This document shows, one piece after another, positions 1 through 37,062 of a stretch of DNA of 37,062 nt; position 1 is the stretch's first letter, and the number at the start of each line of letters is the position of its first letter. Location: positions 1 to 37,062 of the forward strand of contig JAIXOE010000058.1 of the NCBI GenBank assembly GCA_027486895.1, read 5' to 3'. The position numbers and the translations under genes were made by a program. The notes beneath the pieces are model-generated. The model did not search any database, was not told the origin of the DNA, and worked only from the letters and a program-made list of their open reading frames with translations. The DNA is from Sphingomonadales bacterium (GTDB taxonomy: Bacteria > Pseudomonadota > Alphaproteobacteria > Sphingomonadales > Sphingomonadaceae).

Positions 1-254
1 ACAACGGTTTCGCGCTGGTTGGTGATGCCAATGCCCGCAATACGGTCAGCGCCGCCTGCCTTTGCAATCATCGATTGCGTGCATTCCAACGTCAGCTTCC
101 AGATTTCCTCGGCATCATGCTCCACAAGGCCGGGCGCGGGGTAATTCTGAGTCAACGGGCGTTGGCAGCTATCCACGGCAGTGCCGGCAGCAGTAAACAG
201 AACGGCGCGGGTCGAGGTCGTGCCTTCGTCGATAACAATGATATATTCGCTCAT
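1..254 (-). CDS. glpK: Glycerol kinase, N-terminal part (runs off the window)
   Basis: Only the first 84 codons are inside the window; the gene continues past position 1. The visible protein begins MSEYIIVIDEGTTSTRAVLF, the phosphate-binding start of FGGY carbohydrate kinases. It also contains PGLVEHDAEEIW and GIGITNQRETVV, which are typical of glycerol kinase rather than xylulo-, glucono- or fuculokinase. Glycerol kinase makes glycerol 3-phosphate from glycerol and ATP in the cytoplasm. The ATG at 254 overlaps the stop codon of the upstream symporter by 4 bp (ATGA), so the two are very likely one translationally coupled operon. The substrate call rests on the N-terminal motifs alone, since the catalytic and C-terminal regions are not visible. 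Pairing with a sugar symporter and a nearby alpha-galactosidase suggests that the glycerol comes from a galactosyl-glycerol (inference). Confidence 0.85.
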   Translation of the reverse strand, partial: MSEYIIVIDEGTTSTRAVLFTAAGTAVDSCQRPLTQNYPAPGLVEHDAEEIWKLTLECTQSMIAKAGGADRIAGIGITNQRETV

Positions 255-1777
255 GCCTCAAGCGCCGAAAGCCGGCGTCCCTCCTTGCTCCAGATAAATA
301 CGGCCCGATTGCCAAAGATGATGCGGTTTACCGTCAAGGCGGTCAACACACAGGTTACCAGTACAATCGCCATCACGTCGATATAATGCAGCCACCCGAT
401 ACCCATATGTTGGTAAAATGTTTCGCCGGGGTAAAGCGTGTCGGGCACATACAAAATGAAATTGTGGAAGGCATAAAGCGCAACGCCCCAAACCAATCCG
501 GCGATAGCGGCCCTTGCATCCATATTCCGGAAAAGCAGCCCCGTAATGAATGCCGACAGGATTGGCATCGACGACAGACCGTTTAGCTGCTGCAAGAGGT
601 TAATAATGCTCTTTGCATTTTCATAGACCGGAACCAGCAGGACCGAGGTAATGGTCAGGACAATCGACACAATCGCCGCAAGCCGCCAGTGATTGGCAAC
701 AGGGCGGATAAATTTGTCGTGGAAATCGACCGAGTATAACGCGACCGAACTGTTCAATATGGCGCTGGTATGCGCGATAACTGCAGCCATCATCATGGCT
801 GCAAACGCGCCTGACATCCAACCGGGCAATACATGCGCGACAAGCTTTCCATATGCCGCGTCACCCAAGCTACCGAACAGCTTATAGGCGACAACGCCAG
901 GAATGACGACGATCGCAGGGATAATGAGGATGCGGACTATGGCGGCGGCCAGCACACCCTTTTGCGCCTCTTTGACGGTCGGCGCCGTCATCGCTTTTTG
1001 CGTGATATTCTGGTTCGTCGACCAATAGAATATCTGGATGAAAATCATGCCCGTGAACAATGTGTGGAACGGGATGGGGGAATCGATGCTGCCAATCATT
1101 GATGTGCGTTCGGCAGGCACAGTGGACAGGTCAAACCCGACCGCGGCGAGTGCCAGTATGACCACCAAAAACGCAATCGCGAGCACGCCTATGCCTGAAT
1201 AAGTGTCCATGACCGCGACTGCGCGTAAGCCACCGGTGATGGTGTAGATGGCCGCGATAATCGCCATGGGTGCGGCAAACCAGATGAGCGACCAGTCGAC
1301 ACCGAACATCGATTTCAAAAACAGACTGCCCGAATATAGCGCAGCGGGAAGATAGATCAGGATGTTGCCCAACAGAAACAGCGCCGAAATCACGGTGCGT
1401 ATGCTGCCGCCCTTGTACCGGCGCTCCAGCAATTCTGTCACGGTGGTGCAATTGTTGCGATAATAAATCGGCACAAAAACATAGGCCAAGATCAACAGGC
1501 CAACGAAACCCGAAATCTCCCACCACGCAAGCAGCAGCATCTGGTTGCCGTTCATGCCGACCAGTTGTTCGGTCGACAGGTTCGTCAGCGTAATCGAGCC
1601 CGCGACGAACAGCCAGGTTAGCCCGCCGCCTGCAAGGAACACCTCTTTGGTGGAACCTGCGTCCTGCGTGCGCTGCGCACCCTTGCCGTGCACTTTCCAA
1701 TAGGTGAGCAGAGCAATCAGTACAGTGAGCGAAACAAATATGCCAATTTGCGCTGCGCTGTTGGTTGTCTCGAACAT
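251..1777 (-). CDS. Sodium/solute symporter, SSS family, YidK-like
   Basis: A 508-residue inner-membrane protein with about 13-14 hydrophobic segments, the normal size for the solute:sodium symporter (SSS/SglT) family. The stretch TNLSTEQLVGMNG near residue 70 and GGLRAVAVMD near residue 190 resemble E. coli YidK and bacterial sugar/sodium symporters. It should import a neutral solute, probably a sugar or glycoside, driven by the sodium gradient. I chose ATG 1777 because it is preceded by a GGGGGGA ribosome site; the reading frame extends 27 bp further upstream without a better start. The gene ends in a 4-bp overlap with glpK and is divergent from a GH36 alpha-galactosidase, so an alpha-galactoside or galactosyl-glycerol is the best substrate guess (inference). 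The family is secure; the substrate is not. Confidence 0.85.
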   Translation of the reverse strand: MFETTNSAAQIGIFVSLTVLIALLTYWKVHGKGAQRTQDAGSTKEVFLAGGGLTWLFVAGSITLTNLSTEQLVGMNGNQMLLLAWWEISGFVGLLILAYVFVPIYYRNNCTTVTELLERRYKGGSIRTVISALFLLGNILIYLPAALYSGSLFLKSMFGVDWSLIWFAAPMAIIAAIYTITGGLRAVAVMDTYSGIGVLAIAFLVVILALAAVGFDLSTVPAERTSMIGSIDSPIPFHTLFTGMIFIQIFYWSTNQNITQKAMTAPTVKEAQKGVLAAAIVRILIIPAIVVIPGVVAYKLFGSLGDAAYGKLVAHVLPGWMSGAFAAMMMAAVIAHTSAILNSSVALYSVDFHDKFIRPVANHWRLAAIVSIVLTITSVLLVPVYENAKSIINLLQQLNGLSSMPILSAFITGLLFRNMDARAAIAGLVWGVALYAFHNFILYVPDTLYPGETFYQHMGIGWLHYIDVMAIVLVTCVLTALTVNRIIFGNRAVFIWSKEGRRLSALEA

Positions 1778-1800
1778 CCATCCCCCCGATGATTTTCGTT

Positions 1801-1818
1801 GCAAAGCTGTGCCTTTGC
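1801..1818. promoter_or_regulatory. Inverted repeat, possible operator
   Basis: GCAAAG-N6-CTTTGC is a perfect 6-bp dyad in the divergent region between the symporter (start 1777) and the alpha-galactosidase (start 1911). Its size and position suit a regulator of a sugar-induced locus. No regulator gene is visible in the window, and a dyad this short can arise by chance. Confidence 0.25.
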
Positions 1819-1822
1819 TTTT

Positions 1823-1852
1823 TTGATAATATGCGGGTTAAACGGCTATATA
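1823..1852 (+). promoter_or_regulatory. Possible sigma70 promoter for the alpha-galactosidase
   Basis: TTGATA (1823-1828) and TATATA (1847-1852) are separated by 18 bp, a reasonable -35/-10 pair reading toward the GH36 gene and leaving a leader of about 50 bp. This comes from pattern only, in a locally AT-rich intergenic stretch. Confidence 0.4.
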
Positions 1853-1910
1853 GAAAACACAAAGCAACAAATGGGTCGCAACGCCCAACTGAATTTTGGG
1901 GGAGCGTTCG

Positions 1911-4043
1911 TTGGACCATTTGCGATTTGATGCTCCGGACGCGACATTGATATTGGCCTGCGGCCAGGGTGCGCCGCCGTCGGTGATCTATTGGGGTGCC
2001 GCTCTGCCGCCAAATGTTGAAGCGGCGCAGTTGGAAAGCCTGTTTTTTCGGCAAGGCATGCATGGCGTTGCGGATGTTGCACTGTCCCTATCCTTGGCGA
2101 TGGAGCCCGGCTTAGGCCATCCAATGATGCAAGGGTTTGCTGCACATCGGGAGGGCAAGGACTGGTGTAGCCTTTTCGAAGTCGGCAAAGTTGAAACGCG
2201 ACCGCATGGCGCGAAAATCATATGCCGTGATGAACGCACGCGGCTTGGGCTCGAATATGAAATCGATGTCGACCCTGCCACGGGTGTTTTACGTATCCGC
2301 ACGCATTTGACCAATTATGGCGCGACTGCGCTCGATGTGACTGAAGTGATGACGGCCTACCTGCCTGTGCCTGAACGCATGACCGAGATTATCGGATTTA
2401 CGGGTCGCTGGACTCAGGAGTTCACCCAAGATCGGGTAAAGCGAAGCGCAGGAACATATCTGCGGGAAAACCGCAGCGGACGGACCTCGCATTTTAGCTA
2501 CCCCGCAATGCTGTTGGCGACGTCCAGCGCGAACGAAAGTGCGGGCGAGGCTTATGGCTTCCATCTGGCATGGAGCGGCAACCATCGCCTGCGTGTGGAC
2601 TCGCTCACCGACGGACGCGTGTTGACCAGCCTCGGTGCGCTTTTGCTCCCCGGCGAGGTTCGGCTGGCACCGGGGGCAAGTTACGCGAGCCCTGAGATTG
2701 TTGCCGCATATAGCGCCGATGGTTTCAGCGCGCTGAGCCGCAAATTCCATGAACATGTAAGGACAAAATTGCTTCGCCCCGAAATGCGTGCCAGGCCGCG
2801 GCCCGTAAATTACAATACCTGGGAAGCGGTGTATTTCGGCCATGATGTCGATAGACTGAAAGAGTTGGCAACCCGCGCTGCCGAAATCGGTGTTGAGCGC
2901 TTTGTTCTGGATGACGGATGGTTCGGGGGCAGGCGGCATGACCGTGCCGGGCTGGGCGATTGGGTTGTGTCGAACGATGTTTACCCCGATGGCATAAAAC
3001 CACTGGTTGATCATGTGACGGCGTTGGGCATGGAATTCGGACTTTGGTTTGAACCTGAAATGGTCAACCCCGACAGCGAACTGTTTCGCGCACATCCGGA
3101 CTGGGTGCTTGGCGTGGAAGGCGTAGACCAAGTGCCGTTCCGGTCGCAACTTGCGCTGGACATTAGCCGGCCAGAGGTTGCGGACTATTTGTTCCACGCA
3201 ATCGATGCGGTGCTGCGCGACCACGATATCAGCTACATCAAATGGGACATGAACCGCGATTTGAGCCATCCGGGCGGTTCATTGGGCACCGCGAAGGCGT
3301 TCGCACAGGTAACCGCGCTTTACGCGCTGCTTGATCGCGTTCGCACCGCGCATCCCGGTGTCGAAATCGAGAGCTGCTCATCGGGCGGTGCGCGCGCCGA
3401 CATGGGTGTGCTGGCGCATAGTGATCGCGTCTGGACCTCCGACAGCAATGATGCGCTTGACCGGCAATATATCCAAAGGGGCGCGAGCTTCTTCCTGCCG
3501 CCCGAAGTGATGGGCTGTCATGTGGGACCAGCCCGATGTCATGTGAGTGGACGCCGGCTGTCGATGGACATGCGCGCCGCGACCGCATTTCCGGGGCATA
3601 TGGGGCTTGAGCTGAACTTGCTGACGGAACGGCAGGCAGATCTTGAAACGCTGAAATCTGCCATAGCCCTCCACAAGCGCCACCGCGCGTTGCTCCATGA
3701 TGGCGACTTGGTCAGGATCGATACGTCGCCGCAGATTGTTGCAAATGGCGTCGTCGCGCGTGACTGTTCCGAGGCGCTATATGCCGTCGCCTATGTCTTG
3801 AGCGACCCGCAGGTTTTGCCAGAACGCTTGCGGTTTGCCGGTTTGGACCCAGCAAGAAATTATCTGGTCACGCTGATCTGGCCGACAAGCTGGCAAGCCA
3901 TTAAGGGCCCGTCGGCAATCGAGATGCTGGGGCTGCATGATGATGGCGCGACGCTAAGCGGTGCCGCGCTGATGCACGGCGGGCTGCAACTACCCCATGC
4001 ACATCCCGAAACCTGCTTGCTGTTTTACGCCGTAGCTGTCTGA
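1911..4043 (+). CDS. Alpha-galactosidase, glycoside hydrolase family 36
   Basis: A 710-residue protein, full length for GH36 (about 700-740), which removes terminal alpha-galactosyl residues with retention of configuration. The N-terminal beta-sandwich (about 1-290) leads into the catalytic barrel, which carries WFEPEMVNPDSELF, the nucleophile motif IKWDMNR (Asp446), SCSSGGARADMGVL, and the acid/base region WTSDSNDALDR (Asp511). No signal peptide is seen, so it should act in the cytoplasm on an imported substrate. I chose TTG 1911 because GGGGGAG lies 6-8 bp upstream; an in-frame TTG at 1896 would overlap that ribosome site. It is divergent from the symporter-glpK pair and its 3' end overlaps the convergent UdgX gene by 19 bp. 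Enzyme family is near certain; raffinose-type sugar versus galactosyl-glycerol substrate is open. Confidence 0.93.
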   Translation: MDHLRFDAPDATLILACGQGAPPSVIYWGAALPPNVEAAQLESLFFRQGMHGVADVALSLSLAMEPGLGHPMMQGFAAHREGKDWCSLFEVGKVETRPHGAKIICRDERTRLGLEYEIDVDPATGVLRIRTHLTNYGATALDVTEVMTAYLPVPERMTEIIGFTGRWTQEFTQDRVKRSAGTYLRENRSGRTSHFSYPAMLLATSSANESAGEAYGFHLAWSGNHRLRVDSLTDGRVLTSLGALLLPGEVRLAPGASYASPEIVAAYSADGFSALSRKFHEHVRTKLLRPEMRARPRPVNYNTWEAVYFGHDVDRLKELATRAAEIGVERFVLDDGWFGGRRHDRAGLGDWVVSNDVYPDGIKPLVDHVTALGMEFGLWFEPEMVNPDSELFRAHPDWVLGVEGVDQVPFRSQLALDISRPEVADYLFHAIDAVLRDHDISYIKWDMNRDLSHPGGSLGTAKAFAQVTALYALLDRVRTAHPGVEIESCSSGGARADMGVLAHSDRVWTSDSNDALDRQYIQRGASFFLPPEVMGCHVGPARCHVSGRRLSMDMRAATAFPGHMGLELNLLTERQADLETLKSAIALHKRHRALLHDGDLVRIDTSPQIVANGVVARDCSEALYAVAYVLSDPQVLPERLRFAGLDPARNYLVTLIWPTSWQAIKGPSAIEMLGLHDDGATLSGAALMHGGLQLPHAHPETCLLFYAVAV

Positions 4044-5413
4044 ATCGTGCCGATACGGTCAAGGGCTTGTGATAGGTCCGCTACGAAGTTCTGCCTTTCG
4101 CGTGCCGCCGCTTCTGCATCGGGAAGGCGCAACAAATAGCTTGGGTGGATGGTCACCAGCACCGGAACGCCTTCAATGCTCTCCAAAATGTGGCCTCGGT
4201 TGGGGGTTACGGCGACATTGTGGCCTGTGAGACTGCGCGCTGCCGTTGCACCCAGCGCCACAATTAAGTCCGGCTGCACCATTTCTATTTCGCGCTTCAG
4301 CCACCAGCGGCAGTGGTTGATCTCTCCGACATTAGGACGATCATGAATGCGGCGTTTGCCCTCTTGCTTGAATTTGAAATGTTTCACCGCGTTGGTGACA
4401 TAGACCTGCGCACGATCAATTCCGGCTTCGCGTAGCGCGGCGTTGAATATCTGCCCTGCAGGCCCCACAAAAGGCTGCCCCTGCATATCCTCCTGATCAC
4501 CCGGCTGTTCGCCGACAAACATCAGGCGCGCGCGCTCAGGCCCTTCGCCAAAGACGATCTGGGTGGCCGGACCAAATAACGGGCAGCGACGACAGCGCGC
4601 CGCCTCGGCATGCAGCGAATTTAATGTGTCGGCAACGGGTGCAGCGGTTTCTTTTTCGATCATCGCCAACTCGCGATTTCGCGCGGATTGAATGAGTTCG
4701 GACACCAAAGCTGTCTCGGGCATATTGTGCCAATATTTCTTGGGCATTTCTTTCAGCATCGCCTTCACCTTCAGGCGGGCAGGATTGAAAATCGACCCGT
4801 AATAAGTTTTCCACTGCTCCTCGATGGCATCTTCGGTGGGTGCATCTTCCTTTTGCGCTGCGGGGCCCTCTAACAATCTGTCCTTGTCCCAATGAATGGA
4901 AAGTTTCGGCGTCAAAATCGACCAGCGCATGCCTGCGAAACGCCGGACAAAGAAGGACGCGTTCGTGCGGACAATGTGGTGCTCGGGTTCGAACCATGCG
5001 ACGAAATGCTCGTCACCATCTTGCTCAATTCGGCGAAAGCGCACGAAGGCGCGCATCTTGTGAATGTCACGCCGCACCGTTTTGGCCATGACATCAAGCT
5101 TGCGCAGCAAGGGATCTGCACGGTCGCCCATGTGGCGCTTACGCGCCTTCAAATCGATCAGCAGCTGATACAGCAAGCCAAAGCGTTCCGGGTCGGAATG
5201 GCAAATGACTGACCGGGACAGTTCGGCAAATCCCTTTGGCACGCCGATGGGCGCAGCCTCAATATTGCTTTCGGGGTTTGCAAACAGGTCTGTGCGTTGT
5301 TCGCCGACTTGCCACACAATGTCCGCTGGACGCGCGCCAAGCCGCAACAGGCCGCGGCATTGTTCCCGCCAGCCGTCAAAATCATCTTCATGTCCAAGCC
5401 GGGCGGTAATCAC
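4025..5413 (-). CDS. udgX: UdgX family uracil-DNA-binding protein fused to DUF4130
   Basis: 462 residues in two parts. Residues about 1-255 match DUF4130, a domain linked to radical SAM and uracil-glycosylase genes. Residues about 265-462 form a uracil-DNA glycosylase of the UdgX type. The UDG part has a Cys274-x2-Cys277 pair plus Cys368 for the Fe-S cluster, the GEQPGDQED motif (301-309), the UdgX-specific loop KRRIH (353-357) and a C-terminal HPSYLLR. In mycobacterial UdgX the histidine of KRRIH forms a covalent bond with the deoxyribose at the uracil site, so the protein stays attached to the DNA; His357 is the equivalent here. The GTG start overlaps the stop of the radical SAM gene by 4 bp (GTGA), implying coupled translation. 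Damage-induced expression is likely from the LexA box at 6654-6668. Confidence 0.92.
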   Translation of the reverse strand: MITARLGHEDDFDGWREQCRGLLRLGARPADIVWQVGEQRTDLFANPESNIEAAPIGVPKGFAELSRSVICHSDPERFGLLYQLLIDLKARKRHMGDRADPLLRKLDVMAKTVRRDIHKMRAFVRFRRIEQDGDEHFVAWFEPEHHIVRTNASFFVRRFAGMRWSILTPKLSIHWDKDRLLEGPAAQKEDAPTEDAIEEQWKTYYGSIFNPARLKVKAMLKEMPKKYWHNMPETALVSELIQSARNRELAMIEKETAAPVADTLNSLHAEAARCRRCPLFGPATQIVFGEGPERARLMFVGEQPGDQEDMQGQPFVGPAGQIFNAALREAGIDRAQVYVTNAVKHFKFKQEGKRRIHDRPNVGEINHCRWWLKREIEMVQPDLIVALGATAARSLTGHNVAVTPNRGHILESIEGVPVLVTIHPSYLLRLPDAEAAARERQNFVADLSQALDRIGTIQTATA

Positions 5414-6651
5414 GCAAACAACTCAAGCTGATGCACCTTGGGCGCAACCGATGCGCGCAGATGCTCCATGTCGGTCAATGCGCCCGGGCTCCAGCCTTCA
5501 GCAGTAATGAATGGCCGGATTTTCGCGATGGACACGGTAAGCCTGCCGACATCCTCAAGCCGCAACCTCCGCCAGCGCCGTGCCTTAACAATCGCGTCGA
5601 CGGCCTTCGTCCCAAGCCCGGGAACCCGCCACAGCATCGCCTTTGGCGCGCTGTTCACATCCAACGGAAAGTGCGCACGATGCTTCAGCGCCCAAGCTAG
5701 TTTGGGATCAATGTCGAGCGGCAGCATGCCATCGGCATCAGCTGCATCGACAACCTCTTGCGGGGCAAAGCCATAAAAACGCAGCAACCAATCTGATTGA
5801 TAGAGCCGGTGCTCGCGCATCAGTGGCGGGCGTTGCACTGGCAAAACGGCACTCGCGTCGGGAATAGGGCTGAACGCCGAATAATAGACACGGCGCAAGC
5901 CAAAGCGATCATAAAGGCCGTTGGCGCGTCGGACGATATCGCTGTCTGTCGCGCTGTCCGCTCCAACGATCATCTGCGTGGATTGACCCGCAGGCGCGAA
6001 GTTTGGCGCGCTTCGGTATTTCTTTTTCGCATCGCGTCCGTCGAGAATGGATTCCTTGAGACCACCCATGGCACCTTCAATCCGCTCTTCCGACTTTTCG
6101 GGCGCAAGTTTTTGCAGGCCCGCACGCGTCGGCAATTCGACGTTGATCGATAGCCGGTCGGCATGACGCCCTGCGGCCTCAAGCAGCTCTGGATCAGCGT
6201 CGGGAATGGTTTTGAGATGGATGTAGCCGCGGAAATCATGGTCTTCGCGCAAACTGCGTGCGACCTCGACGATTTGCTCCATCGTGTAGTTCGAGCTTTT
6301 GATGATGCCCGACGAGAGAAACAGACCCTCGATATAATTCCGCTTATAAAAATTGAGCGTGAGGTCGACCACTTCTTTCGGCGTAAACCGCGCGCGGCGG
6401 ACATTAGAGCTCTTGCGATTGATGCAATAATGGCAGTCGAAAATGCAGCTGTTGGTCAGCAAGATTTTTAACAGCGAAATGCAGCGACCATCGGGCGCAT
6501 AGGCATGACAAATTCCCATACCTTCAGTCGATCCGATACCGCCTGATTTGCTGCTGGACCGTTTCGACGTACCTGAAGACGCGCAGGAAGCGTCATATTT
6601 TGCGGCGTCGGCAAGAATCGCGAGCTTTTCTGAAATTTGAAGTTGAGACAT
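5410..6651 (-). CDS. Putative DNA modification/repair radical SAM protein (UDG-linked type)
   Basis: 413 residues. The radical SAM cluster motif is Cys69-x3-Cys73-x2-Cys76 (NSCIFDCHYC), preceded by the family signature ASCASSG and GIGSTEGMGICHAYAPDGRC. The C-terminal third contains a helix-hairpin-helix (VPGLGTKAVDAIVKARRW), which usually binds DNA non-specifically. This family is known only as the radical SAM protein that travels with UDG-type and DUF4130 proteins; its reaction is unknown. I chose ATG 6651 because homologous sequence begins within a few residues of it; the open frame continues upstream through the control region to about 6912. The start codon lies only 2 bp from the LexA box. 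It is coupled to udgX by a 4-bp overlap, so both proteins probably act on the same lesion or DNA structure (inference). Confidence 0.92.
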   Translation of the reverse strand: MSQLQISEKLAILADAAKYDASCASSGTSKRSSSKSGGIGSTEGMGICHAYAPDGRCISLLKILLTNSCIFDCHYCINRKSSNVRRARFTPKEVVDLTLNFYKRNYIEGLFLSSGIIKSSNYTMEQIVEVARSLREDHDFRGYIHLKTIPDADPELLEAAGRHADRLSINVELPTRAGLQKLAPEKSEERIEGAMGGLKESILDGRDAKKKYRSAPNFAPAGQSTQMIVGADSATDSDIVRRANGLYDRFGLRRVYYSAFSPIPDASAVLPVQRPPLMREHRLYQSDWLLRFYGFAPQEVVDAADADGMLPLDIDPKLAWALKHRAHFPLDVNSAPKAMLWRVPGLGTKAVDAIVKARRWRRLRLEDVGRLTVSIAKIRPFITAEGWSPGALTDMEHLRASVAPKVHQLELFA

Positions 6652-6653
6652 AT

Positions 6654-6668
6654 GTTCTGTATATGTTC
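6654..6668. promoter_or_regulatory. LexA (SOS) box, GTTC-N7-GTTC
   Basis: GTTC (6654-6657), seven bases, GTTC (6665-6668): an exact match to the direct-repeat LexA operator of alphaproteobacteria such as Caulobacter. It sits 2 bp upstream of the radical SAM start and about 50 bp before the longest possible start of the exonuclease gene. It could therefore repress both arms of the repair island. Position, exact motif and repair-gene context agree; no binding data are available. Confidence 0.8.
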
Positions 6669-6719
6669 TTGAAGAAGCGGTGTCTATGCGCGATAGGAAA
6701 ATTGTTTTCAGTTTGAAAG

Positions 6720-7832
6720 TTGGTGGAGAGGTTAAGCCGGAGTTCCCGTGAACTTTCGCTGACACATGCGGTTTACATCGCATCTGCCACTTCCCATATT
6801 CAGACCAAGAAAAGGACATATGATATCTCCCGAACCGCCGCCCAACATTGGATAGAGCCGCATGCGCATGGCATCTATGTGAAGCCTGCAGACATGTGGA
6901 TTGATCCCTCACGTCCTGCCGAGCGCGCGCTTGTCACGCATGGCCACGCCGACCATGCACGCAGCGGTCATGGTGCGGTATGGGCTACACCCGAAACGCT
7001 GGCTATCATGGCACTGCGTTACGGAACCGAAATGGGTACGCCAGTGCCTTATGGTGAGGGGTTCGAACATGGCGGCGTGAAGATAAGCTTTCACCCTGCA
7101 GGCCATGTGCTTGGGTCAGCGCAGATATTGCTTGAACATGCGGGCGAGCGGGTTGTTGTGACGGGGGATTACAAGCGACGCTTTGACCCGACATGCACGC
7201 CGTTCGAACCAGTTGCCTGCGATGTTTTGATTACCGAAGCAACCTTTGGTCTTCCCGTATTCGCGCATCCGCCTATTGAGGGCGAGATCGCCAAATTGCT
7301 GTCTGCGCGCGAGGCCAATGTCGATGGTTGCATCGTTGTGGGTGCCTATGCGCTGGGTAAGGCGCAGCGCGTCATCGCTGAGCTGCGCAGGGCTGGCTAT
7401 GATGCGCCGATCTATATCCACGGCGCGATGCAGAAAATGTGTGAGTTGTACGTCGCGCACAATGTTCCGCTGGGCGAATTGATCATGGCAACTGGCCTTG
7501 CGAAAGCGGAGCTGAAAGGCGCGATTGTTATAGCGCCGCCCTCTGCGATGAACGACCGTTGGGCACGGCGGCTGCCTGACCCCATAACCGCAATGGCATC
7601 AGGATGGATGCGCGTGCGCCAACGCGCACGACAGCGTAATGTCGAACTTCCGCTTGTCATATCCGACCATGCCGACTGGACCGAATTGACCGACACGTTG
7701 CTTGAGCTACGTCCTTCAGAAACCTGGATTACCCATGGCCGCACCGATGCGCTGGGACGGTGGTGCGAACTGCACCAGTTAAAGGCGCGCGCGCTTGACC
7801 TGGTTGGCCGTGAAGATGAGGACGAAGGCTGA
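6720..7832 (+). CDS. Ligase-associated DNA damage response exonuclease (metallo-beta-lactamase fold)
   Basis: The reading frame gives 370 residues from TTG 6720; homology starts near QHWIEPHAHGIYVKPADMW (residue 42). The metal-binding HGHADH motif is at 74-79, followed by GSAQILLE, TGDYKRR and a late SDHADW, the layout of MBL/beta-CASP-type nucleases. The family is found beside the 'cisplatin damage response' ATP-dependent ligase and is thought to trim DNA ends before sealing. Its stop overlaps the ligase start by one base (TGATG). The start is unclear: no ATG or GTG lies in frame between 6723 and the conserved region. An ATC at 6825, 8 bp after AAGGA, would give a family-length N terminus, so the true start may be 6825. 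Function is secure; the first 35 residues may not be translated. Confidence 0.88.
   Translation: MVERLSRSSRELSLTHAVYIASATSHIQTKKRTYDISRTAAQHWIEPHAHGIYVKPADMWIDPSRPAERALVTHGHADHARSGHGAVWATPETLAIMALRYGTEMGTPVPYGEGFEHGGVKISFHPAGHVLGSAQILLEHAGERVVVTGDYKRRFDPTCTPFEPVACDVLITEATFGLPVFAHPPIEGEIAKLLSAREANVDGCIVVGAYALGKAQRVIAELRRAGYDAPIYIHGAMQKMCELYVAHNVPLGELIMATGLAKAELKGAIVIAPPSAMNDRWARRLPDPITAMASGWMRVRQRARQRNVELPLVISDHADWTELTDTLLELRPSETWITHGRTDALGRWCELHQLKARALDLVGREDEDEG
6812..6827 (+). promoter_or_regulatory. Ribosome site that may fix a non-ATG start for the exonuclease
   Basis: AAGGA at 6812-6816 is 8 bp before an in-frame ATC (6825-6827) and only 3 bp before an out-of-frame ATG (6820). That ATG opens just 11 codons and stops at TAG. 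Translation from ATC would begin 19 residues before the conserved IYVKPADMW. This may be a rare ATC start, a short leader peptide, or a sign of a 1-bp error or frameshift. Confidence 0.35.
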
Positions 7833-9400
7833 TGCAAGCTTTTGCGGCGCTCATCGACGGCTTGATCTACACGCGATCGCGCGATTTGAAGATCCGCCTG
7901 ATCGCCGATTACCTACGCGTGACGCCGGACCCCGATCGCGGCTGGGCTTTGGCGGCACTTGCGGGAACGCTTAACATTGCCACCGTCAAATCGGCAGCCA
8001 TTCGCGCGATGGCCGAGGAACGTTTCGATCCCATGCTGTTCCGCATGAGCCGCGATTATGTTGGCGACACTGCCGAAACGGTGGCGCTGATGTGGCCGGA
8101 CAACAGTGGCAGCGCTGCTGCACCGACGGTGTCCGAAGTCATCGACCTGTTGAACAGCACCAGCCGCGCGCGCGCTCCGGCGGTGCTGGCAGAGTTAATG
8201 GATCGGCTGGATGCCAATGGCCGTTACGCGCTGCTAAAGCTTGCAACTGGTGGCATGCGGGTGGGGATTTCCGCGCGGCTCGCCAAAACTGCGTTCGGGC
8301 AAGCCTTTGGCGTTTCAGTCGACGATGTCGAAGAGGTATGGCACGCGCTTCGCCCGCCCTATGCTGAGCTTTTTGCATGGGGCGAAGGGCGCACCGAACG
8401 ACCCGATCCCGCCGATAGCGCGTTTTTCCGACCCTTCATGCTCGCGCATCCGCTTGAAGATGGCAGCGTTCAGCTCGATGACTTTGTCGCCGAGTGGAAA
8501 TGGGATGGCATCCGGATCCAGATTGCGTCGACTGGCGGCGAAACGCGGTTGTTCAGCCGTGGCGGCGACGAGGTAACGGCATCGTTTCCCGAAATAGCGG
8601 CGGCGTTCAATGGCATTGGCGTGGTCGACGGCGAATTGCTGGTGCGCGGCGAAGTGCAGGGCGGCGAGGCGGCGAGCTTTAACGCGTTGCAGCAACGATT
8701 GGGCCGCAAGAATGTCACGGTCGCGATGCAGGCGGAATATCCAGTTTTTGTCCGCCTGTACGACATATTGTTCGACGGCGCGGAGGATTTGCGCAGTCAG
8801 CCATGGACCGCGCGGCGTGACCGGCTTGAACTTTTCACGGCCAATCTGGACTCTGCGCGTTTCGATTTATCCGCCGTCATTGAAGCGCGCGATTTCGAGC
8901 ATCTGGCCGAGATCCGTGCCGCCGCGCGCGAAGCGGCGATTGAAGGCGTGATGCTTAAGCGGCGCGATTCTCCCTATCTCGCGGGGCGTAAAGTCGGGCT
9001 TTGGTACAAATGGAAACGTGAACCGCTCGTTGCGGATTGCGTGATGATGTATGCGCAGCGGGGGAGCGGAAAACGCTCCTCATTTTATTCCGACTATACC
9101 TTCGGCTGCTGGACCGAAGAGGGCACTTTGTTGCCGGTTGGAAAGGCCTATTCGGGGTTCAGTGATGAAGAACTGAAATGGCTCGACCGCTTTGTCCGGA
9201 ACAATACGGTCGCGCGCTTTGGTCCAGTCCGCGAAGTGGAAAAGTCGCTGGTGCTTGAGGTCGCGTTTGACGCGGTGCACCAATCCAAGCGCCACAAATC
9301 AGGCGTGGCGATGCGGTTTCCACGTATCTCGCGTTTGCGCAGGGACAAGCCTGCTGAAGAGGCGGACACCATTGCCGCCTTGCGCGCGATGTTCGACTAA
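7832..9400 (+). CDS. ATP-dependent DNA ligase, cisplatin damage response type
   Basis: 522 residues, the normal length of bacterial stand-alone ATP-dependent ligases with an N-terminal DNA-binding domain. Residues about 1-200 are the helical DNA-binding domain. The nucleotidyltransferase follows with motif I EWKWDGIRI, where Lys223 is the adenylated residue. Other motifs are FSRGGDE, VVDGELLV (motif III), EGVMLKRRDSPY (motif IV) and WYKWKRE (motif V). The OB-fold domain fills the C terminus. It seals nicks and is distinct from the NAD-dependent replicative LigA. Translation is coupled to the exonuclease (TGATG). In many alphaproteobacteria a DEXH helicase and the PdeM endonuclease follow; here the next gene is a convergent hydrolase, so those partners are not adjacent. 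Confidence 0.95.
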   Translation: MQAFAALIDGLIYTRSRDLKIRLIADYLRVTPDPDRGWALAALAGTLNIATVKSAAIRAMAEERFDPMLFRMSRDYVGDTAETVALMWPDNSGSAAAPTVSEVIDLLNSTSRARAPAVLAELMDRLDANGRYALLKLATGGMRVGISARLAKTAFGQAFGVSVDDVEEVWHALRPPYAELFAWGEGRTERPDPADSAFFRPFMLAHPLEDGSVQLDDFVAEWKWDGIRIQIASTGGETRLFSRGGDEVTASFPEIAAAFNGIGVVDGELLVRGEVQGGEAASFNALQQRLGRKNVTVAMQAEYPVFVRLYDILFDGAEDLRSQPWTARRDRLELFTANLDSARFDLSAVIEARDFEHLAEIRAAAREAAIEGVMLKRRDSPYLAGRKVGLWYKWKREPLVADCVMMYAQRGSGKRSSFYSDYTFGCWTEEGTLLPVGKAYSGFSDEELKWLDRFVRNNTVARFGPVREVEKSLVLEVAFDAVHQSKRHKSGVAMRFPRISRLRRDKPAEEADTIAALRAMFD

Positions 9401-10266
9401 AGAAACGCCTTTACGTCGGCCATGAAGCGGTCGAACTGGTCATGGTGCAACCAATGGCCTGCATTTTCATATTCGACGACTTTTGCCGATGGGAAATTCG
9501 CGATGCGGCCATCTTTTTCAGGGTTTGATGCCCAGCTATCGGCGCCATACATCATCAACATCGGACAGGTGATTGATTGCCAGATTGCGAGCAAATCTTC
9601 GCGTGGCATGTCGAATATCGCCCAGATGTTGAGGTAATTGTCGAACTTCCAGCTCCAGCTGCCGTCTTCGTTCCGGCTGATGCCGTGCACCGTCAGATGG
9701 CGTGCCTGTTCATCGGTCAGATAGCTGTTTTCGGCCTTCATCCGGTCATATGCTGCTTCAATATTGGGATAGCGTTTCGGGGTCCGCCCAGCCGCATTAC
9801 GCTTGTCCTCAATCCACTGCCGGAAACGTTTTTGAATGCCAATCGCGTCGCGTTCCGCCTGCATTTTGGGGGAAAGGCCAAGCCCCTCAATATTGACCAT
9901 TTTCCGGACATTTTCGGGGTAAAGCCCGGCATAGCGTGTGGCGATGTTGCCGCCCATCGAGTGCGCAATGATGCTTACCGGAGCAAGATTCAGCTGGTGG
10001 ATCAACTGCGCCAAGTCATACACAAAGGCAGACATTTCGTAATTGCCATCGGGTGACCATGCGCTGTCGCCATGGCCGCGCAAGTCGGGCGCTATAATGT
10101 GCCAATCATGGCGCAACTCTTCGGCCACCCAGTCCCAGCTGCGCGCATGGTCGCGGCCGCCATGGACCAAAAGCAACGGTGGCGCATCGGGATTGCCCCA
10201 ATCGACGTAGTTCAGCCGAAGGCGTTGCGAAATAAAGCTGTTTGTGATGGGGCCATGTAAAGTCAT
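9397..10266 (-). CDS. Alpha/beta-fold hydrolase
   Basis: 289 residues, a complete single-domain alpha/beta hydrolase. The oxyanion-hole HGG (35-37) is followed by the nucleophile elbow AHSMGG with Ser103, the acid in YGADSW (about Asp243) and the base in NAGHWLH (about His271). There is no signal peptide. A cap region lies around residues 130-210. The substrate cannot be read from the sequence; esterases, epoxide hydrolases and dehalogenases share the fold, and a Ser nucleophile argues for an esterase or peptidase-like activity. The start overlaps the smc stop by 4 bp (ATGA), so it is co-transcribed as the last gene of that operon. The 3' end overlaps the convergent ligase gene by 4 bp. Confidence 0.88.
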   Translation of the reverse strand: MTLHGPITNSFISQRLRLNYVDWGNPDAPPLLLVHGGRDHARSWDWVAEELRHDWHIIAPDLRGHGDSAWSPDGNYEMSAFVYDLAQLIHQLNLAPVSIIAHSMGGNIATRYAGLYPENVRKMVNIEGLGLSPKMQAERDAIGIQKRFRQWIEDKRNAAGRTPKRYPNIEAAYDRMKAENSYLTDEQARHLTVHGISRNEDGSWSWKFDNYLNIWAIFDMPREDLLAIWQSITCPMLMMYGADSWASNPEKDGRIANFPSAKVVEYENAGHWLHHDQFDRFMADVKAFL

Positions 10267-13200
10267 TCGGCAGCCAGTAATTGTTCGGCACCACCAAGGT
10301 CAACCGATACCAGCCGACTGATACCTTGTTCGACCATTGTCACGCCAAACAGCCGGTGCATCCGGCTCATAGTGACTGCGTTGTGCGTGACGATAAGGTA
10401 GCGGGTATCGGTTTCGCGCGTCATCGCTTCCAACAAATCGCAGAAGCGTTCGATATTTGCATCATCGAGTGGGGCGTCGACTTCGTCGAGCACGCAAATC
10501 GGCGCTGGGTTGGTTAGGAATAGGCCAAAGATAAGTGCGACCGCAGTCAGTGCCTGCTCTCCGCCTGACAAAAGCGTCAGCGACTGGAGCTTTTTGCCCG
10601 GTGGCTGCGCGAATATCTCAAGTCCTGCTTCAAGCGGATCTTCGCTGTCGATCAGCGCCAGATGCGCTTGCCCGCCGTTGAACAGCGTTGCAAAGAGCCG
10701 GCGGAAATGCCCATCAACGGCTTCAAATGCAGCGAGCAAGCGCGCCCTGCCTTCGCGGTTAAGGCTGCCAATGGAACCCCGCAGACGGTTTATCGCGAGC
10801 GTCAGCTCTTCGCTTTCTGCGGCGCCAGCACCTTGTTGCGCCTCAAGTTCAGCAAGTTCATCAGCAGCGATAAGATTTACTGGCCCAATGCGTTCGCGTT
10901 CATTTTGCAGCCGGTCTAGCCGCGTGGATTCAACCGAGGCTTCTTCCATCGCATGCTCGTCGAACCCAAGCTTTTCGGGGAGTACCGGTGGCGGGCATTC
11001 AAACCGCTCTCCTGATATCCGCCCCATTTCGACGCGGCGATGCTCCTGATTTTCTGCGCGTGCTTCGGCACCGGCACGTGCCTCTCGGGCAACCGAGAGC
11101 GCTTCGGCAGCGGTTGCGAGTTCGCTTTCCAGTTCCCTGAGCGTTTTTTCGCAGGCACTTTCCGTAACTTGAAGACCGGAGAGTTTCTCGGCCAGCTGTT
11201 CTTTGTCCGCGCGCAGCTGCGTTATCTCCCGTGCCAGAATAGCGGGGCGCCCTTCCATCGCTTCCTGCTCAGCCGCAATATCTGCGCTGCGCTTGTTCAT
11301 GTCGGCGATCCGGCGCTCGGCCTCGCCAGCGCGTTCTTGCCATCCCCTGATTTCGGCAAGCGCGACCGCACGACGTTCGCGGCTTTGCGCAATGCGCTGT
11401 TCAAGCGATGACAAATCTGCCTGATTGCGCGCAAGCAATTCTCGCGCGGCTTCGTTCGCGATTACAAGTTTTTGGACGAGGTCGGAATGATGCGTGCCAT
11501 CTGGCAACGCGCTACGTGTGGCTTCGGCTGCGCTGTGCTCCGACTTTGCCTCGGCAAGATCTTGTTCGCTGGCAGCCATACGGTCCAGCAACGCGGCCTT
11601 GGCAGACTTAAGCCGCGCCAGCGCATCTTCGGCTTGGTCTACCGCGCGCAGAGCCTGCCGCAATTGCCCTTCGGTTTCTGCGCGCGCCGCTGCTGCCGCG
11701 CGAACAGCATCCTGCGCGGCGCCGATATTATCCGTCATCTCCGCAAGCGTCTGGGCCTGTTCTGCCAACGCTGCCTCGGCGGGGGGTATGAGCGCGTTTA
11801 GTCCGGACAGTCGGTTGGCGCGGACCAGTTGCTCAGCGGTCGTTGCGCCATCGCCATCAGTGGCGAAACCATCCCAGCGGCGTAATTGTCCGGAAAGCGT
11901 CACAACGCGCTCGCCCGGTTTCAGTTCTGCCCCATCATCTTGTTCGACGACCCGCACGTGGGAAAGGCGTGCAGCCAGTTCCTGAGGCGCATCGACATAA
12001 TGGATCAGGGCATTGTCTGCCAAAGCTTGTATAGCCGGCGTCCCGCCCAGCCAACGGCGTCCGGCATCGCCGCCAATCGTCGCATCGGCATCATCGCCCA
12101 GCGCAGCGGCCAGTGCGCGTTCATAACCGGGCTTCACCTTGATGCGGTTGATAGCCTTATCGCCGCCACCTTTGGCCAGTGACCGTTCGAGCGCGTTTTG
12201 CTCTGTCAGCAACGCAGCCAATTCAGCTTTGGCACTTGCAAGGCTTGCCTGCGCGCCGTCGCGTGCCGCGATCAATTCGGTCCTGCGCGTTTCAGCCGCT
12301 TCGCTTGCATCTGTGCTTTGTTGAAGCTGTTTTTGCAGAGTGGCTACGCTGGTTTGTGCTGATTTTTTGGCAGACTCACAGGCGTTTTCATCGCCCAAAG
12401 CGTCGCGCTCGCTGGCTATGCGCGCGACGGCGCCTTCGGCTCGCTCGACACGCATGGTGGCTGCTGCGACGGCCGCGTCGGCGACACGTAACTCGGCGTC
12501 AGCCCGGGCTTGTTCAGCGGCTGCCTTTGCCAATGCGATTTCGCTTTCGCGGGCCTGACGTTCGACATTTTCCGCTGCACGCAACAGGGCAGGGCGTTCT
12601 TCTTCCTGCGCTTTTATCTGCTCAGATAATGCCACGCTCTCGCTCTGCAATCGCGCGAGTGCATCAGCTGCGTCATGGGTTAATTTGCCCTCACGCGCGC
12701 CATCCTCGGCCATGCGGGACGCTTGCGCAGACAAATCCGATTGTCGCTGAAGTATCCGTTCCTGCTCGCCAGTGAGCTGCACGAGCTTGTTAGAAACGTC
12801 GTTCGCTGCATCGCGTGCGGCCATCGCAACAGCGCGGGCATTTGCCAATTGCGTCACGGCATCCTGTTGCCGCCCAGTTAAAGCGCGTTGGATGGTCGCC
12901 GCGCCATCGACGGCAGCAGTCGCGGCATTAGCCTCAGCACGCGCGGCATCAGCAGCAGCCTTGGCTTCGCGCCAACGCACGAAAATGAGGCGGGCCTCCG
13001 CCTGCAATATGTCTTTTGACAATGTGCGGTAGCGTTCCGCCTGTTTGGCCTGCCGGCGCAATTGCCCTGCGCGGGCATCCATATCGGCAAGGATTGTTGC
13101 AAGTCGTGCGAGGTTGCTCTCTGCGGCGCGCAATTTTTGTTCGGCGTCTTTGCGCCGGACGTGCAAGCCGGAGATGCCAGCCGCTTCCTCCAGCATTTGC

Positions 13201-13679
13201 CGCCGTTCCTGTGGCTTTGCAGAGATGATCGCGCCAATTCGGCCCTGACTGACCAAGGCAGGCGAATGTGCACCTGTGGCGGCGTCCGCGAAGATGAGGG
13301 CGACATCCTTGGCGCGCACATCCCTGCCATTTGACCGATAGGCCGAGCCAGCGCCGCGTTCGATCCGCCGGGTAACTTCAAGTTCCTGATCGCTGTCATT
13401 TGCAGCGTCGCCATCATCGCTGCGTTCCGCCAAGATGGTGACTTCGGCAAAGTCACGCGGCGGGCGGGACGCTGTTCCCGCAAAGATGACATCTTCCATG
13501 CCAGCGCCGCGCATGGATTTTGCACTGCTCTCGCCCATGACCCAGCGGATCGCTTCGAGCAGGTTGGATTTACCGCAACCATTTGGCCCGACGATACCCG
13601 TCAGGCCATTTTCAATCCGCAGTTCGGCGGGCTCAACAAAGCTTTTGAAGCCGACCAGTTTCAGCTTCTTTATGCGCAA
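10263..13679 (-). CDS. smc: Chromosome segregation protein Smc
   Basis: 1138 residues, full length. The Walker A loop GPNGCGKS is at 31-38, followed by long Ala/Glu/Arg-rich coiled coils. The hinge lies around 500-620 (GERVVTLSGQLRRWDG lies within it). The C-terminal head has the ABC signature LSGGEQ (about 1037-1042) and Walker B ICVLDEVDAPLDD (about 1062). Smc dimers with ScpAB condense and align sister chromosomes. The start is TTG 13679, giving MRIKKLKLVGFKSF, exactly where Smc proteins normally begin; AGGGGC lies just upstream. The gene order DciA, DsbA-like, DsbA-like, Smc on one strand recurs in alphaproteobacteria. The downstream hydrolase is coupled by overlap. Confidence 0.97.
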   Translation of the reverse strand: MRIKKLKLVGFKSFVEPAELRIENGLTGIVGPNGCGKSNLLEAIRWVMGESSAKSMRGAGMEDVIFAGTASRPPRDFAEVTILAERSDDGDAANDSDQELEVTRRIERGAGSAYRSNGRDVRAKDVALIFADAATGAHSPALVSQGRIGAIISAKPQERRQMLEEAAGISGLHVRRKDAEQKLRAAESNLARLATILADMDARAGQLRRQAKQAERYRTLSKDILQAEARLIFVRWREAKAAADAARAEANAATAAVDGAATIQRALTGRQQDAVTQLANARAVAMAARDAANDVSNKLVQLTGEQERILQRQSDLSAQASRMAEDGAREGKLTHDAADALARLQSESVALSEQIKAQEEERPALLRAAENVERQARESEIALAKAAAEQARADAELRVADAAVAAATMRVERAEGAVARIASERDALGDENACESAKKSAQTSVATLQKQLQQSTDASEAAETRRTELIAARDGAQASLASAKAELAALLTEQNALERSLAKGGGDKAINRIKVKPGYERALAAALGDDADATIGGDAGRRWLGGTPAIQALADNALIHYVDAPQELAARLSHVRVVEQDDGAELKPGERVVTLSGQLRRWDGFATDGDGATTAEQLVRANRLSGLNALIPPAEAALAEQAQTLAEMTDNIGAAQDAVRAAAAARAETEGQLRQALRAVDQAEDALARLKSAKAALLDRMAASEQDLAEAKSEHSAAEATRSALPDGTHHSDLVQKLVIANEAARELLARNQADLSSLEQRIAQSRERRAVALAEIRGWQERAGEAERRIADMNKRSADIAAEQEAMEGRPAILAREITQLRADKEQLAEKLSGLQVTESACEKTLRELESELATAAEALSVAREARAGAEARAENQEHRRVEMGRISGERFECPPPVLPEKLGFDEHAMEEASVESTRLDRLQNERERIGPVNLIAADELAELEAQQGAGAAESEELTLAINRLRGSIGSLNREGRARLLAAFEAVDGHFRRLFATLFNGGQAHLALIDSEDPLEAGLEIFAQPPGKKLQSLTLLSGGEQALTAVALIFGLFLTNPAPICVLDEVDAPLDDANIERFCDLLEAMTRETDTRYLIVTHNAVTMSRMHRLFGVTMVEQGISRLVSVDLGGAEQLLAAE

Positions 13680-13731
13680 CGGGCTGCCCCTGTTACGAAT
13701 GAGGCGATGTTATAGCCCCCCCGAGCCATAG

Positions 13732-14469
13732 TTAGCGCGCGCCGGCCTCAACTAACTTGGTCTTCACCTGGTTCCACGAACTGGCGTCGAGCTTCGCGCC
13801 GTTGAGCAGGAACGACGGTGTTCCACTTACGCCGTCATCTTTTGTACCGCGCTCGGTGGTCTTGATGAGGCCATCGATTGCCGCTTTGTCCGAAAGACAT
13901 GCCTTGGCTTGGTCTTCGCTAATGCCGCGCGACTTTACGAATTCAATCAGGCCCATCTTGGTACCCAACAGCGTCGAAATTTCGCCTGGCGACATTTTTT
14001 GCATGGCTTGTTGATCTGCCTCAGTCACCGTGCTGATTTTGCTAAGCCAGGTTTGCTGTTCGGCATAAAGCTGATCTGTCAGTGGGAAAAATGCCTCAGG
14101 ACCGCTGCACTGGGCCAGCAGGAAACCGGGAACGTCCTGAATGCCATGGACAAGAAAGGGACGGAATTCCATCGACACACGGCCGCTGTTGACGATTTCG
14201 TGCAGTTCTTCCGATGCTTGCACAGAGAATTGGGCACAGCCAGGGCACGTGATTGCGCCATATTCGACAAGCTTCAGCGGCGCTTCCGGATTGCCCATTT
14301 TGTAGCCACCGAATTCGGTTTTGCTCACAACATCGACCCATGCCTTATCGGCAGGTGCTGCCACCTTGGCAATTGGCTCGCCCTTCGGGGCGCCCGCTGT
14401 GTCACCGCCGCCGCAAGCTGCGAGTGCCAAAACTGCTACTGTTGTAGAAATGAGTGTCTTGATACGCAT
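13732..14469 (-). CDS. DsbA-like thioredoxin-fold lipoprotein
   Basis: 245 residues. The N terminus is a lipoprotein signal peptide with lipobox LAAC, so Cys19 would be lipidated and the protein held in the cell envelope. A thioredoxin fold follows with active site Cys75-Pro-Gly-Cys78 in AITCPGCAQF, a helical insertion, and the cis-Pro region GVSGTPSFLLNG near the C terminus. This matches the Thioredoxin_4 / DsbA-type disulfide oxidoreductases. AAGGA lies about 7 bp upstream of ATG 14469. It follows a second DsbA-like gene, and the two are probably paralogues from a tandem duplication. Whether it oxidises or isomerises disulfides is not clear, since CPGC is not the classical CPHC. No DsbB partner is nearby. 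Confidence 0.88.
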   Translation of the reverse strand: MRIKTLISTTVAVLALAACGGGDTAGAPKGEPIAKVAAPADKAWVDVVSKTEFGGYKMGNPEAPLKLVEYGAITCPGCAQFSVQASEELHEIVNSGRVSMEFRPFLVHGIQDVPGFLLAQCSGPEAFFPLTDQLYAEQQTWLSKISTVTEADQQAMQKMSPGEISTLLGTKMGLIEFVKSRGISEDQAKACLSDKAAIDGLIKTTERGTKDDGVSGTPSFLLNGAKLDASSWNQVKTKLVEAGAR

Positions 14470-14497
14470 GGGATATCCTTCAATTTTGGATGTCGAG

Positions 14498-15217
14498 TTA
14501 CTTCAATACAGCTTTGAGTTCAGCCGCGCTATGAACGTGGTCTTGCAAGACGCCATTGACCATGAATGAAGGCGTACCACGAACGCCCAGCGCGGCTCCG
14601 GCGTCCGTCATATCGATGACCGCATTCAGTGCTGCTTTGTCCGCAAGGCAGGTTTTCGCTTGTGCCGGTGTAATCCCGCGTTGCTGCATGATGGGGCCAA
14701 GCCCAAGTGCATCAAACGCGCCAATCATAAAGCCTGCATAATCTTCGGTTTTAAGCTTAGCCTGCGTGTCAGCGCTAATATTTTTGGTCTTACCCAGCCA
14801 GACGGACTGGGTCGCAAATAAATGCCGCTGATTACCAAAGAATTTGCCCTTGCCGCCGCATCTGGCGAGCATCGCTGCCGTCAAGTCGACCGAGTTCAAA
14901 ACCATGTTCCGAACTTCGTAACTGGCCTTGCCAGTTGCAACGGACTGCGCCTTGAATGTGGGCGCTTCTTTCAATTCGAAATCCGCACAATGGCTGCATG
15001 TGTAGCTGAGATATTCGACAACCTTATTTGGCGCTGCTGGATTGCCCAAAACATGCGCGCCTTTATCGGTCACCGTAACGGTGGAAAGCCATTTGCTTGG
15101 CGCCGGTGCAGCAGCCAGAGTCGTTGAGAGAGCCGCAGCACCCAACAGAACAAAAACGAAGGACTTTTTCACACGCAACATCGACATAGCCTTAGCCATT
15201 GAAACCATCTTGCGCAT
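14498..15217 (-). CDS. DsbA-like periplasmic thiol-disulfide oxidoreductase
   Basis: 239 residues from ATG 15217. A basic start is followed by a hydrophobic stretch ending in TTLAAA, a Sec signal peptide, so the mature protein is periplasmic. The active site is Cys74-Ser-His-Cys77 in YTCSHCADF, and GVRGTPSFMVNG carries the cis-proline near the C terminus. Several in-frame ATG codons (residues 4, 7, 11, 13) could also be the start; the one encoding MSMLRVKKSF gives the most usual signal-peptide length. It starts 6 bp after the DciA gene and precedes the lipoprotein paralogue, so it belongs to the dciA-dsbA-dsbA-smc operon. Substrates are unknown. Confidence 0.88.
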   Translation of the reverse strand: MRKMVSMAKAMSMLRVKKSFVFVLLGAAALSTTLAAAPAPSKWLSTVTVTDKGAHVLGNPAAPNKVVEYLSYTCSHCADFELKEAPTFKAQSVATGKASYEVRNMVLNSVDLTAAMLARCGGKGKFFGNQRHLFATQSVWLGKTKNISADTQAKLKTEDYAGFMIGAFDALGLGPIMQQRGITPAQAKTCLADKAALNAVIDMTDAGAALGVRGTPSFMVNGVLQDHVHSAAELKAVLK

Positions 15218-15223
15218 CTGGAA

Positions 15224-15763
15224 TCACTCGCTGCCTTTGGCAAGGCTTTTCGCAAGACTTTCGAGCACGGCAAACAGTTCTGGGTCCCCGATTTCGCGCA
15301 AAGATTCGCCCAATTCCATCGGTACCGGTTTCAATGAAGGTGGAGCTAATGGCTGCCGGGCTGGCGGCTTTGCAACTGGTCCTTGGCGGACCTTAACCCG
15401 CGCGACCGCACCATAGCCGAAAAAGCGATTCACCCTGTCGATGATTTCAGGAAGCACATGCTGGATCATGGTCGCATGCGCCCCCTCCACCGTTAGCTCA
15501 AGCGTGCCATCGGATTTTTTGCCAACGGGAAAACGAATGGCCTCAGGCGCAGATACAGCGGCATAGCGCGCGCCCACAATTTCGTCCCAGCGGCTGACGA
15601 CTGAACTTTGAACGAAACCGAAGCGCCGGAACGCAGCCCTTCCGATTTCGGGCATCAGTGCGGACACCGCTTTGGCGTCGCCGCCACGTGGTCGCTGAAA
15701 CGTTTTAGGCGTTACGGGCTTTTTGGCGCCCTTTGGCGCTGTTGGTGGCTTGCCTTTATCCAT
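15224..15763 (-). CDS. dciA: DciA family protein (DUF721), replicative helicase loader
   Basis: About 179 residues. The core RWDEIVGARYA...APEAIRF and LELTVEGAHATMIQHVLPEIIDRVN is the DUF721/DciA domain (about residues 30-125). It is preceded by a basic Lys/Pro-rich tail and followed by a Pro-rich tail. DciA loads the replicative helicase DnaB in bacteria lacking DnaC or DnaI. Either GTG 15766 or ATG 15763 could be the start; neither has a strong ribosome site. The divergent mutY start is only 10 bp away, so the promoters of both genes must lie inside each other's coding region or overlap tightly. It is the first gene of the leftward dciA-dsbA-dsbA-smc-hydrolase run. Confidence 0.85.
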   Translation of the reverse strand: MDKGKPPTAPKGAKKPVTPKTFQRPRGGDAKAVSALMPEIGRAAFRRFGFVQSSVVSRWDEIVGARYAAVSAPEAIRFPVGKKSDGTLELTVEGAHATMIQHVLPEIIDRVNRFFGYGAVARVKVRQGPVAKPPARQPLAPPSLKPVPMELGESLREIGDPELFAVLESLAKSLAKGSE

Positions 15764-15773
15764 CACCTAATCC

Positions 15774-16859
15774 ATGCCATTTTCCATGCCTGCCGTCCAA
15801 CATGCTGACCAGAATTCTGGGGATATCGCCCGGCGCCTGCTGGCCCATTATGATGTCCACGCCCGAACCTTGCCATGGCGTAAACCGCCAGAGGAGGGAT
15901 ATGCCGACCCCTATCATGTGTGGCTGTCGGAAATCATGTTGCAGCAGACTACGGTCGCAGCAGTTGGTGCCTATTTTCGTAAGTTCACCCAGATGTGGCC
16001 CAATTTTGCCGCACTGGCAGCGGCCGATGACGCTGATGTTATGGCAGCATGGGCAGGGCTTGGTTATTACGCCCGCGCCCGCAATCTGTTAAAATGCGCC
16101 CGCGTGGTGGTTGCTGAATATCAGGGGCAATTGCCGTCCTATGAAGCAGACTTGCTTAGGCTGCCAGGCATCGGTCCCTATACCGCAGCGGCGATTGCGG
16201 CGATCGCATTCGGGCGGCGGGCTGTGGTGGTCGACGCCAATGTAGAGCGGGTTGTCTCACGGCTATTTGCGATAACAACGCCACTGCCGCAATCAAAGCC
16301 GTTCATTCGCGAGGCGACGGAAAGTATAACGCCCGAGTTGAGATCTGGCGATTTCGCGCAGGCGATGATGGACTTAGGTGCGGGGATTTGCTCGGTGCGA
16401 TCGCCGTCTTGCTTGATTTGCCCCATCAGTTTTGCATGCGCGGCCTTTCGCGCCGGTGACCCCGAGAGATATCCGGCAAAACTGCCTAAAACCCCTAAGC
16501 CGCATAGGACGGGGCATGTGTATTGGATTGAGCGGGATGGGCATGTCTGGCTGCTGCGCCGTAATGACCGCGGCTTGCTTGCCGGCATGCGTGCGTTGCC
16601 GGATGATGGATGGACGGCGCGCGTCGACGGAAACGCAATGCCGCCCGTGCCGGCCAGCTGGCAAAAATTGCCGACGCAGGTTGCGCATGTATTTACCCAT
16701 TTCTCCCTTACCCTCGACATTGCCGTTACGTCATGGCCAGCGGATGCCGAAGGCCCCGGTGCGGGTGAATGGTGGCCGCTAAAATCGCTCGACAAGGCTG
16801 GGCTGCCGACCGTATTCAGAAAAGCGAGTGAGGCGGTTTTGAACGCGGGAGAGAGATAA
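15774..16859 (+). CDS. mutY: A/G-specific adenine glycosylase MutY
   Basis: 361 residues, full length. The HhH-GPD domain has SEIMLQQTTV with catalytic Glu53, the hairpin LPGIGPYTA (130-138) and the catalytic VDANVERV with Asp154. The iron-sulfur loop Cys206-x6-Cys213-x2-Cys216-x5-Cys222 is intact. The C-terminal third is the NUDIX-like domain that recognises 8-oxoguanine. MutY removes adenine mispaired with 8-oxoG and so prevents G:C to T:A mutations. ATG 15774 or ATG 15786 may be the start; neither has a clear ribosome site. The stop overlaps the next start by one base (TAATG). It heads a rightward run that also contains NudC and a FrnE-like protein. Confidence 0.95.
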   Translation: MPFSMPAVQHADQNSGDIARRLLAHYDVHARTLPWRKPPEEGYADPYHVWLSEIMLQQTTVAAVGAYFRKFTQMWPNFAALAAADDADVMAAWAGLGYYARARNLLKCARVVVAEYQGQLPSYEADLLRLPGIGPYTAAAIAAIAFGRRAVVVDANVERVVSRLFAITTPLPQSKPFIREATESITPELRSGDFAQAMMDLGAGICSVRSPSCLICPISFACAAFRAGDPERYPAKLPKTPKPHRTGHVYWIERDGHVWLLRRNDRGLLAGMRALPDDGWTARVDGNAMPPVPASWQKLPTQVAHVFTHFSLTLDIAVTSWPADAEGPGAGEWWPLKSLDKAGLPTVFRKASEAVLNAGER

Positions 16860-18160
16860 TGGACGTACAAACAACTGGTCAGATCATGCTGGATCGTCGC
16901 GGATTACTGGCATGGGGCGGGCGACTGGCAGGCGCTGGAACCGTTGGAGCGGTCCTACCCGGCATGGCTTGGGCCAAGGTTGCTGAAAAATATCCAACGA
17001 TTAAAGCTGAATTTGAAAGCTATGTTTCATCCGGCAAGCTTCCGGGCGTTCTGGCCACGATCGGCAGGTCGACTGCCTTACCCGACATCATTGCGGTCGG
17101 TACGCAAGGACTAGGGGAAAAAACGCCAGTTGATATCAACACATTATGGCGCGTCTATTCAATGACAAAGCCCATCACCGGCATGGCCGCGATGATCCTG
17201 GTTGGCGAAGGCAAGATGAAGCTCGACCAGCCAATTTCAGAATTTCTGCCTGAATTCGCAAATATGATGGTGCTTACCGATCCTGAAAAAAGTATGGATG
17301 CGGTGCCGGCAAAGACCCAGATTACGGTTCGCCACTTGCTGACGCATACCGCTGGCCTTGGATATTCTATCATAACCAAGGGGCCATTGCTTCAGGCCTA
17401 TCTGGATAACGGCATTACCCCGGGTATCGTGAGTCGTTTCCCTATACCCGGTCAGCCAACGAGCACGCCAACCCCCGGCATTAAGACATTTTCCGAACGG
17501 CTTGCTAAATTGCCGTTAATTGCCGAGCCCGGCACCAAATGGAGCTATTCGATCTCGCTCGACTTGTTGGGCCGCGTAATTGAAGTCGCCAGCGGTATGG
17601 ATTTTGAGGCCTTCCTCAAGACGCGCATTTTCGAGCCACTGAAAATGAACAGCAGCTATTTCCAAGTGCCAAAGTCGGAAACGCCGCGGCTGGTCTCGAA
17701 CTACGCGCCCGTCAACGGCGTCCTGTTCCCTATCGATCCTGCCGCGACGAGCATTTATCTCGACAAGCCTGCTTTTGCCTTCGGTGGTGCAGGCATGGTC
17801 TGTTCGGCCGGCGATTATGACCGGTTCCTCAATATGCTTGCGAACTACGGCGAGTTGGACGGTGTGCGGATCATGTCGTCCGAAACCGCTGCGCTTGCGA
17901 TGTCCGATTTGTTGCCGCGTGCCGTTTCAACCGACGGCACTTTTGCGGACGGCGCAGGCTTTGGCGCGGGCGGACGCGTTGGCAAGGGCGTGAATGAAGG
18001 TGTGTATGGCTGGGGAGGGGCAGCAGGGACGGTCGCGTTCGTCGATCCAAAGCGCAAGTTGCGCGCCGTTTGCATGGCGCAATATATGCCAAGCAATGCT
18101 TATCCGTTCCACGAGAATTTCGCAAAATGGGTCCTGAAGGACCTTGGCCTGCCAGCCTGA
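16859..18160 (+). CDS. Serine hydrolase, class C beta-lactamase/esterase family
   Basis: 433 residues. The N terminus (LDRRGLLAWGGRLAGAG, then PGMAWA) is a twin-arginine-type signal peptide, so the protein is probably exported folded. The catalytic SxxK is Ser101-Met-Thr-Lys104 in YSMTKP, and the second motif is Tyr230-Ser-Ile in KWSYSISLD. The third is probably GWGGAAGT in place of the usual H/K-T/S-G. This set is shared by class C beta-lactamases, DD-peptidases and EstB-type esterases. The non-standard third motif and the lack of a neighbouring AmpR make an esterase or peptidase more likely than an antibiotic resistance enzyme. It is coupled to mutY by a 1-bp overlap. An internal ATG at residue 10 could also start the protein. 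Confidence 0.88.
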   Translation: MDVQTTGQIMLDRRGLLAWGGRLAGAGTVGAVLPGMAWAKVAEKYPTIKAEFESYVSSGKLPGVLATIGRSTALPDIIAVGTQGLGEKTPVDINTLWRVYSMTKPITGMAAMILVGEGKMKLDQPISEFLPEFANMMVLTDPEKSMDAVPAKTQITVRHLLTHTAGLGYSIITKGPLLQAYLDNGITPGIVSRFPIPGQPTSTPTPGIKTFSERLAKLPLIAEPGTKWSYSISLDLLGRVIEVASGMDFEAFLKTRIFEPLKMNSSYFQVPKSETPRLVSNYAPVNGVLFPIDPAATSIYLDKPAFAFGGAGMVCSAGDYDRFLNMLANYGELDGVRIMSSETAALAMSDLLPRAVSTDGTFADGAGFGAGGRVGKGVNEGVYGWGGAAGTVAFVDPKRKLRAVCMAQYMPSNAYPFHENFAKWVLKDLGLPA

Positions 18161-18164
18161 TCTT

Positions 18165-19034
18165 ATGATGTCGCCAGGATTTACGGGCTCACCGCTCGAT
18201 CGCGCCGACCGCGTACGCAACGATGCGGAAGCCTATGGCGTTCTGCTCGCTGACTGGCGTGCGCGGGTTTTGGGCCTCGATGGCCTCGATCCCCGCGTTA
18301 GCGACGCAGGCGGCTTGCATTGGCATTCGATGGCCGATCTGGATGGTTCGGAAGAACTCATCTTACTTGGCCTCTCCGACGGAAAACCGCATTTTGTCGC
18401 CGTCGTCGAGGCTAGCGGAGATGCGTTTCGTTCGCCCGCTATCTGGCGTGCATTGTCCATGCTGCCTGCCGAAGATGCTGCAATTTACGGAACGGCGCGC
18501 AGCCTAATTGAATGGCACAACAACCATCGCTTTTGTGGACGCTGTGGAGACGCTACGGTTCTGTTTCGCGCAGGATGGGGCCGCAAATGCGGCAATTGTG
18601 CCAAGGAGCATTTTCCGCGCACTGACCCTGTGGTCATCATGCTTGCCGAATATGAAGGCAAAGCGCTCGTGGGCCGCCAGTCGCGCTTTCCATCCGGAAA
18701 CTACTCGGCCCTAGCTGGCTTTTTGGAGCCCGGCGAAAGCATGGAGGAAGCGGTCCGCCGCGAAATTCATGAAGAAGCCGGTGTCACCTGCGGCGCCGTG
18801 CGCTATGTCACGAGCCAGCCATGGCCATTTGGTGGGTCGCAACTGATGATGGCGTGTATCGCCGACGCTGAAGGTGACGCGCTGGTCCTCGACACCACCG
18901 AAATAGAAGACGCGATGTGGGTGACGAAAGAGGAAGCGCGTGCGGCGCTGGAAGGTGCTTCAGACCGCCGTTTCAACGCGCCGCCGCCTTTTGCGATTGC
19001 GCATAGCCTTTTGAAATATTGGGTTTCGCAATGA
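18165..19034 (+). CDS. nudC: NAD(H) pyrophosphatase / RNA decapping hydrolase NudC
   Basis: 289 residues. The N-terminal domain is followed by a zinc ribbon, Cys124-x2-Cys127 (FCGRCGD) and Cys142-x2-Cys145 (KCGNCAKEHFPR). The Nudix box runs from GFLEPGESMEEAV through REIHEEAG (about 185-206). The NudC-specific array SQPWPFGGS follows at 217-225. NudC cleaves the pyrophosphate of NADH and removes NAD caps from RNA 5' ends. I chose ATG 18165, 4 bp after the previous stop; a TTG at 18144 inside the upstream gene extends the frame by seven codons but is less likely. Its stop overlaps the start of the FrnE-like gene (ATGA). Confidence 0.94.
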   Translation: MMSPGFTGSPLDRADRVRNDAEAYGVLLADWRARVLGLDGLDPRVSDAGGLHWHSMADLDGSEELILLGLSDGKPHFVAVVEASGDAFRSPAIWRALSMLPAEDAAIYGTARSLIEWHNNHRFCGRCGDATVLFRAGWGRKCGNCAKEHFPRTDPVVIMLAEYEGKALVGRQSRFPSGNYSALAGFLEPGESMEEAVRREIHEEAGVTCGAVRYVTSQPWPFGGSQLMMACIADAEGDALVLDTTEIEDAMWVTKEEARAALEGASDRRFNAPPPFAIAHSLLKYWVSQ

Positions 19035-19705
19035 CCGGAGCCGCCGTTCCACTGCGCATTGATATTGTGTCGGACGTCGTCTGCCCATGGTGCATCATCG
19101 GTTTAAAGCAGGTTGAGAAGGCGCTGACATTGGTAGGCCGCGACCTTGCGGTCGAAACCCACTGGCACCCGTTTCAACTGAACCCGAATATGCCCCCTGA
19201 GGGAGAAGACACCGCCGAGCATATTGCCCGCAAATATGGCAGCACGCCCGAACAAAGCCGCGCCAACCGGCAACGGCTGAGCGATATTGGCGATAGCTTG
19301 GGGTTTGCCTTCAACTATGGCGAGGGTATGCGCATCTACAACACGTTCAATGCGCATAAGCTGCTGACGATTTTTGGAAGCGAACGCGGGTGGCAAGCGC
19401 AAACCGCGTTGAAAATGGCGCTGTTTAAAGCCTATTTTCAGGACCGTCGCGACGTAAGTAACGTCGAAGTGCTGTGCGATATTGCCGAGGCGCAAGGAAT
19501 GGACCGCGCAGTGGCGGCAGCGTGGATTGCGGATGCCGCCCTGACCGAAAGCGTCCGTGCAGAAATGACGCATTGGATCGACCAGAATATCACTGGCGTG
19601 CCTGCGATCATCTTTGACCAAAAATTCATGGTTCCCGGCGCACAAAGCGCCGAGACCTTTGCCGACGTCATTTCAAAGGTGCTTGCGAAACGCGAAGCGG
19701 CTTAA
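19031..19705 (+). CDS. DsbA family oxidoreductase, FrnE-like
   Basis: 224 residues without a signal peptide. A thioredoxin-fold start (LRIDIVSDVVCPWC) carries Cys18-Pro-Trp-Cys21, and a helical insertion follows. NITGVPAIIFDQKF provides the cis-Pro loop near the C terminus. This is the cytoplasmic FrnE/HCCA-isomerase-like branch of the DsbA family (2-hydroxychromene-2-carboxylate isomerase fold), in which some members act in oxidative stress tolerance. The ATG overlaps the nudC stop by 4 bp, so it is the last gene of the mutY-hydrolase-nudC run. The 3' end overlaps the convergent DUF1489 gene by 4 bp. The exact substrate is unknown. Confidence 0.88.
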   Translation: MTGAAVPLRIDIVSDVVCPWCIIGLKQVEKALTLVGRDLAVETHWHPFQLNPNMPPEGEDTAEHIARKYGSTPEQSRANRQRLSDIGDSLGFAFNYGEGMRIYNTFNAHKLLTIFGSERGWQAQTALKMALFKAYFQDRRDVSNVEVLCDIAEAQGMDRAVAAAWIADAALTESVRAEMTHWIDQNITGVPAIIFDQKFMVPGAQSAETFADVISKVLAKREAA

Positions 19706-20106
19706 ACTAGCCCCATTTTCATCAGTTCGTTGAGCATCTTCGGCGACATTTCGTCACGACCATCGGTTTCGACTGCATCTAGATCGGGAGGCGTGTTCGC
19801 TTCCTCAAGATAGCGCCAACCCTGATGCGCGCGTTTGGGTGTGGAACGCACGGCAATCAGGCGGGGTTGAAGCCGAATCCAATGTCGTCCTGCGCCGTTC
19901 TCCATAAAACCCAAAATCGGGCTTCGGCCGATGATGGTATGCGTGTGAATCCAGAACAGCGAGCCACCCGCCATTTCGTCAATGCGCTTGGGTAAATAGC
20001 GCGTGGTCAGGCGAACTTCGCCATCCTGCGCATAGGCCGCGAGGCGCTCGCGCAAGTGCTTCGGGCTTTCCGCGCCAAACGCGATTTTGGTCATATTGAG
20101 TGGCAT
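19702..20106 (-). CDS. DUF1489 family protein, function unknown
   Basis: 134 residues, matching DUF1489, a small alphaproteobacterial family with no known activity. Visible blocks are TTRYLPKRIDEM, GGSLFWIHTHTIIGRSPIL, and HWIRLQPRLIAV followed by HQGWRYL. It has no signal peptide, membrane segment or cysteines. It begins 24 bp after the mgtE stop on the same strand, so it may be co-transcribed with the magnesium transporter. That is the only functional hint. Confidence 0.8.
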   Translation of the reverse strand: MPLNMTKIAFGAESPKHLRERLAAYAQDGEVRLTTRYLPKRIDEMAGGSLFWIHTHTIIGRSPILGFMENGAGRHWIRLQPRLIAVRSTPKRAHQGWRYLEEANTPPDLDAVETDGRDEMSPKMLNELMKMGLV

Positions 20107-20130
20107 GGGCGCTATTTGGGAACTGCGAAG

Positions 20131-21540
20131 CTAACCGGCAAGGCCGCTGAATACAGCAAGACCCAAGAAAATAAGGAAACCCATCGAATCCGTAATCATC
20201 GTCACGAATATCGAGCTTGATACGGCAGGGTCTTGATCAAGGCGATCAAGCAGCACGGGTATGGCAACACCGGATAGACCAGCCAGCGCGATATTGCACA
20301 ATATTGCCACCGCGATGACGCCGCCCAACAGCCAGTTTCCAAAGATGAGGCCCGCTCCAATTCCAGCGATGACCGCAATCGTTGCGCCGATGAGCAAGGC
20401 AACGCGGATTTCGCGCACGATAGAGCGCACCGTGTTCGACTGAGTGAGCTGATTGGTCGCTAGTGCGCGCACCGTGACCGCAAGTGTCTGTGTGCCGGCA
20501 TTACCGCCAATCGAAGCAACAATCGGCATCAGAACCGCCAATGCGACCATGGTCTCAATTGCTGCACCAAATTGCGCGATGATGAAACTGGCAACCATCG
20601 CCGTGCCAAGATTGGCAATCAGCCAGCGCACGCGCGCTTTGTAACTGTCGGAAATAGGCTCGTTGATGTCACCTTCACCGGCACCAGACAGCCGCAAGAT
20701 ATCCTCGTCAGCTTCTTCCTGAATGATGTGCACGATGTCATCCGCCGTGATTACGCCGACCAGCCGTCCAGCACCGTCGACAACAGCAGCCGAAATGAGC
20801 GCGTATTTCTGGAACCGAAGCGCGACCTCTTCCTGATCCATGTCCACGGGAATCAGCGTTTGTTCGTGCTTCATGATGTCGCTGACCGCCACCTTGCGCT
20901 CGCTGCGCATGATCCAACTGAGCTTGCACGTTCCAACAGGCTTATGCTGCGGGTCGACAACAAATACTTCCCAGAACTCTGTGGTCAGGTCCTGATGATC
21001 GCGCAGATAGTCGATGAGCTGACCCACGGTCATATGCTCGGGCACGGCCACAAGCTCGCGCTGCATGATACGGCCAGCGGATTCTTCGGGGTAGGACAGC
21101 GCGTCTTCGATAACCGCGCGGTCTTCGGGGTCCAACTCGGCAAGAACAGCCTGTTGGTCCTCTTTCTCCATGTCTTCGATGATGGCGACCGCGTCATCGG
21201 TGTCTAACTGCCCGGCCAATCCCGCAACTTGCGCTGCAGGCAATGCGTCGATGATATCCTCGCGGACATAGTCATTGACCTCGGCCAGCACTTCGGCGCT
21301 CATCAGTTCGCCCATGCTTATTGCAAGGTCGCCGCGGCGTTCAGACGGTGTTAGCTCAAGAAGGTCGGCAATATCGGCTTCGTGCAGCGGTTCGACAAGC
21401 CGGTAGACTTCTTGGCTGTCTCCGGCTTCCATGGCGTCCAGAACGCGGTCGACATAGTCGCGGGTCAGGCGGTTGTCTTCGTCCAGCGTTTCCACGATTT
21501 CATTATCAGTGACAAAAGGGTCGGCGATGTCGCTTGTCAT
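20131..21540 (-). CDS. mgtE: Magnesium transporter MgtE
   Basis: 469 residues. The N-terminal cytoplasmic domain (about 1-130, with LHEADIADLLELTPSERR) and a CBS-domain pair (about 135-255) are followed by about five transmembrane helices (from about residue 285 to the end). The helix block contains PIVASIGGNAGTQTLAVTVRA, the conserved pore region. MgtE is a Mg2+-gated channel; Mg2+ bound between the N-domain and CBS domains closes it. I chose ATG 21540 because GGGAGG precedes it and the 36 upstream codons are unlike the family. No magnesium riboswitch is evident in the roughly 150-bp leader. DUF1489 follows after 24 bp. Confidence 0.94.
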   Translation of the reverse strand: MTSDIADPFVTDNEIVETLDEDNRLTRDYVDRVLDAMEAGDSQEVYRLVEPLHEADIADLLELTPSERRGDLAISMGELMSAEVLAEVNDYVREDIIDALPAAQVAGLAGQLDTDDAVAIIEDMEKEDQQAVLAELDPEDRAVIEDALSYPEESAGRIMQRELVAVPEHMTVGQLIDYLRDHQDLTTEFWEVFVVDPQHKPVGTCKLSWIMRSERKVAVSDIMKHEQTLIPVDMDQEEVALRFQKYALISAAVVDGAGRLVGVITADDIVHIIQEEADEDILRLSGAGEGDINEPISDSYKARVRWLIANLGTAMVASFIIAQFGAAIETMVALAVLMPIVASIGGNAGTQTLAVTVRALATNQLTQSNTVRSIVREIRVALLIGATIAVIAGIGAGLIFGNWLLGGVIAVAILCNIALAGLSGVAIPVLLDRLDQDPAVSSSIFVTMITDSMGFLIFLGLAVFSGLAG

Positions 21541-21695
21541 GTGCGGGCCTCCCATTCTCGAATTTCGCCGTGGACGTTGTAAGTGCGCCCCTCCTAAGCA
21601 GGCAGCATGAAATTGCAATGATTTTGGCTTTGCACGAGCGCAATGCATCCCCTAGGGCAACCGTCAAACTTTCCCCAGCCTAAAGGACTATAGAT

Positions 21696-22145
21696 ATGGC
21701 CGATGAAACGCTTACACTTTCCCTCGACAGCGGCGACGTTGTTATCAAGTTGCGCCCTGATCTGGCGCCAAACCATGTTGCCCGTATTAAAGAACTTGCA
21801 GGCGAGGGCTTTTACGACGGTGTGAAGTTCCACCGCGTGATTCCCGGATTCATGGCGCAGGGCGGTTGCCCGAATGGCACTGGCATGGGCGGTTCGTCCA
21901 AGCCAAATTTGGCGCAGGAATTCAACGCTGAACCGCATGTTCGCGGTGTATGCTCGATGGCGCGTACCAATGATCCGAACACAGCAAACAGCCAGTTCTT
22001 CATCTGCTTTGACGACGCAACCTTCTTGGACCGTCAGTACACCGTTTGGGGTCAGGTAACCAGCGGCATGGAGCATATCGATGCACTGCCAAAGGGCGAG
22101 CCACCTGCGAACCCAGGCGTCATCCGCAAGGCAACTGTAGCCTGA
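21696..22145 (+). CDS. Peptidyl-prolyl cis-trans isomerase, cyclophilin type
   Basis: 149 residues, a minimal cytoplasmic cyclophilin without a signal peptide. The core motifs are YDGVKFHRVIPGFMAQGG (catalytic Arg in FHRV, Phe/Met/Gln of FMAQ), SMARTNDPNTANSQFFI and FLDRQYTVWGQV. It speeds isomerisation of peptide bonds before proline during folding. AAAGGA lies about 8 bp before ATG 21696. It is monocistronic: the gene is divergent from mgtE and ends just before a strong hairpin at 22155-22184. E. coli PpiB is the closest well-known equivalent in size and location. Confidence 0.93.
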   Translation: MADETLTLSLDSGDVVIKLRPDLAPNHVARIKELAGEGFYDGVKFHRVIPGFMAQGGCPNGTGMGGSSKPNLAQEFNAEPHVRGVCSMARTNDPNTANSQFFICFDDATFLDRQYTVWGQVTSGMEHIDALPKGEPPANPGVIRKATVA

Positions 22146-22154
22146 AATTAAAAA

Positions 22155-22184
22155 CGCGCGGGAAGCCTGATGGCCGCCCGCGCG
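22155..22184. terminator. Bidirectional hairpin terminator
   Basis: CGCGCGGG (22155-22162) pairs with CCCGCGCG (22177-22184). An inner GCC/GGC stem closes a TGAT loop after a 2x2 internal mismatch. It lies between the convergent cyclophilin and EF-hand genes. A T-run follows on the minus strand (TTTTTAATTT) and a shorter one on the plus strand (CTTTGT), so it probably ends both transcripts, better for the minus strand. Confidence 0.7.
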
Positions 22185-22209
22185 CTTTGTCCTAAGAATT
22201 TAGGATGAA

Positions 22210-22506
22210 TTATTCGCCTTCGGATTCGCCTTGAGCAGGCTCAGGCGGACGCATCGCTTCCATAGCGGTTTTCAATTCGACCATCGAAATCTTGTCGTCC
22301 TTATCGGTATCGATATTGCCGAAATACTGGACCAATGGGCCCTGTGCTTCGTCCTTAGCGATGAAGCCGTCCTTGTTCGCGTCCAGAAACGCAAAAATCT
22401 GTTCAGGCTGTGGCATGCCACCGCCGGGAGCGGGTGGCGGGGCGTCTTGCGCCATAACGGCCGGTGACATGATGAATGCCGCCAAGACGACTAATGATTT
22501 TTGCAT
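22210..22506 (-). CDS. Small exported EF-hand protein
   Basis: 98 residues. A Sec signal peptide (MQKSLVVLAAFIMSPAVMA) leads to a short Pro/Gly linker. Two EF-hand loops follow: DANKDGFIAKDE and DTDKDDKISMVE. Both have acidic residues at positions 1, 5 and 12, with Asn or Asp at position 3, so both should bind calcium; the second has Asp instead of Gly at position 6. The tail is acidic (PAQGESEGE). It is probably a periplasmic calcium-binding protein of unknown role. It lies 34 bp after the phzF stop, with its own AAGGA-type ribosome site, and ends at the hairpin terminator. Confidence 0.85.
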   Translation of the reverse strand: MQKSLVVLAAFIMSPAVMAQDAPPPAPGGGMPQPEQIFAFLDANKDGFIAKDEAQGPLVQYFGNIDTDKDDKISMVELKTAMEAMRPPEPAQGESEGE

Positions 22507-22540
22507 GGATATTCCTTCGCTTGATGAAACTGCTCTTTGG

Positions 22541-23338
22541 TCAGCCTAAGCTGAACACACCCTTTACTACCGTAAAACAATGGCCTGACAACCACACACG
22601 TTCGCCATCAAGACGGCAGCCCAGATAGCCACCACGCGCCGATGCCTGATAGGCGGTGAATTTGTCGTGGCCCAACTCGGCGGCCCAATAGGGGGTCAGC
22701 ACGGCATGGGCACTGCCTGTCACGCTGTCTTCGTCAACGCCTGCACCCGGCACAAACACGCGGCTGACAATATCGGTATCACTCCCGCGCGCAGTGGCGG
22801 TGAAGCTATCATCGCCAAGCGTGGCAAGCGTCTTCATGTCGGGCTTCAGCGCCAAAATCTCGGCGGCTGTTGCATAGACGAACATATTGTAGCTGTCGGG
22901 GTTGCTGCGCATCGACAGTGGATTGCCGCCCATGGCCTGCATCATTTCGGGGTTATTGACGGGCTCTGTCTGTATGGCTGGCAAGGCCACGGCATAACCA
23001 TCACCCTCACGCCGTACTTCCAATATACCAGCCTTGCGCGTCCGGAACGTCACACGGTCAAGCGCGAGGTTTTCGCTCAGGATGACATGCCCGCTTGCGA
23101 GTGTAGCGTGCCCGCAAAGGCGGATTTCAACTTCAGGTGTGAACCAGCGCAATTCATAATCGGCGGCACCGGTTTCGTCGGGCACGTAGAATGCCGTTTC
23201 GGCAAAGTTGTTCTCCTCGCCTATCGCTTGAAGAACGGCGTCGTCTAGCCACTGCGTGAGCGGCATCACCGCAGCCTGATTGCCCGTGAACGGCCGTTCA
23301 GCAAAGGCGTCGACGTGATAATAGGGCAAATCAGTCAT
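22541..23338 (-). CDS. PhzF family epimerase/isomerase
   Basis: 265 residues in the diaminopimelate-epimerase fold of PhzF proteins. The N-terminal signature is DAFAERPFTGNQAAV, the likely catalytic Glu is in NNFAETAFYV, and LCGHATLASGHV and GSAHAVLTPYW follow in the two half-domains. True PhzF works in phenazine synthesis, but no other phenazine genes are here, and most family members have unknown substrates. ATG 23338 overlaps the end of the CDF gene by 8 bp; a longer frame running upstream inside that gene is not credible. The pdxH-CDF-phzF order looks like one operon without an obvious common pathway. Confidence 0.88.
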   Translation of the reverse strand: MTDLPYYHVDAFAERPFTGNQAAVMPLTQWLDDAVLQAIGEENNFAETAFYVPDETGAADYELRWFTPEVEIRLCGHATLASGHVILSENLALDRVTFRTRKAGILEVRREGDGYAVALPAIQTEPVNNPEMMQAMGGNPLSMRSNPDSYNMFVYATAAEILALKPDMKTLATLGDDSFTATARGSDTDIVSRVFVPGAGVDEDSVTGSAHAVLTPYWAAELGHDKFTAYQASARGGYLGCRLDGERVWLSGHCFTVVKGVFSLG

Positions 23339-24284
23339 GCTTATGCTCGTGATGTTCGATGGTTTCGGAAGGGATATAGCCCATTTCGTCTTTGTGGCCT
23401 TCGGGATCGGGGTGGATAAGCACTTCGACGCCGGGAAATTCATCCATCAAAGCTTGTTCGACTTCGTCCATGATATGGTGCGCCGCCGCAACCGTCATGT
23501 CGGGGTCGACCCAGACGTGAAACTGGCAAAAGTCGTGCGCGCCGCTTGAACGCGTACGCATATCGTGGATGCCCCGCAGTTCGGGATGGCGCATGGCCAC
23601 ATCGATAAAGCGCTGGCGCTTTTCCTGCGGCCATTCGCGATCGAGCAGTTGGTCGAGCGCTAGACGCGTCGCCTTGTAAGCGCCCCACAGCAGCCACGCT
23701 GCGATGGCGATGCCGAACAATGGATCAGCGCCCCGCACGCCAATCATTGTATCCAGAACGATTGCGACAATAACGGCAATGTTGAGCAATAGGTCGCTCT
23801 GGTAATGCACATGATCCGCTTGAATCGCGACGGAGCCGGTTTTGCGGACAACATGGCGCTGATATGCGAGCAGGCCCAACGTCGCCACAATAGCTATAAG
23901 TGAAACCCCGATGCCATATTCTGGATGTGACGTCGGTTCTTGCTCGCCCAATCGGACAATCGCGCGCCATGCGATCAGGATGGCTGACACAATCACGAGC
24001 ACAACCTGCACCAATGCAGATAGCGCTTCGGCCTTGCCATGGCCGAAACGGTGGTCGTCATCGGCCGGCATAGCCGCATAACGGACGCTAAAGAGCGTTA
24101 GCAATGAGGCAAGAACGTCGAAGCCAGTGTCCGCTAACGACCCAAGCAGCGCAACTGACCCCGTCTCCGCCGCCGCAAACACCTTAAGCGCGAGCAGGAA
24201 CAGCGCCATCGAGACGCTTGCGATGGCCGCACGTTTGGTGAGTTCACCATGCGCGTGGTGATGGTGGCTATGCCCAACGCTCAT
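23331..24284 (-). CDS. Cation diffusion facilitator (divalent metal efflux), FieF-like
   Basis: 317 residues. A His-rich N terminus (HSHHHHAHGE) leads into about six transmembrane helices (about residues 17-215). Metal-site motifs are SLADTGFDVLAS in helix 2 and ADHVHYQSD in helix 5 (His-x3-Asp); HRFGHGKAEAL follows helix 3. The cytoplasmic C-terminal domain (about 220-317) has HDFCQFHVWVDPDM and ends in another His cluster (HHEHKHD). It exports zinc, iron or a similar divalent metal in exchange for protons. I chose ATG 24284, which lies 10 bp after the pdxH stop; the open frame upstream overlaps pdxH and is non-homologous. Metal specificity is not decided. Confidence 0.92.
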   Translation of the reverse strand: MSVGHSHHHHAHGELTKRAAIASVSMALFLLALKVFAAAETGSVALLGSLADTGFDVLASLLTLFSVRYAAMPADDDHRFGHGKAEALSALVQVVLVIVSAILIAWRAIVRLGEQEPTSHPEYGIGVSLIAIVATLGLLAYQRHVVRKTGSVAIQADHVHYQSDLLLNIAVIVAIVLDTMIGVRGADPLFGIAIAAWLLWGAYKATRLALDQLLDREWPQEKRQRFIDVAMRHPELRGIHDMRTRSSGAHDFCQFHVWVDPDMTVAAAHHIMDEVEQALMDEFPGVEVLIHPDPEGHKDEMGYIPSETIEHHEHKHD

Positions 24285-24294
24285 GCGCGGCGCT

Positions 24295-24891
24295 TCATGG
24301 GTACAACATGCCGGTCGCCCAGCCATTGCCGTCACGTTCATATACCCAGCGTTCGTGCAGGCGGAATTCGCGGTCCTGCCAAAATTCGATGCGGTTCGGG
24401 CTGACCAACCAACCCGACCAATGCTGCGGACGCGGAACCTCTTGCCCTTCAAAGCGTGCTTCTTCCTCGGCAAAACGCGCTTCAAATGTCGCACGGTCTG
24501 CCAACGGACGCGACTGGTCCGATGCCCATGCACCCAGTTGCGAATTGCGCGAGCGTGTGGCGAAATAGGCGTCGGCCGTGGCGTCGCCTACTGGATTCGC
24601 TTCGCCCTCAATCCGGATCTGCCGCCGCAGTGATTTCCAGTGAAACAGTAACGCAACATGTGCGTTCTCGGACAATTGCATCGCCTTACGGCTCTCGAAA
24701 TTCGTATAGAAAATGAAGCCGCCATGATCGCCAAGGTCGCGTCCATGGCCTTTCAGGAGCACCATGCGGACTGAAGGCTGTCCGTCAGCGCCCGTGGTCG
24801 CCACAGCCATCGCGTTAGAGTCGTTGATTTCGGTGGTTCGCGCTTCGTCAAACCATTCATCGAACAAGCTAAAAGGATCAGGTCTTTCCAT
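24295..24891 (-). CDS. pdxH: Pyridoxamine 5'-phosphate oxidase
   Basis: 198 residues. FMN- and substrate-binding blocks are [44 protein letters not shown] and the C-terminal [16 protein letters not shown] with [12 protein letters not shown]. The enzyme oxidises pyridoxamine or pyridoxine 5'-phosphate to pyridoxal 5'-phosphate. The start is ATG 24891 (MERPDPF); an in-frame TTG two codons upstream is also possible, and neither has a strong ribosome site. It is the first gene of a leftward run with the CDF transporter and PhzF. Confidence 0.95.
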
Positions 24892-24942
24892 AGCCAACCG
24901 ATAGGCTAGACTGATGCGGGTTGAAAGGGGCTAGAAAACAAA

Positions 24943-25410
24943 ATGAACTGGGAAATGATATTCGGGATTGCAAACGCTTGGGCGCTGCTCGCTTGGGCGG
25001 TGTTGGCGCTCACTCCAAAGCGCGAAGTGGTCGTGCCTTATGTGTTTTTCGCGGGGTCTGTTTTGTTGGCGTGTCTTTACGCGGGCCTTATCATCCCGTT
25101 GATGGCCGGGTGGATTTCGGACGGAGGGCCGGCAGGTCGCCCACCTGCCGACTTCATAACCTTAGCGGGGGTCATGGCGTTATTTGACTCGCCGGGCGGC
25201 GCAACGATCGGCTGGATCCATTATCTGGCATTCGATTTGTTCGTTGGCACCTGGATTGCCCGAAATGCAGATCGGCACAAGATTTCGCGCTGGCTTCAGC
25301 TCCCCATCCTGTTCTTTACGTTGATGGCAGGGCCCATTGGCCTGCTGCTTTATCTTCTGCTACGCCAGATTAGCGGCAAAAAACTGGATAACGCCCTGCT
25401 TCCGAGTTGA
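24943..25410 (+). CDS. ABA4-like membrane protein (DUF4281)
   Basis: 155 residues with about four transmembrane helices. The conserved core GWIHYLAFDLFVGTWIARNA and GPIGLLLYLLLR match the ABA4-like family, named after the plant ABA DEFICIENT 4 protein needed for neoxanthin synthesis. Bacterial members are uncharacterised. Sphingomonads make carotenoids, so a carotenoid-linked role is possible, but no carotenoid gene is nearby. The start follows GAAAGGGG at a rather long distance. It is divergent from pdxH and separated by 56 bp from the DnaJ-type gene that follows on the same strand. Confidence 0.78.
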   Translation: MNWEMIFGIANAWALLAWAVLALTPKREVVVPYVFFAGSVLLACLYAGLIIPLMAGWISDGGPAGRPPADFITLAGVMALFDSPGGATIGWIHYLAFDLFVGTWIARNADRHKISRWLQLPILFFTLMAGPIGLLLYLLLRQISGKKLDNALLPS

Positions 25411-25466
25411 CTCACGCCGCTGTAATACCAATGTAAGACGGATAAGCAGGGTAAACAGGGACAAGA

Positions 25467-26390
25467 ATGGCTGATCCTTATTCGATATTAGGCGTTTCCA
25501 AAGGCGCGGACGAGAAAGCGATTAAATCCGCTTATCGTAAGCTCGCGAAGGAATTGCATCCGGACAAGAACAAGGACAATCCGAAAGCTTCGGAGCGGTT
25601 TAGCGAAATTACGCAAGCCTATGATTTGCTGTCTGACCCCAAAAAGCGCGGACAATTTGACCGCGGGGAAATAGATGAAAACGGCCAGCCACGCTTTGCT
25701 GGCGGCAATCCATTTGGCGGCGGCGGATATAGCCAAGGCGGACCCGGTGGCGGTAATTTTGATTTCGGCAGCGGCGGTATTGATCTTGGCGACATTTTTG
25801 ACGGCTTGTTTGGCGGGGGCGGTGCGCGTCCCGGCGCAGGGCCAGGTCCACGTCCACAGCAAGCACCGCCGCCCAAGGGCGCGAACATTGCCTACGAGCA
25901 TTTGGTATCGTTCACCGACGCGGCAACGCTTGCGCCGCAGCGCATCACGCTGGGTGATGGCAAGACCGTAGAATTCAAATTGCCTGCGGGACTTGTTGCC
26001 GGGCAACAGATCCGCATTCCCGGGCGTGGCCAGCCCGGTCCGGGTGGCAATGGCGATGCCATGGTGACGCTTAAACTCGGTAAGCATCCCGACCTGACAC
26101 GCGACGGTGATCATATCCGGATTGACCTGCCAATCTCGCTGAAAGAAGCGGTCGATGGCGGCAAAGTGAAGGTTCCGACGGTCGATGGCGCAGTCATGCT
26201 GACCGTTCCGCCGCGGACCAATTCAGGCGCAGTTTTGCGGATAAAAGGCCGCGGCTTTACAACCAAAGCAGGTGGACGCGGCGACCAGTTGGTAACGCTG
26301 ATGATTCATTTGCCATCAGACCCAACGGAACTGGCGCGGTTGGCCGGCGTTCTCTCGGACAGCAGTGTCCGGGAGAATCTTAGTGTCTGA
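25467..26390 (+). CDS. DnaJ-type co-chaperone without zinc finger (CbpA-like)
   Basis: 307 residues. A J-domain occupies 1-70, with the HPD motif at 31-33. A Gly/Phe/Pro-rich linker (about 80-145) follows, then the DnaJ C-terminal substrate-binding domains (about 150-300), including GTGRGQPGPGG-like turns and LPISLKEAVDGGKVKVPT. The cysteine-rich zinc finger of DnaJ is absent, so it is the CbpA class. It stimulates the ATPase of DnaK and helps deliver substrates. AGGGA precedes ATG 25467. The gene overlaps the start of the YihY gene by 8 bp and heads the run to fabI and aroC. Confidence 0.9.
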   Translation: MADPYSILGVSKGADEKAIKSAYRKLAKELHPDKNKDNPKASERFSEITQAYDLLSDPKKRGQFDRGEIDENGQPRFAGGNPFGGGGYSQGGPGGGNFDFGSGGIDLGDIFDGLFGGGGARPGAGPGPRPQQAPPPKGANIAYEHLVSFTDAATLAPQRITLGDGKTVEFKLPAGLVAGQQIRIPGRGQPGPGGNGDAMVTLKLGKHPDLTRDGDHIRIDLPISLKEAVDGGKVKVPTVDGAVMLTVPPRTNSGAVLRIKGRGFTTKAGGRGDQLVTLMIHLPSDPTELARLAGVLSDSSVRENLSV

Positions 26391-27345
26391 AATTTCGCCT
26401 CTTTCACCGGAGGCGCGGGCACATCTTCCTGCAGCTGCGCATGCCGATGAAAGTGAAGCCAAATGGTTCGCACACCTCGGGCTGACGGGGCAGGTGATGG
26501 AAGTGACCAAACGCGTAGCCGTCGGCGTGTATAGCGACGGTTTTATTCATGCGGGCAACTTTGCATATTTGTCGTTGGTATCTTTGTTCGCATTCTGCGT
26601 TGTTGCAGCTGCGATCGCTGGCGCGTTTGGACAAACTGAGTCCGGACTGGCGCTAATTGAAGCGTTTTTCGTCACCGTCCCGCCAAGTGTTGCCGGCGCG
26701 CTTAAAGAACCCATCGAGTCCGCCATGACCGCACGTTCGGGGCCGTTGCTGTGGCTCAGTGCGGCCGTCAGCCTTTGGACGGCGGCTAGCCTGATCGAAA
26801 CATTTCGGGACGTGCTCTATCGATCCTATGGTGCGACACCCAGCCGCGCGTTCTGGCATTATCGGCTGGGTTCGCTAGGCGCGATCATCGCGTCGGTCGT
26901 TCTGGCGATGATCGCCTTTTCGGCGCAGGTCCTCGTAACAGCAGTTGAGGAACTGGTGTATCACTACATCCCCCGCGCACAGATGGTTTCTGGCTATTTT
27001 GCATGGGGCCGCATCATTCCGTTTATTACGCTTTTTGGCGCCATTTATGTCATCTTTGCCGGACTAACCCCTTCCAAATACCGCACAGCAGCTTTTCCCA
27101 AATGGCCTGGGCCAGCATTGGTAAGCATGTGGTGGCTTGGCCTTACCGCGCTGTTGCCGATGTTCCTGTCAAGCGTCAGCAATTATGATCTGGCTTATGG
27201 AAGCCTCGCGGGGGTCATGGTGGCGCTCATTTTCTTCTATCTGATTGGGCTGGGCTTAGTAACAGGAGCGCAATTGAACGCGGCGCTGGCCAACGCCCAT
27301 GAAAATGGACTAAAGCAGCTCCAACAAAATTTACCTGACGAATGA
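26383..27345 (+). CDS. YihY/BrkB family inner-membrane protein
   Basis: 320 residues. After a cytoplasmic N terminus of about 50 residues there are about six transmembrane helices. The typical blocks are VGVYSDGFIHAGNFAYLSLVS, FRDVLYRSYG and, toward the end, YDLAYGSLAGVMVALIFFYL with GLVTGAQLNAAL. The family (old name RNase BN, now known to be wrong, also 'virulence factor BrkB') has no settled function. I chose GTG 26383 because GGGAGA lies 6 bp upstream and it overlaps the DnaJ stop by 8 bp; a GTG at 26365 is also in frame. fabI begins 7 bp after its stop. Confidence 0.88.
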   Translation: MSEISPLSPEARAHLPAAAHADESEAKWFAHLGLTGQVMEVTKRVAVGVYSDGFIHAGNFAYLSLVSLFAFCVVAAAIAGAFGQTESGLALIEAFFVTVPPSVAGALKEPIESAMTARSGPLLWLSAAVSLWTAASLIETFRDVLYRSYGATPSRAFWHYRLGSLGAIIASVVLAMIAFSAQVLVTAVEELVYHYIPRAQMVSGYFAWGRIIPFITLFGAIYVIFAGLTPSKYRTAAFPKWPGPALVSMWWLGLTALLPMFLSSVSNYDLAYGSLAGVMVALIFFYLIGLGLVTGAQLNAALANAHENGLKQLQQNLPDE

Positions 27346-27352
27346 GGATTTT

Positions 27353-28183
27353 ATGACCGGATTGATGGCTGGCAAACGCGGGCTGATTATGGGGCTCGCC
27401 AATGACAAATCGCTGGCGTGGGGCATTGCCAAGCGTTTGCATGCCGAGGGCGCAGAACTGGCGTTCAGCTATCAGGGTGAAGTCATGGAAAAGCGCGTCC
27501 GGCCATTGGCGGAACAACTCGGTTGTGATTTTGTGATCGATTGTGACGTCGCCGATATGGATAATCTCGACCGCGCATTTGAAACGCTCGCGGCCAAATG
27601 GCCCACAATAGATTTCGTCGTGCACGCCATTGGCTTCACCAACAAAGAAGCGCTGCGCGGCAAATATTTCGACGTCGGCTTGGACGACTTCCTGATGACC
27701 ATGAACATCAGCGTTTACAGCTTCACTGCCGTCGCCAAGCGTGCTGCGGCCATGATGAAACCACTTGATCCCGAAACCGGTGAAGGTGGTGGATCGATGC
27801 TTACGCTGAGCTATTATGGCGCGGAAAAGGTTATGCCGCATTATAACGTGATGGGTGTGGCCAAGGCTGCGCTTGAAACGTCGGTTAAGTATCTTGCGAA
27901 TGATGTCGGGCCACAGGGCATTCGCGTGAACGCAATATCGGCTGGACCGATCAAGACGCTCGCTGCGTCGGGCATTGGTGATTTCCGCTATATCCTGAAA
28001 TGGAATGAACTGAACACGCCGCTGCGCCGCAACGTGACCATTGATGATGTCGGTGCGTCGTCTTTGTATTTCCTGTCTGACCTAAGCGGCGGCGTTACCG
28101 GCGAAATCCACCATGTTGATGCCGGTTACCACACCGTCGGCATGAAGCAGGAGGATGCTCCTGATATCGACACCACAAAATGA
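27353..28183 (+). CDS. fabI: Enoyl-[acyl-carrier-protein] reductase, NADH, FabI type
   Basis: 276 residues, a short-chain dehydrogenase fold. The cofactor loop is GLANDKSLAWGIA (14-26), HAIGF lies at 91-95, and the catalytic pair is Tyr164-x6-Lys171 in YNVMGVAK. RVNAISAGPIKTLAASGI is the substrate-binding loop of FabI. It performs the last reduction of each fatty-acid elongation cycle and is the classical triclosan target. AGGA lies just before ATG 27353. Its stop overlaps the next start by 4 bp. The C-terminal tail [13 protein letters not shown] is longer than in E. coli FabI. Confidence 0.96.
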   Translation: MTGLMAGKRGLIMGLANDKSLAWGIAKRLHAEGAELAFSYQGEVMEKRVRPLAEQLGCDFVIDCDVADMDNLDRAFETLAAKWPTIDFVVHAIGFTNKEALRGKYFDVGLDDFLMTMNISVYSFTAVAKRAAAMMKPLDPETGEGGGSMLTLSYYGAEKVMPHYNVMGVAKAALETSVKYLANDVGPQGIRVNAISAGPIKTLAASGIGDFRYILKWNELNTPLRRNVTIDDVGASSLYFLSDLSGGVTGEIHHVDAGYHTVGMKQEDAPDIDTTK

Positions 28184-28515
28184 TCGCGGGGCATAGCAAC
28201 GAGCTGGTTCTCCTGCTCGGGGGCTGTGCTTTGCTTGTTGGCTTGCACGGATATTGGCATGCGCGGCATTATTGGGAAGGCCTGCCACCCATATTAGACG
28301 CCTTTGTCTCCATGGCTGGTTTTGTGGCTGTTATCGGTGCCTTTGTCTGGGCAGGACGTGTCGGTGCTGCGTACAACCATCCACATGCTGCGCGCGTGCT
28401 GGCGATTGCCATCACACTCATAGTTTTTCGTGCAATTCGAACATGGATAGGCAAGGAGCAGGTGCGCTATCGTGCGGTACATATGAAGAAGTCGGAATCA
28501 GCAGATGAGCTTTAA
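28180..28515 (+). CDS. Unknown small membrane protein between fabI and aroC
   Basis: 111 residues, not matched to a family I know. Three hydrophobic segments are visible (about 8-24, 40-60 and 70-85). [17 protein letters not shown] sits between the first two, and a basic tail ([16 protein letters not shown]) follows the last. The ATG overlaps the fabI stop by 4 bp, and its own end overlaps the aroC start by 11 bp. The gene is therefore translationally locked between two essential metabolic genes, which argues that it is a real, expressed gene. The cluster of His and aromatic residues could sit at a membrane face. No function can be assigned. Confidence 0.7.
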
Positions 28516-29581
28516 TACTTTCGGACGCGTTTTTCGCTTCACCACTTGGGGCGAATCCCATGGACCAGCGCTTGGCGCAGTGGTCGATGGCTGCCCTCCC
28601 GGGCTTGCCTTGTCCGAGGCTGATATTCAGCCATTTCTGGACAAGCGCCGTCCCGGCACGTCGCGGTTCACCACGCAGCGTCAGGAGCCTGACCAAGTAC
28701 GTATATTATCCGGCGTGTTTGAAGGCCGGACGACGGGCACGCCAATCTCCCTGATGATTGAGAATGTCGACCAGCGGTCGAAAGATTATTCTGACGTAGC
28801 CAAGGCTTATCGCCCGGGTCATGCCGATTACAGCTATGACGCAAAATATGGCTTTCGCGACTATCGCGGCGGGGGCCGTTCAAGCGCGCGTGAAACCGCT
28901 GCACGTGTCGCCGCCGGCGCCGTGGCAAGGGCGGTCATGCCTGACGTAAACATCATCGCTTATGTCGCCGAAATTGGCGGCGATGCTATCGACCGCAATA
29001 ATTTCGAAGCCGCGCAGATCGACAAAAACCCGTTTTTCTGTCCGGATGAAGCTGCAGCTGGCCGGTGGGAAAAGCTGGTGGATGAGGCGCGCAAGACTGG
29101 ATCATCGCTTGGCGCGGTCATCGAATGTGTTGCGACAGGCGTGCCGCCCGGTTGGGGCGCACCGCTTTATGCTAAACTCGACAGCGAACTTGCTTCGGCC
29201 ATGATGAGCATCAACGCGGTTAAAGGCGTTGAAATTGGCGCAGGCTTTGGCGCGGCGCGTTTGCGTGGCGAAGAAAATGCTGACCCGATGCGACCGTCTG
29301 CTGAAGGATCAAACCATCCCGAATTCCTTGCGAATAACGCAGGCGGAATTGCTGGAGGTATCTCCACAGGGCAGCCGGTGCTCGTGCGGGTGGCGTTCAA
29401 GCCGACATCGTCGATCCTCACGCCCGTGGAAACAGTGACGCGCGAAGGCGATGCGACTGACATCGTTACCAAGGGGCGCCACGACCCTTGCGTGGGCATC
29501 AGGGGCACTCCAGTCGTTGAGGCGATGATGGCGCTGGTGCTGGCTGATCAGAAGCTGCTGCATCGCGCACAATGCGGCTAG
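28505..29581 (+). CDS. aroC: Chorismate synthase
   Basis: 358 residues, full length. The three family signatures are [18 protein letters not shown] (about 18-35), [21 protein letters not shown] (about 106-126) with [14 protein letters not shown], and the late [17 protein letters not shown]. It converts 5-enolpyruvylshikimate 3-phosphate to chorismate using reduced FMN, the last step of the shikimate pathway. ATG 28505 lies inside the end of the preceding membrane-protein gene (11-bp overlap). A cupin gene follows after 9 bp. Confidence 0.97.
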
Positions 29582-29590
29582 GGGCGTCCT

Positions 29591-30055
29591 GTGCCTAAAC
29601 TCAACCTCGATGCAATCGCGCAAAGCAATGCCACGGGGTATCCAGCACCATATGACCGCGAAGTCGAAGGCAGGTGGTGGCGCAGATTGGCACCGGAAGC
29701 GGGGCTTACGCACATGGGCGCAAGCCATGTCGTCCTGAAGCCCGGTGGATGGTCATCACACCGGCACTGGCACCACAAGGAAGACGAAATCGTCATCATG
29801 CTGTCGGGCGAGGCCGTGTTGGTTGAGGATGATACCGAAACGGTTTTGCGAGCGGGCGATATCGCGGCGTGGCCGGCGGGCGAACCAAATGGTCATCATC
29901 TAATAAACCGCAGTGACACAGATTGCGTCTTCATTGCCATCGGTGCTGGCGATCGGGGCGCAGGCGGCGTCTATGCCGATATTGACATGACGTTCGGCGA
30001 CGACGGCTATTTCCGCAAAGACGGGACGCCTTACCCGACGAAGCGAATTACGTAA
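29591..30055 (+). CDS. Cupin domain protein
   Basis: 154 residues with one cupin barrel. Motif 1 is WSSHRHWHHKEDEIVIMLSG, with two or three His and a Glu for a metal, and motif 2 is GDIAAWPAGEPNGHHLIN. The GTG start follows GGGGCG and lies 9 bp after aroC. Such small cupins bind metals and may be isomerases, dioxygenases or sugar-binding proteins; the substrate is not evident. Its 3' end overlaps the convergent GST gene by 8 bp. Confidence 0.85.
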   Translation: MPKLNLDAIAQSNATGYPAPYDREVEGRWWRRLAPEAGLTHMGASHVVLKPGGWSSHRHWHHKEDEIVIMLSGEAVLVEDDTETVLRAGDIAAWPAGEPNGHHLINRSDTDCVFIAIGAGDRGAGGVYADIDMTFGDDGYFRKDGTPYPTKRIT

Positions 30056-30716
30056 CCGCGTCCTCAATGCGTTTGATGGTCCATGGTTCCTCTGCGGCCG
30101 CAGCATACCATTCTTCCATCCACGGATGCGCCATGATCGTTTCCACATAGCTTTCGGCAAAGCCGGGCAGGGTGAAGCCATAGGTCACGAAACGCGTCGC
30201 GACGGGCGCGAACATGATGTCCGCTGCGCTGAAGGTTCCAAACAAATAGGGACCCTCTTTGCCAAAGCGCGATCGGGCTTCTGCCCAATTTTGCAATATA
30301 CGGATCGCATCCGTGCGCGTTTCTTCGGACACCGTCACATCGCTAAACGTCTTGCGCGTATTCATGGGGCATTCGCGGCGCAGCGATGTGTAGCTGCAGT
30401 GCATTTCGGCGGCTATTGACCGCGCCATGCCACGCGCCACTATGTCTTTCGGCCAATAACGGTCGCGCCCGACTTTGTCCGCGAGATAGTCGATGATCGC
30501 TAGGCTGTCCCATATAACGGCTTCGCCATCCCACAGGATCGGAACCTTGCCCGACGATGGCGCAAGGTCCTCTTCGCGTTTGCGTTCGTCCCAGCCGTCC
30601 GCAAATAGCGGAACGGTGATTTCGTCAAAATGTAGGCCCGATTGCTTTGCCGCAAGCCAACCGCGCAGCGACCAGCTTGAATAGGTTTTGTTCCCGATAA
30701 TCAGTTTCATGGTCAT
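30048..30716 (-). CDS. Glutathione S-transferase family protein
   Basis: 222 residues. The N-terminal thioredoxin-like domain begins MKLIIGNKTYSSWSLRGWL, with the likely catalytic Ser in YSSWS, and has the cis-Pro segment GKVPIL and the glutathione-contacting WDSLAIIDYLAD. The C-terminal helical domain is about 90-222. It resembles the zeta/beta-like bacterial GSTs; the substrate is not known. The start is ATG 30716 or ATG 30710, neither with a strong ribosome site. The upstream gap holds a palindromic repeat. Confidence 0.88.
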   Translation of the reverse strand: MTMKLIIGNKTYSSWSLRGWLAAKQSGLHFDEITVPLFADGWDERKREEDLAPSSGKVPILWDGEAVIWDSLAIIDYLADKVGRDRYWPKDIVARGMARSIAAEMHCSYTSLRRECPMNTRKTFSDVTVSEETRTDAIRILQNWAEARSRFGKEGPYLFGTFSAADIMFAPVATRFVTYGFTLPGFAESYVETIMAHPWMEEWYAAAAEEPWTIKRIEDAVT

Positions 30717-30733
30717 AAAAATCCGATCATGCT

Positions 30734-30782
30734 GAGCTTGTTGAACTGCGCAGAACCGTCCTTGGAACCCTTCGACAAGCTC
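30734..30782. repeat. Palindromic intergenic repeat, REP-like
   Basis: GAGCTTGTTGAA (30734-30745) and TTCGACAAGCTC (30771-30782) are inverted copies with one mismatch and a 25-bp loop. The arm resembles a repeat very common between sphingomonad genes. It lies between the end of engB and the start of the GST gene, where a transcript hairpin could protect or terminate the engB operon mRNA. Confidence 0.7.
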
Positions 30783-30800
30783 GGGGCGAACGGGATGGGG

Positions 30801-31442
30801 CTAAGATGCCACCGCTTCTAGCACTGCCGACCGTAATTCATCAATGCCTCCGCGCTTTTCCGCAGATGTCACCGAAAGCTCTGGATAGGCTGCAACATGC
30901 TTGCGCAGTTTCGCTATTGTGTCGGCCTCAACCGCCTCACGATCGGACGCTTTGATCTTGTCCGTTTTGGTCAGCACAATCCGGTAGCTGATGGCGGCTG
31001 CATCAAGCATTTTCATGATTTCATGATCGACTTCTTTGATGCCGTGGCGGCTGTCGATCAGCACAAACACACGCTTCAAAACCGCGCGGCCACGCAGATA
31101 GTCGTTAATCAGGTAACGCCATTGCTGCACGGTCTTGATCGGCGCCTTTGCATAGCCATAGCCCGGCATATCGACGATCCGGAACAATGCAGGTTCACCA
31201 ACATCGAAAAAGTTCAGTTCCTGCGTGCGGCCCGGTGTGTTGGACGCGCGCGCAAGATTGTTGCGGTTCACCAGCGCGTTAATCAGGCTGGACTTGCCGA
31301 CGTTTGATCGACCCGCAAAGGCGATTTCAGGGACAGTTGGGTCCGGCAGAAATTCAAGCTTGGGCGCAGATTTCAGGAAAGTAACCGGACCGGAAAAAAT
31401 CCGGTTCGGCTCTATTATCCCTGCAATGACATCCGCGCTCAC
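30801..31442 (-). CDS. engB: Ribosome biogenesis GTP-binding protein EngB (YihA/YsxC)
   Basis: 213 residues. G1 is GRSNVGKS (about 44-51), the G2 region is [13 protein letters not shown]3 is DMPGYG, G4 is TKTDK and G5 is TSAEK. This is the single-domain TrmE-Era-EngA-YihA GTPase that helps assemble the 50S ribosomal subunit. The GTG start overlaps the yidC stop by 4 bp (GTGA), so it is translated with yidC. It is the last gene of the rpmH-rnpA-yidD-yidC-engB cluster. Confidence 0.95.
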
Positions 31443-33208
31443 GTCCCTGCCTTGGCTTTCGCTGCCGCTTTTTCAGCGGCATCTTTGGCCATTTGCTCAC
31501 GCAGTACCGGGTGACGGGAATATAGCCACTTTTGCTGCGCAATCGAAACGAGGTTCGACATGACCCAGTAAAGTTGAAGGCCAGCGGCAAATGGAGCCAT
31601 GATGAACATCAGGAACCATGGCATAACTGCGAATACCTGCTTTTGCACTTCATCCATAGGCTGCGGGTTGAGGCGTTGCATCAGCCACATCGTAAAGCCG
31701 AGCAATATTGGCAGAACGCCAATGGCGATGAACGATGGCGGGTCAAAGGGCAGCAGTCCAAACAGATTGATCGGCGTCAACGGATCTGGTGCCGACAAAT
31801 CCTTAATCCACAACACGAATGGCTGATGACGCATTTCAATCGACAGCAGCAGAATTTTGTAAAGTGCGAAGAAGATAGGAATCTGCAGCACGATGGGCAG
31901 GCAGCCCGCGAGCGGATTTACCTTTTCATCCTTATACAGCTTCATCATTTCCTGCTGCAGGCGTGGCTTGTCGTCTTTCCAACGCTCTTGAAGTGCCTTG
32001 AGCTTAGGCTGGACAGCACGCATTTGCGCCATCGACGCAAACTGCTTCTGCGCCACAGGAAACATGAAACCGCGCACAATGACGGTGAGGCCGATAATGG
32101 CTAAACCGAAGTTTCCAAACAGGCCGAACAACCAATGCAGGATCCAGAAGAACGGAATGGCGATAAACCAGAACCAGCCCCAATCGATGGCGTAGTCAAG
32201 ATAAGGAATACCAAGCTTCTTTGAATAGGCGTCAAGAACGGCCATTTCTTTGGCGCCAGCGAACAGACGTGAGCCGCTGTTGAAGGCCGCACCTGGCGCA
32301 ACGCTGGTATAGCGCGTTGGAATAACTTGCGCCTGATAGACGTCACCGCTTGCACGGAATTTTGCCGACACAGGCGTCTTCTGATCAGGGATGAGCGCGC
32401 CGAGCCAATATTTGTCGGTGAAGCCGAGCCATCCGCCGGTGCTGGTGAATGATGTCTCGCCTTTGTTTTCTTCCACATCGACATAGCCCCAATCGTAATT
32501 GGGCTTGTTGTCGAAAACGCCCATCGGGCCGATGTGGATGTGCGTAAATATCGAACCACCTTTGGTGGAATCCGCAGGCTTGCCTGTGCGGCTAAGCAAT
32601 GCGAAGTTAGCGATCTGAACCGGCGCGGTGCCACCATTGGTGAACGTCTGCTTCGCGGTAATCATGTAGTTTTCGTCAATCGACAGCGCGATATCAAACT
32701 TCTGATTAAGTGGGTTGGTCCAGCTTAAGGTGACGGGCGTTGTAGGCGTCAACTTGTTGCCGCTTGGCGTCCAGACGGTTTTGTCATCAGGAACGGTTAC
32801 GCCCGTACCAGCCCAGCCAAAACGTGCGAAATAGGCATCTTTGGTACCGGATGGTGCAAACAGGCGAACTGGCGCGGAATTTTTGGCCAGTTCTGTGCGG
32901 TGGGCAAGCAAGACGAGGTCGTCAATTTTTGCGCCCTCAAGATTGACCGAGCCCTTCAACTTTGGCGTTTCCACCAAGATGCGGCCTGTTGACTGAAGTG
33001 CGCTGCCAAGCGGAACAGCCTGCGTTTTCGCAGGTGCCGCTTCGACTGCCACGTCAGACGTTGCCGCGCCAGCTGGGCTGGCTGTGGTCTTGGCGCTGCT
33101 CGTCACAGGAGCAGGGGTTGGAAGGAAATAACTGGCGACATAAGGCCATCCGAACAGGATGAGGCCTGTCAGCAATACTGCAAAAATCAGGTTGCGTTTA
33201 TCGTCCAC
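31439..33208 (-). CDS. yidC: Membrane protein insertase YidC
   Basis: 589 residues. The first transmembrane helix (about 7-26) is followed by a Pro/Ala/Ser-rich linker and the large periplasmic P1 domain (to about 335). The conserved five-helix insertase core follows, with [40 protein letters not shown] and [16 protein letters not shown]. The tail is basic. YidC inserts proteins into the inner membrane alone or with SecYEG. I chose GTG 33208 ([10 protein letters not shown]) because GGGGA lies 7 bp upstream; an in-frame TTG at 33229 is less likely. It is 32 bp after yidD and overlaps engB. Confidence 0.96.
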
Positions 33209-33240
33209 GTGTAAATCCCCGTTAATCAATCAGTTGGGCG

Positions 33241-33459
33241 TCATGGCACTGGATCATATCCGTGCCCACCCCAAGGTTGGCAGCGCAATAGCCGTTTGAT
33301 GGCCAGCCAGCCACCCCTAATTGCGCCGTATTTTTGAAGTGCTGTTATCGCATATGCCGAGCAGCTGGGGCTATACCGGCAAGTCGGTGGCAAAATACGT
33401 GAAGGCCCAATCTGCCAAGCCCTTGCGACCAGAACGAGTAGCTTTGCTATCACCCGCAC
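33241..33459 (-). CDS. yidD: Membrane protein insertion efficiency factor YidD
   Basis: 72 residues. It has the family signature PPTCRYSPSCSAYAITALQKYG, with the two conserved cysteines, and LLRCQPWGGHGYDPVP near the end. An amphipathic N-terminal helix should attach it to the inner membrane, where it assists YidC. The GTG start at 33459 overlaps the end of rnpA by 10 bp, implying coupled translation; a second in-frame GTG two codons later is also possible. Confidence 0.93.
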   Translation of the reverse strand: MRVIAKLLVLVARAWQIGPSRILPPTCRYSPSCSAYAITALQKYGAIRGGWLAIKRLLRCQPWGGHGYDPVP

Positions 33460-33785
33460 AGCTTCCCTAAAGCCTTCACCATATCTGCCCGTAAGGCGTC
33501 AAAATCGCGTTCGATGCCGCTGTCGCGACCGATAAGAATATGATCAGCACCGGCCTTGCCCTTATCGTCCAGCATTTCCTGCGCCAGCGCACGAAAACGG
33601 CGGCGCATGCGGTTGCGGATGACGGCGTTACCGACTTTTTTGGTAATCGTAATGCCAAGGCGGATCGCAGGACTGTCATCCTGTCTGTCTCGAACCAGCA
33701 AAACAAAACCGGGAGTTGCATATCGCTTCCCCCGGTTGGCGGCCAGAAACTCTGACCTTTTTTTGATAACGCTGTAACCGCGCAT
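33450..33785 (-). CDS. rnpA: Ribonuclease P protein component
   Basis: 111 residues, close to the usual 110-120. The conserved RNR block is RNRMRRRFRAL (about 63-73), and RLGITITKKVGNAV precedes it. It binds the RNase P RNA and helps trim the 5' leader of tRNA precursors. The frame is open far upstream to 34055, but that region crosses rpmH in another frame. I chose ATG 33785, with AAGGCGG upstream and 23 bp after the rpmH stop. The yidD start overlaps its end by 10 bp. Confidence 0.94.
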   Translation of the reverse strand: MRGYSVIKKRSEFLAANRGKRYATPGFVLLVRDRQDDSPAIRLGITITKKVGNAVIRNRMRRRFRALAQEMLDDKGKAGADHILIGRDSGIERDFDALRADMVKALGKLCG

Positions 33786-33808
33786 TTCGCGGTCCGCCTT
33801 CTCGGGGA

Positions 33809-33943
33809 TTAAGCCGAGAGTTTCTTGCGGCCGCGTGCGCGACGTGCGTTCAGGATGTTGCGGCCAGCGGCGGTTGACATACGGAGACGAAAACCGTGGC
33901 GACGGGCACGCACGAGATTGCTCGGCTGAAAAGTGCGCTTCAT
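33809..33943 (-). CDS. rpmH: 50S ribosomal protein L34
   Basis: 44 residues, [18 protein letters not shown] at the start and [11 protein letters not shown] at the end, the standard highly basic L34. It is a small 50S subunit protein. AAGGA lies 8 bp before ATG 33943, and a sigma70-like promoter is visible about 80 bp upstream. It is the first gene of the rpmH-rnpA-yidD-yidC-engB cluster. Confidence 0.97.
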
Positions 33944-34023
33944 GACTGTAATCCTTAAATTTTTTGCGTCTTGAAATGAAAAGGGCCGCCGAATCTGCGC
34001 AGCGACCGCTTCTGTTGCAGTGG

Positions 34024-34052
34024 CCGATACGGTCCGAAAGGCTAAAAGTCAA
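34024..34052 (-). promoter_or_regulatory. Sigma70-type promoter for rpmH-rnpA cluster
   Basis: Reading leftward, TTGACT (34052-34047) and TATCGG (34029-34024) are 17 bp apart. The -35 is near consensus; the -10 is weak. It would give a leader of about 70 bp before rpmH. Position, spacing and the strong downstream ribosome site fit a highly expressed ribosomal gene. Confidence 0.55.
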
Positions 34053-34058
34053 CACAGG

Positions 34059-34400
34059 TCAGGGCATTTTCATGTCGATGTCGTCGCGACGGAAGAGGTG
34101 CAGGAAATCACCTTTGATATCGGGAAACGCCGGGCGGTGGGTGACCTTGCTCCGGCCTATAGCCCAATTGGCCCATCGTCCATATTCTGGGTGACGCCGG
34201 GCAAGCCGCGCATACCGCTTTTTGGCCCAGAGTGAATTTCTTAGGATCAGCGCAAGTCCGATGGGTAATATGATCAGTGGCCCCGGACCCGGGATCGGAC
34301 CAAGCAGCGGCGCGCCGATAACGAGAAACCATCCGATGATAAGCATAAGCCAACGGAAGGCATTGGTTTCGCGCCATAATTTTTTAGCCGACTTGTGCAT
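34059..34400 (-). CDS. Small membrane protein, PGPGW-like
   Basis: 113 residues from ATG 34400. Two hydrophobic helices (about 14-32 and 38-56) are joined by GPLLGPIPGPGP, and a basic cytoplasmic tail (RNSLWAKKRYARLARRHPEYGRW) follows. The Pro-Gly turn and the basic tail resemble the PGPGW family of small putative transmembrane proteins, whose function is unknown. The frame stays open upstream to 34544, but that part is Ser/Pro/Thr-rich and unlike the family. It is divergent from the thioesterase gene and ends just before the rpmH promoter. Confidence 0.7.
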   Translation of the reverse strand: MHKSAKKLWRETNAFRWLMLIIGWFLVIGAPLLGPIPGPGPLIILPIGLALILRNSLWAKKRYARLARRHPEYGRWANWAIGRSKVTHRPAFPDIKGDFLHLFRRDDIDMKMP

Positions 34401-34537
34401 CTCAGTTGATGTGGGGGAGGGGGTAATGCTGCGCAAGTGAAAGAGCGCATTTTTCTGCGAACTTGGCGGCACATTCTTCGTCTTTTTCATGCAGTAGGGA
34501 TGTAATTCTTTCACATTCGGGTTATATTGATTGAGAA

Positions 34538-34939
34538 ATGACAAAAGCGCTCTCCCACCTGCATCATATCGGCGTTTTGCCTGCCGACATCGACTTTATG
34601 GGGCATGTGAACAACGCGCGCTATCTAAACTGGGTGCAGGACGCGGTCTTGGCCCATTGGCATAAGCTTGCGCCACCTGAGGCTGCTGCCAAATATCTTT
34701 GGGTCGCCTTGAAGCACGAAATTACCTACCGGAAACCGGCGTTTCTGGATGACGAAGTCATTGCTTCGGTGGTGCTTGAAAAAGTGCAAGGTGCCCGGTC
34801 GTTTTACGAAACAGTGATCAAGCGCGGCGAAGACGTGTTGGCTGAGGTCAAATCAAGCTGGTGCTGCATTGATGCCGAGACACTTCGTCCAGCGCGTATT
34901 GCAGCGGACATTCAGGCGTATTTTTTCCAGAAGGATTAA
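34538..34939 (+). CDS. Acyl-CoA thioesterase, 4HBT (YbgC/FadM) type
   Basis: 133 residues in a single hot-dog fold. The active-site block DIDFMGHVNNARYLNW has the catalytic Asp (Asp17 or Asp19) and the HVNN pattern. VALKHEITYRKPAFLDDEV and KSSWCCID complete the fold. Such enzymes hydrolyse acyl-CoA or 4-hydroxybenzoyl-CoA-like thioesters; the acyl group is unknown. A TTATAT-like -10 and a TTGAGA ribosome site precede ATG 34538. It is monocistronic and convergent with cysH. Confidence 0.88.
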   Translation: MTKALSHLHHIGVLPADIDFMGHVNNARYLNWVQDAVLAHWHKLAPPEAAAKYLWVALKHEITYRKPAFLDDEVIASVVLEKVQGARSFYETVIKRGEDVLAEVKSSWCCIDAETLRPARIAADIQAYFFQKD

Positions 34940-34999
34940 ATGGGCTTAGCGGCATTGTGAGCGCGCGTCCAAAAGCCCGTTCGAGAACGTTGTGCTGCG

Positions 35000-35857
35000 T
35001 TAAAAAATCGGGTCGTTTGCGCTGTCGTCAAGCGGTGCAACCGCCGTGTGAATTCCGCACTCAACCTTGTCCCAGCCTTTCCAGCGACCCGAGCGTGGGT
35101 CTTCACCGGGAGAGACCTTGGTGGTGCAGGGTGAGCAACCAATCGACGGATAGCCTTGCTCAACAAGTGGATGCACCGGAAGCGCGTATTCGACCATATA
35201 GGCTTCGATCCTGGCCTTATCCCAATCTGCAAGCGGGTTAACCTTCAGGCGGCCTTCCTCGATTTCGAAACGCGGCAGCGCCTTACGGGTGGCGGACTGA
35301 AAAGCTTTCCGGCCCGTAAACTGGGCATCAAAACCTGCGAGCGCCGATTTTAGCGGAAGCACTTTGCGAATTTCGCAGCAGCCATCGGGGTCATAAGACC
35401 AACGCAGGCCGGTTCCGTCTCTTTGTGTCAAATGCGTAGGGTCAGGCGCAATGATGCGCAGGTCCAATAAGCCTAGTATATTTCGCAATTCCTCGCGATA
35501 GTTGATCGTCTCGGGAAAATGCTTCCCGGTGTCGAGAAACAATACCGGTGTGGTGGGGGCGATACTGGCAATCAGATGAAGCAGAACTGCACTTTCCGCG
35601 CCAAAGCTGGAGACAATGGCAGCATCCCCAAGCATATTCTCACGCAGTAACACGGTTAGCATCTCAACTGTATCGCGCCCACGGAACATGTTGTTGAGTC
35701 GAACGGCATCCGCCTCAGTGTAACGTGGTGCGCTATTAATACGGTCTACAGCCCTTTTCCCGTTCGTGTCGAGCTTAGTCGAGACAGCGTTCGAGAGCGT
35801 GCCTTCTTCCGGCATCTCGACGTCGCTCGATTCGAACGGGCTAGGGCGTTCACCCAT
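35000..35857 (-). CDS. cysH: Adenylyl-sulfate (APS) reductase, CysH family
   Basis: 285 residues from ATG 35857. The substrate-binding region is SSFGAESAVLLHL, and FLDTGKHFPET follows. Two Cys pairs, Cys160-Cys161 (DGCCEIRK) and Cys241-x2-Cys244 (IGCSPCT), are the 4Fe-4S ligands of the assimilatory APS-type enzymes, so it should reduce APS rather than PAPS. The C-terminal ECGIH has the redox Cys267. It makes sulfite, which the neighbouring CysI reduces to sulfide. Homology begins only at PRYTEADAVRLN (about 44). Residues 6-33 are encoded by an 82-bp palindromic element. ATG 35857 overlaps the DUF934 stop by 8 bp; ATG 35815 is an alternative. Confidence 0.92.
   Translation of the reverse strand: MGERPSPFESSDVEMPEEGTLSNAVSTKLDTNGKRAVDRINSAPRYTEADAVRLNNMFRGRDTVEMLTVLLRENMLGDAAIVSSFGAESAVLLHLIASIAPTTPVLFLDTGKHFPETINYREELRNILGLLDLRIIAPDPTHLTQRDGTGLRWSYDPDGCCEIRKVLPLKSALAGFDAQFTGRKAFQSATRKALPRFEIEEGRLKVNPLADWDKARIEAYMVEYALPVHPLVEQGYPSIGCSPCTTKVSPGEDPRSGRWKGWDKVECGIHTAVAPLDDSANDPIF
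35759..35840. repeat. 82-bp palindromic element inside the 5' part of cysH
   Basis: The arms are 35759-35784 and 35815-35840. Reading inward, one arm is CCCGTTCG-TG-TCGAGC-TTA-GTCGAGA; the other is the same with AA and GAC at the two short gaps, so 21 of 26 positions agree. The loop is 30 bp. The arm resembles a repeat scattered between sphingomonad genes. It does not interrupt the reading frame, and encodes about residues 6-33 of the chosen CysH start. Confidence 0.75.
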
Positions 35858-36272
35858 GCCGTAACTTCCAAACGGGAACCGCGGCATCTGCAGCTTTTTG
35901 GTAAAACTGGTCATAGGTCGACAGCGCGCGCGCGACTGCTTCAGGATTTAATGAAGCTTCGGGTGCAAAGCTGTCAAAGCCACAGCGACGCATGAATGCG
36001 ATCTGGTCAACCAAAACATCGCCTTGTGCGCGCAATTCGCCGGTGTAACCGGCTTCACGCAAGATGCGCGCCGAACTGTAGCCGCGCCCGTCACGATATT
36101 TTGGAAACGCCACTTCGATAAGCGTGAGCCGATCCAGGAACGGGATCAACGCGCGCGCATCATCATCGGGCTCAAGCCGGACTGCGGTTGCGTTTGACTG
36201 GTCCAGAAAGGCATCAAGCGTGACTGATGGCTGTTCGGTGACTTCATCAGTGCGATAGCGAAACTCAACCAT
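35850..36272 (-). CDS. DUF934 protein, linked to sulfite reduction
   Basis: 140 residues. Conserved blocks are VRLEPDDDARALIPFLDRLTLI, VAFPKYRDGRGYSSARILRE and RCGFDSFAPEASLNPEA, which match DUF934. The family nearly always sits next to sulfite reductase and CysH genes and is thought to help sulfite reduction, but its action is unknown. The ATG overlaps the CysI stop by 8 bp, and its own stop overlaps the chosen CysH start by 8 bp, so the three genes are translationally coupled. The frame upstream of 36272 lies inside cysI and is discarded. Confidence 0.88.
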   Translation of the reverse strand: MVEFRYRTDEVTEQPSVTLDAFLDQSNATAVRLEPDDDARALIPFLDRLTLIEVAFPKYRDGRGYSSARILREAGYTGELRAQGDVLVDQIAFMRRCGFDSFAPEASLNPEAVARALSTYDQFYQKAADAAVPVWKLRHG

Positions 36273-37062
36273 AGATCGCCTCCTTAAATGGTTCGAGGCC
36301 GACACGGCGATAGGTGTCAATGAAACGCTCATCGCCTTCACGCAGCGTCTTGTAGACTTCTGTGGCTTTTTCGACCGCGTCGACAACGCCGTCTTCGTCG
36401 AAGCCGGGGCCAATGATTTTCCCGATGCTGACGTCTTCCGCGCCAGAACCGCCGAAGGTCAGCTGGTAATTTTCGACGCCCTTCCGGTCGACACCCAATA
36501 TGCCAATATGGCCCGCATGGTGATGTCCACACGCATTGATACAGCCGGAGATTTTGAGCTTAAGTTCGCCCAAATCGCGTTGCCGGTCCATATCGGCGAA
36601 CCGCGTCGCAATTTTCTGCGCGACGGGGATCGAACGGGCATTGGCTAGGCTGCAATAGTCAAGGCCGGGGCAGGCGATGATATCGCTGATCAGATCAAGA
36701 TTGGCGTCTGCCAAATCGGCATTGCGCAATGCTTGCCAGACCGCGTGCAAATCGCGTTTGGCGACATGTGGCAGCACGATGTTCTGCGCATGGGTCACAC
36801 GCAATTCGTCGAAGCTATATTGCTCGGCGAGGTTAGCCATCACATCGATTTGCGCCGATGTTGCATCGCCCGGAATACCGCCAATCGGTTTCAGACTGAT
36901 ATTGACGATCGCGTAACCCGCTTGCTTGTGCGGCTTCACGTTCTGATCAAGCCAAACCGCGAAGTCGGGATCGCTGCGATCTGGCTCAACGTCGGCGGCA
37001 TCAAATGCAGGCGGTGCAAAGAAGGCGCTGATGCGTTCCAGCTCCGCCAATGGCGGATCAAT
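36265..37062 (-). CDS. cysI: Nitrite/sulfite reductase hemoprotein, C-terminal part (runs off the window)
   Basis: The last 265 residues are visible; the gene continues beyond 37062 with the frame still open. The siroheme/4Fe-4S ligands are intact: CPGLDYC and CINACG give the pattern Cys-x5-Cys-x36-Cys-x3-Cys. VTHAQNIVLPHV and SGCINACGHHHAGHIG are the family blocks. With DUF934 and cysH directly downstream, sulfite reduction to sulfide is far more likely than nitrite reduction. The N-terminal half and the promoter are not in the window. Confidence 0.92.
   Translation of the reverse strand: MDPPLAELERISAFFAPPAFDAADVEPDRSDPDFAVWLDQNVKPHKQAGYAIVNISLKPIGGIPGDATSAQIDVMANLAEQYSFDELRVTHAQNIVLPHVAKRDLHAVWQALRNADLADANLDLISDIIACPGLDYCSLANARSIPVAQKIATRFADMDRQRDLGELKLKISGCINACGHHHAGHIGILGVDRKGVENYQLTFGGSGAEDVSIGKIIGPGFDEDGVVDAVEKATEVYKTLREGDERFIDTYRRVGLEPFKEAIYG

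Follow-up and report, generated by a model that had tools for sequence, protein, structure and literature searches.

Do two pairs of repair genes that stand back to back in a sphingomonad genome answer to one damage signal, or have two separate repair modules come to share a site? In the window, the 37,062-nucleotide stretch of Sphingomonadales DNA analysed here, genes for a radical SAM protein (rSAM) and a DUF4130–UdgX fusion protein run leftward, genes for an exonuclease and an ATP-dependent DNA ligase run rightward, and a LexA box lies between them. We favour, with a probability of roughly 0.6, the reading that two known repair modules lie head to head at a common site under separate switches, with the exonuclease–ligase module suggested to act downstream of the UdgX–rSAM module.

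Families and layout of the four genes

The preliminary description reported four repair genes in two divergent pairs, coupled by GTGA and TGATG overlaps, and the open reading frames and family matches bear this out (Table 1). In a family search of eight proteins, the NCBIfam cut-offs were exceeded for TIGR03915, TIGR03914 (UdgX; 310 bits against a cut-off of 189.95), TIGR03916 (rSAM_link_UDG, which we take to be the radical SAM family COG4277; 570.9 against 343.5), TIGR04122 (exonuclease; 452.1 against 325) and TIGR04120 (ligase; 762.8 against 400). The GTGA coupling is not general, because at least 150 bp separate the rSAM gene from UdgX in 44 of the 75 named loci that hold both genes (80 loci were taken, 5 of them without UdgX in the stretch).

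Table 1. Genes and control elements of the repair locus, in window coordinates.
Feature	Positions	Strand	Remarks
DUF4130–UdgX fusion protein, 462 aa	4025..5413	-	GTG start; KRRIH loop with His357, GEQPG, HPSYLLR
GTGA overlap, rSAM stop and UdgX start	5410..5413	-	
rSAM, TIGR03916, 413 aa	5410..6651	-	ATG at 6651; CX3CX2C = C69-C73-C76
LexA box	6654..6668	-	perfect GTTC-N7-GTTC, GTTCTGTATATGTTC; minus strand reads GAACATATACAGAAC; ends 2 nt before rSAM ATG
Predicted -10 of rSAM promoter, TATACA	6658..6663	-	within box spacer; putative, from position in locus profile
Predicted -35 of rSAM promoter, TAGACA	6681..6686	-	17 nt from -10; locus profile
Promoter-like site of exonuclease–ligase arm, TTTACA-N17-CATATT	6772..6800	+	1 found against 0.5 expected in shuffles
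Possible ribosome-binding site of the exonuclease (AAGGA, 6812-6816), with ATC (6825-6827) as its non-standard start codon	6812..6827	+	putative
MBL-fold ligase-associated exonuclease, TIGR04122	6825..7832	+	probable start near 6825
ATP-dependent DNA ligase, TIGR04120 (LigB-type)	7832..9400	+	overlaps exonuclease stop as TGATG

The UdgX part follows a DUF4130 domain (TIGR03915 with TIGR03914; DUF4130 by Pfam), and its alignment to 6IOD places the R-loop KRRIH, motif A GEQPG and motif B HPS..R, as these motifs are defined in passages of PMC10359453. His357 and GEQPG are invariant in 25 aligned rows, the window's own included. The protein shares the GEQPG, KRRIH and HPS motifs and the fold of Mycobacterium smegmatis UdgX (PDB 6AIL and others; TM 0.85–0.92 by target length, rmsd 1.5–1.9) but differs from it in the DUF4130 fusion and in the overlap with a radical SAM gene. 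In the rSAM protein, C69, C73 and C76 are invariant in 31 aligned rows.

On the other arm, the ligase and ligase-associated exonuclease that mark a LigB-type repair module both lie at the locus, adjoining as they do in the operon of LigB, Lhr helicase, phosphodiesterase and MBL-fold nuclease (Ejaz and Shuman 2018, as cited in passages of PMC10140301). Unlike in that operon, the Lhr-type helicase (TIGR04121) is encoded here on another contig (C25:2074-4437) rather than in the same operon; no phosphoesterase was found among the eight proteins scanned around the ligase, and the single further neighbour of the helicase that was scanned matched no family.

The LexA box and the two predicted promoters

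A perfect LexA box does lie between the pairs, as first described. Box presence alone proves little, because the bare GTTC-N7-GTTC pattern is not rare genome-wide: the 2.87-Mb genome contains 91 copies of it and 134 of the backwards pattern, with no genome-wide enrichment, and the bare count was dropped as proof of SOS control because the backwards pattern is the commoner. A search for palindromic GAAC-N10-GTTC proved irrelevant. At the rSAM gene, the box was found within 300 bp in 108 of 110 relatives (L035–L144, a set in which a few genomes were seemingly entered twice) and the backwards control in 0 of 110, the box being missing at the UdgX arm of L035 and L076; outside the family, 21 of 24 full-length rSAM genes carry it and three class-level genes do not. 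Perfect boxes in this genome also adjoin lexA, uvrA, radA and a PA0069-type radical SAM gene.

The rSAM start is similarly patterned across a profile of 139 loci, one of them a fragment: GAACN7GAAC stands near the start in 131, and in 100 of these exactly 2 nt separate it from the start codon that follows. Inside the box the profile shows TATA, together with a -35-like element (T at -35 in 88%, G at -33 in 86% and C at -31 in 78% of 96 distinct sequences). The rSAM promoter is probably leaderless, with the box covering its predicted -10. A GTTC-N7-GTTC box that lies over the predicted promoter and is kept in orthologues is what a member of the LexA regulon should have, and LexA usually acts by covering a promoter.

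The preliminary description took this to be the only control region, shared by both pairs, a claim that finds no support. The box overlaps the predicted rSAM promoter only, and the exonuclease–ligase arm has a promoter-like site of its own. In an alignment of seven genomes, six have similar sequence there and L067 has a degraded form; such sequence is also seen in three congeners that have neither the rSAM arm nor the box. Furthermore, the 405–517 bp upstream of the exonuclease gene held no LexA box at any of 22 such genes in other sphingomonads, and each arm occurs without the other at the same locus in related genomes. As judged from sequence, the box serves the rSAM–UdgX arm and not both arms, and LexA would be its ligand. 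The exonuclease itself probably starts near 6825 rather than at 6720; in congeners L210 and L211, no ATG, GTG, TTG or CTG occurs between the upstream stop and the exonuclease domain.

The two arms in other genomes

The genes of the two arms often occur in the same genomes. In the order sample (n = 297), the ligase was present in 168 of 174 rSAM genomes, with 6 holding rSAM only, 38 ligase only and 85 neither, counts that ignore descent and genome size; in the class sample (n = 387), 25 genomes held rSAM and exonuclease, 4 rSAM only, 88 exonuclease only and 270 neither, in a table that was sorted by eye and then tested and that also ignores descent and genome size. The ligase arm stands alone in 38 of 206 ligase genomes of the order and in 88 of 113 exonuclease genomes of the class.

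The count proposed in the preliminary description, of how often the pairs adjoin and share a LexA box, came out divided. Of the 168 genomes in the order sample that hold both arms, only 11, from two genera, have them within 5 kb of each other (121 genomes from the comparison, 47 by eye), which rules out adjacency as an order-wide trait, but all 9 both-arm genomes sampled from genus g6 of the same family have rSAM, UdgX, exonuclease and ligase in this order as a single run in one direction, with a LexA box in front. Pararhodobacter L143 and genome G573, in which the arms are near each other, have unrelated genes between them and were not counted as linked, and in L135 an exonuclease match is all that lies within 10 kb. 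The letters TGATG precede the exonuclease in all nine g6 genomes (frame worked through for L213), and the rSAM genes of g6 and of the window's clade fall into separate clades, each at 100/100; the window's rSAM gene has no close relatives among those of g6.

The preliminary description was to fall if the pairs were adjacent only in this genome and responded independently to damage. The g6 run therefore disposes of the first part, while an independent response is possible for this genome. The functional link that it drew between the pairs gains support from the g6 run and from a co-occurrence that is strong but ignores descent. Given this run behind a LexA box, the four genes may work together, and the arrangement suggests that the exonuclease–ligase module works downstream of the UdgX–rSAM module.

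Boxes on the ligase arm are not confined to such runs. Among the best 30 class-level exonuclease loci, 27 lack the box and 3, all from genus g179, carry it 52 nt upstream of the exonuclease domain (control 0 of 30); two of these three genomes, G398 and G484, gave no rSAM match, so the g179 ligase-arm box needs no rSAM. In genome G556, both arms carry LexA boxes of their own.

An alternative interpretation is that two independently useful modules became neighbours by chance, the SOS box serving the rSAM arm and the ligase arm being unrelated. We regard this as possible but doubtful, because the g6 run and the strong co-occurrence of rSAM with ligase in the order and with exonuclease in the class speak against it, even though the solitary arms at the same locus, the separate promoter-like site, the 22 box-free exonuclease genes, the restriction of adjacency to two genera and the boxed ligase arms without rSAM are all consistent with it.

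Proposed order of action and its precedents

For two modules lying head to head under separate switches, we infer the following catalytic steps and their order. LexA would bind the box that holds the -10 of the rSAM promoter and keep rSAM and DUF4130–UdgX off until damage occurs; by prediction, uracil would be excised by UdgX, whose His357 would then form a bond with the abasic site; the presumed substrates of the radical SAM enzyme are DNA bases or the UdgX adduct; and the LigB-type module, exonuclease and ATP-dependent ligase expressed from their own promoter, would trim and seal. UdgX capture would thus precede radical SAM chemistry, resection and sealing. A tentative and less likely extension makes all four genes a single SOS-induced pathway, in which UdgX would mark uracil or related lesions by bonding, rSAM would process the base or free the adduct, and resection and sealing would fall to the LigB-type exonuclease and ligase, the arms having been joined at least twice in evolution (head to head here, as a four-gene run in g6) and each bearing a box in G556.

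Part of this scheme has a precedent. SOS control of the UDG–COG4277 pair is already in print, as passages of PMC8565304 report a two-gene operon under SOS control in Bacteroidetes and, by citation, in Verrucomicrobia and Alphaproteobacteria. That operon resembles the present arm in joining a UDG-family protein to a COG4277 protein under LexA but differs in that those passages name no ligase–exonuclease partner, leaderless promoter or UdgX motifs. As to the combined pathway, which the preliminary description believed to be undescribed, none of the open PMC papers listed connects this pair with the LigB-type pair. The terms 'ligase', 'glycosylase' and 'radical SAM' are absent from the main text of a Caulobacter SOS paper (PMC12700426), LexA binds at a radical SAM gene in Streptomyces whose family passages of PMC9380542 do not state, and those of PMC6120978, PMC1839093 and PMC8301817 have no bearing on a link between the arms; PMC10776899 contains none of the terms sought.

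A role of UdgX and rSAM in mutagenesis or in base modification, instead of in repair, is in our view unlikely. A figure legend in PMC3765255 points that way, as do the many invariant DUF4130 residues, but no mutagenesis polymerase was found among the eight neighbour proteins scanned, and the radical SAM protein gave no spore photolyase (SplB) match, whether by family, in the PDB sequence search or among the fold matches (50 listed out of 1249). For DUF4130, the profile sequence search returned no solved relative (one match at E 0.68, a ribosomal protein), nor was there one among the 50 fold matches listed. That a single LexA box silences both divergent promoters here and induces both arms together is quite improbable, since the box, although placed between the two starts and about 100 bp from the ligase-arm site, covers the predicted rSAM -10 only and sequence resembling that site persists in genomes that lack the box.

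According to passages of PMC10359453, what UdgX does physiologically is largely unknown, and passages of PMC10140301 say the same of the damage that the LigB operon deals with. Successive action of the two modules would, if true, tie both to one SOS-controlled set, so that each would gain a damage signal and a partner that can be tested; genomes with all four genes in one run are available in g6.

The LexA box and the radical SAM gene

The window derives from a sphingomonad-type alphaproteobacterium, and a search with its radical SAM protein gave MAG UBA658 (99%) and Sphingorhabdus profundilacus (93%) as the nearest named relatives. Family matches and the GTGA and TGATG overlaps uphold the preliminary description of four repair genes arranged as two divergent overlapping pairs with a perfect LexA box (table). 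The pairs are flanked by an SMC and alpha/beta-hydrolase pair and by a glycosidase-like gene with a weak match to a beta-L-arabinopyranosidase model. A candidate ATC or ATT start of the exonuclease gene lies behind an AAGGA site (6812-6827); in the congeners L210 and L211, the sequence from the upstream stop to the exonuclease domain contains no ATG, GTG, TTG or CTG.

Features of the two repair gene pairs and their control sequences in the window
Feature	Position	Strand	Match or sequence
DUF4130-UdgX fusion (leftward pair; GTGA overlap with radical SAM gene)	4025-5413	-	TIGR03915, TIGR03914
Radical SAM protein (leftward pair)	5410-6651	-	TIGR03916, 570.9 bits
Radical SAM start codon	6651-6649	-	ATG
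LexA box	6654-6668		GTTCTGTATATGTTC
Predicted -10, radical SAM gene	6663-6658	-	TATACA
Predicted -35, radical SAM gene	6686-6681	-	TAGACA
Promoter-like site before exonuclease	6772-6800		TTTACA-N17-CATATT
Ligase-associated exonuclease (rightward pair; start probable)	6825-7832	+	TIGR04122
ATP-dependent ligase (rightward pair; TGATG overlap with exonuclease gene)	7832-9400	+	TIGR04120

The box fits the alphaproteobacterial LexA motif GTTC-N7-GTTC, as named in a passage of PMC8565304. A bare match is weak evidence, because the pattern read backwards is commoner in this genome (134 sites) than the box itself (91 perfect matches). In stretches covering 50 loci rather than all 91 sites, box matches also adjoin the genes lexA, uvrA and radA, as well as one for a radical SAM protein of the PA0069 type. 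Across relatives, a box lies within 300 bp of the radical SAM gene in 108 of 110 (L035-L144), and in the class sample it accompanies 26/30 radical SAM genes (backwards control, 1/30). Once a fragment, four genes from within the family and the gene of the window itself are set aside, the count outside the family is 21/24; L215, L222 and L227 are the three without a box. Elsewhere in the window's genome (G000), a perfect AT-rich box (C20:45284-45298) lies 76 bp before a ribonucleotide reductase alpha subunit gene, and two similar-looking proteins of ~212 aa, both without an NCBIfam match (C27:80121 and C42:11710), each have an AT-rich box ~60 bp upstream.

Among 139 radical SAM loci (one row being a fragment), the GAAC-N7-GAAC form occurs near the start in 131, and the start codon falls exactly 2 nt behind the box in 100. 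In the 96 distinct sequences a -35-like TNGAC is conserved (strong letters C-36, T-35, G-33 and C-31) and TATA stands out inside the box spacer, the upstream region being otherwise little conserved. This geometry of box, -35 and -10 would place the transcript start at or beside the A of the ATG, predicting a leaderless radical SAM mRNA whose -10 lies within the LexA operator.

Control of the exonuclease-ligase arm

A single control region common to both arms, as first proposed, is not borne out. The exonuclease-ligase arm has its own promoter-like site, weak by itself since one was found with 0.5 expected. When seven genomes with this locus were aligned, similar sequence was found in six, including three same-genus genomes without the radical SAM arm or any box, and a degraded form in L067. 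Either arm can stand by itself at this locus: L209, L210 and L211 have only the ligase arm there (SMC-hydrolase-ligase-exonuclease-glycosidase, no box), and L066 has only the radical SAM arm with its box. Both arms occupy the locus in the window, L212, L065 and L067. The exonuclease lies within the stretch at 23/30 ligase loci, and no box was found in the 405-517 bp upstream of it at the 22/22 with enough upstream sequence, the 23rd being left out as too short. The LexA box is probably not a shared switch of both arms.

The ligase arm can come under LexA. An AT-rich box lies 52 nt before the exonuclease domain in the three genomes seen of another genus, g179 (L245, L246 and L249); among the best 30 loci at class level, only these three have a box there (control, 0/30). 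One of these genomes, G556, also has a radical SAM gene, with its own box (L233). The other two, G398 (L249) and G484 (L246), gave no radical SAM match and have a perfect box on the exonuclease-ligase arm; thus, a box on this arm does not need the radical SAM arm.

Co-occurrence and joining of the arms

The order sample of 297 genomes comprised 168 with both families over the cut-off, 6 with radical SAM only, 38 with ligase only and 85 with neither (Fisher P 2e-36). The class sample of 387, sorted by eye, comprised 25 with radical SAM and exonuclease, 4 with radical SAM only, 88 with exonuclease only and 270 with neither (P 4e-11); neither P value takes account of descent or genome size, and neither is to be read as a probability. 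The ligase was over the cut-off in 20/24 radical SAM genomes outside the family. Radical SAM rarely occurs without ligase, whereas ligase often occurs without radical SAM, an asymmetry that would fit a dependence of the radical SAM-UdgX arm on a ligase arm of general use.

Arm positions were compared in all 168 both-arm genomes (121 computed, 47 by eye). The arms lie at most 5 kb apart in 11 genomes, of which two belong to the window's genus and nine to the genus g6, so that adjacency extends beyond this genome. In g6 (9/9), radical SAM, UdgX, exonuclease and ligase follow one another in the same direction; a LexA box lies a short way upstream of radical SAM, and TGATG precedes the exonuclease. 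The reading frame in L213 shows the UdgX stop overlapping the exonuclease start, and the G086 contig ends within the ligase, the remainder being on another contig. The arms are ~8 kb apart on one strand in G133, ~19 kb apart in G033 and G163, and 38 kb apart in G054. In the radical SAM tree, the window's clade (5 rows) and g6 (9 rows) are separate (100/100 each), and a 35-row sphingomonad clade (100/100) includes the former and excludes the latter; because of this separation, the joining looks independent in the two genera. A functional partnership of the two arms is supported and looks likely.

Enzymes and published links

Parts of PMC8565304 predict SOS control of the UDG operon COG1573-COG4277 in Bacteroidetes and cite it for Verrucomicrobia and Alphaproteobacteria, and a passage of PMC3765255 links DUF4130 to radical SAM and UDG. 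Portions of PMC10140301 describe a LigB/Lhr/phosphodiesterase/MBL operon, its role and target stated as not known, and the UdgX role is called largely unknown in an excerpt of PMC10359453. Among the matches listed from open PMC papers, none was recognised as joining the two modules.

The UdgX part matches Mycobacterium smegmatis UdgX (E 3.4e-52; rmsd 1.5-1.9) and carries the GEQPG, KRRIH and HPS motifs, with His357 invariant in 25 rows. In the radical SAM protein (P0002), C69, C73 and C76 are invariant in 31 rows, as are three extra cysteines ahead of the motif, C23, C48 and C57. A second iron-sulfur site at these is only a thought, because their stretch (residues 21-57) is modelled at low confidence. 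VPGLG near the C-terminus recalls a helix-hairpin-helix DNA-binding motif; no search reported one. By fold, the protein matches HydE and MiaB best, and spore photolyase is absent from the 50 matches listed.

At 75/80 named loci, the stretch next to radical SAM contains UdgX, and at 44 of these 75 the two genes are at least 150 bp apart. In Pararhodobacter, a DUF4130 protein without the UdgX part adjoins radical SAM (L143:5586-7684). A hemerythrin-domain gene (PF01814; L091:11291-11797; one full copy tested) separates radical SAM from UdgX and shares their strand, and similar protein starts occur in several further such gaps of other Sphingomonas loci.
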